From assembly GCA_951828515.1 (NCBI GenBank), contig OX639992.1, positions 3,016,217-3,080,216 of the forward strand: DNA of 64,000 nt, given 5' to 3'. The notes under the pieces were generated by a model. That model saw nothing but the letters and a program-made list of their open reading frames with translations. It searched no databases and was not told the origin of the DNA. This stretch comes from an uncultured Poribacteria bacterium (GTDB lineage Bacteria; Poribacteria; WGA-4E; WGA-3G). The number at the start of each line of letters is the position of its first letter. The first letter of the stretch is position 1. Position numbers and translations under genes: made by a program. Shown here in pieces: positions 1-64,000 of the stretch.

Positions 1-604
1 CGGTGGCGACATCCCACAACCGAACCTTGCCATCCCGACTCCCGCTCGCAAGCGTTCTGCCATCCGGCGAAAACTTCACGGCTCTGAGACCTTCCGTGTG
101 TCCTATAAAGGTAGCACGATGTTGGACAGTAGCGACATCCCACAACTGAACGATATCCTCATAATCCGCACCACTGGCAAGCATGCTACCATCCGGGGAA
201 AAAGCGAGCGTTACGATTCGCCGCTCATGCGCTTTGAGTGTAGCATGCAATTGTCCGGTCGCGACATCCCACAAAAGAAGGGCACCATCCTCGCCGCCAC
301 CGGCAAGGATCGTCCCATCCGGCGAATACGCACATGACCAGACGCCACGCGTATGGTCTGTCAGTAAATCGATTTCTTGGTATGTTTGCGCATCATAAAG
401 CCAGATGCCTATGGAACTTGCTACGGCGATTTGGGTGCCATCCGGCGAAAACTGAACACCAGTCGGCTTGCCTTTACTGAGGCGAGCACTGGCACCTTCG
501 GGTAAGTGCCACCGCGCCGAATCTTCGGTGAAGCCTTTGTGTAAAAACAGAACAAAGGCAAACAGCGAAGAAACAACAAAAAAGAAAAATTGTGGTTTTT
601 GCAT
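1..604 (-). CDS. secreted WD40-repeat protein (3' end outside window)
   Basis: The reading frame starts at an ATG at 604 and stays open to base 1, so the C-terminus is missing. GGAG, 6 nt upstream of the ATG, lies inside the end of the preceding gene. The first ~25 residues are a hydrophobic signal peptide, followed by WD40 blades marked by repeated FSPDG, LASG and VRLWD motifs. WD40 propellers are protein-interaction scaffolds with no enzymatic role of their own. It is the third of three co-directional WD40 genes and begins only 3 nt after its neighbour's stop. The start of the mature region (LPEGA...SKG) matches the neighbour, so the genes probably arose by tandem duplication. Export is inferred from the signal peptide; the ligand cannot be told. 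Confidence 0.85.
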   Translation of the reverse strand, partial: MQKPQFFFFVVSSLFAFVLFLHKGFTEDSARWHLPEGASARLSKGKPTGVQFSPDGTQIAVASSIGIWLYDAQTYQEIDLLTDHTRGVWSCAYSPDGTILAGGGEDGALLLWDVATGQLHATLKAHERRIVTLAFSPDGSMLASGADYEDIVQLWDVATVQHRATFIGHTEGLRAVKFSPDGRTLASGSRDGKVRLWDVAT

Positions 605-607
605 TTT

Positions 608-2806
608 TTACTCCTGTTCCTCAGAAAGATGGCTCGCCACGATCGTCAAATCCAAGATATTGACGATACCATCGCCATTGACATCGGGGGAATCTTGCCC
701 GAAACCGGAGGCAACGAGTGCCAAGTCCTGGACGCTGACGACACCATCGCCGTTGACATCCCATGGTGTTTGTGAAACTGGCACTAACGATGGATCACGC
801 TCGGCTGGCGCGAGTTCCCAAAGAAGAATCGTTCCATCCCAACTCCCGCTTACAAGCGTCCCACCATCTGGTGTAAATGCTAAGGCAATGATGCCTTGTG
901 TATGTCCTTCAAGGGCACTCAGGTAGCTACCCGTAGCGATATCCCAGAAAATAATTGTCCTGTCATTACCACCACTCGCAAGCGTCTTACCGTCCGGTGA
1001 GAACGCGAGGGAATAGACATCATCGGTATGCCCACCACTGAACGTGAAAAGAGAGCTGCCCGTATTTGCATCCCACAATTGAATCCCATAATAGTCCGAA
1101 CAACTGGCGAGGATTTCCCCATTTGGTGAGAAAGTGACAGTTCTAACCCGATGTCCTGAACGAGAAATCTCTCTAAGTAGAGTCTTCAGTTCCCCAGTCT
1201 CTGCATTCCATAACCGAATCACGCCGTCCCAACTACCACTCGCAAGGGTGCTGCCATCTGGTGAAAAAGCAATAGAATAAATGGTTTCTGCGGATTCTTC
1301 AAAGATTATTTGTTGTTGACCGGTGTTGATATCCCGTAATCGAATCGGATCTGTTCCACCGCCGCTGGCGAGGGTTCCGCCGTCTGGAGAAAATGCCAAC
1401 GCAAGGACTCCGTCAGTATGCTCTGTAAGAATTTCCTGTGGTTGGAAATCAATAACCGATGGTAATTGCTCAGTATTTACGTCCCATAACCGAATTGTTT
1501 TGTCGTTACTCCCGCTAGCGAGGATTTTCCCATTCGGGGAGAACGCCAATCCATTAACCTGCCTTGTATGCGCTTTTAACACTATTTCTGGTTGTTGTGT
1601 ATCTACATTCCACAACCGAATCGGGGCTTCCCAACTGCCACTGGCAAGTCTGCGACCGTAAGTTCCACTTGCAAGCGTCCGACCGTTCGGAGAGAGTGCC
1701 ATCGCAGTAATTCCATCCGTATGCCCTTTTAGCACGTGTTCTTGGAGTTGTCCGCCACTTGCACTCCACAATCGAATTGTCCCGTCACGACTGGCACTGG
1801 TAAAGGTTGTGCCATCCATCGAAAACACAATATCGGCGACTTCTTGCGTATGCGCGCTGAGTGTCCTGGTACGTTGTCCAGTGCCTGCATCCCACAAGCC
1901 AATTTCACCGCGCCGACTACCACTGACAAGTGTTTTGCCATCAGGTGAAAACGCAACCGCTGTGAGCCAATCCGAACTCCCCATCAAAGTTGATAGCTGG
2001 CTTTTAGTGCTTACATCCCACAAACGAATTGTGCGGTCCCAGCTCGCACTGACGAGTGTTTTTCCATCCGATGAAAACACAACTGCTTCAATCTCTGACG
2101 TGTGTCCTTCAAGCGTCGCGAGGTGTTGGTTCGTGGCGATGTCCCACAACTGAACTATATAATTGTTGCTTGTGAGTGGTAACTCGTGACCTCCATAAGC
2201 AAGAATTCTGCCATCTGGAGAAAACGTGATAGCCTTAGCTCTACCCGTCTGGGCATTCAGGTGTGCTTTGTGCTGACCAGTTTCTACATCCCACAAACGC
2301 ACAGATCCGTAACTGCTACTGGCAAGGGTTTTACCATCCGGCGAGAATGCCACAGCCCAGATGCGATACGTGTGCTGCGTAAAAGAAACTTTGTGTTGCT
2401 GGGTTTCCACATCCCACAAACGGATGGTGGTATCCGAGCTACCACTGGCGAGGGTCTTGCCATCTGGTGAGAACGCCACACTCAAGACTGACTGCGTATG
2501 CCCCGTGAACAGGGCAACCTCTACACCCGTGCGGGCATTATAGAGCCAAACACCGATAGAGCCAGCGACGGCAACAAGGTTTCCATCAGGTGAAAACTTT
2601 ATATCGTTTATAGTCCCTTTCCCAATGCGGGTTTTCGCACCTTCAGGTAACTGCAACTGGGTGTAATCTTGGGCATCAACGTTTGGTAAAAAACAGATCG
2701 CAGTTAAAAGCATTACCAAACTAAAAAATTGGAGGTGGATAGTGCCGCGCAGTTGGACACACGTGCAAAGTGCCTCTATACAGAAACGCAGTTGTTTAAT
2801 CTTCAT
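608..2806 (-). CDS. secreted WD40-repeat protein with C-terminal dockerin-like repeats
   Basis: A 732-residue protein. It has an N-terminal hydrophobic segment ending near VDAQ (signal peptide; an internal Met about 30 residues in could be the true start). About a dozen WD40 repeats follow, recognisable by FSPDGKTLASGS and IRLWD, probably forming two propellers. The last ~50 residues hold two DVNGDG-type calcium loops, each followed by a short helix, which is the dockerin type I / EF-hand pattern. Dockerins bind cohesins in cellulosomes, but many bacteria outside that system carry them and no cohesin is visible here. The gene sits 10 nt after the upstream WD40 gene, suggesting one transcript. 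Its role is probably surface or periplasmic protein binding (inference). Confidence 0.88.
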   Translation of the reverse strand: MKIKQLRFCIEALCTCVQLRGTIHLQFFSLVMLLTAICFLPNVDAQDYTQLQLPEGAKTRIGKGTINDIKFSPDGNLVAVAGSIGVWLYNARTGVEVALFTGHTQSVLSVAFSPDGKTLASGSSDTTIRLWDVETQQHKVSFTQHTYRIWAVAFSPDGKTLASSSYGSVRLWDVETGQHKAHLNAQTGRAKAITFSPDGRILAYGGHELPLTSNNYIVQLWDIATNQHLATLEGHTSEIEAVVFSSDGKTLVSASWDRTIRLWDVSTKSQLSTLMGSSDWLTAVAFSPDGKTLVSGSRRGEIGLWDAGTGQRTRTLSAHTQEVADIVFSMDGTTFTSASRDGTIRLWSASGGQLQEHVLKGHTDGITAMALSPNGRTLASGTYGRRLASGSWEAPIRLWNVDTQQPEIVLKAHTRQVNGLAFSPNGKILASGSNDKTIRLWDVNTEQLPSVIDFQPQEILTEHTDGVLALAFSPDGGTLASGGGTDPIRLRDINTGQQQIIFEESAETIYSIAFSPDGSTLASGSWDGVIRLWNAETGELKTLLREISRSGHRVRTVTFSPNGEILASCSDYYGIQLWDANTGSSLFTFSGGHTDDVYSLAFSPDGKTLASGGNDRTIIFWDIATGSYLSALEGHTQGIIALAFTPDGGTLVSGSWDGTILLWELAPAERDPSLVPVSQTPWDVNGDGVVSVQDLALVASGFGQDSPDVNGDGIVNILDLTIVASHLSEEQE

Positions 2807-2816
2807 AGGTCAACTC

Positions 2817-4028
2817 CTATTGTCCAATATGCTGTGCAACGAGTACCAAATCCAAAACGTTGACAACGCCGTCACCGTTAAGATCCGGTGAATTCTCTCC
2901 AAAACGCGAGGCAATAAACGTCAGGTCCAGGATATTCACGACACCATCGTTATTGACATCCCCACGGAATGCCACACGCGCATTCCGCTGTTGGTTTGGA
3001 ATCCGAGCGAGAGAAGCCGTCAGAGGTCTCAGTTGAATTGTACCATCAAGGCTTACGCTTGCGAGTGCTTTGCCATCGGAACCATGGACATCCGGTAGGA
3101 ACGCTAAAGCGAGGACTGGAGCGGTATTATCTTCAAAAATTGCCTGTAATTGCTCGGTATGTGGATCCCACATCCGAATTGTGTTATCCCAACCCGCACT
3201 CGCAAGCGTTATCCCATTAACGCCGTAGGCATCCGGTAGGAATGCTAAAGCAAAAACCGGGGCAGTGTGGTTCTCAAAAGTCGTCATGAGTTGCCCGGTG
3301 TGTATATGCCACACACGAATTGTACTCTCTGCGTCCGAGTTCCAATATCCGCCGCTTGCCAAAGTTTGACTATCCGGCGAGAATGCGAGTGCCTGAATTG
3401 AATCGACCTGTGCGGAGAGGCTATGTCGGAGTTGAGAAGTTTCTACATCCCATAACAAGATTGTGCCGTAAAAACTGGCACTCGCGAGTGTCTTGCTATC
3501 TGATGAGAAGGCTAACGTGGTGACCATATCCCGATGTCCGCGAAGGACTGTGGCACGGCTAATCTGTCCCAAGGTTAAATCCCACAAACGAATCTCCTTG
3601 AAACTTCCACTGGCGAGCATGTTACCATCGGGCGAGAATGCTAACGCTATGACTGGATCCGTGTGGCTTGTAAGATCTGTTATATTTTCAGTGGTGTGTG
3701 TGTTCCAGAGGTGGATCGTAGAATCTTCATGCACGCTTGCAACGATGCGGTTGTCGGGTGAGAATGCCAACGCCGTTACGTGTCCTATTAACGAGGGTAG
3801 CAGGGCGAGTGATTCACCGGTATAGGTATCATATACGGTAATACCGTTTACGCCTGCGACGGCGAGTTGTGTGCCATCAGGGGAGAAGACTATAGCGTTT
3901 GTTAAGGGTGGACCGGGGGGTGCCTTATTGCCTTTGAACACGTGCCATTGCGTCACATCTTGGGCGAAGCCGCCGGGTAGGAACAAGGCATAAACGAATA
4001 GAAAGATGAAGATTCGGTAGTATTTCAC
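2817..4028 (-). CDS. secreted WD40-repeat protein with C-terminal dockerin-like repeats
   Basis: A 403-residue protein with a clear signal peptide (hydrophobic core, cleavage probably after GGFAQ). About seven WD40 repeats (FSPDG, LASG, IRLWD) follow, and then two calcium-binding dockerin-like loops (DVNNDG and DLNGDG) at the extreme C-terminus. It is the first gene of the three-gene WD40 cluster and shares its layout with the next gene, only shorter. Some repeats carry inserts with PDAYG or PDVHG. Its 5' flank (4029-4156) holds only heptanucleotide repeats and no clear promoter. The ligand is unknown. Confidence 0.88.
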   Translation of the reverse strand: MKYYRIFIFLFVYALFLPGGFAQDVTQWHVFKGNKAPPGPPLTNAIVFSPDGTQLAVAGVNGITVYDTYTGESLALLPSLIGHVTALAFSPDNRIVASVHEDSTIHLWNTHTTENITDLTSHTDPVIALAFSPDGNMLASGSFKEIRLWDLTLGQISRATVLRGHRDMVTTLAFSSDSKTLASASFYGTILLWDVETSQLRHSLSAQVDSIQALAFSPDSQTLASGGYWNSDAESTIRVWHIHTGQLMTTFENHTAPVFALAFLPDAYGVNGITLASAGWDNTIRMWDPHTEQLQAIFEDNTAPVLALAFLPDVHGSDGKALASVSLDGTIQLRPLTASLARIPNQQRNARVAFRGDVNNDGVVNILDLTFIASRFGENSPDLNGDGVVNVLDLVLVAQHIGQ

Positions 4029-4030
4029 GG

Positions 4031-4155
4031 CATAGTGGTTATCAGTCGTTGGTCATCAGTCGTCAGTTAAGAGGTGTTTTTGCTGGGGCGTTTCCTTCGT
4101 TTAAACAAGGTTTCCTCTTGTAACCGATAACCAATAACTGAAAACCGATAACCAT
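4031..4155. repeat. heptanucleotide repeat arrays between WD40 cluster and hslU
   Basis: Two short stretches of degenerate 7-bp units: 4031-4066 (TTATCAG / TTGGTCA / TCAGTCG types) and 4119-4155 (units TAACCGA, TAACCAA, TAACTGA, AAACCGA, TAACCAT). The 7-bp period recurs in many spacers of this window. Short tandemly repeated heptamers are known from filamentous cyanobacteria (STRR sequences); these look analogous. Confidence 0.7.
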
Positions 4156-4156
4156 A

Positions 4157-5647
4157 TTAGAGGATGTACCTGCTCAGATCCTGATCTTTGACAATTGCCG
4201 ACAATTCCGCCCGGACGTACGCCGCGTCAATAGTAATATGCGTTTTTTCGAGGTTAGGTGCGTCAAAAAAGAGGTTCTCGAAGAGTTTTTCCATGATGGT
4301 GTGCAGGCGGCGTGCCCCGATGTCCTCAACCGACTCATTTACTTGGAAGGCAAGCGCAGCGATCTCGTCAATCGCATCATCGGCAATAGTTGCCTCAATA
4401 CCTTCAGTACTCAGCAGCGCAGCATATTGTTTGACCAACGCGTTCTTCGGTTCCGTCAGAATAGATTTAAAATCATCCTTATTCAGACTTTTCAGTTCTA
4501 CTCGGATCGGAAATCTACCTTGTAGCTCAGGAATCAGGTCAGACGGGCTTGAGACGTGGAACGCGCCAGCGGCAATGAATAGGATGTGATGCGTGCGCAC
4601 CGCTCCGTATTTCGAGGTCACCGTGCTACCCTCGATAATAGGAAGAATATCCCGTTGCACGCCTTCACGCGAGATGTCGGGTCCATGCCGGGATTCTCTT
4701 CCAGCAATCTTGTCAATTTCATCCAAAAAAACGATGCCGGAATCTTCAACCCGTTGAATCGCGTCACTGATGACAGCATCCATATCGATAAGTTTTTCGG
4801 ATTCCTCCTGCATCAAGATAGTTCGTGCTTCGGAGACAGGAACTCTACGTTTCTTCGTCTGATTCGGTAGGATGTTACTGAACATATCCTTGAAATTGAT
4901 GTCCATCTCCTCTATACCACCGGGCGAGAAAATTTCTACAAAAGGCATGTTCTGATGTTTGACATTGATTTCAACAGGTTTATCCTCAAGTCTGCCTTCT
5001 CTCAGCCATTCTCTAAATTTCTCTCGGGTTTTGAGATAACGTTCGCGTTCCTTCTCTCTGGCTTCTTCGGCTTCATCTCCGATGTCGGGACCCATATCAA
5101 ACGGGAGTTGCAGAACTCCGTCATCATCCTCTTCCTCCGGCTCTTCAAGGGCATCTTCATCTTGTAAACGAGGGCGTCGCTGGAGCGAGCGTGGAACAGG
5201 AAAAATGCAATCAAGCAACCGTTCTTCTGTTGATTCCCGTGCTTTTTCTTCAACCGCCTCTGTTTGTTCGGCTTTAACACGGCTAATAGCAGTTTCAGTC
5301 AGATCGCGGATCATGGATTCAACATCTCGACCCACGTAACCGATTTCAGTATACTTCGATGCTTCTACTTTGATGAAAGGCGCCTCAACGAGACGCGCGA
5401 GTCTACGCGCGATTTCAGTTTTCCCCACACCCGTTGAACCTATCATAATAATGTTTTTCGGCGACACTTCGTCCTGCATATCTTCTGCCAACATCTGTCG
5501 CCGCGCGCGGTTACGAAGGGCAATAGCAACACAACGTTTTGCCTCAAACTGCCCAACAATATACTTATCTAACTCCTCAACGATCTGTCTCGGTGTGAGA
5601 GCAGATGCCAAAATGTTCCCCTCGCGCGTTGCTTTCGGTCTTTCCAA
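4157..5647 (-). CDS. hslU: ATP-dependent protease ATPase subunit HslU (ClpY)
   Basis: AAA+ unfoldase of the HslUV (ClpYQ) cytoplasmic protease, which unfolds substrates and feeds them to HslV. The 496-residue protein starts with the family signature [16 protein letters not shown]. It has Walker [10 protein letters not shown] near residue 70, an acidic, expanded I-domain around residues 150-220 ([10 protein letters not shown]), Walker [13 protein letters not shown], and a C-terminal sensor-2 region ending in YIL, the tail that docks into HslV. It is slightly longer than E. coli HslU because of the I-domain. The start is a TTG at 5647, chosen because GGGAGG lies 7 nt upstream and no ATG fits. 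It is co-directional with hslV, separated by 150 nt holding a strong hairpin. Confidence 0.97.
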
Positions 5648-5760
5648 GGGTAAACCTCCCTAAAATTAACAATCCTGCCAACCATCTCATAACCGTTTTG
5701 TCTGGACAGAGCCCGGTAGTCCGCCTACAACTGTCCAGTATGAGAGGGTATCCATAATTT

Positions 5761-5790
5761 AATGCGATACTATCAAGATAGCATCGCATT
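5761..5790 (-). promoter_or_regulatory. imperfect hairpin between hslV and hslU
   Basis: A 30-nt inverted repeat with 14-bp arms (AATGCGATACTATC / GATAGCATCGCATT), one mismatch and a 2-nt loop, 8 nt after the hslV stop. No T-run follows on the minus strand, so it is not a standard rho-independent terminator. It may stabilise or process the hslV-hslU mRNA, or attenuate read-through (inference). Confidence 0.6.
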
Positions 5791-5797
5791 AAGTGTG

Positions 5798-6334
5798 TCA
5801 AGTCCCTATGGTATCAACTTCAATTTTAGCATTTGTGTAGATACAGATTTCACTCGTGAGTTGAAGTGCTTCTGAGATAATCTCTTTTGCAGTCAAATCT
5901 GAATATTTAAGCAGTGCCTTTGCTGCCGCTAAGGCTATAGAACCACCGGAACCGATTGCAAGAACATCATCGTCCGGAGAAATCACGTCGCCACTTCCGG
6001 AAATGAGGTAACTATCGCTGGCATCCGCGGCGATTAATAGAGCGTCTACTTGTCTCAGAACCCTATCATTACGCCATTCCCGTGCCAGTTCCACCGCAGA
6101 TTTTTGAAGATTTCCACGGTACTGCTCCAGTTTCTTCTCCAAATTTTCATAGAGAGTGATCGCGTCCGATGCGGAACCCGCGAAACCGATCAGTACCTTG
6201 TCATTATGAATTTTGCGTACTTTGCGAGCACCGTGCTTAATCGCCGTATCTCCTAAAGTGACCTGACCATCACCCCCAATAGCTACCTCACCATCGCGGC
6301 GAACGGCTAAAATCGTTGTTGAACGAATACGCAT
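5798..6334 (-). CDS. hslV: ATP-dependent protease peptidase subunit HslV (ClpQ)
   Basis: N-terminal-nucleophile threonine protease that forms the HslUV complex with HslU. The body matches HslV: TTILAVRRDG at the N-terminus, GGDGQVTLGDT, IGFAGSASDA, AIGSGGSIALAAAKAL and a C-terminal ICIYTNAKIEVDTI. The frame is open a further 43 codons upstream, but I chose the ATG at 6334 (MRIRS then TT), because HslV must expose the active-site Thr after removing only a short propeptide and the upstream segment resembles no HslV. AGGAG lies 13 nt upstream, a slightly long spacing. It follows the membrane-protein gene by 129 nt and precedes hslU. Confidence 0.95.
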   Translation of the reverse strand: MRIRSTTILAVRRDGEVAIGGDGQVTLGDTAIKHGARKVRKIHNDKVLIGFAGSASDAITLYENLEKKLEQYRGNLQKSAVELAREWRNDRVLRQVDALLIAADASDSYLISGSGDVISPDDDVLAIGSGGSIALAAAKALLKYSDLTAKEIISEALQLTSEICIYTNAKIEVDTIGT

Positions 6335-6463
6335 TTTTAATTTATTGCTCCTGGACTGCGCTTTCACTTTGTTCCGCGCAGGTTTTTGATGATCCTGTAC
6401 GTTATTCTTAAAATCGAACGGTAACGCATTGATGAAATGAACCGACACCTTATCAACCCGCAC

Positions 6464-7195
6464 CTATTTCCAGACATAAAACAGAAGAAAACTGAAGAAC
6501 TGTAGTGCTCCCATAAAGATGCCACACCGTATACCAGCAACACCGGCGTGTTGTTCCCTTGGAAAACCATCGGCTACTCCGAAAAAGTAAGGGCACAGCA
6601 GAAAAGTAACCAGAAAAGAAATCGGCACAAAAACCGGTACAGACGCAATGTCTGGTATCCGATCTACCTGTGTTGCATTCCACACCCACAGGTGCGATTC
6701 CCCAAGCGCGTAAATTATGTTACTTCCCACCGCCACACCGATGCCGGTGATGCCCGCCGCCAACATCGCAGTTCCCGTGAAACCCATTCTCGAATTGTCA
6801 GCCTCGGACGCAAAACGGGTTCGGAAAATCATCGCAAGCCGCTGGTAGCAGTATCCTGCCAGCGTCGCAAACACTATCCAGTTCAGGATGATTCCAATCG
6901 GTGTTGTTAGATCCGCTAAAAAATCTGGACGAAGATAGAAGACTAAGTGCGCTTTTCGCGAGAAAAGCCAGTCCATCGGAACGTATGTCAGTGTCGTTGC
7001 TATCCCAAAAATAAAGCTACTTAAAAGCAGCGATGTATCTTCATGAATCAGACGGATACAATAGACACACAAAACAACCGCAATGAGTATGTTCGGATAA
7101 AGTATCCAGATAGACCCAATGTGACTTGTTATTAAGAACGTTAAAAGCGTTGTCCCTGTTACAGTAAAAGCCGCTCTGTCCGCTTTGGTGCCCAT
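6464..7195 (-). CDS. polytopic membrane protein of unknown function
   Basis: A 243-residue, very hydrophobic protein with about seven predicted membrane spans (for example residues 12-30, 33-48, 57-75, 95-115, 140-165, 190-210 and 222-240). I recognise no family. The gene starts 5 nt after the ArsA-type ATPase stop, so the two are almost certainly co-transcribed and may work together, although nothing in the sequence marks it as a transporter for anions. The C-terminus ends in a hydrophobic stretch, FFSFLLFYVWK. Confidence 0.75.
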   Translation of the reverse strand: MGTKADRAAFTVTGTTLLTFLITSHIGSIWILYPNILIAVVLCVYCIRLIHEDTSLLLSSFIFGIATTLTYVPMDWLFSRKAHLVFYLRPDFLADLTTPIGIILNWIVFATLAGYCYQRLAMIFRTRFASEADNSRMGFTGTAMLAAGITGIGVAVGSNIIYALGESHLWVWNATQVDRIPDIASVPVFVPISFLVTFLLCPYFFGVADGFPREQHAGVAGIRCGIFMGALQFFSFLLFYVWK

Positions 7196-7200
7196 ACGCC

Positions 7201-8394
7201 TTAGGTCCGATATTCTCCCTCAAACTTAATTACAAGTTGGTCACCGGTGAGTTTCGCTCCAGTTGTTTTTTTGTTCGAGAGAGTCCGCGGCAATGCGATA
7301 TGTTGCTTGAAACCGCCTATGGTGACAATTAACTCATCACCGTGTTTTGTCAATCCAATTTCCTCTTTGCTCAGAAACGGGAGACGCATAGACAATTGAT
7401 AGACATCTCCTGTTTTTTGGAATAGATACGGACGTTCTTCAGAGAATTGATCCGCCGGATCAATCTCCGAATAGAGCGTGTCTGCTAACCGATGCAGCCC
7501 TCGTTCCCCCACAATTTCTTCTTCAAAGAGGTTCACCTTCCAAATCGGTACGTCCGAAAAATAATCCATTGCCTCCTCAATATAGTGCTGTTGGGAACGT
7601 TTCCAAGTTTCAAAATATGCCGCATCAACGCCATCAGGAAAGATACGATTGATAATTACAGCATCAATACATAACCCGTAAAGGCAAAAATACATAAATG
7701 CCCGCTGTGTCTCTTTGATAACAATTTTTTCTGGGTTCGTCACTAAGCGGACCGTCGTAATCTTCGGATCTATCAAGACACCATCAATCCCTTCCAATTT
7801 ATCGAATAAATCTTGGATATTCTGAAAATAATTGTCTCGTGGAATCGGGACGGAACTCACCCGTTCGATGACTGGACCCGCAACTCTCGCAAGGTTGCGC
7901 TCCAATTTGAAAATATGGCTCATGTACCACTCCAAGGTCGTCGGGATACTGACAAACCGGAGCGACTCGCCGGTCGGCGCACAATCAAGGATAATTACGT
8001 CATAACTTTTTTCGCGGATATATTGGTTGATATACAGAAGCGCGCAAATCTCTTCCATTCCCGGAAATACTGCTATCTCTTCAGCGACGAGGCTATCAAG
8101 CCCAGAACGATTGAGCAACGAACGGATATAACTATACACATCGTCCCAGTATTCAACTATTGCTTCCTGAACGTTAATCTCCTGTATCCAGAGGTTGTCT
8201 TTGATTTGAATCTGTTTCTCTTCACGCTGGCGAACGAGTTTTTCGTGGTTATCAAAAGCATCTCGGAGCGAATGTGCGACGTCAAGCGAAATCACGATGG
8301 TTTTGTAACCCAGTTCAGCGAGTTTGATACCCGTCGCAGCGGCAATTGTTGTTTTGCCGACACCCCCTTTGCCTGTGTAAAGAATAATTCGCAT
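7201..8394 (-). CDS. ArsA/Get3-family ATPase with C-terminal Hsp20-like domain
   Basis: A 397-residue P-loop ATPase. It begins with the deviant Walker A YTGKGGVGKTT at residues 6-16, followed by SLDVAHSLRDAF (switch I) and DVIILDCAPTGESLR (switch II / Walker B). The last ~75 residues (from about YQLSMRLPFLSKEE) match the Hsp20/alpha-crystallin-like domain found at the end of many bacterial ArsA homologues. It is a single-domain ATPase, unlike the duplicated ArsA of E. coli. There is no arsB, arsD or arsR nearby, so arsenite export is not supported. A Get3-like or membrane-protein-related role with the adjacent membrane protein is possible (inference). It is the first gene of the run down to hslU. 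Confidence 0.85.
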   Translation of the reverse strand: MRIILYTGKGGVGKTTIAAATGIKLAELGYKTIVISLDVAHSLRDAFDNHEKLVRQREEKQIQIKDNLWIQEINVQEAIVEYWDDVYSYIRSLLNRSGLDSLVAEEIAVFPGMEEICALLYINQYIREKSYDVIILDCAPTGESLRFVSIPTTLEWYMSHIFKLERNLARVAGPVIERVSSVPIPRDNYFQNIQDLFDKLEGIDGVLIDPKITTVRLVTNPEKIVIKETQRAFMYFCLYGLCIDAVIINRIFPDGVDAAYFETWKRSQQHYIEEAMDYFSDVPIWKVNLFEEEIVGERGLHRLADTLYSEIDPADQFSEERPYLFQKTGDVYQLSMRLPFLSKEEIGLTKHGDELIVTIGGFKQHIALPRTLSNKKTTGAKLTGDQLVIKFEGEYRT

Positions 8395-8459
8395 TACTTT
8401 ATAATTTCCTATAACTTATTTATAATTTGTCCAAATTTCTTATGTTGCCTGATGTATAT

Positions 8460-8488
8460 AGTATAACATAAAAAGAGGGAAATGTCCA
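8460..8488 (-). promoter_or_regulatory. predicted sigma-70 promoter for ArsA-type ATPase gene
   Basis: On the minus strand, TGGACA (8488-8483) and TATACT (8465-8460) are separated by 17 bp, about 65 nt before the ATG at 8394. Both hexamers are close to the sigma-70 consensus. Confidence 0.6.
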
Positions 8489-8720
8489 AAGCAGAATTAC
8501 GCGTTTTCCCAAGTATATTGGGGATTTATTGATTGATCTGACCTATTACAATTGTAATGTAATACGTTTATATGACTATTCGCGATTTAAGTATCAGTTT
8601 TTAATTAACTTGCATCTCATATTGACTTCAACGCTTCCGGCAAGCACACAACTGGGACAATTTCCCAACCGCTAACTGATGACCGATGATTATGCTCTCC
8701 GATGGAGAATTGTAAAAAAT

Positions 8721-8749
8721 TTGACATACGCTCTCTTTTATAGTATAAT
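8721..8749 (+). promoter_or_regulatory. consensus sigma-70 promoter for rplM-rpsI
   Basis: TTGACA at 8721-8726 and TATAAT at 8744-8749 with an exact 17-bp spacer: both hexamers match the consensus perfectly. Transcription should start near 8756, giving a ~130-nt leader to rplM. Confidence 0.9.
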
Positions 8750-8887
8750 ATTATCCGGTTGTGTTCGCAATTGTGAAAATACCTTTCTGAAAAAGGCACG
8801 CTCGAACAACAGACTACAATAAGCAGCGTACAGCAAAGCCAAATTTGACCTCGCATGGGCTAAATTCGGTTGAAGGGACAGAAAATC

Positions 8888-9325
8888 ATGGTACTGAAAA
8901 CGAAAACCTATTTCCCGAAAACGGAAAAAGACGTTAAATGGTATGTGGTGGACGCGGACGGGCAGGTGCTCGGGCGTTTAGCATCCCGTATTGCCCAGGT
9001 GCTGCGCGGAAAAAATGACCCGCGATTTACACCCCACGCCGATTTAGGTTTTCGCGTTGCTGTTGTGAACGCGGAGAAAGTCGTCGTCACAGGCAATAAA
9101 AGGGAACAGAAAACCTACTTTAGGCATAGTGGCTACCCCGGCGGTGATAAATACCGAACTTTTGATGAACAGATGAATCGCAAACCAGAGGTGATTATCA
9201 CGAACGCCGTTAAGGGGATGCTCCCAAAGAGTCATCTCGGTCGGCAACTGATGAAGGGACTCAGGGTTTACGCCGGACCGACACATCCGCACCAAGCACA
9301 GCAACCGGAAGTCTTAACACTTTAA
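8888..9325 (+). CDS. rplM: 50S ribosomal protein L13
   Basis: A 145-residue uL13, a primary assembly protein of the large subunit. It shows the family pattern: WYVVDADGQVLGRLAS near the N-terminus, VVNAEKVVVTGNK, a GYPGG motif, a VKGMLPKSHLGRQ segment and a final YAGPTHPHQAQQP. The ATG at 8888 is preferred over a TTG 18 nt upstream because GAAGGGA sits at the right spacing before it and family members start with this residue pattern. It forms the usual pair with rpsI, 56 nt downstream. Confidence 0.97.
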   Translation: MVLKTKTYFPKTEKDVKWYVVDADGQVLGRLASRIAQVLRGKNDPRFTPHADLGFRVAVVNAEKVVVTGNKREQKTYFRHSGYPGGDKYRTFDEQMNRKPEVIITNAVKGMLPKSHLGRQLMKGLRVYAGPTHPHQAQQPEVLTL

Positions 9326-9381
9326 GCTAAGTTGAGGAGCCGTTCAAAGGGCTTCCTACAACTACGGAGAATACGAACAGT

Positions 9382-9777
9382 ATGGCTATTGAACAATTCT
9401 GGGGAACCGGCAGACGCAAAACCTCAGTCGCGCGTGTCCGAATCATTCCCGGTGGTGATGCCGGAGTGACCGTTAACAAAAAACCGATTCAAGAGTACTT
9501 TGAACGCGCAGACCACTGGCAGGCAGCACAGCGTCCCATTGAGCATGTTGAGAAGGGTGGCGAATATGCCGTTCACGTCAACGTGAAAGGGGGCGGAAAG
9601 ACTGGACAGTCTGGAGCAATCTCACACGGGCTTGCACGGGCACTTGTCAAAGCGGATGAATCCTTGAAGGCTTCATTGAAAAAGGCAGGGTTTTTAACGC
9701 GCGATCCGAGGATGGTCGAGAGGAAGAAATACGGACAGAAAGGCGCACGGGCACGCTTTCAATTCTCCAAGCGTTAA
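9382..9777 (+). CDS. rpsI: 30S ribosomal protein S9
   Basis: A 131-residue uS9 with the conserved GTGRRKTSVARVRI N-terminus, a GGGKTGQSGAISHGLARAL centre and the C-terminal DPRMVERKKYGQKGARARFQFSKR tail, whose final SKR reaches the ribosomal P site. The start ATG at 9382 gives the normal length. It is co-transcribed with rplM. No clear rho-independent terminator follows; the spacer after it carries a nested palindromic repeat. Confidence 0.97.
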   Translation: MAIEQFWGTGRRKTSVARVRIIPGGDAGVTVNKKPIQEYFERADHWQAAQRPIEHVEKGGEYAVHVNVKGGGKTGQSGAISHGLARALVKADESLKASLKKAGFLTRDPRMVERKKYGQKGARARFQFSKR

Positions 9778-9830
9778 AATTGTCGAGTTCTTCGGACGTT
9801 TACAGAGTTTAACGCAAGTCTCCATCTCTC

Positions 9831-9899
9831 GCTGGCAGGGTTTCAACCCTCTCTGGAAGCCCTTCTGGAATGCTATACGTGCATTCCTTCTCCGCCAGC
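9831..9899 (+). repeat. nested palindromic element between rpsI and purA
   Basis: Outer inverted ends GCTGGC (9831-9836) and GCCAGC (9894-9899) enclose two inner palindromes: AGGGTTTCAACCCT (9837-9850) and a 21-nt one centred on TATAC (9867-9887). The inner one resembles the AAAAGCTATACGCGCTTTT hairpin just before the gene at 13319. The first palindrome is a variant of the GGCGAGGTTTC family seen elsewhere. Confidence 0.6.
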
Positions 9900-9989
9900 A
9901 ACAGCGTACCGTCAAATCATCAGTTTAACTATAGTTCCAAAACGACGCATGGGCTATAAATCATACGCGGGCAGGCACCGCGCTTATAG

Positions 9990-11297
<1,308 letters not shown>

Positions 11298-11312
11298 GTC
11301 AAACTTGAGGTA

Positions 11313-11337
11313 GGAGGGATCTCCGACTCCCGACTCC
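11313..11337 (+). repeat. GGAGGGA-TCCC palindromic repeat
   Basis: GGAGGGATCTCCGACTCCCGACTCC-type element, 16 nt after purA. Related copies lie near 17767-17788, 41025-41048 and 49375-49398. The repeat can fold on itself through GGAGGGA/TCCC-CTCC pairing. Confidence 0.6.
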
Positions 11338-11365
11338 TGACTTGCTAAAATTTCTGAATTTTAAT

Positions 11366-11394
11366 TTGACATCCGACTTAAAGTATGGTATTAT
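11366..11394 (+). promoter_or_regulatory. predicted sigma-70 promoter for the tRNA pair
   Basis: TTGACA (11366-11371), 17-bp spacer, TATTAT (11389-11394), 17 nt before the tRNA-Lys 5' end. The position fits a tRNA promoter. Confidence 0.75.
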
Positions 11395-11410
11395 TAAATG
11401 TTGTTAATTC

Positions 11411-11483
11411 GAGCCGTTAGCTCAGCTGGTAGAGCATCTGACTTTTAATCAGGTGGTCACAGGTTCGATCCCTGTACGGCTCA
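11411..11483 (+). tRNA. tRNA-Lys (anticodon TTT)
   Basis: A 73-nt cloverleaf. The acceptor stem GAGCCGT pairs with ACGGCTC, with discriminator A. The D-arm reads GCTCAGCTGGTAGAGC. The anticodon loop CTTTTAA carries TTT at 11444-11446. The T-arm reads ACAGGTTCGATCCCTGT. No CCA is encoded. Confidence 0.97.
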
Positions 11484-11492
11484 CATTTTTTC

Positions 11493-11567
11493 GCCCCCGT
11501 CGTCTAGCCTGGCCAAGGACACCGCCCTTTCACGGCGGCGACACGAGTTCAAATCTCGTCGGGGGTA
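11493..11567 (+). tRNA. tRNA-Glu (anticodon TTC)
   Basis: A 75-nt cloverleaf. The acceptor stem GCCCCCG pairs with CGGGGGT through one G-U pair, with discriminator A. The anticodon stem is CCGCC/GGCGG with loop CTTTCAC, giving TTC. The T-arm contains GAGTTCAAATCTC. It lies 9 nt after tRNA-Lys, in the same transcript. Confidence 0.96.
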
Positions 11568-11606
11568 TCTCACGCAAAGTGAACACAAAATAGTTCATTT
11601 AAAATG

Positions 11607-11639
11607 ACAAGCCTCTGTTGCCATGAGGCTTGTTTTTTT
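11607..11639 (+). terminator. rho-independent terminator of tRNA operon
   Basis: 9-bp perfect stem ACAAGCCTC / GAGGCTTGT with a 9-nt loop, followed immediately by a T-run (11633-11639). It lies 40 nt after tRNA-Glu. Confidence 0.93.
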
Positions 11640-11712
11640 GTTACCAAACTCAGACTGAATTCTTTTCTGTTCTATGTTACACTCTTGTTAAAAAATTCAG
11701 CGAAACTATTAC

Positions 11713-13260
11713 ATGAACAACACGCTTATCATCCATTCTATTTTGTTGCTCTTTCTCTGGACCGCCTCTGGCATCTGCCAAACGCCGGATAACACCACCT
11801 TGCACGGCACGTTCGTTGATGCTGAAGATGGACATCCTATCCCCGAGGTCCTCGTGCGCGTCGCCGCTGAGAAAATCGAGCGCGTCTATCCTGATCAAGA
11901 GTTTGCACACGCAACAGCAACAGATACTAAAGGCACTTTTTCGCTGACCATTCCCAACGAAAACCAAATCTACTACGCTTTCTCACTCATGGCACTCCAT
12001 CCGCAGTATCAGGCGAAACGCTTACGACAGGAAATGTCCCCCAGAAAACGTAAGTATAATTTGGGAGTGATTGCGTTGAGACGGACGCTCCCCTTGCAAG
12101 GCAGCGTTTCTGGTGAGAAAAATGTCGCTGGGCTTGTTGTGAATCTGAAGATGCATGCCAAGTCGGCGGACTTCTTCCGCGCCGCCGCACCGATTGAACA
12201 CGCGGCGAAGACTGACATTACAGGCAATTTCCAGTTTACTGAACTCTACCCAATCGAATACACCTTGACAATTTCGCGGAACGGTCTTATCATAGCGTTT
12301 ATAGAGTCCATTAATCCAAAAAAACAGGCACAGGTTTCCGTCAATCTGCCGAAATTAAGGACGTTGCGCGGCACGGTTGTTGATGCGCAAGAACGATCGA
12401 TATCGGGTGCGCAAATCCATGCAACTCGACACACAGATACGTCTTATGGGCATAGTGCCCTCCTCTCATCAGCACAAACAGACGAGGTAGGCAACTTTCA
12501 ACTCGAGATCTTAGAGACTGAGACACAACTGCTTTCACTTGAAGTCAGCAAAAAAGGGTACTTTTCGAGGGTATACGAGAACGTAGACATCGGTAAGATG
12601 CCGTCAATTCTGCCACTAAAGAGAGGGAAGAGCGTTAAAGGTCGTGTGATCCTCCCGCAGAATATATCCTCTGACGGACAGTATATTGTGAAGGTATTTT
12701 CCATAGACGCACAGATGGAGCCAAGCCTGAATCCATTGGTGTTGCAGAGACCAATTTTATCGAAACACTTTCCTGTAACGGAATTTGATTTTGTCGTTGA
12801 CGGACTTTTTGCGGAGAAATATATTCTTTATGTCGTTGGAGACGACATATCAGCGACCCGAATTGACGCGGACGCGTCGATAAATCCCGAACAGGTACGT
12901 GTTGTAGCGGATCAACCCACAACAACGCTACAAGGGCAAGTTTTCTGGGCAGATACAGGTAAGCCTGTCCGCAACGCTGTCGTCTCACGTTCATGGTATC
13001 CGTGGGAATTACAGCCCTATGACATGTCAATGACGCTGGATCGGTTTGAAGTAGAAACAGACGCGCGCGGTAAATTTAAATTCCACAACCTAACTGAGGC
13101 TCACTATCAACTCCACATCCGTGCTGTCCACGCGGTATTAGCATCGACGACAGAACGTTATCAACGGACACTTATTCACAAACAGGTTGAAATTCCTGCC
13201 TCTGGTACTGCATATCGCATCTACATAGGCAGGCGAGACGGCACACCCTTTACAAAGTAG
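11713..13260 (+). CDS. secreted protein with carboxypeptidase-regulatory-like (beta-sandwich) repeats
   Basis: A 515-residue protein with a signal peptide (LLLFLWTASGICQ, cleavage near residue 20). It then carries repeated beta-sandwich modules of the carboxypeptidase regulatory type, recognisable as LHGTFVDAEDGHPIPEVLV (near 30), LRGTVVDAQERSISGAQI (near 220) and LQGQVFWADTGKPVRNAVV (near 400). Each is followed by a GNFQ or GKFKFHNL segment. Such domains are usually structural parts of exported proteins; no catalytic domain is visible. The Shine-Dalgarno before the ATG is weak. It lies upstream of four small secreted proteins and may share their regulation. Confidence 0.8.
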   Translation: MNNTLIIHSILLLFLWTASGICQTPDNTTLHGTFVDAEDGHPIPEVLVRVAAEKIERVYPDQEFAHATATDTKGTFSLTIPNENQIYYAFSLMALHPQYQAKRLRQEMSPRKRKYNLGVIALRRTLPLQGSVSGEKNVAGLVVNLKMHAKSADFFRAAAPIEHAAKTDITGNFQFTELYPIEYTLTISRNGLIIAFIESINPKKQAQVSVNLPKLRTLRGTVVDAQERSISGAQIHATRHTDTSYGHSALLSSAQTDEVGNFQLEILETETQLLSLEVSKKGYFSRVYENVDIGKMPSILPLKRGKSVKGRVILPQNISSDGQYIVKVFSIDAQMEPSLNPLVLQRPILSKHFPVTEFDFVVDGLFAEKYILYVVGDDISATRIDADASINPEQVRVVADQPTTTLQGQVFWADTGKPVRNAVVSRSWYPWELQPYDMSMTLDRFEVETDARGKFKFHNLTEAHYQLHIRAVHAVLASTTERYQRTLIHKQVEIPASGTAYRIYIGRRDGTPFTK

Positions 13261-13318
13261 TAGGGTCTTTAGAAAAGCTATACGCGCTTTTCTCCTGCCA
13301 TCCGCATAGCATTCACCT

Positions 13319-14080
13319 ATGGCACATAAACACTTCTTTACACTTACGCTAACAGCAATCGTCACCACCCTATTTCTCATTCTCCCGGTTGACGCTGGCT
13401 TGCACGGCGCATATAATGACGGGGAAAGAATCATCACTCAGGAGATTGCTATTCCTAAAGCCGCTGGCGACTACTACCGAAACCCAGGCAAATTCATAGC
13501 ATCCGAAAATGAAAATCGCTGGTTCGGACCGGAAATCGACAGTCGGGTGCTTTGTCCCATGATTGCACACCCGTTTAACGACGCAGGATTCTTTGACATC
13601 ATCTATACCAGAGAAGATGCCCAAGTCTGGCCCTCCTCAAGACCCGGAAAAGTGTGGTGGTATCGGAAACAGGAGTGGCGTTTCGCAACTGCCGACACGC
13701 CTTGGGGTACAGACACCGTCCGCGTTACCCTTGCATCCGAGATCGGTTGGACAGATATCGACGCAGGCAACAGCGTTACCGGGTTTCCTTGGAGCGGGTT
13801 CGAGGAGCATTGGCGTGAAGGAGACTTCGTGAAATCCAAAGCGGACATAATCGGCTACTACCCTTATGAGCACGCTGGCGAGAAATACCTCGCGCCGAAG
13901 TACGTCAAAATCGGAACGCTGGACTACTTATGTGAGACTGGAACCGGACACCTTAACTTGAAGGTCCTAAGTCACACCGAAGGACATTTCACAGATCCCG
14001 TATTTCGTTCCAAATCTAACCAACTCAGTCGCCGCGAAAAAGGCGCAGATAATTGGTACGACTGCCTGCCCTTAAAATAA
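13319..14080 (+). CDS. small secreted protein, family A copy 1
   Basis: A 253-residue protein with a signal peptide (hydrophobic core ILPVDA, residues ~10-26). It is a clear paralogue of the protein at 14926-15669. Shared anchors are WFGPE, HPFN, FDI, WWYR/RWYR, DTPWGT, PWSG, HWREG/HWRDG and a C-terminal WYDC. The four or five shared Trp/Cys positions suggest a compact extracellular fold. I do not recognise the family. It is the first member of an A1-B1-A2-B2 arrangement, indicating that a two-gene unit was duplicated. Confidence 0.75.
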   Translation: MAHKHFFTLTLTAIVTTLFLILPVDAGLHGAYNDGERIITQEIAIPKAAGDYYRNPGKFIASENENRWFGPEIDSRVLCPMIAHPFNDAGFFDIIYTREDAQVWPSSRPGKVWWYRKQEWRFATADTPWGTDTVRVTLASEIGWTDIDAGNSVTGFPWSGFEEHWREGDFVKSKADIIGYYPYEHAGEKYLAPKYVKIGTLDYLCETGTGHLNLKVLSHTEGHFTDPVFRSKSNQLSRREKGADNWYDCLPLK

Positions 14081-14093
14081 CCTGATTATAATT

Positions 14094-14150
14094 CGCTGGC
14101 GGGGTTCTAACCGCACACTGTAATTTGCTGGCGAGGTTTCTAACCTCGCT
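14094..14150 (+). repeat. two GGCGAGGTTTC-type palindromes in tandem
   Basis: 14094-14116 is CGCTGGC plus GGGGTTCTAACCGCAC, a hybrid half-GAGG/half-GCGG form. 14126-14150 is a TGCTGGCGAGG...CCTCGCT palindrome. They lie between family-A copy 1 and family-B copy 1. Confidence 0.7.
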
Positions 14151-14161
14151 CCTGTGAACAA

Positions 14162-14857
14162 ATGAGAAACATCGCAAACACATTAAACGCATTCATCCTC
14201 ATTTATATCTCCCTTCTTCTGCAAGCGGGCGCGAATGCCGCTTTCTGGGAAGACCACTTTGAACAAGAAGCAGTGGATGACTGGCAACACGTCGGAAACG
14301 ATTCCGTCTGGACGGTTGAAGATGGATTTTTAAGAGCAGAAATTCAGGCACAAAACCAGTGGAGTGTCATATTTGAACGCTATCAACTCATCGCCTATCC
14401 CGGTCCCTATAATGATTTTACAATCACACTTGAAACCGCTGGTGCCGCACGCGCTCGATTCGGTATCGCACTTGCAAAGCACTTCCGAAATCCCGTGACC
14501 GAAGTAGAGGAGGACGGCTACTATCTCTTTTTTACGAACGATATACAAGCCTCAAGAGACGGTGGCACGTTCGTCGGACCCGAGCGACGCTGGAACACAG
14601 ACGAACTCCAACAGATGGAACTCCACTTCAAGAACGGTCGATTTCAATTGAATGCCGATGGCGAATCACGCCTCGATTTCACGGACGCAAACTTCAATCA
14701 TATTGATACCATCGCCTTCGTCCTCGCCGGATTTGTCACAGAGGAGGTTAACATAGGAAGCGCGTGGGTAGACACGTTTACGATTGACGGACTCGCTGTC
14801 TCACCCAAACGAAAATTAGCAACTACATGGGCAAGTTTGAAGCAAAAACAGCCTTGA
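14162..14857 (+). CDS. small secreted lectin-like protein, family B copy 1
   Basis: A 231-residue protein with a signal peptide ending near ANAAF. The rest resembles the concanavalin/laminin-G-like beta-sandwich of sugar-binding or DUF1080-type domains. Anchors: WEDHFEQE, WQHVGNDSVWTVEDGFL, YNDFTIT, WNTDELQQMELHF, LDFTDANFNHIDTIAF and WVDTFTIDGL. No catalytic residues can be assigned. It is a paralogue of 15816-16517 and follows family-A copy 1. Binding of a glycan or cell-surface ligand is an inference from the fold only. Confidence 0.72.
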   Translation: MRNIANTLNAFILIYISLLLQAGANAAFWEDHFEQEAVDDWQHVGNDSVWTVEDGFLRAEIQAQNQWSVIFERYQLIAYPGPYNDFTITLETAGAARARFGIALAKHFRNPVTEVEEDGYYLFFTNDIQASRDGGTFVGPERRWNTDELQQMELHFKNGRFQLNADGESRLDFTDANFNHIDTIAFVLAGFVTEEVNIGSAWVDTFTIDGLAVSPKRKLATTWASLKQKQP

Positions 14858-14867
14858 TTTCACCCTT

Positions 14868-14893
14868 CGCTGGCGAGGTTTCCGAACCTCGCC
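14868..14893 (+). repeat. CGCTGGCGAGG palindromic repeat
   Basis: CGCTGGCGAGGTTTCC followed by GAACCTCGCC, a 10-bp-stem palindrome, with a heptad stretch (14897-14920) running up to the next ATG. Confidence 0.75.
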
Positions 14894-14925
14894 TCTGAAA
14901 ACTGACAACCGATAACTATTAAAAA

Positions 14926-15669
14926 ATGTTTCAAAAAAACTTAGATCTGATTTTTGATGCCTTTCTACTCGTGGTGGTTCTCGTCATCGCGTTTTGTAAC
15001 ACCTATGCCAGAGCAAGGTTGAACCCTGGGGAACGCGCGCAACCCCCAAATTCGGGGTTTTATTATAGAACCCCCGGTTCAAACGGTAAGTGGTTCGGAC
15101 CTGAACTCAACTCGCTGACCCTCTGCTCCGGTGTTCATAACCCCTTTAACAATAGAGGTCAGTTCGACATCGTAGAAACCATCGAAAGTGCCGCTGTTTC
15201 CCGGTCAAGTATCCGAGGCGCGCTCCGTTGGTATCGTGGACAGCGGTGGTATTTCAGCACGGACGATACACCGTGGGGTACAAACTTCTCTTATATTACA
15301 CTTCGCGACGATTTAGGGTGGGATGAAATTAGTGTCGGAGGTGGAACAACGGGCTATCCGTGGAGCGGCGTTGAACGACATTGGCGGGATGGAAATATTA
15401 TCCGAGCGCAAGCCTCCGTCATCGGTTGGCGACGGTATGCCCGCGGTACAGAACGCTGGGTCTGCCCGATGTACTACAAAATCGGCGGATGGGAGGGTGA
15501 AACCGTCGAAGTCAACTGCAAAACCCTCAGAACGTGGTTTCCTCCCGACTGGAACGTCCTGAAACAGAAAGATAGAGACTTCGGGCCCCCAGTCGAACGC
15601 ATACCTGGGGTTTTGAGTCGCAAAGGAAAGAAAACACAACAGTGGTACGACTGCATAAAAATCAATTAA
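14926..15669 (+). CDS. small secreted protein, family A copy 2
   Basis: A 247-residue protein with a hydrophobic N-terminus (residues ~12-28) as signal peptide. It is homologous along its length to 13319-14080: WFGPE, CSGVHNPFN, FDIVETIE, LRWYRGQRWYF, DDTPWGTNF, GYPWSGVERHWRDG and WYDCIKIN. The spacing to its neighbours is short, and both flanks carry palindromes of the GAGG/GCGG type. Function unknown. The copies have diverged well beyond near-identity, so the duplication is old or under diversifying pressure. Confidence 0.75.
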   Translation: MFQKNLDLIFDAFLLVVVLVIAFCNTYARARLNPGERAQPPNSGFYYRTPGSNGKWFGPELNSLTLCSGVHNPFNNRGQFDIVETIESAAVSRSSIRGALRWYRGQRWYFSTDDTPWGTNFSYITLRDDLGWDEISVGGGTTGYPWSGVERHWRDGNIIRAQASVIGWRRYARGTERWVCPMYYKIGGWEGETVEVNCKTLRTWFPPDWNVLKQKDRDFGPPVERIPGVLSRKGKKTQQWYDCIKIN

Positions 15670-15689
15670 TCTCTGCACTCCCCACGGAT

Positions 15690-15714
15690 GGTAGGTGCGG
15701 TTTCTAACCGCACC
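15690..15714 (+). repeat. GGTAGGTGCGG palindromic repeat
   Basis: GGTAGGTGCGGTTTC then TAACCGCACC; the arms GGTGCGGTT/AACCGCACC are perfect. It is followed by a GATAAGGGGGATT segment (15741 on) and heptads at 15780-15815. Confidence 0.8.
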
Positions 15715-15815
15715 GGATCCTGACTCCTCTGACTTGTCCCGTGATAAGGGGGATTGAGGGGGTTGGGTTTAGGGGGATTACTGACAACCGATAACTGACC
15801 ACTGAAAACTATTCC

Positions 15816-16517
15816 ATGCCAAACAAAAACGTAACGATCTTCATACTTCTTTATACGCTCATGAGCTGCATCCTTTCCGTCTCCGCTGAGGTCTGGCGCG
15901 ACGATTTCGATGCAGAAAACCCCGAAGCATGGCAAGTCGTCGGAAACGATTCTATCTGGAAGATCGAGGACGGATTCTTACACGCAGAGGTCAATCGGGA
16001 ATGGGATGTACAATACGAGCTCTACCAATTCATCGCGCTTCCACCCCCCTACAGGAACTTCACAATCACCATAAACGATTTCGGTGGCAACAAAACACGT
16101 TTCGGTTTTTGTGTAGGCCGCCGTTTTCCCGATACCTCGCAAGAGGATCCGTTCTTCTATGTGTTTTTCCCAGATGAAATCAGAGCGAGGCGTTTCGACG
16201 GTAAAGGCAGCAGCCATCCCTTCCGAATTCGGCTCTCCAGAGAGCCGCGCATCCGTTGGGAAACGGATGTTCTGAAAAAGATGGAACTCCAATTTAATGC
16301 CGGGCATTTTGTGTTATTCGCGGATGGTGAGCTTCGTACGGCATTTCAGGATGCCAACTTCGATAAAATCGAGATTCTCGGTTTCGTCATGGAAGGCATT
16401 AACATCGCAAACGAATGGGTCGGTGCGGCGTGGGCGGATTCCTTCACCATTGCCGGACTCAACGTCTCCCCAGAGGTAAGATTAACCCTAATTTGGGGAA
16501 GACTCAAGCAAAAATAA
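15816..16517 (+). CDS. small secreted lectin-like protein, family B copy 2
   Basis: A 233-residue protein with a signal peptide (MSCILSVSAEVW region). It is a paralogue of 14162-14857, sharing WRDDFDAE, VVGNDSIWKIEDGFL, YRNFTITI, LKKMELQFNAGHF, FQDANFDKIEILGF and WADSFTIAGL. It is predicted to be a beta-sandwich of the concanavalin-like type. Its start ATG directly follows a heptad array. It is the last gene of the A1-B1-A2-B2 set. Function unknown. Confidence 0.72.
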   Translation: MPNKNVTIFILLYTLMSCILSVSAEVWRDDFDAENPEAWQVVGNDSIWKIEDGFLHAEVNREWDVQYELYQFIALPPPYRNFTITINDFGGNKTRFGFCVGRRFPDTSQEDPFFYVFFPDEIRARRFDGKGSSHPFRIRLSREPRIRWETDVLKKMELQFNAGHFVLFADGELRTAFQDANFDKIEILGFVMEGINIANEWVGAAWADSFTIAGLNVSPEVRLTLIWGRLKQK

Positions 16518-16524
16518 AAACACC

Positions 16525-16609
16525 CAGTTCAAGAACGGCATAGGCGGCTCGTAAGAAAGGCTGCCGATCTACGGACCGCCTTTATTCCTCCGCAAGGTAA
16601 GTTTAAAAT
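16525..16609 (+). repeat. dispersed SD-bearing element, copy 1
   Basis: A divergent copy of the element described for 16629-16757: AACGGCATAGGCGGCTCGT near the start, CCTCCGCAAGGTAAGTTTAAAA (16587-16608) at the end. No ATG follows here. It lies between family-B copy 2 and the EamA gene. Confidence 0.65.
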
Positions 16610-16628
16610 TTAGTAATTTCATAAATGG

Positions 16629-16757
16629 CAGCCTGCAACAACGGCGCAGGCGACTCGTGAGGAAGGCAGTTGTTCTACAAACCCCCTTCATTACTCCGCA
16701 AGGTAAAATTAAAAATCCGCAAGGTAAAATTAAAAATCCGCAAGGTAAGTTTAAAAA
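16629..16757 (+). repeat. dispersed SD-bearing element, copy 2 with triple 3' end
   Basis: The element begins with a GCCTGCAACAACGGCGCAGGC hairpin (GCCTGC/GCAGGC), continues through CGACTCGTGAGGAAGGCAG, and ends in TCCGCAAGGTAAAATTAAAAA, here repeated three times in tandem (from ~16694). The last AAGGT is 11 nt before the EamA ATG at 16758 and is the only Shine-Dalgarno candidate for that gene. Confidence 0.8.
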
Positions 16758-17657
16758 ATGTTGGAAAAAGAATTTAGGAATGAAGACCCATCAAGTAAAA
16801 TTATCGTTCTTGCCTCACTGATCGTTTCCCTTATGGGGGGCGGCGCCCTCGCCGTTAAAATCGGGCTGCAAGGCTTCCCGCCGCTAAAAATGGCACTCTT
16901 CCGTTGCATATTGGGAATTATTGCTGTTGGCGGAATAGGACTCTATTATGGGATGTCCATGCGGATGCGCTTCGAGGAACTTCGCCGATTGCTGCTGATT
17001 GCCGCCCTCTACGCCCTGCATACGATTACCTTGAACATCGGCACCCAACTCACAACAGCCTCTCGGGCAACCATTTTTTTCTATCTCTACCCCTTCTTCA
17101 CAGTCCTGTTCGGACACTTCTATCTTCCAAACGATCGACTCTCCGCCACGAAAACAGTGGGAATTTTCATCGCTTTCGGTGGCGTTTTTCTCTCGCTCAT
17201 GCCGGATTTACAAGGTGGTAGTGTCACAGGATACCTCATCGGCGACCTGATGGTAACCCTTGGGTCGTGTTTCTTGGGACTCCGCATCACAGTGACAAAG
17301 GTGTTCGTTCAGGAGATTCACCCCTACCGACTCCTCGTCTGGCTGTTAGGTTTAAACATCCCCTGCTTTTACGTCCTGAGTCTCATTTTTGAGGGCGATA
17401 AGCCGATCGGATGGACATTAGAAAGTACAGCAGGATTGATCTACCAAGGGTGGATTATTACAGGTTTCTGCTTTTTGGTGTTGACATCCCTGCTAAGAAA
17501 ATACAAGGCAAGCAAACTCGTCATCTTAGGCTTCCTCATGCCGGTATCCGGTGTTCTGTTCAGCCATCTGATTTTAGGGGATGAACTGACCTTCGGCTTG
17601 TTGGCAGGTACTGGATTAGTAGCAATCGGGATTTATCTCGTAAACAGGCAGGGTTAA
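16758..17657 (+). CDS. EamA/DMT-superfamily permease
   Basis: A 299-residue integral membrane protein with ten predicted spans in two EamA halves, each ending in a typical tail (FGGVFLSLMPD near residue 155 and LVAIGIYLVNR at the C-terminus). The ALAVKIGLQGFPPLKMALFR segment in the first span is diagnostic of the drug/metabolite transporter superfamily. The substrate cannot be predicted; family members move amino acids, nucleosides or drugs. Its translation start is supplied by the dispersed element immediately upstream, the clearest case in the window. Confidence 0.88.
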   Translation: MLEKEFRNEDPSSKIIVLASLIVSLMGGGALAVKIGLQGFPPLKMALFRCILGIIAVGGIGLYYGMSMRMRFEELRRLLLIAALYALHTITLNIGTQLTTASRATIFFYLYPFFTVLFGHFYLPNDRLSATKTVGIFIAFGGVFLSLMPDLQGGSVTGYLIGDLMVTLGSCFLGLRITVTKVFVQEIHPYRLLVWLLGLNIPCFYVLSLIFEGDKPIGWTLESTAGLIYQGWIITGFCFLVLTSLLRKYKASKLVILGFLMPVSGVLFSHLILGDELTFGLLAGTGLVAIGIYLVNRQG

Positions 17658-17724
17658 GGACAACCTTCGATCCGGGTAGGGTCCTTCACCCAACCGCACT
17701 CACTTAACCATCACCCCTTAAAGT

Positions 17725-17788
17725 CGCTGGCGAGGTTTCCCAACCTCGCCCTCTTTCCACCTCTTGTAAGAGGGAACTCCGATTCCCG
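17725..17788 (+). repeat. CGCTGGCGAGG palindrome followed by GGAGGGA-type repeat
   Basis: CGCTGGCGAGGTTTCC then CAACCTCGCC at 17725-17750, followed by AAGAGGGAACTCCGATTCCC (~17766-17785) and heptads (17805-17860) that run up to the methyltransferase stop. Confidence 0.7.
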
Positions 17789-17852
17789 CCCTTTGCTGAC
17801 TGTTAATACCGTGCTGACTGACTGCCGATGGCTGACAGCTGACAGCCAACAA

Positions 17853-19574
17853 CTACCTAAACAATTCCCGCTGCTCCCCACCGAAATGCCGCTCCGACTT
17901 CTGACTCGGACGAATCCGCCACTCCATCGGCAACCGAACGAACGTATTAATAATCTCAGGATTCTCGAAATACGCGTCATCAATTTGCCAGAACTGCAGA
18001 CGCGGATAACGCCGTCCATTATGCTCAAAACTCCCCATATTCTCTGCCTGTTGCCGCATCCCTGCACTGATAGGTGCAATCGTAATAAAAATCCCGATCT
18101 CCGCGTTGTTCTCATGCATCACCTGACAAAAAGCGCGCACCTGCGTAATCGACGCTCTACCGGTCTTGACCTCCGCGAGAATCCGGGCATCTGTCTCTTT
18201 CATCTGCTGTGTATTCCATAATGTCATAGCCCCGACACCGTCATGCCCACCATCACCGACATCCCGTGTTGGTCTCAAGCCAAGCCGCGTCACCGCCCAA
18301 TTCGAGAAATCGTGATATTTCCGTTTGTCGCCATCTTTCAAGAACCTGCGGACCTCCTGCATGTTCGTCGGGTACCCCTCAATTTGATAATCTACTGAAG
18401 GCTCCAATCCATGCCGATCTGCCAACCGCTGACGCATCGGATCCAACGCCAAAATCGTTAAATCAATACCGATCCAATTCCGCTTCAGGCTATGTGCTGC
18501 ATCAATCGTTGTGCCACACCCACAGAATGGATCCAAAACGATGTCGCCTTCGTTGCTGGACGCGCTGATTAGACGTTCATAAAGTGCCAGTGGCTTCTGC
18601 GTCGGATAACCGAGGTGTTCCTTGGACGCGCTCGTGAGATGATTGATATCTGTTATGACATCTTGAACTCTATTTCCCTTTGTGGTGGATAAATATCGTT
18701 TGAATCTTGGGACTCTACCATTAGGGGGCCAGTAAACTAATCCACTCGCGTCTAACACATCTAATTTCTCATGAACAGAGAGGGACTCATAATTTTCAGG
18801 CGGTTCAACACCTTCGGGCCACGCTTCTCTGCGCGGTGCCCGCCAGTGATTACCCATAGCATTCGGATCTATGCCCCGCCACGCCTTTCCGGATTCACCA
18901 TCCTGCACACTACCGGAGGCATTTAGGGTTATGGGCTGGTAAAGTCCTCTTTCATCTTGATGGCGATAAAATTTCTTTACATACTCCGGATCGTGTGCAG
19001 TGTAGACGGGATTCCATACTCTTTTGCTGCTTTTACTATAGAATAGAATCGTGTCATGGATTCTCCCGTATTGCTTACCATCGTTATGTGCCTTGGTGCG
19101 TTGCCAGACAATCTCGTTCCTAAAATTCTCTACCCCAAAGATAGCGTCCATCACCCCTTTGAGATAATGGCTTGCTGTCGGATCGCAGTGCAGATAGAGA
19201 CTCCCCTTTTGCGTCAGGATACGGTGCATCTCAGCGAGTCGCGGTCCCATAAACGCCAGATACGCACGCATCGCACCGCTGCTACCTGACACAGCGCGGC
19301 GGAGAATCAGGTCATACCCCTTGAGGCATTCATCGAGAGCCTTGTAAGTATCACTGGCGTATGCGCAGTGTTCAATGTCAGCACGAGCGTCCTGAGCCGC
19401 AGTATCCCACGTCCACGTATCCGTAAACGCCTTCTTCTGTGCAAGCGAATCCCCAATGAACGAATTATAATCGCGTCCACTATTGAACGGCGGATCCGTA
19501 CAGATGAGATCCACCCGACCCTCATCCATCTCCCGCAAAATCTCCAAATTATCACCAAAATAAAGTTTGTTCAT
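17853..19574 (-). CDS. DNA methyltransferase with fused PD-(D/E)XK nuclease-like domain
   Basis: A 573-residue protein. The N-terminal 400 residues are an amino-methyltransferase (N6-adenine or N4-cytosine) of beta-class order: motif IV TDPPF at 26-30, and motif I DPFCGCGTT at 348-356 followed by WIGIDL. The ~150-residue C-terminal part contains GDGGHDGVG (440-448), ILAEVK (465-470) and QVRAFCQVM, which fits the D...ExK core of Mrr-like restriction nucleases. The gene would therefore combine modification and cleavage in one chain, as in some single-protein restriction-modification enzymes (the cleavage activity is inferred). The broken HsdR-N-like gene ends 38 nt upstream in the same direction. 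Confidence 0.85.
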   Translation of the reverse strand: MNKLYFGDNLEILREMDEGRVDLICTDPPFNSGRDYNSFIGDSLAQKKAFTDTWTWDTAAQDARADIEHCAYASDTYKALDECLKGYDLILRRAVSGSSGAMRAYLAFMGPRLAEMHRILTQKGSLYLHCDPTASHYLKGVMDAIFGVENFRNEIVWQRTKAHNDGKQYGRIHDTILFYSKSSKRVWNPVYTAHDPEYVKKFYRHQDERGLYQPITLNASGSVQDGESGKAWRGIDPNAMGNHWRAPRREAWPEGVEPPENYESLSVHEKLDVLDASGLVYWPPNGRVPRFKRYLSTTKGNRVQDVITDINHLTSASKEHLGYPTQKPLALYERLISASSNEGDIVLDPFCGCGTTIDAAHSLKRNWIGIDLTILALDPMRQRLADRHGLEPSVDYQIEGYPTNMQEVRRFLKDGDKRKYHDFSNWAVTRLGLRPTRDVGDGGHDGVGAMTLWNTQQMKETDARILAEVKTGRASITQVRAFCQVMHENNAEIGIFITIAPISAGMRQQAENMGSFEHNGRRYPRLQFWQIDDAYFENPEIINTFVRLPMEWRIRPSQKSERHFGGEQRELFR

Positions 19575-19612
19575 AACTATCTTCTTACATATAAAAGTGG
19601 AATTGGTTATTA

Positions 19613-20746
19613 CTATTTCTCCACTATTTCTACTGTGAGTTGGATACCTACAAGTTGAGCAATTTCCTCAAGAACTCTTTTTTTAGCATGAGTATCAGCG
19701 TAGTGATGTATGTAAAACTGACCGTGCGAAGACCAAAAATATTTTGGAGGCTCGGTTAACACAGTAGAAGGATGAATGTTCATTACTTTCTCCAATCCAA
19801 ACTTTTCAATCATCTCAATGAATGTAGCTTTTGCATGAGAACGTTCAATTACTTCTCCATTGGACATCCTAACACGCAGACGTGTCGCCTTCTTGCGTGG
19901 TTTTGGCGCGTTGGGTTGTACTGATTGATTCTCGCGTGGCTCTGGAGTATTTGTTGGCTGGACCAGAGGTAATTCCTCCCGTTTCAAAAAGGCAATCACC
20001 TGTTCATCATCAGGACGATGTCCACACACATTTTCAGTCTTTTCTGCCACAACTTTGACCAAACCCACATCTGCCTCCTGCACCAATATACGCCATGCGT
20101 CCGGTAAACCGCTCTCAATTTTTCGTTGTCGGACAAGATTGTTATAGTCCTCTCTCATTACCTCAATTGCCTTACCTGAACGAATTGACTCGTAATTCAG
20201 ATATCTGTTAAGACACTCGGCACTTTTTTCACTGTCTATTGCAACGAAATCCAATTCGCGTACCTTACGTTCCTCCCATGTTCCCTCTCCGGTTGGATGA
20301 AAAAAACGCCATTGCTGACCATCGGTAAGAACCGCGACAGGAACCCTTATGCGAGAGTCATATCCGAACAATTGTTCCTCTGCCCCTTTAATGTTCCCAA
20401 CTTGCTTTGCCGCAATGAAGACACGAGGCGTTGATGGTGGATGGCAAAGCGCGTAATCTACCCATCCGTCCCCGACGGGATATTCAGGGAAAACAATCTG
20501 AGTATCGTCTGTTGGCCAACCTAATCTTCTAAGTAGCGGGTCTACGATGCCTTGGCGAACTGCTGTCTCGCTTTTATAGTAGAACCCGTAATTACTTATA
20601 CACCGACAGAGAGGCGAGGTTAGAAACCTCGCCAGCGAAACGGTGGGACCTGTTTATCAAAATGTAAACTTATTTTCAGAAACTACTATAAAAATCTTTT
20701 GTTCTAAACGCCGACGTATGTCGTCAATATGTTCTTTTAGCGTCAC
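19613..20746 (-). pseudogene. HsdR N-terminal-like nuclease gene, interrupted by a MITE
   Basis: The 5' part starts at GTG 20746 with AGGAGG 9 nt upstream and encodes TLKEHIDDIRRRLEQKIF. The rest (KSETAVRQGIVDPLLRRLGW, then FPEYPVGDGWVDYAL, PRVFIAAKQVG) matches the HSDR_N nuclease domain of type I restriction subunits and of standalone homologues, with D...AK active-site pattern (A instead of the usual E). A 112-bp MITE (20577-20688) lies between the two parts and brings in stop codons. Removing it with one TA copy joins ATT TTT AAA AGC in frame. The downstream fragment has no ATG, GTG or TTG before its conserved domain, so the gene is probably dead. It would be ~340 residues if intact. The C-terminal part is of unknown type. 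Confidence 0.85.
20577..20688 (-). mobile_element. 112-bp MITE with TA target duplication, copy 1
   Basis: Terminal inverted repeats start TAGTAG on both ends and are flanked by TA (20575-20576 and 20689-20690), the target duplication typical of IS630/Tc1-type elements. Read on the minus strand, the ends are TAGTAGTTTCTGAAAATAAG and GTGTATAAGTAATTACGGG. The interior holds a GGCGAGGTTTCTAACCTCGCC palindrome (20611-20637). No transposase is encoded. A second copy is at 40962-41086. Confidence 0.88.
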
Positions 20747-21416
20747 TATTTCATGCCTCCTCACACGTAGGTTGGGTTGAACGGGATGTGAGAAATCACT
20801 CCTATTTACCAGAAGCCTCTGAATCTTCAGAATGCTCAAAGACACCCAAACCCCAGTGGAACCCAACAATTCATAACATCCATGTCTCCTTGGCGAAGAC
20901 GTTAGGTTTTTTTACTATTGACTACCAAAAAAATTGAATCGGGAAGCAGTACCGTTATTTTTTTTAAATAGCATCTCATATTTCCCGTTCAACCCAACCT
21001 ATACATGAATCCTAATATCGAATTCACATTAGCGTAGCACACAGCGCACGCCAAGGCAAGCAAAAGCCGAAATTGGGTGTGTAAATATTCTGCCAAAAAG
21101 AATGGGATTGCTAAAAATATAAACATGCCACCCTTACAGGGCTAAGGTTGTTTTTTCAACATCTTTCTATAAACATGCTGAAGAAATACCCAAGGAAATA
21201 AACCCTACGGGACTAAAGACCTCACCTCCTAAATCATGATTATAAACCACTATTCCCAAATCCACTAACAGACAGTTTATCGCACTCCAGACGAACTGTA
21301 ATAAAATATTCGGGTAGTTCTATAAGAACAGTTTTCAATCAAGAAGGCTCTATAATCCTGAAAATCCTATAATCCTGAAAATCCTGATTCAGACAACCAC
21401 CACACCATCCCTGCCC

Positions 21417-21442
21417 CGCTGGCGAGGTTTCCTAACCTCGCC
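21417..21442 (+). repeat. CGCTGGCGAGG palindromic repeat
   Basis: CGCTGGCGAGGTTTCC then TAACCTCGCC; the arms GGCGAGGTT/AACCTCGCC are perfect. Confidence 0.75.
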
Positions 21443-21464
21443 TCTCCCGAAATAAAAAATAAAT

Positions 21465-21493
21465 TTGCATTCCCAAATAAAATATGTTATTAT
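21465..21493 (+). promoter_or_regulatory. possible sigma-70 promoter
   Basis: TTGCAT (21465-21470), 17-bp spacer, TATTAT (21488-21493). It is ~580 nt before the next gene, so either a long leader exists or this is chance in AT-rich sequence. Confidence 0.35.
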
Positions 21494-21957
21494 ATATGAA
21501 TATGTTATCATACGTGATGTAGAAACGAGTTTTTCAGAAGACGACCAAAGCAACATTTCTGCCAGACCATCCGCATATCACTTAAATTAACGAACGTTAA
21601 CCAAAAAATCAACACTTTATGAACAACCCAAAAACAAATCGAATTTATTAGACGCTACAAATCCAGTAAAAACCTACGTTCGAGACACTTTGGAGAGGCA
21701 ATAACAAAAAGTAAAATAGCCCAATTGTTCATAAAAACATTGAAAACTGAGAATTCAATAACGTTACAAACGAATGCATCTACTGGATTTATCACCGCTA
21801 TAGAGGAAAAAATAAAGTCGCGAACAATTTTATGAACATTCACGAAAATCGTGACAAGCGAATTATCAGATACGGTATCTGTTACTGTCATAAACTCATG
21901 GATTCAGAGAATATACATCCCATTCCAATGCGAGCACAGGAATTGAACAGATCGTCA

Positions 21958-22000
21958 ATGTTCATGAAATTCCATACCATGTTCACGAAATGTTCACAAT
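21958..22000 (+). promoter_or_regulatory. iterated ATGTTCAyGAAAT motif
   Basis: ATGTTCATGAAAT at 21958, ATGTTCACGAAAT at 21979 and ATGTTCACAAT at 21990: spacings of 21 and 11 bp place the three on one helix face. A fourth, inverted copy (ATGAACATTCACGAA) is at 21831-21845. They lie 77-119 bp before the ATG at 22077, as expected for an operator or activator array (inference). Confidence 0.45.
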
Positions 22001-22076
22001 TCATCTTTGGGAATCCAGCCCTACGAAGCTCGCAAAAAGTTAACTAAAAGTTAATTTAGGGTGTTTGGAGGACACC

Positions 22077-22499
22077 ATGCTAACACGAAAAGATCTCAAA
22101 TTCAAACTCGCAAAGCGGCACAAAGAATTCGCTGTCCGCCAATTCGCGCAGTTCATGAAACCCATCGATGTCGTCACCGCCGTTATCGAACAATTCAAAA
22201 CCGAACTCACTGCCGATATAGAGAAATATGGTGAAGGCGAAATCCGCCGATACCTCTCTCACAACTTCTGGACACTCGACCCGAAAAACGGAAAGATGCC
22301 CGAAAAATTCAAACCCCTGTATGATCAACACAAGCAACTCTACCTTAAAACCTACAGCGATAGCTACCTCCGCCACCCGCGAAACGTTGTCAGAGAACTC
22401 GATACCCTTTATGAAAAATGTGCTGAACAGCTCAAAAACGCCGACCCCGACAAGGTTCGACAACTTGTCCCGACAATGATCAAGATCATCCAAAGATGA
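22077..22499 (+). CDS. hypothetical protein
   Basis: A 140-residue, charged, largely helical protein beginning MLTRKDLKFKLAKRHKEF and ending in MIKIIQR. GGAGG sits 6 nt before the ATG at 22077; an in-frame TTG 12 nt upstream is less likely. I recognise no family. It has no signal peptide or membrane span, so it is probably cytoplasmic. It lies 9 nt before the DUF1573-like gene, so the two are likely co-transcribed. The preceding spacer has a repeated operator-like motif, hinting at specific control. Confidence 0.65.
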   Translation: MLTRKDLKFKLAKRHKEFAVRQFAQFMKPIDVVTAVIEQFKTELTADIEKYGEGEIRRYLSHNFWTLDPKNGKMPEKFKPLYDQHKQLYLKTYSDSYLRHPRNVVRELDTLYEKCAEQLKNADPDKVRQLVPTMIKIIQR

Positions 22500-22508
22500 A
22501 ATCAAACC

Positions 22509-23231
22509 ATGTCCAAACGCACAATCCTCACAATCATCATTATTCCCGTCCTGCTGATCTCTGGACTTATTGTCTTCCTCATCAACAACCGGCAGGCACC
22601 CGCAGCCGAACTCGTCCTGACACAGCAACAGATTCACTTCGGAACGCTCCCCGAATGGAAAGGACCCGTAACCCGATCCCTAACAGCACGAAACATAGGC
22701 AAGTCCCCACTCCACATCCAGAGGGTTCACACAGGATGCAGTTATGCGAAAATCACAGGACCGGAAGTAATCCAACCGGATACAGAAGACACGTTCCAGA
22801 TAATCCTCAACCCAGAACTTCTGCCCGATGACGAGACTTCGGCAACCACGACTATCTTCACGAACAGCCCCAAGACCCCGATTGTCCACCTGACAATTGT
22901 CGCCACAGCAAAACGATTTGCGACCCTCACTCCGAACGTTTGTGAGTTTGGAAACATCCCTCCCGAAACGAGCCATCAAAAGACCATCAAACTCACTGTG
23001 AACGACCCACTCAACACATCGGGCATCCGGCTCCTGCCATCCGGGCATGAATCACTCACGTGGGAGATAACACCCGATTTGCGGACAGATACCTCGCTCA
23101 TCACGATCCAACTTGGTCCCCTGAGAGACAGAGGCATCTTTTCATCACTCCTCACTGTCCACTTTCCAAACCAACGAACACTGACCCTTCCCGTCACCGC
23201 CAAAGTCGTCCCAACTGACCGCCAACAGTAG
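22509..23231 (+). CDS. membrane-anchored DUF1573-like (ASH/HYDIN-type) protein
   Basis: A 240-residue protein with an N-terminal membrane anchor (residues 5-26, ILTIIIIPVLLISGLIVFLI), followed by two Ig-like beta domains. The first has the DUF1573 pattern: FGTLPEWKGPVTRSLTARN, then HTGCSYAKI, where most family members have a second Cys. The second, FGNIPPETSHQKTIKLTVN, repeats it. Such domains are found in periplasmic or surface proteins of several phyla; the function is unclear. It is in a two-gene unit with the hypothetical upstream. Heptads follow its stop (23258-23296). Confidence 0.75.
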   Translation: MSKRTILTIIIIPVLLISGLIVFLINNRQAPAAELVLTQQQIHFGTLPEWKGPVTRSLTARNIGKSPLHIQRVHTGCSYAKITGPEVIQPDTEDTFQIILNPELLPDDETSATTTIFTNSPKTPIVHLTIVATAKRFATLTPNVCEFGNIPPETSHQKTIKLTVNDPLNTSGIRLLPSGHESLTWEITPDLRTDTSLITIQLGPLRDRGIFSSLLTVHFPNQRTLTLPVTAKVVPTDRQQ

Positions 23232-23311
23232 CAGGGAACTCCGAACCCCGATTCTTTCTGACTGCTGACCGCTGATAGCTGACTGCCATTCTTCTGATAG
23301 CGAATAAACAC

Positions 23312-23341
23312 TTGACAGGATACCTCAAATTGTAGTATCAT
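23312..23341 (+). promoter_or_regulatory. predicted sigma-70 promoter
   Basis: TTGACA (23312-23317), 18-bp spacer, TATCAT (23336-23341), 38 nt before the ATG at 23380. Confidence 0.6.
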
Positions 23342-23379
23342 TAAATACAAGAATACGCAAAAAAGCAGAAGAACCCTTC

Positions 23380-24507
23380 ATGGAAAAATGCTACTTCGAT
23401 TTCAGGGATATTTTCCAAGTTATCCGCTATGGATTCAGTGGACGGAAGATCGCAGTTCATCTCATCGGACTCGTTCTTGCATATCTAATTTACGAAACTT
23501 TGGTGTATCTTAGCCTTGTCATCGTAGGAGGCACCGCCGTGCAGGACTTTTGGAACAAGTATGCACTCCTACCCCTACCTCCGTTCGGTGATGCTGAACT
23601 TACACGGACAACTGAAATTTCAATGTGGATAGGGATGCTCAGTTTCGCGTGCATCTTCTTCTTAGCAAGCACAGTAGCTTCCAAAATCACCATTGAGCAG
23701 CTCCGTGGGGATTTCTTCTTTTCAGTTGGGGATGCCTTCACCTTCCTCAGGGGACATTGGAAATCTGTTTTAGGCGCGTTTATCGGCTTGCTTCTCATCC
23801 AGATATTTCTTGCGATAGTCCCCGTCAGCATCGCGGGGATCGCGAAGTTACCGGCAGTGGGAAAACCGTTTCTCATGTTCACCTCACTGCTCATGCCGAT
23901 CGGATTTTTCTTCGGTCTCCTGATGGTGTTGATAACAATCGTCTTCAGTGTCGGTTTGCTCTTTGTGCCAGCCGTTGCCGCTACGACAGGTGCCGATACA
24001 TTTGAAATAATTTATCAGCAGTTCGCAATCGTTTGGAACAAACCTTGGTTGTTAGTGTGTTATGAGGCGGTGTTGCTCCTTATCAAATTTATTTTCGTGC
24101 CAATCTGGGCATTCTTTTGCCTCGCAGGCTTTTCGATCGTGATGCTCCCGACGCGTCTCTTTCACACCGAAGGGATGCAGCAATTTATGGGCTACGCGAA
24201 CGTATGGCTCGGTGGGGCTGTCGAAAAGATAGCAACGCTGCCGTATATTAATAATCTCGGGGTCTTCAACACCAGTGCCAGTGATCAAATGCCGACGTTG
24301 ACAGGGATAGCGACAGTTACGACCCCAGTGACCGCTATCTTTCTGACGATCACGCTCCTCATGGGTGTAGGGTTGGTGATTGCATACCTGTTTTCAATCG
24401 CCTCTACCGGAAACACGGTAATTTATACAATAGTGCGAAAGAAACTCGATGGACAGAATTTGTTAGTACCCACCGAATCACAATTAACCGGAACGAACGA
24501 GGCATAA
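23380..24507 (+). CDS. polytopic membrane protein of unknown function
   Basis: A 375-residue protein with about seven predicted spans (residues ~27-50, 85-105, 130-155, 165-195, 225-255, and one near 320-345). The N-terminal MEKCYFDFRDIFQVIRYGFSGRK and the pattern of long hydrophobic helices with a loop containing FFFSVGDAFTFLRGHWK resemble hypothetical membrane proteins of Planctomycetes-like bacteria, but I cannot name a family. It has its own promoter upstream and precedes secA, with a palindromic element in between. It has no transporter signature. Confidence 0.75.
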   Translation: MEKCYFDFRDIFQVIRYGFSGRKIAVHLIGLVLAYLIYETLVYLSLVIVGGTAVQDFWNKYALLPLPPFGDAELTRTTEISMWIGMLSFACIFFLASTVASKITIEQLRGDFFFSVGDAFTFLRGHWKSVLGAFIGLLLIQIFLAIVPVSIAGIAKLPAVGKPFLMFTSLLMPIGFFFGLLMVLITIVFSVGLLFVPAVAATTGADTFEIIYQQFAIVWNKPWLLVCYEAVLLLIKFIFVPIWAFFCLAGFSIVMLPTRLFHTEGMQQFMGYANVWLGGAVEKIATLPYINNLGVFNTSASDQMPTLTGIATVTTPVTAIFLTITLLMGVGLVIAYLFSIASTGNTVIYTIVRKKLDGQNLLVPTESQLTGTNEA

Positions 24508-24571
24508 ATGCCAAGTCAATCATGATGTAAAGATATATCACCTTTCACAAATGAAGTTTAACAAAATATTT

Positions 24572-24644
24572 GGGTAATTCTATGTTTCCCCAGGCTCGGT
24601 AGGTGCGGTTTCCTAACCGCACCGGGCATCGGTAAAAATTACCC
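24572..24644 (+). repeat. inverted-repeat element enclosing a GGTAGGTGCGG palindrome
   Basis: Outer ends GGGTAATT (24572-24579) and AATTACCC (24637-24644) enclose a 26-nt GGTAGGTGCGG...CCGCACC palindrome (24598-24623). The left flank, AAAATATTTGGGTAATTCTAT, is like 21306-21323, so the outer part is also repeated. Confidence 0.6.
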
Positions 24645-24699
24645 GATTGAATTCTTACATCTTCATGCGTGAAAGATGCCAAGGAGCAGTAGTTAAAAA

Positions 24700-27492
24700 A
24701 TGTTCCAAAAAGTGCTAACCAAAGTCTTCGGTAGCAAAGAGGACCGCGATGTCAAAAAGTTTCGCGACATCGTCGAGGCTGTCAACCAGCGCGAACCTGA
24801 AACCAAAAAACTTACCGACGCACAACTACAATCCAAAACACCAGAATTTCGCCGACAGTTGGATGCCGGGGCATCGCTTGATGATCTCTTACCAGATGCC
24901 TTCGCTGTCGTCCGTGAAGCCGCCATGCGAACCTTAAAACAGAGACACTACGATGTCCAAATTATGGGAGCTGTCGCGCTCCACCAAGGCAGTATCGCAG
25001 AGATGCGCACAGGTGAAGGTAAAACGCTCACCTCAACCCTCGCTGTCTATTTAAATGCATTGACTGGAAAAGGTGTACATCTCGCCACCGTCAATGATTA
25101 TCTCGCACGCCGGGATGCAGAATGGATGGGCAAGGTCTACAATTTCCTTGGACTCTCCGTTGGATTGACACTCAGCCTAATGCCGAAAGAACAGAAAAGG
25201 CTTGGATACAAATCAGACATCACTTACGGCGTTCACAGCGAATTTGGATTCGATTATCTCTGGGACAACAAATCACTCTCAATTGAAGATAAAGCACAGC
25301 GCGGGCATGTCTACGCCATTCTTGACGAAGTTGACAGCATCCTCATTGATGAATCCCGTACACCGCTCATCATCTCAGAACCCTCCGGTAAACCACCAGA
25401 ACTTTACAGGCAAATTAACGGGGTCGTCGCACAACTCCGAGAAGGCGAACACTTCCAAATTGACCAAGAGGGGAAATCGAGAGGCAGTGTAACGCTTACC
25501 GATGAAGGCGTTGAGGAAGTCGAACGTCGCCTCGGTGTAGGGAACCTCTACGAACACACTAACATCGCTATGGTGCATCACGTGAATCAAGCACTCACTG
25601 CGCATCAGCTCTATAAAAGCGATGTCGATTATCTCGTCGAAAACGGCGAAGTCCTCCTCGTTGATGAATTTACAGGACGAAAACAGATCGGTAGACGGCT
25701 CAGTGAGGGACTCCATCAAGCTATTGAGGCAAAGGAACGCGTTAAAGTCGTTGAAGAAAGCGAAACCGGTGCTAAGATTACCTACCAAAACTACTTCCGC
25801 ATGTACGACAAACTCGCAGGTATGACAGGTACCGCTGCGACTGAAGCGAACGAATTCGCACATATCTACGGATTAGAGGTTTCTGTCATCCCGACCAACG
25901 AACCGATGATCCGGATGGACCATTCCGATCAAATTTACAGTACCGAGGACGCAAAATACAACGCCGTCTTACAAGATATCGTCGAACAGACCGAGATAGG
26001 GCGTCCAGTGCTTGTTGGCACGGTTTCGATTGAAAACTCCGAGAAATTAAGCAAAATGCTCAGAACCAAACACCGAAAAATCCAACATCAGGTTCTGAAC
26101 GCCAAAGAGCACACACGCGAAGCCGACATCATCGCACAAGCAGGGGTACCGGGTGCTGTAACAATCGCAACCAATATGGCGGGTAGGGGTGTAGACATCC
26201 TCCTTGGCGGTAACCCTGAAGGTATGGCAATCGAAATGCTGCGGAAACGGAAAGCGAAGACAGAAGCGCTGTCTCCGGAGTCCGAAGAATACCAAGCGGC
26301 ACTCGCAGAAGCGGAAGCCATTTGCGACGAAAACAAAGAGAAGGTATTAGCCGCTGGTGGACTCCATATCGTTGGCACTGAACGCCACGAGTCCCGACGG
26401 ATCGATAACCAACTCCGTGGACGCTCCGGTAGACAAGGAGATCCAGGCTCATCTCGATTCTACCTCTCTCTCGCAGACGAATTGATGCGAAAATTCGGAT
26501 CTGAACGTTTACAAGGATTGATGACGCGCGTCGGAATGGATGATGATGTCCCATTAGAACACCCGTGGGTTACGAAATCCATTGAGAAAGCGCAGACGCG
26601 TGTTGAGCAGATGTACTTTGAAATCCGAAAAAATCTCCTCAAATTCGATGATGTTATGGATACACAGCGCGACACCATCTACACCTTGCGTGACACCGTC
26701 TTGGCTTCCACCTCGGATGTCGCCGAATTACCAGAACATGAAGGTACGGCAGACGATGGTGGGCTTGCCGCACTCGCTGAAAAAGACGCTAAAGCGCCGG
26801 CTTCCCTCAAGACCACGATTTGGGGGATGATTGAGAGGGTCGTCAGAGATGCAATTGAGGATAATATGGGGGAAAAAGTCGGAAGTCCTCTTGAAACCCC
26901 TGATAGGTTTCAGCAATGGTTGACGACCACTTTTCCAATCGAACCAACATGGAAAATACCTTTGGCACAAGCGAGTCCAGAGGAAATTCAGGAACAGGCA
27001 CTCGAGATATTGCGCGCCGCTTATGAGGAACGCGAAACCGAAATGGGCCCAGAGATGATGCGCGTCCTCGAACGCCTACTTCTTTTGGATAGAATTGACG
27101 ATCACTGGAAAGAACACCTCCATAACATCGACTATATTGAGGAGGGTATTCGATTCGGCGCAGGCTATGGCGGCAAAGACCCGATCGTCGTTTTCAAAAA
27201 CGAGGCACTCTCAGTCTTTGAAAGTATGTATCAACAGATTGAGGAACAGGTCAGTGAATTCATCTTCAAATCTCGCGTCAATACCGAGGCACCGCGCAGA
27301 GTCCCCAGTCGACAGACGGGTAGACGGCGTAGACCCCAGCCGCGGGCACCCCAAGGCAGAGGAGTTGCCTCAACCAGTGATGATGCCGAATTTGCTTCAC
27401 AACAGGCAATGGGGAACATGCCGAAGGTCGGTAGGAACGCGCCTTGTCCGTGTGGAAGCGGCAAGAAATATAAGAGATGCCACGGTGGTTAA
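24700..27492 (+). CDS. secA: preprotein translocase ATPase SecA
   Basis: The ATPase motor of the Sec translocase; it drives unfolded preproteins through SecYEG. The 930-residue length is normal. Visible: the N-terminal [12 protein letters not shown] region, DEAD-motor Walker A MRTGEGKT near 105, [12 protein letters not shown] (as [12 protein letters not shown]), Walker [22 protein letters not shown], the preprotein cross-linking region, motor II with [16 protein letters not shown] and [23 protein letters not shown], and a C-terminal zinc/SecB-binding tail [16 protein letters not shown]. The ATG at 24700 has GGAG upstream. It is a single gene, not an operon with the next. Confidence 0.98.
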
Positions 27493-27508
27493 AACTTGGC
27501 ACTAAATC

Positions 27509-27598
27509 TGTAGCCTGCAACAACGGCGCAGGCGGGTCTACGGAGAGGCAGGTAAAAGTCCAAACCCACCTGACCGAACCGCAAGGTAAAATTAAAAA
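27509..27598 (+). repeat. dispersed SD-bearing element, copy 3
   Basis: TGTAGCCTGCAACAACGGCGC hairpin start, then GGCGGGTCTACGGAGAGGCAGG, and the end CCGCAAGGTAAAATTAAAAA. It is followed at once by ATG 27599. It lies 17 nt after the secA stop. Confidence 0.8.
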
Positions 27599-27670
27599 AT
27601 GAAATGGAGGGCGGCTCTACGGAGAGGATCGTTATTTATTCAAGCGATCTCACCGAACCGCAAGGAATAA
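27599..27670 (+). CDS. possible 23-codon leader ORF formed from element sequence
   Basis: ATG at 27599 sits 11 nt after AAGGT of element copy 3. The frame encodes 23 residues (starting MKWRAALRRGSLF) and ends in TAA at 27668-27670, which overlaps the AAGGA of element copy 4. Translation could couple to the Trm112-like frame that continues 5 nt later. No homology is expected; whether it is translated is unknown. Confidence 0.3.
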   Translation: MKWRAALRRGSLFIQAISPNRKE

Positions 27671-27675
27671 TTAAA
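27603..27675 (+). repeat. dispersed SD-bearing element, truncated copy 4
   Basis: Retains GGCGGCTCTACGGAGAGG and the end ACCGCAAGGAATAATTAAA, but lacks the hairpin start. It lies back to back with copy 3. Its end occupies the position of the ribosome-binding site for the Trm112-like gene. Confidence 0.65.
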
Positions 27676-27846
27676 ATTTCAAAAACGCTACTTGACATTC
27701 TCGCATGTCCAGCATGTAAAGGTGAGATAGAACACGATGAAGCCGCACAGAAATTGGTATGCGTCGGTGAGTGTCAGCGTCGCTACCCGATCCGTGAAGG
27801 CATCCCTGTGATGCTTATTGATGAGGCAGAAATGCCGGACGAATAA
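27604..27846 (+). CDS. Trm112-family zinc-ribbon-like protein
   Basis: The conserved part starts at about residue 25: ISKTLLDILACPACKGEIE, then LVCVGECQRRYPIREGIPVML. This is the Trm112/UPF0434 fold, a small zinc-binding protein that in other organisms activates methyltransferases. Only some of the usual Cys positions are visible (CPAC, C...C). The listed start, ATG 27604, would add 24 residues encoded by element copy 4. Alternatively translation begins at ATT 27676 after AAGGA, a rare start codon known from infC. The gene is 14 nt before the glycosyltransferase. Confidence 0.8.
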   Translation: MEGGSTERIVIYSSDLTEPQGIIKISKTLLDILACPACKGEIEHDEAAQKLVCVGECQRRYPIREGIPVMLIDEAEMPDE

Positions 27847-27860
27847 CGGCGATCGCCACC

Positions 27861-29099
27861 ATGAAGATTTTATTTTTAAGCCTACGGTGTCCGTATCCAC
27901 CGCATCGGGGCGATCGGATCCGGTCTTACAATTTTATTAAGCAGCTTTCGAAACAACATGCCGTAACCCTTGTTTACTTTGCTGAATCTGAAAGCGATAT
28001 TGAATCCGCGAAGCATTTAGAACCTTTTTGTGAACGCGTAGAGTGGGTCCGTTTCCATCGTTCTTTTGCGTTCATAAATACGGGGATCCACTGCTTATCG
28101 GCTCGTCCCCTTCAGCTGCATTACTGGTACGCACCCCAGATGCAACGGAAGATCAACCAACTCCTCGAACAAGAGAACTTTGAGTTGATTCACGCGCAAC
28201 TCTTTCGGATGGGACAATACGTAACGGAAGTCCAAGGTCCCACCAAAGTCTTAGATTTGTGCGATTCGTTGGCACTGAATCTCAGCAGACGCGCTGAACT
28301 TGAAAGCAATCCGTGGCTTGCGAAAATTAAATTAGATTGCACTCCAAAGCGTTTTTTGGTAAAATTGGAAGAAAAGCGGGTACGGCGTTACGAAGTCAAC
28401 ATTATGAAGGCTTTTGACTGCGGCACCGTTGTCGCACGCTTCGATCGGGACTATCTCTTGAAGCAGGACGATAGCCTGAATCTGTCAATAGTTCCGATGG
28501 GGGTTGATCTCGGGTACTTTCAACCGAATCCAACAAAACAGCCTGTACCATTGATGCTCTTTACCGGAACGATGAACTATTTTCCGAATTCGGATGCCGC
28601 AACCTATTTTTGTAATGAGATTTTTCCGCGTATCCGAGAAAGCCATCCGAGCGCGCAGTTTTATATAGTAGGCAATCATCCATCGGATCAAGTAAAGCGG
28701 CTTGAAACACAGGAAGGTGTAGTTGTCACCGGTTATGTCCCGGATGTCCGTCCCTATTTTGAAAAGGCATCTGTTTTTGTCGCGCCTTTACGTGCCGGAT
28801 CGGGTATACAAACTAAAAATCTGGAGGCAATGGCAATGGGGGTCCCCGTCGTCACAACCTCTGTTGGCGCAATGGGGTTAGAGGCAGACGAAGGGAAGGA
28901 ACTACTCGTTGCAGATACACCTGCTGACTTCGCGAAACACGTCGTTCATTTGCTCAACGATGAGCATTCAAGAGAAGCCCTTGCGCAAACCGCCAGAACT
29001 CGTGTCGAAACTAATTATAGTTGGGAGGCTATTGGGGAACGTCTGAAGCATGTCTATGCACAAGCTGCGCATACACCGAAATTTGAAACAAATCCGTAA
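27861..29099 (+). CDS. glycosyltransferase family 4 protein
   Basis: A 412-residue GT-B fold glycosyltransferase. The N-terminal ILFLSLRCPYPPHRGDRIRS resembles the TIGR03087-type sugar transferases of exopolysaccharide (PEP-CTERM/EpsH-associated) clusters. The C-terminal half has the donor-binding pattern LMLFTGTMNYFPN, VVVTGYVPDVRPYF, VFVAPLRAGSGIQTKNLEAMAMG and VVTTSVGAMGLEA, with the E-x7-E-like AGSGIQTKNLEAM motif. It is cytoplasmic, at the membrane face. The sugar is unknown. The downstream dehydratase and sugar transferase indicate a polysaccharide locus; no PEP-CTERM protein is visible in this window. Confidence 0.88.
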   Translation: MKILFLSLRCPYPPHRGDRIRSYNFIKQLSKQHAVTLVYFAESESDIESAKHLEPFCERVEWVRFHRSFAFINTGIHCLSARPLQLHYWYAPQMQRKINQLLEQENFELIHAQLFRMGQYVTEVQGPTKVLDLCDSLALNLSRRAELESNPWLAKIKLDCTPKRFLVKLEEKRVRRYEVNIMKAFDCGTVVARFDRDYLLKQDDSLNLSIVPMGVDLGYFQPNPTKQPVPLMLFTGTMNYFPNSDAATYFCNEIFPRIRESHPSAQFYIVGNHPSDQVKRLETQEGVVVTGYVPDVRPYFEKASVFVAPLRAGSGIQTKNLEAMAMGVPVVTTSVGAMGLEADEGKELLVADTPADFAKHVVHLLNDEHSREALAQTARTRVETNYSWEAIGERLKHVYAQAAHTPKFETNP

Positions 29100-29204
29100 T
29101 CTGCCCCGTAAAGTTATTAATACAACTCGAGACCGGTGTTTGTATCTTATTGATTGATGGTAAGCCTTTAAGTGCCCTAATCACCACCAATGCATAGAAC
29201 CTTG

Positions 29205-29252
29205 ATTGGGTTGTAAGACCAATCGGATCAGAAACCCAATAATTAAAAAAGC
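29205..29252 (+). repeat. ATTGGGTTGT dispersed repeat, copy 1
   Basis: ATTGGGTTGTAAGACCAATC, then CAGAAAC and ATAATTAAAAAAG. A second copy is at 41159-41206 with the same order of blocks. ATTGG and CCAAT form a short inverted pair. Confidence 0.6.
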
Positions 29253-29289
29253 GGAAACCCAATCGTTAAATACTCTTGAGGAGGGAAAT

Positions 29290-31317
29290 ATGGATAGACC
29301 GAAAATAAAGTGGAGTTTTACAATTGTTGTTGACGTATTTCTCGTCAATCTCGCATTTCTATTCGCGTACCTAACCAGTAGGCAACTCGGTTTTGATTTT
29401 TTAGAGCAACCCGCACCACTTTTCGCTATACTGCAGAGTGTAGACACATCTCCTTTCCAACCACAGCATGTTATTGGACTCGGTATCGCCGCTATTGTCA
29501 CCATAGTTCGTATCGGTCTGCTGTTAGCCTTCAATCTGTACAAACCAATATGGCAATATGCCGCCGCTAAGGAATTCCGCGCCTTGGCAACCGCGATCAT
29601 CTTCGCGACTGTAGGACTCATCGGGCTTTCCATGTTATTGAAGATTGCTTGGGTCCTTTTCTTGATTGATGGATTTTATAACTTCGCACTCATCGGATTT
29701 ACCAAATTCTCTGTGCAAATTCTACAGCAAGATAAACGGTCAGGACGTAGAAAATATCAGAAGGACGTAGGCGCAGTCGTCCCGAATTCTGAACCACAAT
29801 TGCCTATACAAAAATTATCAACGAAAGTTCTTATCGTTGGCGCAGGTGAAACAGGTATCGGTGTACTCCGTGCCCTGAGAAACCATCCTGAAAAAGGGTA
29901 TGTGCCAGTCGGCTTTATTGACGATGCACCACACAAAGTCAGCAGGAGCGTCGCAGGACTTGAAGTATTGGGTACGACCCGCGACCTAACCTATATTGCT
30001 CGCAAGCGCGAGATCGATGAGGTTGTCATCGCTATCCCGTCAGCACCCGGCGGTAAGATTCGTGATATTATCCGACAGTGCGAATACAGGGGATGTCAGT
30101 TTAAAATCGTCCCCAACATTCATGCCATTCTTGAAGGGCGCGCCAGCGTCAGTCAGATCCGGGAAGTCCGATTTGAAGATCTCTTGAATCGGTCTACCTC
30201 GCAGATGGACCTCGCTGAAGTCTCTAAATATCTCTCCGGTAAACGCGTGATGGTAACCGGAGCTGGTGGTTCGATCGGTTCTGAACTCTGTCGCCAAGTA
30301 GCGAAGTTGAACCCAGAACTCCTTATCCTTTTCGGGCGCGGTGAAAACAGTCTCTACCATACAGATATAGAACTCCGGGAGTCCGAACCGCAACTCAATC
30401 GCGCTTTAGTGATCGGCGACATTCGAGATAATGCTAAAGTTTCGCAAGTTACACGCAAGTATCGCCCCGATATTATTTTCCACGCTGCTGCACACAAGCA
30501 TGTTAAATTTATGGAGAACCATCCCGATGAAGCCGTCAAAAACAACATACTTGGCACGCAAAATCTCATCAATGCCGCAATCGAACATGAGGTAGAGGCT
30601 TTCATACTCGTTTCATCAGATAAAGCCGTAAACCCGACGAGCGTTTATGGGGCATCCAAACGTGTTACAGAGAAGTTGGTTCAGTGCAAAGCGAAGCAGA
30701 ACGGCACCCGATTTATCGCAGTCCGATTCGGGAACGTTATCGGGAGTCGGGCAAGTGTAATCCCCAATTTCAGACGGCAGATCGCTAAAGGGGGGCCTGT
30801 CACCGTCACACATCGCGAAGCGACACGCTACTTCATGACGATTCCAGAAGCTGTGCAACTCCTTATCCAAGCGGGTACGATGGGAAATGACGGCGAAATC
30901 CTAATGTTAGACATGGGAGAACCGATTAAAATTCTTGACCTCGCTCAAGATCTTATCCGCCTTTCTGGACTTGAAGTCGATAGGGACATCAAGATTGAAT
31001 TTACAGGGTTAGAACCGGGCGAAAAATTGTACGAGGAACTCCTGACCCCTCAAGAAGGTGTTACAGCAACAAAGCACCAGCGTATTTTCGTCGCACAGTT
31101 GGAGCAGATAGAGGAACGTCAACTCTTCTCCCAGATAAAGGAACTCTCACAACTCGCAGACGCTCTGGATTCAGAAGGTATTGTTTCTAAATTCCAAGAA
31201 CTGGTCCCAACATATCAGCCGAACCGCGCGTTCTTGACAGAAAGCGATATAGATAGCGCGTCTGAGATTATCCAATTTCCTACGGAAACGGAAGCCGCCA
31301 GAGCGAACCGCCGTTAG
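29290..31317 (+). CDS. FlaA1/CapD-type nucleotide-sugar 4,6-dehydratase (membrane-bound)
   Basis: A 675-residue protein with four N-terminal membrane spans. A CoA-binding-like Rossmann domain follows (VLIVGAGETGIGVLRAL), then a short-chain dehydrogenase domain with VMVTGAGGSIGSELCRQ, SSDKAVNPTSVYGASKR (catalytic Ser/Thr-Tyr-Lys) and FGNVIGS. Such enzymes convert UDP-GlcNAc-type donors into 4-keto-6-deoxy sugars for surface glycans (family knowledge). I chose the ATG at 29290 because GAGGAGGG lies 5 nt upstream; the frame is open earlier but that part has no match. It is followed 21 nt later by the sugar transferase. Confidence 0.92.
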   Translation: MDRPKIKWSFTIVVDVFLVNLAFLFAYLTSRQLGFDFLEQPAPLFAILQSVDTSPFQPQHVIGLGIAAIVTIVRIGLLLAFNLYKPIWQYAAAKEFRALATAIIFATVGLIGLSMLLKIAWVLFLIDGFYNFALIGFTKFSVQILQQDKRSGRRKYQKDVGAVVPNSEPQLPIQKLSTKVLIVGAGETGIGVLRALRNHPEKGYVPVGFIDDAPHKVSRSVAGLEVLGTTRDLTYIARKREIDEVVIAIPSAPGGKIRDIIRQCEYRGCQFKIVPNIHAILEGRASVSQIREVRFEDLLNRSTSQMDLAEVSKYLSGKRVMVTGAGGSIGSELCRQVAKLNPELLILFGRGENSLYHTDIELRESEPQLNRALVIGDIRDNAKVSQVTRKYRPDIIFHAAAHKHVKFMENHPDEAVKNNILGTQNLINAAIEHEVEAFILVSSDKAVNPTSVYGASKRVTEKLVQCKAKQNGTRFIAVRFGNVIGSRASVIPNFRRQIAKGGPVTVTHREATRYFMTIPEAVQLLIQAGTMGNDGEILMLDMGEPIKILDLAQDLIRLSGLEVDRDIKIEFTGLEPGEKLYEELLTPQEGVTATKHQRIFVAQLEQIEERQLFSQIKELSQLADALDSEGIVSKFQELVPTYQPNRAFLTESDIDSASEIIQFPTETEAARANRR

Positions 31318-31338
31318 CCCACAAAATAGGATAAGCGC

Positions 31339-32007
31339 ATGCCTCATACCAAGCGTTTAACCACAGGAATTCAAGATGATATAGAACCCAAACGCGACTG
31401 GGCAAAACGGACGTTCGACCTTCTGTTCGCAACAATTGGACTCGTGCTTTTGTCCCCCCTTTTTTTCCTTGGGATCTTGCTCGCAAAATTGCAATCAAAA
31501 GGACCTATGTTTTACAAAGCAAAACGGGTCGGTAGAAGCGAAGTCATCTTTGAAATGTACAAATTCAGGACTATGGTAGTAGATGCGGATACGCTCGGTG
31601 GTAGTTTGACAACCTATAGGGATAAGCGGATTACATCCATCGGCAGGTTTTTGAGATGGACAAAGTTGGATGAACTCCCGAACTTGATAAATGTTATTAA
31701 AGGTGAAATGAGTCTCATTGGACCACGTCCGGAGGCACCCGATTACGTCAAGCACTACACACAAACGCAGAAACAGGTCCTGCAAGTAAAGCCAGGGATG
31801 ACCGGTCCATCGCAGCTCGCGAACCGCGATGAAGAGGAGAAACTCAAAGGGCATCTCGACGCTGAGCATTACTACATCACAGAATTAATGCCAGAAAAAC
31901 TCGCATTGGATCTCCACTATGTTGCGACACAGAGCATCGTCACCGATATCGGATGGTTGCTAAAAACCTTTTGGGTAGTCATCTTCGCGCCGCGCCGTTC
32001 CAAATAA
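31339..32007 (+). CDS. undecaprenyl-phosphate sugar phosphotransferase (bacterial sugar transferase)
   Basis: A 222-residue protein, equal to the catalytic C-terminal part of WcaJ/WbaP/EpsL-type initiating glycosyltransferases. A re-entrant hydrophobic segment (RTFDLLFATIGLVLLSPLFF) is followed by KAKRVGRSEVIFEMYKFRTM, the DELPNLINVIKGEMSLIGPRPE core and KPGMTGPSQL. It transfers a sugar-1-phosphate to the lipid carrier at the inner membrane, starting polymer assembly. It lies 21 nt after the dehydratase, so the pair probably make and load the first sugar. Confidence 0.92.
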   Translation: MPHTKRLTTGIQDDIEPKRDWAKRTFDLLFATIGLVLLSPLFFLGILLAKLQSKGPMFYKAKRVGRSEVIFEMYKFRTMVVDADTLGGSLTTYRDKRITSIGRFLRWTKLDELPNLINVIKGEMSLIGPRPEAPDYVKHYTQTQKQVLQVKPGMTGPSQLANRDEEEKLKGHLDAEHYYITELMPEKLALDLHYVATQSIVTDIGWLLKTFWVVIFAPRRSK

Positions 32008-32361
32008 GGTTTTTAATTTATGGACTCTGGGCTGCGCTCCATTTCATTACGCGCAGATTTTCGGCAAGTTTTATTGGGTTTGTGAATTTTGACCTTTCTT
32101 TTCTTAAACCCAAGCGTGTAGCCTGCATTCTCACTGCGAAGCAGGCGCAGGCGGATTCAAGGGACGCACTTCAAAGTCCAGACGCACCCTGTTCCTCCGC
32201 AAGGTAAAGTTAAAGATCCGCAAGGTAAAATTAAAAGTCAGTCATCAGCAAAGAGTTTTTTTAACCCAAGTATGTAGCCTGCAACAGCGGCGCAGGCGGA
32301 TTTGAGGGACGCACTTCAAAGTCCAGACGCACCCTGTTCCTCCGCAAGGTAAAATTAAAAT
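32008..32361 (+). repeat. intergenic pair of SD-bearing elements (copies 5 and 6)
   Basis: Copy 5 spans ~32116-32236: a hairpin-like start with GCCTGCATTCTCACTGCGAAG, then GGGACGCACTTCAAAGTCCAG, then CCTCCGCAAGGTAAAGTTAAA and a second short CCGCAAGGTAAAATTAAAA. Copy 6 spans ~32273-32361: GCCTGCAACAGCGGCGCAGGC, the same GGGACGCACTTCAAAGTCC, and an end 1 nt before the SppA ATG at 32362. The two share the middle ~40 nt almost exactly. Confidence 0.85.
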
Positions 32362-33228
32362 ATGAAAAAGAGGCGTGTTTACATTATCTTAGGAAGTATC
32401 ATCGTGCTGTTCTTCCTGCTGCTGATTTTACGTTCAATAGGCGGCAACATATCGATCGGACAGAAGGTCGCAGTGGTAGACATCACAGGTGTTATCTCTC
32501 GTTCAGATGCAACGATCAAACTGATTCACACCTATCGCGATGATCCGAATATCAAAGCAATTATAGTTAGAATCGACTCTCCTGGTGGTAGTGTTGCCCC
32601 GGTCCAAGAGATTTACAGCGAATTGAAGAAGATAGAGAAACCGGTGGTCGCTTCAATGGGAGGCAGTGCGGCATCTGGTGGCTACTATGTCGCGTGCGCC
32701 GCCGATACAATCTTCGCAAACCCTGGGACTTTGACAGGGAGCATCGGCGTTATTATGCAATTCACACAACTAAAAGGCTTGTATGACAAAGTTGGCTTAG
32801 GGCATCAGGTCATTAAGAGCGGCGACTTTAAAGATACAGGTTCACCCTTTCGTGAGTTGACGGAACAGGAGCGGGCAGTTCTCCAATCCACCGTGGACGA
32901 TGTTTACGATCAATTTGTGGATACAATCTTCGAGGCACGAGGGGATCTCTTAACGCGTGCTGAAATTGTTGAACTCGCTGATGGACGAATTTACTCTGGA
33001 AAGCAAGCATTAGATTCAAAACTGCTGGACCAACTCGGTAATCTCCCAGATGCAATCAAAACCGCCGCAGGGTTAGCAGGTATTGAAGGCAAACCCAAGG
33101 TGGTACGTAAGGAGAAAAAGACCTCACTGCTCGAACAACTCGTCGGTGTTAGGCAGATGCCCTCTTTGGATGAGATGTTCAGTCCCCCCGGTGTCACTTT
33201 TCGTTATGAAATGTACCTTGGCAAATAG
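32362..33228 (+). CDS. sppA: signal peptide peptidase SppA (S49 family)
   Basis: A 288-residue membrane-anchored serine protease of the short SppA type. It has an N-terminal membrane helix at residues 8-24, then VVDITGVI, IDSPGGSV, GGSAASGGYYVA with the catalytic Ser at about 105, and IKSGDFKDTGSPF with the catalytic Lys at about 157. Ser-Lys spacing (52) matches known single-domain SppA proteins. It degrades cleaved signal peptides in the membrane (family knowledge). Its only Shine-Dalgarno is the AAGGT of element copy 6. Confidence 0.93.
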   Translation: MKKRRVYIILGSIIVLFFLLLILRSIGGNISIGQKVAVVDITGVISRSDATIKLIHTYRDDPNIKAIIVRIDSPGGSVAPVQEIYSELKKIEKPVVASMGGSAASGGYYVACAADTIFANPGTLTGSIGVIMQFTQLKGLYDKVGLGHQVIKSGDFKDTGSPFRELTEQERAVLQSTVDDVYDQFVDTIFEARGDLLTRAEIVELADGRIYSGKQALDSKLLDQLGNLPDAIKTAAGLAGIEGKPKVVRKEKKTSLLEQLVGVRQMPSLDEMFSPPGVTFRYEMYLGK

Positions 33229-33256
33229 CCGTCAGCAAATTGGCTATTAGCAATCA

Positions 33257-33389
33257 TAGGACTTACGCATTGCCTCTTAAAGTCCCCCTGATAAGGGGGA
33301 TTTAGGGGGTTAAATGCGACAAAATACTCTCACTGCAAGGCATTTTCAGCGAGATATACTGTTTCTCTGTTTAATTTGCGTAAGTCCTG
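33257..33389 (+). mobile_element. 133-bp MITE with GGACTTACGCA termini
   Basis: Left end TAGGACTTACGCA (33257-33269) and right end TGCGTAAGTCCTG (33377-33389) are inverted copies with one mismatch. AATCA flanks both sides (33252-33256 and 33390-33394) as a target duplication. The interior carries GTCCCCCTGATAAGGGGG and GATTTAGGGGGTT; a related segment is at 15739-15772. No transposase. Heptads (33432-33482) follow up to the next gene. Confidence 0.85.
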
Positions 33390-33489
33390 AATCAGTAAAG
33401 AGGATTATCGGTTGTCGGTAAGAGGTTTTCGTTTAACAAAAACCTCTTGTAACTGACTGCTGACTGCCGACAGCCGACTGCCATAAAAG

Positions 33490-34686
33490 ATGAATGACAC
33501 GTATCAAGTTAACCAGCACTGGGAAAAACTTGCGAGTCGAATTGTCAAGCCCCAACAGGTTGTACTTGTGATAGGAGCAACCGATGTTGGAAAATCAACC
33601 TTCTGCCGTTTTTTGGCTGATTCTGCCATTGATCGGGGTTTGAAGACTGCTTTTGTGGATGCAGATGTCGGACAATCTCAAATCGGTCCCCCCACGACAA
33701 TCGGTATGAAATTTCTTACCCCATCAAGTTCCCCTGTCCAGTTCAATGGCACCGCTGACCAACTCTATTTTGTAGGAGATCTGTCACCACGAGGACACTC
33801 TCCTGAAATGCTAACGGGGACTCGGTTGATGGTGGATCGCGCACGTGAAACCGGTGCTGATTTCATTGTCGTTGATACGACCGGTTACATTCACGACGCA
33901 CCTGCTGTTACTCTCAAACAGCGCAAAATCGAACTCATCAGACCGAACCACGTAGTATGCCTCGGGCGTTCCAGCGAATTGAAGCGGATAACCGCATGCT
34001 ACAGTCAACAGGACTGGCTCAATATTCATTACCTTCTTCCACACCGGAATGTCCGATCTAAAAGTAGCAAGGCGCGCAACCGATACCGAAAAGCCCGATT
34101 TGATGCCTATTTTGGCGTAGCGTGCGATCCAAAACTTGCTGTCGAAAGTGGCGTAGCGTGCGATCCAAAACTTGCTGTCGAAAGTGACGAAGCGTGCGAT
34201 CCAAAACTTGCTGTCGAAAGTGACGAAGCGTGCGATCCAAAACTTGATGTACAAAAATCCGAAAACAGCATCCAACACCTACCATTTGAACAGATTCGCG
34301 CTGAGCGCACCCCTTTCTTTATCGGACGCATCGCAAATGAGAAAGAATTAGAAATCCTTTCTCGGCTTGCCGAGACGCAAGTTCACCACGCTGAATGGGG
34401 ACATCGCACCTTGTGCCTTATCGCGTCAAAATCACTTTCCAAAGCAACTATCACGCATATCAAAAACTATCTAAGTTTGAGGCGCGTCACAACAGAAGTC
34501 CGCACTTATTTTCAACGCCGTTTGATTGGTTTAATTGATACGACCGGTAATACCTACGCCATTGGGATCATTGAATCTATCGATTTCCAAAAGCGAGAAT
34601 TCAGTATCCATTGTCCATTTTCAAAGGGGAGCGGTACCGTGAAGAAGGCGTGTGCCATCCAATTTGGTAATTACCAATTAAAATAA
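33490..34686 (+). CDS. Clp1/Grc3-like polynucleotide 5'-hydroxyl-kinase domain protein with internal tandem repeat
   Basis: A 398-residue P-loop protein. LVIGATDVGKSTFCRFLAD (27-45) and AFVDADVGQSQIGPPTTIGM (55-75) are the signature of the Clp1/Grc3 family, which in eukaryotes and archaea phosphorylates 5'-OH RNA or DNA ends. VVDTTGYIHD gives Walker B. The nucleic-acid substrate here is not known. Residues ~209-252 consist of a 12-residue unit (GVACDPKLAVES and variants) repeated nearly four times, a feature I do not know from the family. The C-terminal domain (IGRIANEKELEI onward) is conserved. The gene directly precedes the ABC exporter. Confidence 0.85.
   Translation: MNDTYQVNQHWEKLASRIVKPQQVVLVIGATDVGKSTFCRFLADSAIDRGLKTAFVDADVGQSQIGPPTTIGMKFLTPSSSPVQFNGTADQLYFVGDLSPRGHSPEMLTGTRLMVDRARETGADFIVVDTTGYIHDAPAVTLKQRKIELIRPNHVVCLGRSSELKRITACYSQQDWLNIHYLLPHRNVRSKSSKARNRYRKARFDAYFGVACDPKLAVESGVACDPKLAVESDEACDPKLAVESDEACDPKLDVQKSENSIQHLPFEQIRAERTPFFIGRIANEKELEILSRLAETQVHHAEWGHRTLCLIASKSLSKATITHIKNYLSLRRVTTEVRTYFQRRLIGLIDTTGNTYAIGIIESIDFQKREFSIHCPFSKGSGTVKKACAIQFGNYQLK
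34114..34251 (+). repeat. 36-bp coding tandem repeat inside the Clp1-like gene
   Basis: Unit GGCGTAGCGTGCGATCCAAA plus 16 nt, with ~3.8 copies. Copies 1 and 2 begin GGCGTA, copies 3 and 4 GACGAA. The length is a multiple of three, so the reading frame is kept. It is also open in several frames on both strands. Confidence 0.95.
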
Positions 34687-34736
34687 AGTAAGTCGATTGG
34701 GTTTCACCCTCGGTTCAACCAACAGATAGACTCGGT

Positions 34737-36656
34737 ATGGATAAAAAAACTTTCGCAAAAAATGCAATTTTTACTCGATTTGTCCGGTATCATGCACCCT
34801 ACACCGGTTCCCTTCTCATAGCAATGGCTTTTGCCTTGGTAGTTGCCGTGTGCGACTTAGGGGCTATCCAGATTTTAGCAGATACGATTAATACACTTGA
34901 AATTGTCGGTGGAAATCCATTTGAAGAAACTGTGTCCATCCGGTACTTTCAGCGTGAAGGTCTGTTGGCTTTCGACGGATTTGAGATGTCATTGGTAGAT
35001 GCAGGTGATGCCCTCAAAGCCTTCCTGTGGCTGCTGGGCGGATTGCTCATTCTCGTATTCGTCAAAGGGTTCTTCGTTTATGGCAACGATTACGTAATGG
35101 CGCGTGTTGCACACAAACTGGCTTTTCGGTTACGGAACGCACTCTACGAGCGCATTGTATCTGCACCCTTAGGCATCTTACGTGAAGAACGCACCGGCGA
35201 CCTCATGGCACGCATTACAGACGATGTCCGAGTGTGGCAAAACCTCGTCGCTGCGATGGCGAACATTGTCCGTGCTGTTGTTCTCGTGAGTGTCTTTGTC
35301 TCTGTAATGCTAATCACAAGTTTCAAACTCACGCTGTTCGTCCTGCTTATTCTCCCATTCCTTGCTTACTTCATCACATCTATCGGTGTGCGAATTCGCG
35401 GGGCCAGCATAGAAATTCAGCAACAGAGCGCAAATATCTATTCACAACTCAAAGAGACACTTGCCGGTATTAAAATTATCAAGAGTTTTACCTCTGAACA
35501 AACTGAAATCAAACGCTTCCGAACCATCAACTGGAACCAGTACTGTTCAGCGATCCGACGCGCCCGTTTCGCTGCACTTCTTCCACCAACGATTGAATGG
35601 TTGGGAGCCCTCGGTGTCGCAACTGTTTTCGGGTTAGGTTGCTGGCAAGTCATTACAGGACAGCTCTCCACAGGATGGTTTATCGGCTATGTTACGATGG
35701 TAAGCTGGATGTTCAAACCGATTAAAACGATTGGCAGTGTCAACAGTGCTTTACAACAGTGCCTCGTCTCTGCGAAACGGATCTTTTATCTCCTGGACTT
35801 CGGACCAGAGATGTATGATGGGAACGATGGACGCCAGTGTAATCTACATACGAAGTCTGAGGACACAGCAGGCGGGATTCAATTGCAAAATATCCGCGGC
35901 ACTGTCACATTTCAGAACGTCTCTTTTTCTTACTCGCACCCTTTAACAGCAGATTCGGATAATCAGTACACGAAGTCGAAACCTGTCATTGACAACGTAA
36001 CCTTTGAGGCAAAGTCGGGGGAAGTTGTAGCACTCGTGGGACCGAGTGGCAGTGGAAAAACAACCCTCCTGAACCTGCTGTTACGTTTCTATGAGGTAAA
36101 TTCAGGGAAAATCTTGATTGACGATGTCTCTATTTCCGAAGTAAATTTGGAGTCACTGCGACAAAGTATTGCCCTTGTTCCACAGGACACGTTCTTATTT
36201 GATGGCACAATTATGGAAAACATCGGCTACGGATGCCCGGATGCCACTGATGAGGCGGTTATCGCAGCGGCGAAAAGGGCAAACGCACACGAGTTCATTA
36301 CGAAAACCCCGCAAGGTTATACGACTCCAATCGGTGAGGCGGGTATGAAACTCTCTGGTGGTGAACAGCAGCGCTTATCTATCGCACGTGCGCTCTTAAA
36401 AGATGCACCGATTCTTATCTTAGATGAAGCTACATCCTCATTGGATACGCAGTCTGAAGCACTCATCCAAGAATCGCTGGCAAACCTGATGGAAGGGAGA
36501 ACCAGTTTTATTATTGCGCACCGACTTTCAACAGTTGTTCGGGCTGACAAAATTCTCGTTATTAAGGATGGGGAAATTCTGGAGACTGGAACGCACGAAA
36601 TACTGCTGGCAAAGAGAGGATTATATCAAAAACTCTGCGAAATGCAGTTCAGTTAA
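34737..36656 (+). CDS. ABC exporter (MsbA/lipid-exporter type half transporter)
   Basis: A 639-residue fused TMD-NBD protein that works as a homodimer. About six membrane helices cover residues 20-330, with the coupling-helix region containing EERTGDLMARITDDV. The nucleotide-binding domain from ~385 has Walker A GPSGSGKTT, Q-loop VPQDTFLFDGT, the signature LSGGEQQR, Walker B ILILDEATSSLD and the H-loop IIAHRLSTV. Substrate: family members flip lipid A or drugs, and the nearby polysaccharide genes are at a distance, so the cargo is not assigned. There is a ~50-residue insertion after the first helix (ESDGFEMSLVDAG region) and a longer linker before the NBD. Confidence 0.93.
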   Translation: MDKKTFAKNAIFTRFVRYHAPYTGSLLIAMAFALVVAVCDLGAIQILADTINTLEIVGGNPFEETVSIRYFQREGLLAFDGFEMSLVDAGDALKAFLWLLGGLLILVFVKGFFVYGNDYVMARVAHKLAFRLRNALYERIVSAPLGILREERTGDLMARITDDVRVWQNLVAAMANIVRAVVLVSVFVSVMLITSFKLTLFVLLILPFLAYFITSIGVRIRGASIEIQQQSANIYSQLKETLAGIKIIKSFTSEQTEIKRFRTINWNQYCSAIRRARFAALLPPTIEWLGALGVATVFGLGCWQVITGQLSTGWFIGYVTMVSWMFKPIKTIGSVNSALQQCLVSAKRIFYLLDFGPEMYDGNDGRQCNLHTKSEDTAGGIQLQNIRGTVTFQNVSFSYSHPLTADSDNQYTKSKPVIDNVTFEAKSGEVVALVGPSGSGKTTLLNLLLRFYEVNSGKILIDDVSISEVNLESLRQSIALVPQDTFLFDGTIMENIGYGCPDATDEAVIAAAKRANAHEFITKTPQGYTTPIGEAGMKLSGGEQQRLSIARALLKDAPILILDEATSSLDTQSEALIQESLANLMEGRTSFIIAHRLSTVVRADKILVIKDGEILETGTHEILLAKRGLYQKLCEMQFS

Positions 36657-36940
36657 TCTAAAGGGTGTTAGGGGTGGGAAACCTTGTAAACACGGCACTG
36701 CTCCTGCGTAGGCGTTGCCCCTTTATCGGAAATCGCGAGTAAATTGTCGAAACTTGAAAAAAAAATGCAATTTGGATAAACCTCTTACCTCTTGTTAACG
36801 TCACATATATTAGAGAAACGCGGTGAATGCTATCCAATTTTTTGCAGTCTTAACCCCGGAATATTAGAGAAAACCGGTAGGTTGAAACTACATGGATGAA
36901 ATTGGTAAAAGGCACTGGAGAAAATAAAAATATCCGCTGC
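36657..36940. other. intergenic region, convergent
   Basis: 284 nt between the ABC exporter and the convergent pentapeptide-repeat gene. I see no RNA gene, clear terminator or known repeat. Confidence 0.5.
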
Positions 36941-37516
36941 CTAATTTCGTCCCTTTTTGGTGATAGCACCTTCAAGATCGGCTTCACGATAGACGGCTTC
37001 AGAGAGGTCAACCTCATATAGATATGTATCTTTGAAATTAGCACCGAGTAAGACAACACCTATCAGTTTAATTTCACCGAAAATCGCCTCTCCGAGGTCT
37101 GCGTTCTCAAAACTGGTGAGCGAACCGAAAGGTCCCGGCACCTCGCATTTGGGGCAACCGAGGGTAGCACGACGCAGGTCAGCGCGTCGGAAGTTAGTAC
37201 CACAGAGTAGACTTCCACTCAGAAACGCACCGCATAGGTTCGCTTCCTCGAGGTTGGCATCCGTTAAATTGGAACCGACCAGATACGTCCGATGTAAGGT
37301 GGCACCAGAAAGGTTCGCACCAGTGAGATTCGCATCGTTCAGGTTCGCATCTGTTAAATCCGCGTTCCGCAGATCAGTACCGCTCAAGTTCGCTTCCAAC
37401 AAATCAACACCTACGAGCGGTTGATTCGCTAAATCTAAGTTTGCAAGATTTTCACCAGAAAGAGATTCACCGGCTTGACACTTTTTAATTATTTCATTTT
37501 CTGTGAGTTGAGCCAT
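36941..37516 (-). CDS. pentapeptide-repeat protein
   Basis: A 191-residue protein made mostly of A(D/N)LxX pentapeptides (LANLDLANQPLVG, EANLSGTDLRNADLTDANL and so on) over residues ~20-120 and again ~140-185. It folds into a right-handed quadrilateral beta-helix. Some family members (MfpA, Qnr) mimic DNA and bind gyrase, but most have unknown roles and nothing here points to gyrase protection. A central insert, RATLGCPKCEVPGPFGSL, breaks the helix. It is transcribed toward the ABC gene and away from the sigma factor. Confidence 0.88.
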   Translation of the reverse strand: MAQLTENEIIKKCQAGESLSGENLANLDLANQPLVGVDLLEANLSGTDLRNADLTDANLNDANLTGANLSGATLHRTYLVGSNLTDANLEEANLCGAFLSGSLLCGTNFRRADLRRATLGCPKCEVPGPFGSLTSFENADLGEAIFGEIKLIGVVLLGANFKDTYLYEVDLSEAVYREADLEGAITKKGRN

Positions 37517-37630
37517 TAATTAATTGCCTCCAATTGTTATACGATATTTTAGGGGGCTGCTTGCAAGCCAATCATATTACTCAGTAGATATACGAATGGA
37601 TTATGCATAATAGCATACCACATACAGAAT

Positions 37631-37648
37631 AAAAAGTTAAACTTTTTT
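37631..37648. promoter_or_regulatory. AT-rich palindrome in sigma-factor upstream region
   Basis: AAAAAGTTAAACTTTTT, a near-perfect palindrome with T-run, in the 207-nt divergent spacer. It could be a weak terminator or operator. Confidence 0.3.
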
Positions 37649-37723
37649 TCATAATTTTTACTGTGTTAGGCAACCATAAAAAATATCTCGTTCGGGAGAT
37701 CGAGGCTACAGTGAGGTGGAGAC

Positions 37724-39358
37724 ATGAGAGACTATTACCCAGCGTACCCAGTAGAATCTGAGATTTTCGCAGAAGATGAGGAGAGGGAAGAGAACCCTAC
37801 AGAGTCACCAAGGGATGAGACTTTTGCGTACCTACAGAAGATTGCGAAGACACCTTTATTGGAACCTGAACAAGAAACTACCCTTTTTGAAAAATATCGA
37901 GAAGGTTTCCAAGCGTTTACCAACCTGTTGAATCAGCTTCCCGATTGGATGAGAGTCCTGCTTGATATTACTGAGAACGATACTTCAAATGGCAGCGAAA
38001 AATTAGAACCCGCACAATCAGAACACGGATTAATTATAGACCGGGTCCGTGCCGAAATCCAAGCGCTTGGTGTCCTATTGGAAAAATTAGAGGCGAAGGC
38101 GAATTTGTTAGAACAGGCACGCTGGAAAATCTTTGAAGAAAACTTGTATCTCCTACAAAAATATGTTGATCCCACCGCATCGCCCGAATTGATGCAGGTG
38201 GGAAGCCTCGGACTCTTGAAAGCTATTGACGACAGCGACACAAAACGTGGTACCGAATTCCGCACATACGCCCGCAAAGCGATTCGCAGCGACATCAACA
38301 CCTTTAACAAAAAAGCAGCGCAAGCACAGCAACGGCAAACGACCTCTACCGTGACAGAAGTGCATCCGATTCCCGAACTCGCTCACATCACAACAGCATG
38401 TTTTGACGAAGAACAGGAATCCTTGGCTTTTCAGGAATTCGACGTCATCCGATATGAAATTGAAACGCTTTTGGAGGAGCTGCCCGCCAATATGTTAGTG
38501 GAGCGGACTGCTGCCTGCAAGCCACACACACTTCGGTTTGTACTTGAAGATGTCCGAAGGGAATTTGCACACGTCAAGTGGTTGGCGGAACAATTGGAAG
38601 CCGCGGACCAAGTCACACATGGAACGAAACTAAAAATTGTCGAAGCGAACCTTCGTCTTGTCGCCAGTATCGCCAAACAACATCACTTTAGTAAGACATC
38701 CCTAACCTTCCTTGATTTGATGCAGGAAGGCAGCCTCGGATTGATGCGAGCCGTGGATAAATTCGACCACACCCTCCGATTCCGATTCAGCACTTATGCG
38801 ACTTGGTGGATTATGCAATCTATCAAGCGTGCCCTCGATCAACAAGGGCAGATGATCCGTGTTCCATGCTATATCGGTGAAGCGCGTCGCGCCATTAAAC
38901 AGGCACAATCAGATTTGACAACCCAACTCGGACGCGAACCCACTACAACTGAAATTGCGAAAGAAGTCGAACTTACGGAGAAAAAGGTTTCCGAAATTTT
39001 CAACGCTACAAAAGATCCTGTGCCGCTCGATGCACCGATCAATGAAGACTCTCCGGATGGCTCGTTTTCCGAACTTATTCCGGATCAATCTCAAATTACG
39101 CCTGAAAACTATTTGCTCGATTATGCCAAAATCGAGGTGATCACAGAGGTCCTCAACCGAACACTTAATCCTCGTGAAACACAGGTGATCATTCTGCGGT
39201 ACGGCTTAATGGACGGCACTGAATATACTTTGGCGGACATCGGAGACAAACTTCGGATTAGTCGTGAACGTGTCCGACAGATAGAGGCTGAAGCTATTGT
39301 TAAGCTCAAACGCCACGACTCGAAAACATTGCTCCAAGACTTACTTCAAGATTTCTAA
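37724..39358 (+). CDS. RpoD-like sigma-70 factor with a second region-2-like module
   Basis: A 544-residue RNA polymerase sigma factor. Region 1.2 is at 31-62 (FAYLQKIAKTPLLEPEQE). Standard region 2 lies at ~303-370 (KIVEANLRLVASIAKQ, DLMQEGSLGLMRAVDKFD, FRFSTYATWWIMQSIKRA), region 3 at ~375-450, and region 4 at ~470-535 (RETQVIILRYGL, ISRERVRQIEAEAI). Between 1.2 and 2, residues 137-196 look like a second, degenerate region 2: FEENLYLLQKYV, LMQVGSLGLLKAIDDSD, TEFRTYARKAIRSDI. The spacing suggests an internal duplication. GAGGTGGAG lies just before the ATG. Whether it is the main or an alternative sigma cannot be told. Confidence 0.9.
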   Translation: MRDYYPAYPVESEIFAEDEEREENPTESPRDETFAYLQKIAKTPLLEPEQETTLFEKYREGFQAFTNLLNQLPDWMRVLLDITENDTSNGSEKLEPAQSEHGLIIDRVRAEIQALGVLLEKLEAKANLLEQARWKIFEENLYLLQKYVDPTASPELMQVGSLGLLKAIDDSDTKRGTEFRTYARKAIRSDINTFNKKAAQAQQRQTTSTVTEVHPIPELAHITTACFDEEQESLAFQEFDVIRYEIETLLEELPANMLVERTAACKPHTLRFVLEDVRREFAHVKWLAEQLEAADQVTHGTKLKIVEANLRLVASIAKQHHFSKTSLTFLDLMQEGSLGLMRAVDKFDHTLRFRFSTYATWWIMQSIKRALDQQGQMIRVPCYIGEARRAIKQAQSDLTTQLGREPTTTEIAKEVELTEKKVSEIFNATKDPVPLDAPINEDSPDGSFSELIPDQSQITPENYLLDYAKIEVITEVLNRTLNPRETQVIILRYGLMDGTEYTLADIGDKLRISRERVRQIEAEAIVKLKRHDSKTLLQDLLQDF

Positions 39359-39464
39359 TATTGGCTATCGGTTTTCAGCACGGGTTTTCTACGAAAACCC
39401 TTTCAGTTGTCAGTGGATTTTGTAGCAGGAAACGGGTGTTTTTTAACCTTCACGCCTTTTTTGC

Positions 39465-39500
39465 TGACGACTGACCACTGATGGCTGACTGCTGATTAAG
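39465..39500 (+). repeat. heptad repeat before LarC gene
   Basis: GCTGACG, ACTGACC, ACTGATG, GCTGACT, GCTGATT: five 7-bp units immediately before the AAGGAG ribosome-binding site of larC. Confidence 0.75.
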
Positions 39501-39513
39501 GAGTGTAAATACA

Positions 39514-40830
39514 GTGAAGATCGCGTATTTCGACTGTTTCTCAGGCATTAGCGGTGACATGACGCTCGGTGCTCTCGTCGATGTCGGTGTGCCACCGGAA
39601 ATGCTTGCAGACGGATTGTCTACGCTCAAACTCGACGCTGAGTTCAGTCTACACTTTGAAAAAGCCACAAAACACGGCATTACCGGTACCAGAGCGATTG
39701 TAGAGGTGCATCCTGCACACACCTCACACGCCGATTCACATCACGAGCATGGACAGGCACATCGCCATGACCACGATCACGAACATCACGATCACGAACA
39801 TCACAGTCACCATGACCACGATCACGGACCGACTCGCCATCTCTCCGATATTTTCAAATTGCTTGATGACAGCGATTTAGACCCAGAAATTCGGGATACT
39901 GCGAAACACGTCTTTGACCGACTCGCGGAGGCAGAGGCAAAGGTTCACAATATGAGCAAAGCCAACGTTCATCTCCACGAGGTGAGTGGGATCGATTCAA
40001 TTGTGGACATCGTAGGTTCCGTTATCGGTTTGGCGCATCTGGACGTTGACGCGGTTTATGCATCGCCGCTCTCTCTCGGTAGAGGCTTTGTCCGATGTGC
40101 CCATGGACTCATGCCCGTTCCTGTCCCCGGCACCATGGAACTCCTAAGAGGTATTCCGATTCATCAAACCGATATACCAAAGGAACTGGTAACGCCAACT
40201 GGAGCGGCACTCATTACGACGTTATCGCAGGAATTCGGGGTCATGCCCCAAATGCGGTTAGATCGAGTCGGATATGGTGCTGGCACCCGCGACCTCGAAC
40301 AACGACCAAACCTCCTCCGACTCTGTCTCGGTGAAAAAATCTCAAGGAGCGATTCGCAAGCGACCCACCATCACGCCGAGACTGACAGTGTGGACATCAT
40401 TGAGACCAATGTAGACGATATGTCACCAGAGATTACGGGATATGTCACCGCTCAACTCTTTAAACACGGCGCGCTTGATGTCTTTCTTACACCGATTTTC
40501 ATGAAAAAGAATAGACCCGCTACACAGATAACTGTTCTCTGTCCTGCACAGCACCGCGATAGACTCATTGAACTCCTCCTCACTGAAACCACGACCTTTG
40601 GTGTTAGACTCTCTTCCGCCAATCGGGTCAAACTCCGGCGCGATTTCACCCAAGTCGAGACGCAGTGGGGAACAATTCAAGCGAAACGTGGGTACCTCAA
40701 CGGCACCCTTATCAAGACCGTCCCCGAATATGAGGATTGCAGACGGCTTGCGGAACAGAACAACGTCCCTCTTCGACAGATCTATGCAGAGGCACTCAAC
40801 AACCTGGATTCTATTGACACTGTAGATTGA
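39514..40830 (+). CDS. larC: nickel pincer cofactor biosynthesis protein LarC
   Basis: LarC inserts nickel into the pyridinium-dithiocarboxylate precursor to form the nickel-pincer cofactor of lactate racemase and related enzymes. Signatures: YFDCFSGISGDMTLGAL at the N-terminus, VHLHEVSGIDSIVDIVG, and a C-terminal IIETNVDDMSPEITGY and ILCP-like TVLCPAQ. A His/Asp-rich stretch at ~65-110 (HHEHGQAHRHDHDHEHH) probably binds nickel. Here it is one open frame of 438 residues; in some lactobacilli LarC is split into LarC1/LarC2 with frameshifting. The start is GTG 39514 with AAGGAG upstream. A LarA-like gene is at 49441-50694, not adjacent. Confidence 0.93.
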   Translation: MKIAYFDCFSGISGDMTLGALVDVGVPPEMLADGLSTLKLDAEFSLHFEKATKHGITGTRAIVEVHPAHTSHADSHHEHGQAHRHDHDHEHHDHEHHSHHDHDHGPTRHLSDIFKLLDDSDLDPEIRDTAKHVFDRLAEAEAKVHNMSKANVHLHEVSGIDSIVDIVGSVIGLAHLDVDAVYASPLSLGRGFVRCAHGLMPVPVPGTMELLRGIPIHQTDIPKELVTPTGAALITTLSQEFGVMPQMRLDRVGYGAGTRDLEQRPNLLRLCLGEKISRSDSQATHHHAETDSVDIIETNVDDMSPEITGYVTAQLFKHGALDVFLTPIFMKKNRPATQITVLCPAQHRDRLIELLLTETTTFGVRLSSANRVKLRRDFTQVETQWGTIQAKRGYLNGTLIKTVPEYEDCRRLAEQNNVPLRQIYAEALNNLDSIDTVD

Positions 40831-40961
40831 TCTGAAATCTAAACTCGCCTTTCACCCATTTCCTCCCATTTCACATATCCGCAGAAGTCCGGCTTTTATC
40901 TTTTTTTAAGCCTTTTTGCCTAAAATCCGCCTCTATGTAACCATAGCAACCCCTTAAAATA

Positions 40962-41086
40962 TAGTAAAATCCGAAAATATGTTTACATTTTGGAAAACCC
41001 GCGCCCTGCTTCATGAACCCTGTAGGAGGGAACTCCGATTCCCGACTCTCTTCCTGGGGGTGTATAAGTAAGTACGGGTTCTACTA
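40962..41086 (+). mobile_element. 125-bp MITE with TA target duplication, copy 2
   Basis: Ends TAGTAAAATCCGAAAATA and TACGGGTTCTACTA, flanked by TA at 40960-40961 and 41087-41088. Its left 30 nt (GAAAATATGTTTACATTTTG) and right 30 nt (GTGTATAAGTAAGTACGGG) match copy 1. Its centre is the GGAGGGAACTCCGATTCCC repeat (41025-41048) rather than the GGCGAGG palindrome of copy 1. Confidence 0.87.
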
Positions 41087-41158
41087 TATATGGGCATTTG
41101 CCGGACAGACACTGCTGGATAACCACACCTGGACTGCTAAAAACATATAGCGAATCCA

Positions 41159-41206
41159 ATTGGGTTGTCAGACCAATCGTCGCAGAAACTCGATAGTTAG
41201 AAAAGT
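41159..41206 (+). repeat. ATTGGGTTGT dispersed repeat, copy 2
   Basis: ATTGGGTTGTCAGACCAATC, CAGAAAC, ATAGTTAGAAAAG: same block order as 29205-29252. Confidence 0.6.
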
Positions 41207-41472
41207 GAATTTTCAGGCAAAAACGAGGTTTAAACACCTGTGATTCTTTAAAATGGCACTTGAATGAAATTTCTTGAACCCGTTGAAAGTGCATCCAAAG
41301 GTCTGTATAAGTGGAAGTTTTCGTAGAGATCCACTCCCCTAATTAACACAACCTTATCTTGCGCTACGTTCCTTCGCAGAACTTGCAAACCAAAATTTAT
41401 TCTAAAAAAACAGCAGTTCCATCATACAGAGATTCCCAGTGTGTCTCACTGCCTAACCTTGTCGGGAAACAA

Positions 41473-41497
41473 AACAGGACGTGACACACGTCCTGTT
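41473..41497 (+). promoter_or_regulatory. perfect 10-bp hairpin directly before the permease gene
   Basis: AACAGGACGT, 5-nt loop GACAC, ACGTCCTGTT; the 3' arm ends 8 nt before the ATG at 41506. The only AGGA sequence upstream of the start lies inside the 5' arm, so folding might hide it. Alternatively the palindrome is a dimeric-repressor operator. Confidence 0.6.
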
Positions 41498-41505
41498 AAG
41501 AAAAA

Positions 41506-42771
41506 ATGAAATTTCGTGACGCTATCACCGCAGGTATTGCGCATCTTGCCCAAAATAAACTCCGTGCCGGTTTGTCCATTCTCGGTATCTTCATCGGGAT
41601 AGCCAGTGTTCTGTGCATGATCGCCATCGGTGATGGGGCGAAACTTCTTATCGCCCAAGACATCGAGACGCTCGGCGGCGCAAACCAAGTCCAATTCTGG
41701 ACACGGACTTCTATTTGGAAACGCCGACGGCTGGTTCGGCGCACCACTGAACGATATACCCTTGAGGACGCTCTTGCTATTGAGGCGGAGTGCCCCAATG
41801 TTCTGTATGTCCTGCCCAAACACGAAGGCTACACAACTTTCGTTACCAGCAGGGATGGGAACCAAGCCAGACCGCTTTTAGAAGGTGTTACAGCGGACTA
41901 CGCACACGGCATGAAATGGGAGTTACAGACTGGTAGATTCCTTTCCGAGGGCGATATCGAAAATGCAAAGCAGGTGTGCGTCCTCGGTGCCGATACGGCT
42001 ACAGAGCTATTTGGTGAGGAATCCCCAATTGGACAAGAGGTAAAGGTTCGGTATCATTGGCGAGGAGCGATGGTAAGGTTACAGGTCGTCGGTGTGATGA
42101 AAAAGAAGGGACGCAGTCTCAGCATCTGGTATTCTTTGGATGATGCCTTATGTGTGCCCTTAACAACATACCAACAACGGATCACAGGTACCCGTTATCT
42201 TGAAGACATAGTCGTCTTTTTTGAAAAAGGTACGGAGATTGAAAGCATCGTTGATTCCGTCAAGCACATCCTTCGTAAAAGACACCGGGGAAAAGATGAT
42301 TTTATCGGATATTGGATAGCAAAATGGACAGCAAGACGCCTCGACCACATTGAAAAAGTGATTAAAGTCACTTTGGGGAGCATTGCCGGATTTTCGCTCT
42401 TTGTCAGCGGCATCGGCATCATGAATATATGTCTCGTCTCCGTCGGTGAGAAAACGCGGGAGATCGGTTTGCGAAAATCGGTAGGGGCGAAACAGATTCA
42501 CATTTTCTGCCAATTCTTGACGGAATCGATCTGTCTCTGTCTGTGTGGTGCTGTGCTCGGCATCGCGGGAGGTTGGCTGGCGGCGCAAGGTATGGCACAA
42601 CTCGCTGTCCGAATTGTAAGGGTTGTGCCAGAGTGGCCCGTTGTTCTCTCTTTGCCGTGGATGTTGACTTCCGTTATCTTCTCAATTGTCATGGGCATCA
42701 CTTTTGGTGTTTATCCAGCGATACTCGCCGCTAAGCTTTCACCGATTGAAGCACTCCGCACCGAAAATTAG
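41506..42771 (+). CDS. MacB/FtsX-family ABC transporter permease
   Basis: A 421-residue membrane protein with the MacB/LolC architecture. It has an N-terminal membrane helix (residues ~20-40, LSILGIFIGIASVLCMIAIGDGA), a ~230-residue periplasmic MacB-PCD domain, then three C-terminal helices with GIGIMNICLVSVGEKTREIGLRKSVGAK and the final IFSIVMGITFGVYPAILAAKLSPIEALR. These permeases pair with a separate ATPase (MacB-like or LolD-like) to move peptides, lipoproteins or signals; no ATPase gene is adjacent. A strong hairpin precedes the start. Its role is unassigned. Confidence 0.9.
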   Translation: MKFRDAITAGIAHLAQNKLRAGLSILGIFIGIASVLCMIAIGDGAKLLIAQDIETLGGANQVQFWTRTSIWKRRRLVRRTTERYTLEDALAIEAECPNVLYVLPKHEGYTTFVTSRDGNQARPLLEGVTADYAHGMKWELQTGRFLSEGDIENAKQVCVLGADTATELFGEESPIGQEVKVRYHWRGAMVRLQVVGVMKKKGRSLSIWYSLDDALCVPLTTYQQRITGTRYLEDIVVFFEKGTEIESIVDSVKHILRKRHRGKDDFIGYWIAKWTARRLDHIEKVIKVTLGSIAGFSLFVSGIGIMNICLVSVGEKTREIGLRKSVGAKQIHIFCQFLTESICLCLCGAVLGIAGGWLAAQGMAQLAVRIVRVVPEWPVVLSLPWMLTSVIFSIVMGITFGVYPAILAAKLSPIEALRTEN

Positions 42772-42831
42772 CAATCAGGCACCGTCGTCAACGGTGTTAG
42801 TTCTTGCGCGATGGTTTCGCGTCAACAATGC

Positions 42832-44724
42832 CTACTGACTGCTGACCGCCGACGGCTGATGGCTATTCTGCTGGCACAAATCGCACGTCCCGCACCGATA
42901 ACTTTCGTCAACAGGTTCACCAAAATAGTCTCGAATCACGCGCATTCGGCAGGTAGTTTCTAACGCGTAAACAATCATCTGATCAATCTGGCTCTGTTTT
43001 CGGCGAACATAGTCGCCTACTTCAATCTGCTCATCCGTCAGTGTGCTGAGCATTTGGCTATCCTCAAGCAGTTCAATGAGGAGCAAATCTTCCTGTCCCC
43101 AGTACTGAATATAACCGTCGCTTTGCAACTCGGCGAGGGCTTCCATGATCACCTTCGGGTTTTCTCCAACGGCTTCACAGAGTTCTAAAATTGTTTTTTG
43201 CGGAGGCACGCCATCACGATGATCGTGATGGCGTGACCTCCGAAATTTTCCACCCCGCAATTGGTGGAGTAATTCACGCTGGGTTGCCTCCGCGGGTTCT
43301 CCTTTTTCAACCCAAGATCCGCGAAATCTCACAGAGAGCTGAGAGGGTACGTTATACCACCGCTTTAAAAATCCGAGTTTCTCCAGATAACTGAGGCAGA
43401 CGTGGACTTTTGTCCCTTTAGCACCACTCATCCACTCCAATTCATCGTTAGAAATTGTGCGGTACCTGTCGCTCCCTTTGAAATTTTCAACGACCTTTAA
43501 GAGTTTAAGCAAAGACTGTTTATCCGGTGCGTTCTCTTTGATAAACCACTCGTGTAGCCCGCGGTCATCGTTACAAAAGAGTAGGATACAGAGTGCATTC
43601 TCTCCATCTCTCCCTGCCCTCCCCACTTCTTGGCAGTACTCTTCAAGGGTGCCAGTAAGCGTCCAATGCACGATGTATCGGATATCCGGTTTGTCGATAC
43701 CCATACCGAAGGCATTCGTGGCAACAACGATATCTAATCCGTTCTCACTATTGTCGAAAAAGGCTTCTTGCACGCGTGTACGCTCGTGGGGTTCAAGCCC
43801 AGCGTGGTAGAAATCTGCTCGGAATCCACGTCTTTGGAGAAAGTCCGCGATATCTTCGGTCTCTCGCCGTCGTCCCGCATAGATGATCCCGTTTTTCGGT
43901 GATGTCTTCAGATTCCCCAGACGAATGGGTAGATGATTTGAAGCCTGGTCGGTAAGGAACTTTTCGAGTTGTTGATACTTTTCGTCGTCATCTTCATTCT
44001 GTTGGACGACCAATTTCAAATTGGGACGCTCAATCCCTTGCGTGAGCGTACGAGGTGTTGGTATGTTCAGCACACTGAGAATATCTTCTCGAATCTCTGG
44101 TGGTGCTGTTGCGGTGAAAAGTGCGATGACGCGCGGTTGGAGCACATCAACTGTATCTTTGAGGGACAAATAGGCAGGGCGGAAATCACGTCCCCATTGC
44201 GAGATACAGTGCGCCTCATCAATGACGAATAGCGAGATAGGAAACGCATTCAAGATGTCCAAAAATCGTCGGCTTCGAAGGCGTTCTGGTGAGATATAGA
44301 GTAGTTTTATTTCGTTCCGTCTCAGGCGCGCCAATTCACTCTGATATTCTTCCCATGTTTGTGTGCTGTTGATGAGCGCAACCGAATGAATTCCTTGTTC
44401 TCGTAAGGCATCAACCTGATCCTTCATCAATGAAATAAGGGGCGAGATCACGATTGTTATACCGTCGAGCATCAGTGCCGGGAGTTGATAACACAACGAC
44501 TTTCCGTGACCTGTTGGGAATACAGCAAATACGTTCTCACCATCTAAAATCGCCTCGACAATTTCGCGTTGCCCTTTACGGAAGGAAGTATAACCGAAGT
44601 GGGTATCAAGTGCTACTGAGAGGGGATCTGTCAGCCGTTCACAAGCGTGTGCTGGCTCTGACACATCGGTTTCCGAGTCGAGAATAGCATCTACCTCTTT
44701 AAGCAAGTCTTGCAAATTAGGCAT
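42832..44724 (-). CDS. recQ: ATP-dependent DNA helicase RecQ
   Basis: A 630-residue 3'-5' helicase. Visible: GYTSFRKGQREIVEAILDG (motif 0), AVFPTGHGKSLCYQLPA (Walker A, 70s), FVIDEAHCISQWGRDFRPAY (DEAH), helicase motifs V and VI (NAFGMGIDKPDIRYIVHW, EVGRAGRDGE), and a zinc-binding region C...YRCGTCDLCQQ at the end. Like many RecQs it lacks an obvious HRDC domain. Its last residues (NSHQPSAVSSQ) come from a heptad array at 42832-42866, so repeat sequence has extended the C-terminus. The start ATG at 44724 is close to another heptad array upstream. Confidence 0.94.
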   Translation of the reverse strand: MPNLQDLLKEVDAILDSETDVSEPAHACERLTDPLSVALDTHFGYTSFRKGQREIVEAILDGENVFAVFPTGHGKSLCYQLPALMLDGITIVISPLISLMKDQVDALREQGIHSVALINSTQTWEEYQSELARLRRNEIKLLYISPERLRSRRFLDILNAFPISLFVIDEAHCISQWGRDFRPAYLSLKDTVDVLQPRVIALFTATAPPEIREDILSVLNIPTPRTLTQGIERPNLKLVVQQNEDDDEKYQQLEKFLTDQASNHLPIRLGNLKTSPKNGIIYAGRRRETEDIADFLQRRGFRADFYHAGLEPHERTRVQEAFFDNSENGLDIVVATNAFGMGIDKPDIRYIVHWTLTGTLEEYCQEVGRAGRDGENALCILLFCNDDRGLHEWFIKENAPDKQSLLKLLKVVENFKGSDRYRTISNDELEWMSGAKGTKVHVCLSYLEKLGFLKRWYNVPSQLSVRFRGSWVEKGEPAEATQRELLHQLRGGKFRRSRHHDHRDGVPPQKTILELCEAVGENPKVIMEALAELQSDGYIQYWGQEDLLLIELLEDSQMLSTLTDEQIEVGDYVRRKQSQIDQMIVYALETTCRMRVIRDYFGEPVDESYRCGTCDLCQQNSHQPSAVSSQ

Positions 44725-44853
44725 ATTTTGTTAAGGGTTGTCGGTTATCAGTTGTCGGTTGTCGGTGGACGTTGTCGACACGGTACCTTTTTTGAGAAGG
44801 TTCAACCGTCGTTGACGGTGACTGAAAACCGTTAACCGAAGACCGATAACCAA
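44725..44853. repeat. heptad arrays between GT2 and recQ genes
   Basis: 44735-44768 (units GGTTATC, AGTTGTC, GGTTGTC, GGTGGAC) and 44819-44851 (units TGACTGA, AAACCGT, TAACCGA, AGACCGA, TAACCAA) form nearly the whole spacer. Confidence 0.7.
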
Positions 44854-45723
44854 TTACGAAAAGAATCGGAAGCGTAGAATGTGAAAAATTGCGGCGACGC
44901 CATCCTTCCAACTAACCGTCTTCCCTTCATGATAGTCTCTGCCGCGGTAGGAGATAGGCACCTCAACGATTTTGCACTTTCGTCTGGCAAGTTTCGCCGT
45001 AATTTCAGGCTCGAAACCGAACCTATCGGAGTAGAGCGTGATCTCCTTTAGAATCGGTGTCCGGATTACCTTATAACAGGTCTCCATATCGGTGAGTCTT
45101 GTGCCATTGACGATGTTTGCAAGGGTCGTCAGAAATTGATTTGCGAGGTAACTCCGCAACAATCCCGTTTGTTTCCCCTCCATAAACCGAGAGCCGTATA
45201 CAACATCGGCTTCTCCCGTTAGGATAGGCTGAAGCAATTTAGGATAATCTTTTGGATCATACTCCAAGTCAGCATCTTGGATGAGGGTAATTTCACCAGT
45301 GATGTGCTGGAATCCAGTACGGAGTGTTGCTCCTTTTCCCTTGTTTATCTCGTGATAAAAGACTTTAGCGGAGATCTCAGGGGTGTTTTCTGCAGGAACG
45401 GCTTTCGGCTTTTGGCTTTCGGCTTTCGGTAAAGAGGTTTCTGACACCTCTACACCCTCTTGGTTTCCGATTGCTGATTGCTGATTGCTGACGGCTATCG
45501 GAGGCGTTTGGGGTGTTGAGATGTACCTGTGTATCTCGCCTGACTCCGTTTGGATGGCTTCAATTCCCTTTAAAATATCGCGTGTGCCATCTGTTGAAAA
45601 ATCATCGACGAGAATCAACTCTTTTTTCATACCGATTTCAACGCTGGCAACCTGTTGCAGGAGCTCCTTTAGGCTTGTAACCTCGTTGTAAATCGGAATC
45701 ACAATGGATAACGTAGGCTCCAT
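44854..45723 (-). CDS. glycosyltransferase family 2 with repeat-derived insertion
   Basis: A 289-residue GT-A enzyme resembling dolichyl/undecaprenyl-phosphate sugar synthases (DPM1/GtrB-like). LSIVIPIYNEVTSLKELL at the N-terminus, VDDFSTDGT, NKGKGATLRTGFQ, IQDADLEYDP (the D-x-D-like motif) and YGSRFMEGK are present. It has no C-terminal membrane domain. Residues ~67-117 (ISTPQTPPIAVSNQQSAIG and onward) are an insertion absent from the family; on the DNA it lies at 45373-45525 and contains heptads such as TTGCTGA. The surrounding motifs are intact, so the enzyme may still work. Confidence 0.87.
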   Translation of the reverse strand: MEPTLSIVIPIYNEVTSLKELLQQVASVEIGMKKELILVDDFSTDGTRDILKGIEAIQTESGEIHRYISTPQTPPIAVSNQQSAIGNQEGVEVSETSLPKAESQKPKAVPAENTPEISAKVFYHEINKGKGATLRTGFQHITGEITLIQDADLEYDPKDYPKLLQPILTGEADVVYGSRFMEGKQTGLLRSYLANQFLTTLANIVNGTRLTDMETCYKVIRTPILKEITLYSDRFGFEPEITAKLARRKCKIVEVPISYRGRDYHEGKTVSWKDGVAAIFHILRFRFFS

Positions 45724-45871
45724 ATGGATGCCCTCAATGTTTTCCTCTATAAACGTATCGCCCCTACGGGGCTAAAGAGGATTGGAAATCTGGTTACGGC
45801 ACACGGTGTGTACCTCCTATTTTAGTATGATACCCAATCTTTCCTTTTTATGCAAGTCTAAAAACCGAACC
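45724..45871. other. spacer with TTTAGCCCC repeat
   Basis: 148 nt. A copy of the TTTAGCCCC...CGATACGTTTATA family is present at 45745-45777 in reverse orientation. No other feature seen. Confidence 0.6.
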
Positions 45872-47386
45872 CTACGCATACGATAACCGCTCAGCCCTTC
45901 TCTCCAAAGGCTCCATCGTCTCAAGAATACGGCTCATAAGATACATCCTATCTGCGGCGTAAGCGGCATTCTCCCACTGATTGAGCCGCTCACACGGATC
46001 CTTCTCCAAATCGTAGAGTTCACCATAAGCATGCCCACAATACCATGTCAGTTTCCGTGTATCGGTCACGATCGTTTTGAGCCGCAAACCGCGCGGATCG
46101 TCCACGCACTCAACTAACACCGAATCTCGGATGGATGTTGTCTCACCGGTGAGCATCGGTATAGTGTCTACGCCATCAGTATCTGACGGGATCGGCATAC
46201 CGACTGCCGAAAGAACCGTCGGGACAATATCGACGTGGCTGAACAGTGCCTGTGTCCGCTGTCCAGCAGGGATCATCGCGGGGAATCGCAGCAACGTTGG
46301 CACGCGGACGAGTTGCTCATAATGGAACGGTCCTTTCATCCAGAGACCGTGATCACCGAGGAGTTCACCGTGATCGGTCGTGAAAACCACTAACGTGTTC
46401 TCTGCCAACCCGTGTGTGTCCAAACACTCCAGAATGCGTCCCATCTGCTGATCGATGATCTTCACCATGTTGTAATAGTACGCTCTACCCAATCGTGCAT
46501 CGGTTCCAGAGACTGTACGGTAATCCGCACCGCCGCCCTGCCCTGCGATGGCAAACGTTCCACGAATCTCAGACGTTTCCAGTTGTCCACATCGCGCCTC
46601 TAAAAAGTGGGGTGGTTTGTCGTCCAGTTCGCTTTCAACAAAGTCCGGCAGTGGAACTTGTGCGGGATCAACTCGCGCCTCAAATTCGGTTGGAACACAG
46701 TGCGGATGATGCGGATCTTGGAAACCGACCGCTAATAAAAACGGCTGAGATGCCTCTCGGTTCGATAGGAAATCTATCGTCCGATCTGCTGTCCAGACGC
46801 TATTATGGTATTTCAGGGGTATATCCCAATCATAAGCCTCGCCACCGAAACCCCGTTCACTCAGGCGTGTCGCTTTGCTGTAACTCGCGAACGTTTCCTC
46901 AGAGACGCACGAACGCACCCACTCACCGTAATGTCCCGCAACACCATAGGTCGCATGACCGAGTGCCAGTTCCACTGTCTCAAATCCGTAGTAGGGACCA
47001 CGGAAATCCGGGTAGTGCGTTGTATCACCGCGGGCTTCGACTGACTGTGCCGCAGATGCACCGAAAGGTTGGAAGTGTGCCTTGCCGATATAGTGAGTGC
47101 GATAGCCGACCTCAGCAAGCCGATGGGACAGCATCGGTTCGTCTTCTGGGACGTTCATGCCGACATTCCACGCGCCGTGGCGGCTCACATATCGCCCCGA
47201 AAAAATCGAGGCACGGGCAGGCGTACAAACTGGATTCGCACAGTATGCCCGCTCAAAACAGACACCTTCAGATGCGAACCTGTCCAGATGTGGTGTATCT
47301 GTAAACGTCGACCCATAGCAGCTCAAACTATCTGTCCGCTGCTGATCGGTCGTGATAATCAGGATATTCGGTTGCTGTGTGCTCAT
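45872..47386 (-). CDS. FGly-type sulfatase
   Basis: A 504-residue arylsulfatase-family enzyme. The N-terminal metal site reads NILIITTDQQR. The modification motif is C54-T-P-A-R (VCTPARASIFSGR), in which Cys is converted to formylglycine by a separate enzyme (not in the window). GKAHFQPFG and VFTTDHGELLGDHGLW supply further active-site residues. The substrate could be a sulfated polysaccharide; no glycoside hydrolase is near. No signal peptide is visible, so cytoplasmic location is likely. I prefer the ATG at 47386 (MSTQQP) over one 33 nt upstream; a dispersed element ends 45 nt before it. Confidence 0.92.
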   Translation of the reverse strand: MSTQQPNILIITTDQQRTDSLSCYGSTFTDTPHLDRFASEGVCFERAYCANPVCTPARASIFSGRYVSRHGAWNVGMNVPEDEPMLSHRLAEVGYRTHYIGKAHFQPFGASAAQSVEARGDTTHYPDFRGPYYGFETVELALGHATYGVAGHYGEWVRSCVSEETFASYSKATRLSERGFGGEAYDWDIPLKYHNSVWTADRTIDFLSNREASQPFLLAVGFQDPHHPHCVPTEFEARVDPAQVPLPDFVESELDDKPPHFLEARCGQLETSEIRGTFAIAGQGGGADYRTVSGTDARLGRAYYYNMVKIIDQQMGRILECLDTHGLAENTLVVFTTDHGELLGDHGLWMKGPFHYEQLVRVPTLLRFPAMIPAGQRTQALFSHVDIVPTVLSAVGMPIPSDTDGVDTIPMLTGETTSIRDSVLVECVDDPRGLRLKTIVTDTRKLTWYCGHAYGELYDLEKDPCERLNQWENAAYAADRMYLMSRILETMEPLERRAERLSYA

Positions 47387-47430
47387 GATGCTAAAGACGC
47401 TACCTCTCCCTATCCACAAAACGGTTTGAG

Positions 47431-47521
47431 ATTTTTTAATTTTACCTTGCGGAGGAACGGCGTAGGTTTTATGTTTAAAGTGCCTTGTGCAGGAGTCGCC
47501 CGCGCCGTTGTTGCGGGCTTA
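47431..47521 (-). repeat. dispersed SD-bearing element, copy 7
   Basis: On the minus strand: GCCCGCAACAACGGCGCGGGC hairpin, CGACTCCTGCACAAGGCAC, and CCTCCGCAAGGTAAAATTAAA at the end. It fills the gap between the isomerase stop and the sulfatase start. Confidence 0.8.
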
Positions 47522-48343
47522 CTATCCGCAAAACGGTTTGAGGTACGTGTAACTCTGCTCGGCAGCATCTTCAGGCTCCATGATCTCTCGGAACGCCTGA
47601 TGCACCGTTACATACCCATCGTAGCCGATCGCCTCCAACCCGCGAAACACTGAAGGATAATCAATGCCACCTTCGTCCTGCAAACGGATCGGATCGTGCG
47701 GAACTTCACCCTGAATCCATGTCAAGAGCCGCGTCTTTCCTTCTGGTCGGCGAATATGGTTCTGAAGATAGACGTTAAGGAGATAGGGCGAAAACCGTTT
47801 AAGCGTCTCAACGCCGTAATCCTGCGCGCACAGGTCGAGGTTGGCGGGTTCATAGATAATGCCGAAATTCTTTCTACCCACCCGCTTCAACACATCAACC
47901 GAACCCTCTACCGTTTCAAACAAGCTCTGCGTATGCGATTGATGCGCGAGACGGATACCACGCTCTGCGGCTTCATCGGAGGCACGTTGTGCCCACGGAA
48001 TGTCTGCCTCAACCTTCATCGCAATGCGGATGAGGTCCGCACCAAGGAGTTCTGTTAGATCCAAATAGGAGGTTATGTTGCGGAGTCCGTCCGGTCCCTG
48101 CTCGTTATTAAGGGGGACGGGAAAATCACCGGTGACCATCGAGACCTTCAGATTGAGCGACTCTGCTTGTTTGCGAGCGGCGGTAATTTGCTCCAAAGGC
48201 GATTGGATGCCGACCTGGGAGGCACGCATACAGACTGCTTCGTAGCCGAGTCCTGCCGCCAGTTCAGTCAGTTGTTCAAAGGTATGTGTAGCATCTCTTT
48301 TCGATGCTGTTTCTGCGACGCGTACGGAGAGTGAAAGTTTCAT
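47522..48343 (-). CDS. sugar phosphate isomerase/epimerase (xylose isomerase-like TIM barrel)
   Basis: A 273-residue AP-endonuclease-2-type TIM barrel. LSLSVRVAET at the N-terminus, GYEAVCMRASQVG, GADLIRIAMKVE, GIRLAHQSHTQSLFE, FGIIYEPANLDL, LLNVYLQNHI and YDGYVTVHQAF supply the strand-end residues that bind a divalent metal in this family. These enzymes interconvert sugars such as tagatose/psicose or act in inositol breakdown; the specific reaction is not assigned. The start ATG is reached 11 nt after AAGGT of a dispersed element, its only good Shine-Dalgarno. Confidence 0.85.
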   Translation of the reverse strand: MKLSLSVRVAETASKRDATHTFEQLTELAAGLGYEAVCMRASQVGIQSPLEQITAARKQAESLNLKVSMVTGDFPVPLNNEQGPDGLRNITSYLDLTELLGADLIRIAMKVEADIPWAQRASDEAAERGIRLAHQSHTQSLFETVEGSVDVLKRVGRKNFGIIYEPANLDLCAQDYGVETLKRFSPYLLNVYLQNHIRRPEGKTRLLTWIQGEVPHDPIRLQDEGGIDYPSVFRGLEAIGYDGYVTVHQAFREIMEPEDAAEQSYTYLKPFCG

Positions 48344-48412
48344 TTTTTAATTATACCTTGCGGAGAAATCACGGACGTTAGAACGATCGGGGGCGTTCCT
48401 CAAATCCGCTCT
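48344..48412 (-). repeat. dispersed SD-bearing element, copy 8 (5' truncated)
   Basis: On the minus strand: GAGCGGATTTGAGGAACGC, then TTTCTCCGCAAGGTATAATTA and AAAA directly before ATG 48343. The hairpin start is missing. Confidence 0.75.
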
Positions 48413-48485
48413 CCATTACATTACGAGCTACGGGTTATGATGCTATCTTAGGAGGTAAACTGTGTTAGACGAAAACCTCTGAAAA

Positions 48486-49337
48486 CTATAGCAGTAGAAT
48501 ATCTGCGATTGAAAGTGCCATCAAAACAAGGCTAATTATACCGTTCAGCGTGAAAAAAGCGAGGTTGACACGGGACAGATCTGTCGGTTTAACAATGGCG
48601 TGCTCGTAGATAAAGATTAGCACGACAATCCCGACACCGATGTAATAGAAAAGACCTAACTCGACAAGGAGTGGAATGCCGAGAAGCAAGGACACGGCGA
48701 TAACGTGCAGAGCAGACGACAACCATAACGACCATCGGATTCCGATTTTCGCTGGTATCGAATGTAGCCCATGCTTCCTGTCGAAGTTAACATCTTGACA
48801 CGCATAGATAATGTCAAACCCTGCTGTCCAAAGCAGCACCACGAGGCAGAGGATTATCGGTGGCAACGCAAAACTGCCCTGAATCGCAATCCACGCCCCA
48901 ACAGGTGAAATGGAGAGAGAAAGTCCGAGCCAAAAATGTGAGAGCGCAGTGAAACGCTTCGTATAGGAATACCCCATAACGACAGCAAGTGCAACCGGCG
49001 ATAGCGCGAAGGCGAGCGGATTCAGTCGCCATGCCGAGAAAACCAGCAGTCCCGCTGAAATGATCGTGAAACCCGACACGGTACCCTTCGTAATCAACCC
49101 CGCGGGAATCGCACGCATGGCGGTGCGTGGGTTCTTCGCATCAAATTCGGCATCGGCAAGTCGGTTGAACGCCATCGCGCAGCTGCGCGCCCCTACCATC
49201 GCCATGAGAATCCAGCCAAACTTTGCCAGCGAAGGGAGTCCATCTGCAGCAATAAAGGCACTCATGACCGCAAACGGAAGTGCGAAGATCGTGTGTTCAA
49301 ATTTGATCATCTCCAAGATAATCTTGAGTTTTCCCAT
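48486..49337 (-). CDS. UbiA-family prenyltransferase
   Basis: A 283-residue membrane protein with eight or nine spans. The two Asp-rich prenyl-diphosphate motifs are visible: NRLADAEFDAKNPRT and DVNFDRKHGLHS. The N-terminal MIKFEHTIFALPFAVMSA is typical of the 4-hydroxybenzoate/futalosine-type UbiA subgroup (sometimes called MqnP). No ubiquinone or menaquinone genes are near, so the exact aromatic acceptor is open. The ATG at 49337 (MGKLKIIL) is preferred to one 27 nt upstream. Confidence 0.9.
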   Translation of the reverse strand: MGKLKIILEMIKFEHTIFALPFAVMSAFIAADGLPSLAKFGWILMAMVGARSCAMAFNRLADAEFDAKNPRTAMRAIPAGLITKGTVSGFTIISAGLLVFSAWRLNPLAFALSPVALAVVMGYSYTKRFTALSHFWLGLSLSISPVGAWIAIQGSFALPPIILCLVVLLWTAGFDIIYACQDVNFDRKHGLHSIPAKIGIRWSLWLSSALHVIAVSLLLGIPLLVELGLFYYIGVGIVVLIFIYEHAIVKPTDLSRVNLAFFTLNGIISLVLMALSIADILLL

Positions 49338-49374
49338 CTTCTGTCCCCGCACACGCCTCACCACCCTCTTTGTA

Positions 49375-49440
49375 GGAGGGATCTCCGAATCCCGACTCTC
49401 TCTGAAAACCGACTGCCGACTGCTGATAACTGACGGCTAT
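49375..49440. repeat. GGAGGGA-type repeat followed by heptads
   Basis: GGAGGGATCTCCGAATCCC at 49375-49393, then heptads AACCGAC, TGCCGAC, TGCTGAT, AACTGAC, GGCTATC at 49407-49440, running up to the LarA-like stop. Confidence 0.7.
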
Positions 49441-50694
49441 CTAAAACGGTAACAAATTGCCTGCTGCGTCAAATGTAAGCGGTTTCGTTTCACCAATCAC
49501 CTCTAACCTCGAGTGCAGTTTCGCATCTTCAAGTAGCACCTCGGAAATGTCGAGTTCCGTTAATCGCAGCGTACTCTCAATACGGATAACCCGCGCATCC
49601 TCCGGCTCCGTGAGACCGATGGTGTCAAGTGCCACTTCAATCGCTTCCTGATCGGTGTCGTAGTAGAACGGAATTTTCGATTTCTGTGGTCCAAGCGCGG
49701 TGATGCCGTTCATATAGGTAGAGTGTCGGTCAATCTTATCCACGAGGCGAGTTGTTGTGAAATCAGCAAGTCCGATGCCAGTAGCGTTGCCATCGCTCTC
49801 TTCAGTGAGATCTCGGACAAATATACGAAGAATTGCAGGTTTTACGGGTTCCGGTTCAAAGTTCTGCATCATCCTGCCGATGACGTTCGTATCCATGCCG
49901 GTACCGCTCATGTTCTTGCCTGTCCAATCCACAATGAGCAGATCGAGTTCATCAAACGGGAGTCGTCCCATCAGCGATTTCGCCTCAACGAGGAGTTCAC
50001 GTTCGGTTTGAAGGAGTTGTGCAGCGGGCATAGCGACCGCTTTCGCGGTATCTTCGTGTGCGTTTTCAATCAATCCGATCCCGAAAGCGATTTTTCCGCT
50101 ATCAAGGATGAAGCCACCGACAGCCATAATAACGTGTTCAAAGCCGTATTGGAAGAATGCGCGGTGGTAAAAATTCGCGCCCTCCTGTTTGCCGAGTCCG
50201 ATAACCATCATTTTCATCAAGCCGCTCTCAATGGAACCGTTGAAATCTGTGTGCGCCTTGATGCGATTGAGGGGGATAACGTGATCCGCTTCAGCGGCAT
50301 ACCGATCCAGAAAAACGGGCAAGCCATCCGCTGTCTTTCCGAGTTCAACGACCTCCATTGTCGCTTTCACGGGCGCGCCGACGGTCTCTTCGGTGATGCC
50401 ATAATGCTCCAGCACACTCCGCTGTCCTTCGGGGGTTGCACCACCGTGGCTCCCCATCGCTGGGACGACAAACGGGTGCGCACCGAGTGTTTTGAGATAA
50501 TCAGCAGTCGCCTTGACCGCAGTTGCAACATTCGCAACGCCGCGACTCCCCGCGGTAATGGCGACAGTCTCGCCGGGTTTGATAATAGCAGAGGCATTAA
50601 TCCGCTCCAGTTCTGCATGAATTGCTGCAGGGAGATCGGTGAGAACGGGTGCCTCAAACCGTTGCTGAATCCGTGTCATTTTTGGAAGTGCCAT
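49441..50694 (-). CDS. LarA-like (DUF2088, lactate racemase N-terminal) protein
   Basis: A 417-residue protein with the LarA-type N-terminal domain: GETVAITAGSRGVANV, FVVPAMGSHGGATPEGQ, and HVIPLNRIKAHTDFNG with a Lys (K in RIKAH) at the position that tethers the nickel-pincer cofactor in LarA. LarA racemises lactate with that cofactor; homologues racemise or epimerise other 2-hydroxyacids, so the substrate is open. The larC gene at 39514 could supply the cofactor step. larB and larE are not in the window. Its start lies 17 nt after a dispersed element; AAGGACGG is the likely Shine-Dalgarno. Confidence 0.85.
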   Translation of the reverse strand: MALPKMTRIQQRFEAPVLTDLPAAIHAELERINASAIIKPGETVAITAGSRGVANVATAVKATADYLKTLGAHPFVVPAMGSHGGATPEGQRSVLEHYGITEETVGAPVKATMEVVELGKTADGLPVFLDRYAAEADHVIPLNRIKAHTDFNGSIESGLMKMMVIGLGKQEGANFYHRAFFQYGFEHVIMAVGGFILDSGKIAFGIGLIENAHEDTAKAVAMPAAQLLQTERELLVEAKSLMGRLPFDELDLLIVDWTGKNMSGTGMDTNVIGRMMQNFEPEPVKPAILRIFVRDLTEESDGNATGIGLADFTTTRLVDKIDRHSTYMNGITALGPQKSKIPFYYDTDQEAIEVALDTIGLTEPEDARVIRIESTLRLTELDISEVLLEDAKLHSRLEVIGETKPLTFDAAGNLLPF

Positions 50695-50705
50695 GCGTTT
50701 CCGTC

Positions 50706-50831
50706 CTTTTTAAATTTACCTTGCGCAGGAACGACGCGGGTGTTTTTGCTTGGGTGTTTCCCCTAAGATTTTGACGCGTCCTTCTCGCGAGTCCCCTGTG
50801 CCTGCTTCGCAGTGAGAATGCAGGCTACGGT
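50706..50831 (-). repeat. dispersed SD-bearing element, copy 9
   Basis: On the minus strand it starts GTAGCCTGCATTCTCACTGC, continues GGGGACTCGCGAGAAGGACG, has a ~50-nt insert, and ends GTTCCTGCGCAAGGTAAATTT. Here AAGGT is 27 nt from the ATG and a second Shine-Dalgarno (AAGGACGG) intervenes. Confidence 0.75.
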
Positions 50832-51000
50832 TTTGGAAATAATTTTTTGCTATAGATATATCTGGTTCCTGATGATGCTGTTATGTTCACCTATCCGTGG
50901 ACTTTGTCCGCAATTCTATCAGAAGCATGACAGAAATGCAAGAGAAATATGGAGTGGCAATCAGCCGTTAGCCATCGGCAGTCAGTAGTTGATCACACAA

Positions 51001-51025
51001 GGTAGGTGCGGTTTCCAACCGCACC
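51001..51025 (+). repeat. GGTAGGTGCGG palindromic repeat
   Basis: GGTAGGTGCGGTTTCC then AACCGCACC; perfect 9-bp arms. Confidence 0.8.
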
Positions 51026-51194
51026 GAGTAATGCAAAACATCACACCCATAGAATTTAAAGGGAGATAATTCGTCTGAATCACGGATTGTCGCGGATTAT
51101 ACGGATTGCGCGGATTTTAAGAGGTTATTGGGGGTGAGGTCTCTTTAATCCCCGGACACCAATCTGCTTATAGCAATAATTGCATTATTCGGCA

Positions 51195-51405
51195 TTTAGT
51201 CCCGTAGAGGCGATATGTCTATAGCAGCATGTGAGAAAAGAGAATCCAAGCCCTGTAAGGGCAGTATGTTTATATTTTCTGAATTGTGGATTTTCACGGA
51301 TTTGCGATGGTATCTGTGTTGTGGGTTTTTAGCCCCAGCGGGGCGACATGTCTATAGAAACGCGTTCCCCAAAAAAATAAAGCCCCAGCGGGGCGACATG
51401 TCTAT
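51195..51405 (+). repeat. cluster of four TTTAGCCCC...GACATGTCTATA repeats
   Basis: 51195-51224, 51249-51275, 51327-51360 and 51379-51405 share the pattern AGCCC-N(5)-GGGC-GAyATGTyTATA. The last two are identical over 24 nt. The inner GCCCC/GGGGC pair is a short palindrome. Spacers are unequal (25-51 nt), so it is not a CRISPR array. Other copies: 21119-21150, 21170-21225, 45745-45777. Confidence 0.75.
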
Positions 51406-51468
51406 CATGTATATAGTATGTAGGATGCCAAAAATTGAATGTCCTGTCTCCTATCAATAAATGCTCAT

Positions 51469-51903
51469 CTACGTGTGTCTCAGCTGCGATGGACAAATTT
51501 CATGATTGGGATCCCACCAGAGCAGGAAAGCCTCTGCTCCTGACCGAATTGCCCAAATCCGCTCCGTGTTGCTTAGACGAAATGAGACTAATTCCTCTTG
51601 ATCGTCGTGTCCGAGTTGTACTAATCGATTTTGTGCGGGTTCAATAAGGTCATTGATGGCTATCGCGTGGTGGTGTCGCCCTAATATCTCGCCCCAAGTC
51701 ATAGTTTCAAAGTTGCGCAATTTGTCCCATATATTCCTCAAAAAATCGGGACAAGTTATTTGGTTCCAACCCCATGGGCTATCGTCATCAATCTCTGCCA
51801 TTTTCCACACGAGCCTCCTATTTTGAGTGGACACTATAGGCAGAGATGTAGGGGCTTTCCTTGACTCCGGACTACGATTCCGGCGTACCCGTCTATTCTT
51901 CAT
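51469..51903 (-). CDS. hypothetical protein, third gene of the Panacea operon (candidate toxin or effector)
   Basis: A 144-residue protein whose last 100 residues follow a pattern I have seen in conserved hypotheticals: WDKLRNFETMTWGEIL, then LVSFRLSNTERIWAIRSG, and WWDPNHEICPSQLRHT at the end. It overlaps the Panacea gene by 11 nt, so translation is coupled. The true start may be the Met at 51801 (MAEIDDDSPWG). By analogy with Panacea (PanAT) pairs, a gene tied so closely to the antitoxin-type protein could be a toxin, but no catalytic motif is visible and this is inference. Confidence 0.7.
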   Translation of the reverse strand: MKNRRVRRNRSPESRKAPTSLPIVSTQNRRLVWKMAEIDDDSPWGWNQITCPDFLRNIWDKLRNFETMTWGEILGRHHHAIAINDLIEPAQNRLVQLGHDDQEELVSFRLSNTERIWAIRSGAEAFLLWWDPNHEICPSQLRHT

Positions 51904-52570
51904 CTTCGCTATTGTCCTCAGCTAGCAAGGAACTATAGTAATCTGCTATCGTGTCTAAAGGTATAACCCTGTTACCTCGTTCCAAAGGGAGTAGTCCTTT
52001 TCTCGCCTCAATCCAAGGATTTTCCATGTGGGTAAGTTCAATTAGCCATTGGGCAGACCTATGTCCATAATATTCGAGTACAGCGTCAACTGTGTCTTGC
52101 TGTTTCTGATTTAACAAGCGTGGATTGCCAAGCGGCATCGTTGATATTTCGTACATCCCGCGATGGTAATCAAACAGATCTCTGACGACGGGGCCATTTG
52201 CCCAAGCCTCGATATCTTCCTCAAATAACAGTTTTTCATCCCAAACCAACGACCACGCCTGACTATAGTATACCAATTTTTGGAGTTTCATGGTGGTCAT
52301 TGGTTTCATCTTCTGTAAAATATAAGCCGCAACGTCAAAGACCTGGATTCTCGGTGGTTCAGGGTCTGGATTCCGCTGTTCTTTCCAGTCTCCATCTTTC
52401 AACGGTTCAAAATTGGTGTCTTCACTAAACTCTAAATTAGAAGTGTTTACAACCTTTTCACTCGGACCCATACTTACACGGACAACAGCATCTTCTTTAG
52501 AGGTAATCGTGTTTTCGGAGAAAGTGCTTTCATCTTCAAGCGTTATGTTTGTGTCGTTCCATTTACTCAT
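51893..52570 (-). CDS. Panacea (DUF4065/SocA-like) domain protein
   Basis: A 225-residue protein. Residues ~75-195 are the Panacea domain: VFDVAAYILQKMKPMTTMKLQ, KLVYYSQAWSLVWDEKLLFEE and IEAWANGPVVRDLFDYHRGMY, the conserved core of SocA/GepA-like proteins. Panacea domains act as antitoxins for many unrelated toxins (PanAT systems) and are linked to proteolytic adaptors in SocA. An acidic ~70-residue N-terminal extension is unusual. The ATG overlaps the stop of the preceding gene by 4 nt, and its own end overlaps the next gene by 11 nt. Confidence 0.88.
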   Translation of the reverse strand: MSKWNDTNITLEDESTFSENTITSKEDAVVRVSMGPSEKVVNTSNLEFSEDTNFEPLKDGDWKEQRNPDPEPPRIQVFDVAAYILQKMKPMTTMKLQKLVYYSQAWSLVWDEKLLFEEDIEAWANGPVVRDLFDYHRGMYEISTMPLGNPRLLNQKQQDTVDAVLEYYGHRSAQWLIELTHMENPWIEARKGLLPLERGNRVIPLDTIADYYSSLLAEDNSEDEE

Positions 52571-53214
52571 TCGTTCTCTCCTTCCAACTCCAAACTATAG
52601 ATTTGTGTGATAAATTGTATTGCTTCCTCTTTCAATTCAAGTATCGAAGTTTCTGAGATTCCCGCCTTAAACCCAACTAAATTGCGAATATTAAAATGGA
52701 AATTGAGGTCAAAGGTGACCTTCTCGTCCTCGATTCTAATGGTGATGTTGAGGTTGCGTGCATTTAACACCAAATAGCGAGTATATTGCTCGCTGGTTAA
52801 TGATCCGCCAAACTGTTCAATTCTTTCTAAATCTTTTGGGCGTATTAGATTTATTAGATCTCCATTGACTTCATTTTCAGTAAAAAGGAAGTTGACACCG
52901 TATGCTGTAACTGGAGTATGTGGGAGATAGTCGGTAAGTTGTAAAGCAAGTTGTTGTATTCGGTCAAAATTTTCGTTTTTGTTTTCTACTGGATTGAAGT
53001 TTAGTCTATTCTCTTGGAATAGAATTTCAACTTCTTTCGACAATATTCGCGGAGAAACAAATTGTGCGTTGAAGCCCTGAGCAACCATCATATCTATTGT
53101 GAATTCTTCCTGTTCCCCCGGGAAAAGGTATCTCTTAATCCAATCTTGAGTAAATATATGTCTGTTCCAACCACCTACAATAACTAGTGCATTAGAGGAT
53201 TTGTCCAATTTCAT
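52567..53214 (-). CDS. hypothetical protein, first gene of the Panacea operon
   Basis: A 215-residue protein of mixed alpha/beta type. It starts SNALVIVGGWNRHIFTQDWI, has YLPHTPVTAYGVNFLFTE in the middle, and VTFDLNFHFNIRNL near the end. The VGGWN and LPHTPV-GVNF blocks suggest a conserved family I cannot name. It follows its own promoter (53359-53387) and a 138-nt leader with a TTGGGC/GCCCAA hairpin at 53239-53253. It overlaps the Panacea gene by ATGA, so the three proteins are likely made together. A sensor or adaptor role is a guess. Confidence 0.7.
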   Translation of the reverse strand: MKLDKSSNALVIVGGWNRHIFTQDWIKRYLFPGEQEEFTIDMMVAQGFNAQFVSPRILSKEVEILFQENRLNFNPVENKNENFDRIQQLALQLTDYLPHTPVTAYGVNFLFTENEVNGDLINLIRPKDLERIEQFGGSLTSEQYTRYLVLNARNLNITIRIEDEKVTFDLNFHFNIRNLVGFKAGISETSILELKEEAIQFITQIYSLELEGENE

Positions 53215-53238
53215 AAGTAATGCCCTTCAAAGTTTTAC

Positions 53239-53253
53239 TTGGGCGTTGCCCAA
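53239..53253 (-). promoter_or_regulatory. small hairpin in the leader of the Panacea operon
   Basis: TTGGGC-GTT-GCCCAA, a perfect 6-bp stem with a 3-nt loop, 25 nt before the ATG at 53214. No T-run follows. It could affect translation start. Confidence 0.4.
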
Positions 53254-53358
53254 ACGCTCAGCATAGAACCTATCCGATGCTGGTGTTAAATATCGTAAGT
53301 CGGTATAAACATACTTATTGAACGATAGGTTTATTTATGCCTATTACAACGTAGAATA

Positions 53359-53387
53359 ATTATAACACATTTTCATTTCAAAGCCAA
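53359..53387 (-). promoter_or_regulatory. predicted extended -10 promoter for the Panacea operon
   Basis: On the minus strand TTGGCT (53387-53382), 17-bp spacer, TATAAT (53364-53359), with TG at the extended -10 position. It lies ~145 nt before the ATG at 53214 and ~60 nt after the metallopeptidase stop, so it separates this operon from the restriction operon. Confidence 0.7.
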
Positions 53388-53442
53388 GTCTTGATCCGTG
53401 GCGTACAACCAAGTGGGACTCGATTGTCGTATTACTATCTCT

Positions 53443-53742
53443 TTAAAGCGATCTCAAACGATCCTGCCTCTCCTCCCAATCCGGTAAATAGGCGGACATG
53501 AAACTCTTAAACAACTTACCGTGATTTGGCACAAGCAAATGCACCAATTCATGGACAATCACGTATTCCGTCAACGCTTCCGGTAGACTGAGGAGATCCG
53601 TATTAAGCGTCAAGCGTCCCTTCATTGATATAGATGCCCATTTTCGCTGCATGCTACGCAGATGAATTTCCTGCACTTTCACACCGATACGTTCTGCCCA
53701 CTGCTCTACTGTCCCTTTCAAATCCTCTCTATTGGCATTCAT
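53443..53742 (-). CDS. YgjP-like (DUF45) metallopeptidase
   Basis: A 99-residue protein with the zinc-peptidase motif VIVHELVHLLVPNHGKLF (HExxH plus a distal H) and the family pattern KWASISMKGRLTLNTDLLSLP. Many type I restriction operons carry such a gene directly after hsdR; its target is unknown. It overlaps the hsdR stop by ATGA, indicating the same transcript. The fold lacks a membrane span and is shorter than E. coli YgjP (~170 residues), representing mainly the catalytic part. Confidence 0.85.
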   Translation of the reverse strand: MNANREDLKGTVEQWAERIGVKVQEIHLRSMQRKWASISMKGRLTLNTDLLSLPEALTEYVIVHELVHLLVPNHGKLFKSFMSAYLPDWEERQDRLRSL

Positions 53743-56612
53743 ACGCGCTCCAACCGCAACAATTTATTTGTTGTTTCAATGAGTTCTTTCGCGCCAACGG
53801 TAGGTCTTAATGTTTTATAGAGCATCGCCCTCAACTCTTTTTCTTCTTGGTCATTCCACCGATAATCGGGAAATTGCACAAACACCTGATCAACGGCTCG
53901 CGCCTGCTCGGGATTAATATCGTCTATAACATTTCTGAGAACCGTATGGACCGCAAATGTGTTCTCATCCATGCCAAGTTGTTCGCTTTCTCTTGCAGCA
54001 AGTACGCATTCCTCGGCTAATCTCAGAAGTTCAGTCAATATATCTTGTGTCACCATTTGGCGACTTTCATAAGCTTCTGTGACCGCTTCCGCTCGATCAC
54101 CAATCGAAATGAGGAAAGGCTTTGATTTGCTTTCGTCTGCCACTGTTCGATGCAGTGCTTTCTGCAAATTCAGCACCTTGACCGTATCGGATGCCTCGCT
54201 CTGATCCACTGTTTGTAAAGTATCTGTCCCTAATTCATAAACGGCATCCGGCAATTCAAACAAATGACTTTCTGTATGCGTCTGTAAAAGTTCCCGCGTT
54301 TTGGCAGTTAACTCCTTATCAACGTAGGTACGGTCAGCATAGGCGTTACGAATTAGTCCATAGAGGGTTGCCAACGCCTGATAATCCGCTATAAACGGAC
54401 GTAAGAAGGGGTCCGGTGAAAGGATGTCATAGAGATTTTGCAACCCCTTGAAGAACTTGAAGAAAGTTTCTCGATCATCTTTGTCCTCAAAATGCTCAAT
54501 GGCTCGTTCTTTCGCCTTATCGTCCCAGCCGGTAGCAAAGGGTAAATACGCCGCTGCGTCCTCGCGCATTCGTTTGGCGAAATTGTCTTTGAGAACGTCA
54601 ATATTGCGAATCACACTCGCCACTTCGTCAGAATCGAATGCCAATGCCTTTTCGAGATTGTCAAAAATACCGACAAAATCCAAGACGAAACCAGCAGGTT
54701 TTACCAGTCCATCTTCGTCCTCGTAGGGACGGTTGACACGGGCAATCGCCTGTAACAACACGTGATCCCGCATCGGTTTATCGAGATACATGCAGTAGAG
54801 GATCGGTGCATCAAAGCCTGTCAACAACTTCTGGGTTACAATCAATATCTTTGGTTGCTCATTCCTATTGACGAATTTTTTGCGGATCTCTTTCTCCTCG
54901 TTTGAGGCGCGGTGATACGCTTTCATAAACGCAGCATCTTGATTGTTTTCAGAATAGACCACTTCTGAATACTCTGGCGGTAGATATTTATCCAATGCCT
55001 GCTTATAAAGCGCACACGTCTCTCGGTCAACAGCCACCAGAAATGCCTTGAACCCCATCGGCTCTACAGTCTCACGGAAGTGTTGGGCAACATACCTCGC
55101 AATGCCGTCTATCCTTTCCGGTGCCTTCATCATCGCTTTCAGATTAACTGCTCGATCAAGAATCGCGTTGAGTTCCTCCAGATCACTCATTCCCTCCGTC
55201 ATCGCGAGGTTTAGAAATTCTCGTTCCAACGTCTCGCGATCAACCTGTAAATCAGAGGAGGCAAGCGCGTAATTCAACGGCACAGTCGTGCCGTCTTCAA
55301 TGGATTCCACAATTGCGTATTTATCAAGATACCCCTGATCATCATCTACCCCAAACACCTTAAACGTACCTTCACCTTTGGAAAGCCTGTCAATCGGGGT
55401 ACCTGTAAAGCCGATATAGGTTGCATTGGGGAGAGCTGCCATCAGGTAGTTCCCAAAATCGCCGCCGGTTGTGCGGTGTGCTTCGTCAATCAGAACGACA
55501 ACGCTTTCACGGTCGTTAAGGTTCGCAGGTCTCTTGTCAAACTTATGAATCATGGACACGATCAAACCGCGATAATCGGAGGATAGAATTTCTTCCAAGT
55601 CATCCTTATTCTGTGCGACTCGGGGTGTGGTAATGCCATAACCAGTAATATTTCTAAAGAGCTGACTTTCCAGTTCATTCCGATCAACGACCATCAGCAC
55701 AGTAGGTTTTTCTATCTGTTCTGCTCCGCGTAGGAGACGCGCCGCAATCGTTATCATGGTGAGGGTTTTGCCGCTGCCTTGTGTGTGCCAGACAAGCCCA
55801 CGTCGCTTGTTTGAATCGTGAACCCGTTCAATCACCTTCTCTACTGCACGCGTCTGGTGTTGACGTAACACAATTTTGGTGAGTTGGTCGTCTTTACTCT
55901 GGAAGATAATCGACTGTTGCAGGACCTTCAAAAGGCGGTCTCGGTCAAAAAAGGTCTTAACCTTCTGCTCGTAGTTGGTGGGTTCGTCGGTTTTCCAATT
56001 GAACAGGTTTTTGCGGCTGGTGTTCCATGTCACGCCGTAGAAAAAGTCAAGGAGTTGTGTGACACCGAAGAGTTGTGTGGTCGTGAACATTTCCGGCGTT
56101 TCATTGTGGTAGCGACGGATTTGATCTACACCGAGTGCTAACCCGTCTGGTTTCCCGGCGTTCTTTGCCTCCACTATTGCCACGGGAATCCCGTTAATCA
56201 GGAACACCACATCGGCGCGATTGCGCTGGGCTGCGTTTTGCTGTTCCCATTCATCGGTGACGTGAAACAAGTTATTGTCGGGGTTTTCAAAGTCAATCAG
56301 GGTGACATTACGCTCGCGGTTCTCACTGGCAACAAAAGTTGACCTCTCACCGCGTATCCAAAGAAGTGCGTCCTGATTTCCTTCAAGTGTCGCAGTGAGC
56401 AAACCGAGCTGCCGCATCACGTCTGCGCAGCTGGCATCGTCTATGACTCCCTTATTAAGTTTCAAGAGTTGCGCTTTCAGCACATCAGCAAAATAAAGCG
56501 AGGCGGTATCACCACCACGCATTTGCATGGCTTCTGATGGTGAAATAGCCTGCCAACCAATTTCATCAGCGTATTTGAGCATTGGCTCTTGTACTGCGGA
56601 ACGTTCAGACAT
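53739..56612 (-). CDS. hsdR: type I restriction enzyme R subunit
   Basis: The motor and nuclease subunit of a type I restriction-modification complex. It is 957 residues from the ATG at 56612 (an in-frame TTG 12 nt upstream is possible). The N-terminal nuclease site is RADVVFLINGIPVAIVEAKN (D~134, E-A-K ~148-150). The translocase follows: Walker A HTQGSGKTLTM (~277-283), DEAH-type VVLIDEAHRTTGG, YIGFTGTPI and the C-lobe ILIVTQKLLTGFDAP and RVNRPY. It translocates DNA and cleaves unmodified DNA far from the recognition site. The C-terminal helical region that docks on HsdM is present. All catalytic motifs look intact. Confidence 0.95.
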   Translation of the reverse strand: MSERSAVQEPMLKYADEIGWQAISPSEAMQMRGGDTASLYFADVLKAQLLKLNKGVIDDASCADVMRQLGLLTATLEGNQDALLWIRGERSTFVASENRERNVTLIDFENPDNNLFHVTDEWEQQNAAQRNRADVVFLINGIPVAIVEAKNAGKPDGLALGVDQIRRYHNETPEMFTTTQLFGVTQLLDFFYGVTWNTSRKNLFNWKTDEPTNYEQKVKTFFDRDRLLKVLQQSIIFQSKDDQLTKIVLRQHQTRAVEKVIERVHDSNKRRGLVWHTQGSGKTLTMITIAARLLRGAEQIEKPTVLMVVDRNELESQLFRNITGYGITTPRVAQNKDDLEEILSSDYRGLIVSMIHKFDKRPANLNDRESVVVLIDEAHRTTGGDFGNYLMAALPNATYIGFTGTPIDRLSKGEGTFKVFGVDDDQGYLDKYAIVESIEDGTTVPLNYALASSDLQVDRETLEREFLNLAMTEGMSDLEELNAILDRAVNLKAMMKAPERIDGIARYVAQHFRETVEPMGFKAFLVAVDRETCALYKQALDKYLPPEYSEVVYSENNQDAAFMKAYHRASNEEKEIRKKFVNRNEQPKILIVTQKLLTGFDAPILYCMYLDKPMRDHVLLQAIARVNRPYEDEDGLVKPAGFVLDFVGIFDNLEKALAFDSDEVASVIRNIDVLKDNFAKRMREDAAAYLPFATGWDDKAKERAIEHFEDKDDRETFFKFFKGLQNLYDILSPDPFLRPFIADYQALATLYGLIRNAYADRTYVDKELTAKTRELLQTHTESHLFELPDAVYELGTDTLQTVDQSEASDTVKVLNLQKALHRTVADESKSKPFLISIGDRAEAVTEAYESRQMVTQDILTELLRLAEECVLAARESEQLGMDENTFAVHTVLRNVIDDINPEQARAVDQVFVQFPDYRWNDQEEKELRAMLYKTLRPTVGAKELIETTNKLLRLERV

Positions 56613-56664
56613 AACCGACCCCAAATTAAGAAAGTAACCAAAATCATCAAGAAGGATGGATGAT

Positions 56665-56925
56665 TTACCTAAAAATTCGTTCTATACCTTCAAGACAGTC
56701 TGGTAATACTTTAAATATATGCCAAGCACTAAAAATACTGACCCCATGGTGACTACCGAATTTGAATGCTTTAATATCTTCTAATAGGGTTGGGGTTACT
56801 TCCAGCAGGCTGAAAATCAGAAGGGCAATACCAGCAGCAAGGTTGAGAAATGGATCTTCAGTTAATGGTCTTAGGTACGTTTTTATTTTTATAGCTAATG
56901 GTCTTAGGTGCTCTTTTATTTTCAT
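56665..56925 (-). CDS. small membrane protein in the restriction operon
   Basis: An 86-residue protein with a single hydrophobic segment (LNLAAGIALLIFSLLEV, residues ~27-43) and charged ends. It has the Shine-Dalgarno AAAGGAG 9 nt before its ATG and short gaps to hsdS (18 nt) and hsdR (52 nt), so it is a real operon member. The first 20 residues contain a small internal repeat, KEHLRPLAIKIKTYLRPL. I recognise no family. A membrane-linked accessory to the defence system is possible, but this is inference. Confidence 0.65.
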   Translation of the reverse strand: MKIKEHLRPLAIKIKTYLRPLTEDPFLNLAAGIALLIFSLLEVTPTLLEDIKAFKFGSHHGVSIFSAWHIFKVLPDCLEGIERIFR

Positions 56926-56943
56926 ATTAACTCGCTCCTTTCT

Positions 56944-58197
56944 TTAGTTAACAAACGTTGTCGATTTAGTATCAATCGACGACACAGCAGACCTTTGCCC
57001 CGTCATTAGTTCCTCAAGCATAGCGTGGAATAGTTCGTCCAGATGTTGTACTTCTTGTTCAAGGGCGGCTGTTTTTTCGTCAATTGCTTGAAAAACATTG
57101 GCAATGGCATGTTGCTCGGAAAGTGGCGGGAGTGCAAGGGTAAATTTTCCCAAAGAATCCCACGATGTCCTTGGGTGGCTTATTCCTGTTGATGTTGCTA
57201 TGGCATGATTCACAAACGCTTCGGTATGTAGAAGATAGACTAAAAATCTTGGAGTTGTTTTTAAGTTTGGGATGAATACAAGAATATCGGTTGAGCAAAT
57301 TCCTTCCATTTCAGCAATAACTGTTTTATTCAGATAAGCACGCAATTTACCATATAAAACATCATCGGGAAAAAAATGATTTTTCGCACTTTTCATCGCC
57401 GAAGCATCACCCCAACGTTTCAGAATGCTTTCTCCTGAGTCAATATGTTCAAGTCCTACAAAATTTAGATTCTGATTATCTTCAGGTTTTACATTCTCAC
57501 GCCTTAAATTCGCTATCTCTTTGAGTTGCATAACCTCCCAACTTTCAGGAATCTCGCCAATTTCCGTCTGCTTACGGGACTCACCCTTCGTGCCGTGTGA
57601 AAAGAGGTTATCCATCAATGCCGCTTTGCGTTCGCGCTCTAACGCAATCTCGCGTTGACGAGTGGATTTTGCTTCTTGAATTGTTTGTAAGATATGGGCA
57701 ATGGCGCGTTGTTCGGGAAGTAGGGGAAGTGGAATTGTAGTGTTTTTTACTGTAGTAGCAGTAATAGCAGGAAGCGGTCCCGGATTTGAAAGGTCTGATA
57801 AATCAATAAATTCAAACCAGTACAACAAATAATAAGGCGTACATAAATCATAGTCCCGAATCGTTACTCCCATTACGTTGTTATCCACTAAACTCTCAAT
57901 AGATAACATTCGCTTTTTATTCGTATGAACAGCAGCACCCACCTTTGGGAAAATTACTGTATCCTTTGGAAATGATTTTGCCTTGAGTGTTTTAACTGTC
58001 TCTTCCTCTACCCAATTGTTTGAGGCACACATTACAGTTTCATTACCAGTTAGATTCATATCTGAAACTTTGTAAAAAGGATATTTTCCTTCAATACTCC
58101 CTTGATACGCTATTGGGAACGCTGATCCTGCACGAATGTTAGCAATTTCCTCTAATCGAATGGTTTTCCAATGCTCCCGGAAATTCATTTCACACAT
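56944..58197 (-). CDS. hsdS: type I restriction enzyme S (specificity) subunit
   Basis: A 417-residue protein with two target-recognition domains separated by coiled coils: TRD1 ~10-170 (HWKTIRLEEIANIRAG) and TRD2 ~200-370 (ESWEVMQLKEIANLRRE). Each ends in a typical spacer (LPLLPEQRAIAHILQTI and LPPLSEQHAIANVFQAI) followed by a helix. It determines the DNA sequence that HsdM methylates. The ATG at 58197 has GGAGG 6 nt upstream and overlaps the NTPase gene by 8 nt; MNFREHW at 58188 is an alternative. TRD1 and TRD2 differ, so the recognised site is probably bipartite and asymmetric. Confidence 0.93.
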   Translation of the reverse strand: MCEMNFREHWKTIRLEEIANIRAGSAFPIAYQGSIEGKYPFYKVSDMNLTGNETVMCASNNWVEEETVKTLKAKSFPKDTVIFPKVGAAVHTNKKRMLSIESLVDNNVMGVTIRDYDLCTPYYLLYWFEFIDLSDLSNPGPLPAITATTVKNTTIPLPLLPEQRAIAHILQTIQEAKSTRQREIALERERKAALMDNLFSHGTKGESRKQTEIGEIPESWEVMQLKEIANLRRENVKPEDNQNLNFVGLEHIDSGESILKRWGDASAMKSAKNHFFPDDVLYGKLRAYLNKTVIAEMEGICSTDILVFIPNLKTTPRFLVYLLHTEAFVNHAIATSTGISHPRTSWDSLGKFTLALPPLSEQHAIANVFQAIDEKTAALEQEVQHLDELFHAMLEELMTGQRSAVSSIDTKSTTFVN

Positions 58198-61100
58198 TAC
58201 GAGCCTCCTGATGCTTTTGGATGTCGCGATATGTCTTAACTTCCTGAAAATTCTTATACGGATCATCAGGATTTTCAGATACTAAACGTCGGTTTCCCCA
58301 GATTACCCAAATTAGTTCTCCACCTATCTTTGCTAAATAACGTTCCAGTAAATCTTCTCGTAGATATGTAAAATCTTGCTTGTCTTTCCATTCCTCGCCA
58401 TAGCAAAAAGTTATTGACGCACGCTTGCCATCTTTTTCAAACAGATCAAAACTCTGAGGTTGTCCATGTAAATTAAAGGTTTCTGCAATCTGCCGAATTG
58501 GAATTGCAACACTACGACTGGGAACGGCTGCACTACTGGAATCCGACCAGTGGTTTTCCCTTACCGGAACTAACATCTCAAATTCTTGATGTTCTGGCTG
58601 TTCAACATTGACCGTTTCCGTTGTCAACTCAAAGCCTCGCTTGTACAACTGTGCTTCAATCATTTGCCAATTTCTTGTTTCAATTGGATTCGTAATACTG
58701 TTTATACCATAGAACCCTAATAATTTGGCAAAAGGATCTTCTGGTTCAATCAGATCCACGATACTATCCCAGAATGATTGCAATTCTTCTTCGGATACAG
58801 GTTCACCATCGCGTAGAATGATTTGCTGTTCTTCGGGAACTAAAACCGTTCCTATTTTAAATGACATCTCTTCCCAACTATTATCTGGATATGTATCACA
58901 CCACGGTATTTCTCCTGCGTATGTGTAACCATCTTCTGGGCAATACGGTAAGGTATTCCTATCTATTTTCTCCTGCTTTTTCAATACCTCAACAATTTCC
59001 TCAACCTCTTCGGATTTTACAATTAATCCTTGCAAAAAGGAAAACATCTCACGATTGACTTGATTGTCTTTCTGACTCAGGAATCCATTCAACAGAACCC
59101 ATGTTCCTTTTTCAACACAGGGACCATCAATTTTCAAATACTTAGTCATATCTGGATGTGGGGTCTTGGATACCCACTGTTGGGTAGTAACTTCTCGGTT
59201 TCCTAATAAATCTTCCGTGACTAAATTGTACTCACGGTGTTCATCGGGAAAACTTGGATCAATATCTGTATATAAAGTACGTGAATTATTATAATAATCT
59301 GGTAGTAGGTTATTGTCTTGTCGAAATCCAGAAAGTTCATAAAACGCAATCCAAGAGTATTTTTTGCCGTATCGATCTGTTTTCCTCCCATCTGCTGATC
59401 GACCATATTTCCTATAATTTTCTTCACCAAGTTCGCGATCGATCTTTCCAAAAGTGTCCGATGAATACCCCAAATTGTATATCCGCCAGTAAACGTTCTT
59501 TTTAACACGCTTATATTCATCAGGAGCAGAATCATCAATTTTTGTTAAGCTTTTAAGTGTGTAATCCCTAAAATCCATTTGGACTGGAGGAGGACCTTCC
59601 TCCTTATTTTCACATTCACCCCACTCCCGAATCCCACCATCTGTAAATGGCGGGGTGATGCGTTCATGCTCATCATCTGTTAGCAAATTAGGATGATGTA
59701 TCAAAGCGATGTCAATTGTTCGTTTCGCATAATTGCGGGCTAAGGTGTGTGTTGTTGAATGTGGAGCGTTAAGTTTGAACATATTTTCGTACAAGTGTCT
59801 TGCATATAAGGGTAACACCTCTCTTACGAAACTGGTATCCTCAAAATCGTTTTGCCGTGCCATTGCGATGCCATAAGTTGCAGCCAGCATCCGCTCAGGA
59901 ACATAAGGATCGTTAATTGTGAAAGATTTTATGACTAAATCAAAAAATGCTTGAGGGAAACGTCGTCCGTACCAGTAAAGTGCGCGTGTTGCTTGATCGC
60001 GCAGAGGTCTGACTGTTGATGTAAGAATCCACATAATGTACTCTGCCATAAGATGCAGACGTTCTTTGCCAATATCAGACAATTCCTGAGCACTTTGGCA
60101 AGTTTCCTCAAAGCGTGTCACTGTCTCTTCCAGACTATGACGGTTATGTCGGACATATTCTGTCCAACTTAGGTCTCGTTCCGACATAGACAATGCCAAA
60201 AGTCGTTCTGACCAGAATGAGGCGTTGAATGGATGGTTCGGATGTCCAACGGTAGTTTCTGCTAACTTAAAGAATGATGCCCTGTTCTCAGGCATCCCAA
60301 AGAGATGGCTGACTGGGTCGATACATTTTTCGTTTATATTTCTTGGGGAAATTTCAAACAATGCACGAATTGATAAACCGAATGCCTCTCGATTATCCGA
60401 AAGTTCGTGAAGAAATTGACCAATCTTGACAGGGAGCAGTGCTGCCAAACATCTACCGATGTCTTCGGACATCGGATGTGCGGTTTTGGGACCCCAAAGA
60501 CTGGACAAAAGCCGACGAATCTTGACGGGAAAAAGGGCAACCAAACATTTTCTGATGTTACTTAGAAGTGGATGCGAGTTACGAGATTCTTTCCGAAATA
60601 AATTTGATATAGTGCGGCGTAAATGACTTTGCCTACGCTTGGCAGCCTGTTGCACCAAGTATTGTGCTATTAAATAACCGCCGAGTAGGTCATAGGTAAA
60701 AGACATTGTATCTTTATCTCCTATCCAATCTCGACGAACTAATAAACCCTCAGCTTCTATCGCGCGAGTCGTTGATGAAGGCCACCATTTCGGTTCTTTA
60801 AGGGATTTACCATCTACAAGTCGTACTAATTCTTCAAGAGGAATATAGCGACTGCGATGTTGCCACAAGTATTCTGCGATCTTATTTAAGGCAGGTTGTA
60901 TTACAGATGTTCCGGAACGGAATTCAAGACGTTTGCATACCTCCTTGTTGCATTGCTCCAAATATTCATCAAAAACTTCAAAAAGCGTCTGCTCGCCTAC
61001 ATAAACTTGCACCTCAGTCTTGCGTTCACGATTTTTAGTTTCACAGAAAATCTTGAGGTAGATGGGATGTTCAAACTGCGCTAATGGTGCCCCCGTAAGA

Positions 61101-62722
61101 TCAGCTTTAATCTTGTATGCGTTGAAGTACTTTTCAACTGCAGGCTCCAACTCCTCGTATTGATCAAAACCGTAAGCATAAACCAAATTTAGTAAATCTT
61201 TATCTTTCCAAATTATCTTTCCCGGAATGATATCTTCTCGTGAACTGACTTCTTTCCAAATAGACTCTTCATAACTCTTGCGGCATGTTGTAATTAATAC
61301 AAGGTTCTTTGTCCGTGAAATCTCTTGAACGAGTCTTTTTAGCCCCAATTCCCATATATTTGAAAAAGTACCATTATGTACCGATTCATTAATCCCGTCA
61401 ATTATCAACGGGATACGGGTCTGGTACGCTTCGGCAGCTGCTGAGAGTGCTTGCAAAAATTCGTGCCAACTACGTGCCGGTGGAATGTCAAAAAGATCTC
61501 GCAACTGAACTTCAATCACTTGATTGGTCCTAAATTGACTTCCACGAACAAATAGGGCAGGTAATCCGTTTTTCAGTCGGTCGTCACAGATATTGCAGGC
61601 GATATGGGTTTTACCAATTCCGGCATCCCCAAGGATATGTAGATCTGACTCGTTGATAAGGCAGTGTTGCCAGATTACAGACGGGAAAAATTTATCCAAT
61701 AAGTTGGCAACCAAAGAATCTGGATGATGAACAACCCCTCTTGCATAACGTAAAGCTTGTTCTTCATATTCCTTTTCAACAGTGCATTCCATCTTTGATG
61801 TGCCAGATTCCCACCCAATTTTTCTGTAGGCATCAAAGGCTTTGTAAAGTTGATTAAGTGCTGATTTCCAATCTATGGACTGCGCTTCAGAGAGTTTTTT
61901 TTCTATTAAAAGATCTCTTGCTTGTTTCAACTGGGCTTTCATGTTCACTAAGGCTTCTTGAAGTGATTTAGCTGCCTTGATGACCTTAGACTTTTCTTTT
62001 TCGTTCCACTCAATATATGGAATTGGAGAATTGAGTTTGTTAATTGCTTCCTTTAAATCGGAGAGTTCTCCCTCAAGTTTTTCAATCCAATTGGTAATTT
62101 GGTGCACGAATGCTTCATCGCCTAAAAGCGCGTGAATGTCACCATCCACGTTAGTTTCGGTATGCAAAGACGAATCAAATTTATCACCTACACCAGCCAT
62201 CTGCTTGGTAAACTGTCGCTGAAACGAGTTTATATCAAGTTCAAATTCATTGAAGAAATAATGTAATTTCCCTCTGAAATCTGGATTGCTCAACCAATCG
62301 TTGAATTCACTATCTCCCCAGTGTTCAATCTCAATATCCTCTGAAATGGATTGGCGAAGTGTATTATCAAACCATTTCTGTTCATCTGGCGTAAAATTAG
62401 TAGGGATACACAAAAACCATTTTTTCAAATGCGGATGTATTTCGCATGCTCTTTTAAGTGAATTAGTGATGGATCGTTTCCGACCACTTTTGTTGAGGCG
62501 CGGTTCAGGATAGTAAAACTTAGCTTGCCACCCCCACTGATCGCCGTTCGGTAAAGTTAGGTAAAATTCGACACCATCACCGCCTCCACTATCGTCTATG
62601 GAAGTAAATCGTCCCATTTCTCCATAAAGTCCCTTGGCAATCTGATAGCACAGTTCTTCAAAACTTCGGTATTTATCATTTTGATATGGTTTGAGTTTCG
62701 ACCAATCTATCATTGTCTTCAT
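58190..62722 (-). CDS. STAND-type NTPase with N-terminal PD-(D/E)XK nuclease-like domain (Avs-like)
   Basis: A 1510-residue protein. Residues ~15-165 resemble a restriction-endonuclease fold: YRSFEELCYQIAKGLYGE, then DDSGGGDGVEF (D49, E52) and WGWQAK (K68). After a coiled-coil linker (~210-300) comes a P-loop NTPase: Walker A ILGDAGIGKTH (363-373) and Walker B IPLIIDGINES (437-447). The C-terminal ~1000 residues have no motif I can name and would be the sensor or scaffold part. This layout fits antiviral STAND (Avs) proteins, in which ligand binding activates an N-terminal nuclease (known for the family). The start overlaps the hsdM stop by 4 nt (ATGA) and the end overlaps hsdS. No frameshift is seen. 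Confidence 0.85.
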   Translation of the reverse strand: MKTMIDWSKLKPYQNDKYRSFEELCYQIAKGLYGEMGRFTSIDDSGGGDGVEFYLTLPNGDQWGWQAKFYYPEPRLNKSGRKRSITNSLKRACEIHPHLKKWFLCIPTNFTPDEQKWFDNTLRQSISEDIEIEHWGDSEFNDWLSNPDFRGKLHYFFNEFELDINSFQRQFTKQMAGVGDKFDSSLHTETNVDGDIHALLGDEAFVHQITNWIEKLEGELSDLKEAINKLNSPIPYIEWNEKEKSKVIKAAKSLQEALVNMKAQLKQARDLLIEKKLSEAQSIDWKSALNQLYKAFDAYRKIGWESGTSKMECTVEKEYEEQALRYARGVVHHPDSLVANLLDKFFPSVIWQHCLINESDLHILGDAGIGKTHIACNICDDRLKNGLPALFVRGSQFRTNQVIEVQLRDLFDIPPARSWHEFLQALSAAAEAYQTRIPLIIDGINESVHNGTFSNIWELGLKRLVQEISRTKNLVLITTCRKSYEESIWKEVSSREDIIPGKIIWKDKDLLNLVYAYGFDQYEELEPAVEKYFNAYKIKADLTGAPLAQFEHPIYLKIFCETKNRERKTEVQVYVGEQTLFEVFDEYLEQCNKEVCKRLEFRSGTSVIQPALNKIAEYLWQHRSRYIPLEELVRLVDGKSLKEPKWWPSSTTRAIEAEGLLVRRDWIGDKDTMSFTYDLLGGYLIAQYLVQQAAKRRQSHLRRTISNLFRKESRNSHPLLSNIRKCLVALFPVKIRRLLSSLWGPKTAHPMSEDIGRCLAALLPVKIGQFLHELSDNREAFGLSIRALFEISPRNINEKCIDPVSHLFGMPENRASFFKLAETTVGHPNHPFNASFWSERLLALSMSERDLSWTEYVRHNRHSLEETVTRFEETCQSAQELSDIGKERLHLMAEYIMWILTSTVRPLRDQATRALYWYGRRFPQAFFDLVIKSFTINDPYVPERMLAATYGIAMARQNDFEDTSFVREVLPLYARHLYENMFKLNAPHSTTHTLARNYAKRTIDIALIHHPNLLTDDEHERITPPFTDGGIREWGECENKEEGPPPVQMDFRDYTLKSLTKIDDSAPDEYKRVKKNVYWRIYNLGYSSDTFGKIDRELGEENYRKYGRSADGRKTDRYGKKYSWIAFYELSGFRQDNNLLPDYYNNSRTLYTDIDPSFPDEHREYNLVTEDLLGNREVTTQQWVSKTPHPDMTKYLKIDGPCVEKGTWVLLNGFLSQKDNQVNREMFSFLQGLIVKSEEVEEIVEVLKKQEKIDRNTLPYCPEDGYTYAGEIPWCDTYPDNSWEEMSFKIGTVLVPEEQQIILRDGEPVSEEELQSFWDSIVDLIEPEDPFAKLLGFYGINSITNPIETRNWQMIEAQLYKRGFELTTETVNVEQPEHQEFEMLVPVRENHWSDSSSAAVPSRSVAIPIRQIAETFNLHGQPQSFDLFEKDGKRASITFCYGEEWKDKQDFTYLREDLLERYLAKIGGELIWVIWGNRRLVSENPDDPYKNFQEVKTYRDIQKHQEARNV

Positions 62723-64000
62723 TTCTCCGTATTCAGTTTAAGCCGTGCCAACACATCTTCCAATGTCTTATCCGCTTTTTCGCGGGCGATGCGTGCTTCC
62801 GTTAAGTCTGCCAAAATCTCATTCACCGGGCGGTGTTCAACCTTGTCGCCTACGTCCACAAACTGGGAAGGACTCAGGTTGTAATCGGTTTTTTGGGCAT
62901 CTTCCAATGTGATAACAGTGCTCAACTTCTCACGGGACTCCCACGCTTGATAGGCTTCCGTCGCAGCATCAGTCCCCTTATCGGTGAGGATGTTTTTCGG
63001 TTTCCCCTTCTCGAAATGCTGAGAGAGGTTGATAAGTAGGATCTGCTCTTTGCGTTCCTCTGGTTTGTTGCGGTTCAATAGTAAAATAATGCCCGGCGCA
63101 CTTGTGTTGTAAAACAGGTTGTCAGGTAGCAGTATCACACTTTCAATCAGATCTTCCTCAACGAACTTTTTGCGGATATCGCGTTCTCGGTCGTTGTTCT
63201 TGCTCCCAGAACCGCGAGAGACCGCGCCGGTATCCAGCACAATCGCAGCACGACCGTTGTGTTTTAAGGACGCAAGGATATGCTGCACCCATCCCCAATC
63301 GGCTGAGGAACCCGGTGCGATCCCGTAAGTAAACCTGTGCCAATTGTCGCTCTCGTAAAAAGGGTCGTTATACTCCTTCTGATTCCACATCGGATTGGCG
63401 AGTACATAATCAAATCGTTTCAGCGATGAGTTGTTCGCAACAAAACGAGGGTTGCGGAAGGTGTCTCCGATCTGCACATCTGCACCGATGAAATCGTGCA
63501 GAAAAGCGTTCATTTTCGCCATGGCATAGGTGGTGGGAGTCAATTCCTGTCCGTATATTTGGGGTGCTTGGCTTTTGTCGTCTGGATGCGTCTGTTCAAA
63601 CAGCAGACGGGGTTTGATAAGCAGACCGCCTGAACCGCACGCTGGATCGTAAATAGTGGTGTAGGGTTCAGGGTGAATCAGTTTTGCCATTAACCACCCG
63701 ACCTCTTTTGGTGTGTAGAACTCGCCCGCGCTCTGTCCCTGTCCCTCAGCGAATTTTCGTAAAAGATACTCGTACGCACGACCGAGGATATCTGGCTCTG
63801 TGTCTTGCAGTCCAAGTCGATGTCGGCTTAGCACTTCAATTAACGCCTCAAGACGTTCCTCGTCGAGCGTCCGTTGTCCACTCTGGCTTTCGTTGAAATC
63901 CTTAACATCAAGGACACCTTGCAGTAATGGATTCAGACGGGCAACCTCGCGCATCGCATCGGTAACAAACTCTCCCAGATGACCATCGGCAGGATGGTTG
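62719..64000 (-). CDS. hsdM: type I restriction enzyme M (methyltransferase) subunit, 5' end outside window
   Basis: The frame is open to the window edge (the codons before Met 63954 read HLGEFVTDA in frame), so the N-terminus is missing. Seen: LGRAYEYLLRKFAEGQGQSAGEFYTPKEVGWLM, YDPACGSGGLLI (AdoMet-binding motif I), DYVLANPMWNQ (motif IV; NPMW in place of NPPF/Y), and a C-terminal helix pair with LADLTEARIAREKADKTLEDV. It methylates adenine in the DNA site set by HsdS. It is followed at once by the STAND gene, with a 4-nt overlap. Confidence 0.94.
   Translation of the reverse strand, partial: NHPADGHLGEFVTDAMREVARLNPLLQGVLDVKDFNESQSGQRTLDEERLEALIEVLSRHRLGLQDTEPDILGRAYEYLLRKFAEGQGQSAGEFYTPKEVGWLMAKLIHPEPYTTIYDPACGSGGLLIKPRLLFEQTHPDDKSQAPQIYGQELTPTTYAMAKMNAFLHDFIGADVQIGDTFRNPRFVANNSSLKRFDYVLANPMWNQKEYNDPFYESDNWHRFTYGIAPGSSADWGWVQHILASLKHNGRAAIVLDTGAVSRGSGSKNNDRERDIRKKFVEEDLIESVILLPDNLFYNTSAPGIILLLNRNKPEERKEQILLINLSQHFEKGKPKNILTDKGTDAATEAYQAWESREKLSTVITLEDAQKTDYNLSPSQFVDVGDKVEHRPVNEILADLTEARIAREKADKTLEDVLARLKLNTEK

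Follow-up and report, generated by a model that had tools for sequence, protein, structure and literature searches.

Does an antiviral STAND gene that lies inside a type I restriction-modification (R-M) operon work with the restriction enzyme, or is it an independent defence that shares the operon? The question is raised by one end of the window, the whole stretch of 64,000 nucleotides from an uncultured Poribacteria bacterium that was analysed here. In the original prediction, restriction enzyme and NTPase were thought to act as one system.

Layout of the operon and its junctions

On the minus strand, the ORF list and Pfam matches give the order hsdM, a 1510-codon ORF, hsdS, an ORF of 86 residues, hsdR, and a ygjP-like gene at the window end. 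The features, in window coordinates, are the following:

62719..64000, minus strand: hsdM, type I N6-adenine methyltransferase, 3' part (Pfam N6_Mtase E 8e-93; PADLOC MTase_I E 9e-143)
58190..62722, minus strand: avs2-like gene, 1510 codons (PADLOC Avs2 E 4.7e-167; NCBIfam Avs2 E 2e-105; PDB 9o4e)
62288..62722, minus strand: predicted N-terminal nuclease domain, residues 1–145 (Avs4 profile match, model, conservation)
61604..61630, minus strand: Walker A, residues 365–373, GDAGIGKTH (conserved in the alignment of relatives)
61385..61417, minus strand: Walker B, residues 436–446, IPLIIDGINES (conserved in the alignment of relatives)
58193..60385, minus strand: C-terminal alpha-solenoid, putative sensor, residues 780–1510 (structure model, 9o4e homology)
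56944..58197, minus strand: hsdS, specificity subunit (Pfam Methylase_S, two stretches, E 1.4e-32)
56665..56925, minus strand: 86-aa ORF between hsdS and hsdR (ORF list)
53739..56624, minus strand: hsdR, SWI2/SNF2 motor and HSDR_N nuclease domain (Pfam SWI2_SNF2 E 1e-63, HSDR_N E 8e-29)
53443..53742, minus strand: YgjP-like metallopeptidase gene (Pfam YgjP-like E 3e-32)

The nesting of a 1510-codon ORF between hsdM and hsdS is thus borne out in coordinates, length and order, with hsdR lying beyond the interval that the original prediction covered. The contig bearing the operon is a single 5.85 Mb sequence. The hsdM gene, cut by the window, runs on to G000:C1:3080566 (whole gene 543 aa in L009), so that the operon has complete hsdM, hsdS, and hsdR genes in one orientation, enclosing an unrelated defence gene. 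The 86-residue ORF has no Pfam match and no relative among the related loci searched.

Regarding the junctions, avs2 overlaps hsdS by 8 nt (ATGTGTGA), with the hsdS start at 58197 being an in-frame methionine, M24 when counted from the start of the longest ORF at 58266. The predicted overlap of 4 nt with hsdM holds only from the first ATG of avs2 (62722), since the start in relatives is MIDW (residue 4, 62713), and the same start here would leave a gap of 5 nt. Whichever start is used, hsdM and avs2 abut, and the tight coupling proposed for the three genes stands. The ygjP-like gene, which comes after hsdR in most relatives, overlaps the end of hsdR by 4 nt. A promoter scan returned the same counts as in shuffled sequences.

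After ygjP, window positions 51469–53214 hold a 215-aa ORF, a SocA/Panacea ORF, and a 144-aa ORF, whose order is kept in L051, L059, L089, and L095. These ORFs are possibly a toxin–antitoxin set.

Domain composition of the nested protein

Pfam alone gives only a weak NACHT/nSTAND3 match in the nested protein, whose ORF is intact. Among the PADLOC profiles, the best match is Avs2 (PDLC02164), beginning at residue 3, and the profile comparison with the solved Avs2 (PDB 9o4e) gives an E value of 1.6e-136. The match to the NCBIfam Avs2 model (NF041813) scores 353.8 bits, under the equivalog cut-off of 1000 bits, and the protein is therefore filed as Avs2-like, a divergent relative rather than a strict equivalog. 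Neither this assignment nor the nesting is due to chance, given profile E values of 1e-136 and below and a gene order that recurs elsewhere.

The STAND body and the solenoid align with Avs2 (AVAST type 2; 9o4e; NF041813) over about 1100 residues, and homology to 9o4e reaches approximately residue 1300. The model shows the solenoid as helical repeats, confidently only up to approximately residue 1025, with low pLDDT beyond, and the mostly low-confidence model of the sensor half gave no significant Foldseek match (best E 0.015). An insertion at residues 700–745 (about 60490–60625), with an apparent internal near-repeat (CLVALFPVKI/CLAALLPVKI), is also present in G039 and absent from G005, G018, and G053.

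Pfam gives no match in the first 170 residues. However, a profile of 12 N-terminal sequences matches the N-terminus of Avs4 (8dgf_A) with an E value of 6.4e-9, and Foldseek with the model of the N-terminal half ranks Avs4 first (E 7.5e-6), followed by weak matches to EndoMS, Cap4, FokI, and EcoO109I. The N-terminal model itself is modest (mean pLDDT 55; mostly 70–84 at residues 81–140, and lower at approximately 41–50 and 71–80), with a PD-(D/E)XK-like order of alpha-beta-beta-beta-alpha-beta. Across the 12 aligned N-termini, E22, E52, Q66, and K68 are invariant. Among the nuclease residues originally named, E52, Q66, and K68 are thereby retained, whereas D49 is not conserved and was rejected as the catalytic acid. 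A PD-(D/E)XK nuclease domain is thus predicted at the N-terminus from sequence and model, in agreement with the nuclease core proposed for this region. The assignment to the Avs family as a nuclease plus STAND protein is likewise upheld by the Avs2 profile matches, the conserved Walker motifs, and the Avs4-type N-terminus.

The nested protein is therefore made of an Avs2-like body and an Avs4-like effector domain. It differs from known Avs2 proteins in being only about 22–29% identical to plasmid-borne relatives, in an N-terminal domain that matches Avs4 (9o4e is unmatched there by sequence), and in the location of its gene within an hsd operon. With Avs4 (8dgf), it shares the N-terminal nuclease domain and the overall fold of the N-terminal half, whereas its body and sensor match Avs2, and not Avs4, by sequence.

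Recurrence of avs2 and cargo exchange between hsdM and hsdS

The gene order is not unique to this contig, as was checked in related genomes. Close relatives of avs2 (about 55–83% identical) occupy the same locus within the same family (Candidatus Poribacteria, two genera), with the shared order hsdM-(cargo)-avs2-hsdS-(cargo)-hsdR-ygjP. Outside the window, avs2 is found immediately upstream of hsdS in G005, G010, G011, G016, G018, G027, G053, and G050/G056, which makes nine loci when G050 and G056 are counted apart, though both carry one identical avs2 sequence. Most related genomes are fragmented MAGs; the pieces of G027 lie on separate contigs, as do those of G010, and hsdM is on another contig in G010, G011, and G016. 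An assembly artefact was nevertheless rejected, since the order recurs in independent genomes. A TAATG stop-start junction between avs2 and hsdS is common to most relatives read, and every locus of this Avs2 clade sits at hsd or bears apparent hsd scars.

Some copies are damaged: avs2 is broken by stops and an insert in G050/G056, carries a frameshift in G027, and lacks the first 114 residues in G016, where it lies beside a transposase gene. The others are open where sequenced, except for stops at the contig edge in G010. Purifying selection on avs2 is indicated by pairwise dN/dS values of 0.19–0.28. In G010, the contig with avs2 also holds, about 1.8 kb upstream of the gene, a caspase-like peptidase ORF (L047:5175-6323; Pfam Peptidase_C14 E 1e-15; PADLOC caspase).

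An hsdM of this type is found in 26 of the 59 family genomes. In 18 loci, the whole interval from hsdM to hsdS is found on a single contig; here G050/G056 counts as one locus, and two G053 contigs start within hsdM. Five of the 18 hold avs2, and 13 hold other genes. This other cargo includes DUF5615 with a PIN-TPR-GreABC protein, of 1468 aa or, in a short form, 477 aa; a set of C5 cytosine methylase, Mrr_cat, and GHKL-ATPase genes (the last a type II REase by PADLOC); and CoiA-like and DUF2806 genes, among others. In L041 and L049, avs2 occurs together with PIN-TPR and the C5 methylase. The pair of 1468-aa PIN-TPR-GreABC and DUF5615 recurs in the slot in L041:5099-9864, L093, L099, L101, L105, and L108, and the short form, present in several genomes, lacks most of the TPR/PIN part.

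The two G053 contigs have a common hsdM 3' part (95% over 697 bp) and carry avs2 and PIN-TPR, respectively, and in G027 a relic of the hsdM 3' end directly precedes avs2. Monophyly of genus 1 is rejected by the avs2 tree (AU p 4e-6), where G011 avs2 groups with genus 3, and monophyly of genus 3 is not rejected by the hsdM tree (p 0.25). At the level of identity, G011 avs2 is 80% identical to that of G053, from the other genus, and 63–66% identical to those of six of its seven own genus mates. Because cargo varies and the avs2 tree rejects the monophyly of genus 1, the cargo of this slot is exchanged; as judged from these sequences, avs2 has been exchanged between genera, and the exchange probably proceeded through recombination within the hsd genes on either side. 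A strict coevolution of the avs2 and hsdM genes was rejected, the correlation being only partial (Spearman 0.47, Mantel p 0.027).

These exchanges could reflect hitchhiking only, with the hsd locus being a recombination hotspot through its shared hsdM/hsdS flanks, and the position of avs2 meaning nothing for function except that the site is safe, mobile, and transcribed. The relic in G027 and the paired G053 contigs fit such a model, as do the broken avs2 copies of G050/G056 and G016, and the unrelated nature of the cargo types. However, much of the cargo that can be typed resembles defence genes, and both the coupling and the orientation within the operon are preserved, pointing to selection for co-expression. 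Pure hitchhiking, which is hard to separate from a role of avs2 as autonomous cargo, is thus regarded as unlikely. The favoured explanation, held to be probable, is that of an autonomous Avs2-type antiviral STAND protein, co-expressed as exchangeable operon cargo in a layered defence.

Outside the phylum, none of 18 Avs2 relatives (nine plasmid records and nine genomes of other phyla) lies between hsdM and hsdS. Four of the 18 are near type I R-M genes. Both counts were obtained with Poribacterial Hsd proteins as queries, by which divergent hsd genes may have been missed. In L158 and L159 the Avs2 relative immediately follows hsdR in the same orientation, in L137 the type I genes are convergent with it, and in L139 they are on the opposite strand. 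The link between Avs2 and type I R-M may therefore recur outside the phylum, although defence islands cluster anyway. The tight nesting in Poribacteria, together with the clade-wide hsd placement or scars, is more than loose clustering, and counts against the cargo explanation.

Other observations concern these distant relatives. In L134, L135, L140, and L144 (about 6600–8000), from plasmids of Picosynechococcus, Deinococcus, Vibrio, and Synechococcus, radical-SAM and DUF6375 genes directly precede the Avs2-like gene, in an order common to all four; the three genes may form a defence operon. A scan of viral contigs yielded two distant Avs2 relatives, one of them a 1518-codon gene, 23% identical, on IMGVR_UViG_2651869751_000002 (L146:5920-10476).

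Relation of Avs2 to the restriction enzyme

Type I operons that enclose defence genes are already known. TgvAB are independent anti-phage genes within the type I R-M cluster of V. cholerae VPI-2, active without hsdR (PMC11411939); the embedding is the same, although TgvAB are type IV modification-dependent restriction genes and not a STAND sensor. In the RRDM island of EPEC, a type I operon encloses DarTG2, and the authors of that study call the site a potential recombination hotspot (PMC12255303). As presumed for avs2, it is an abortive-type defence, but it lies between hsdS and hsdR, and is a toxin–antitoxin system with a dedicated repressor, RptR. As for Avs genes nested in hsd operons, no report was found in the open-access literature searched, although a preprint by Payne et al. 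on embedded defences may hold cases; nor did that literature hold a description of interchangeable cargo in an hsdM–hsdS slot across a phylum whose members are uncultured symbionts of sponges.

A third precedent bears directly on whether the two activities are joined. PrrC, an anticodon nuclease embedded in the EcoprrI type IC operon, is silenced by the R-M complex (PMC3874165, PMC2610378). By the same logic, described for that operon (PMC3874165), the Hsd complex would hold Avs2 inactive and release it in response to a phage that blocks or escapes the restriction enzyme. Like PrrC, avs2 would be a lethal effector gene embedded in a type I operon, the coupling of avs2 to hsdS is conserved, and avs2 is nested in every non-deleted locus of the clade. 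Nevertheless, PrrC is a HEPN/ABC protein, whereas the nested protein is of the STAND and PD-(D/E)XK type, and avs2 persists without hsdS/hsdR. In G019, which has lost hsdS and hsdR, avs2 reads open (to the contig edge) and leads into hsdS codons 1–8, which are fused to about codon 51 of ygjP. In G039, whose contig begins 235 bases before the avs2 ORF, avs2 is open and its stop is followed by sequence resembling an hsdS start; no relative of this hsdM or hsdR was found in the genome at E 1e-100. Both solo cases are terminal branches from MAG data, and their avs2 dN/dS matches that of the other copies. A protein silenced by Hsd should be toxic or lost under these circumstances. Moreover, most hsd loci lack avs2, the gene is exchanged across genera, and Avs proteins already carry their own sensor (PMC12931631), so that a PrrC-like arrangement appears quite unlikely.

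Since avs2 occurs without hsdS/hsdR in G019 and G039, and 13 hsd loci occur without avs2, the two are separable both ways; this is the chief point against a machine in which both are obligatory partners. The original idea of one system is not supported, given the variable slot, with other cargo in most loci, the exchange of avs2 between genera, and the open avs2 of G019 and G039; two independent layers can still give a back-up effect. Least probable is that the Avs2 of this clade has become part of the type I enzyme, as a subunit, or stands guard on it, monitoring the integrity of HsdM/HsdS or anti-restriction proteins in addition to a phage protein. If this improbable model were true, restriction and a pattern-recognition receptor would form one two-stage immune complex.

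In the favoured model of autonomous cargo, Avs2, with its predicted Avs4-like PD-(D/E)XK nuclease domain, STAND NTPase, and alpha-solenoid sensor, would ride in the hsdM–hsdS slot as an exchangeable passenger. The characterised Avs1–4 proteins recognise the terminase or portal proteins of phages and cleave DNA (PMC12931631). By analogy, we infer a phage trigger and nuclease activity for Avs2: on binding a conserved protein of the phage, for example the large terminase, it would assemble and cleave the DNA of both phage and host. Embedding would give avs2 shared expression, through presumed co-transcription, and shared transfer with the R-M genes. The benefit would be layered, with restriction of unmethylated DNA at entry, and Avs2 acting later if the phage escapes.

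Under this model, Avs2 would be an NLR-like receptor carried as cargo of a type I operon. The slot would offer a compact way to find candidate defence genes, such as the PIN-TPR-GreABC/DUF5615 pair or the C5 methylase-GHKL-Mrr set, and the loci with and without hsdS/hsdR would serve as natural comparisons on whether embedding means cooperation.
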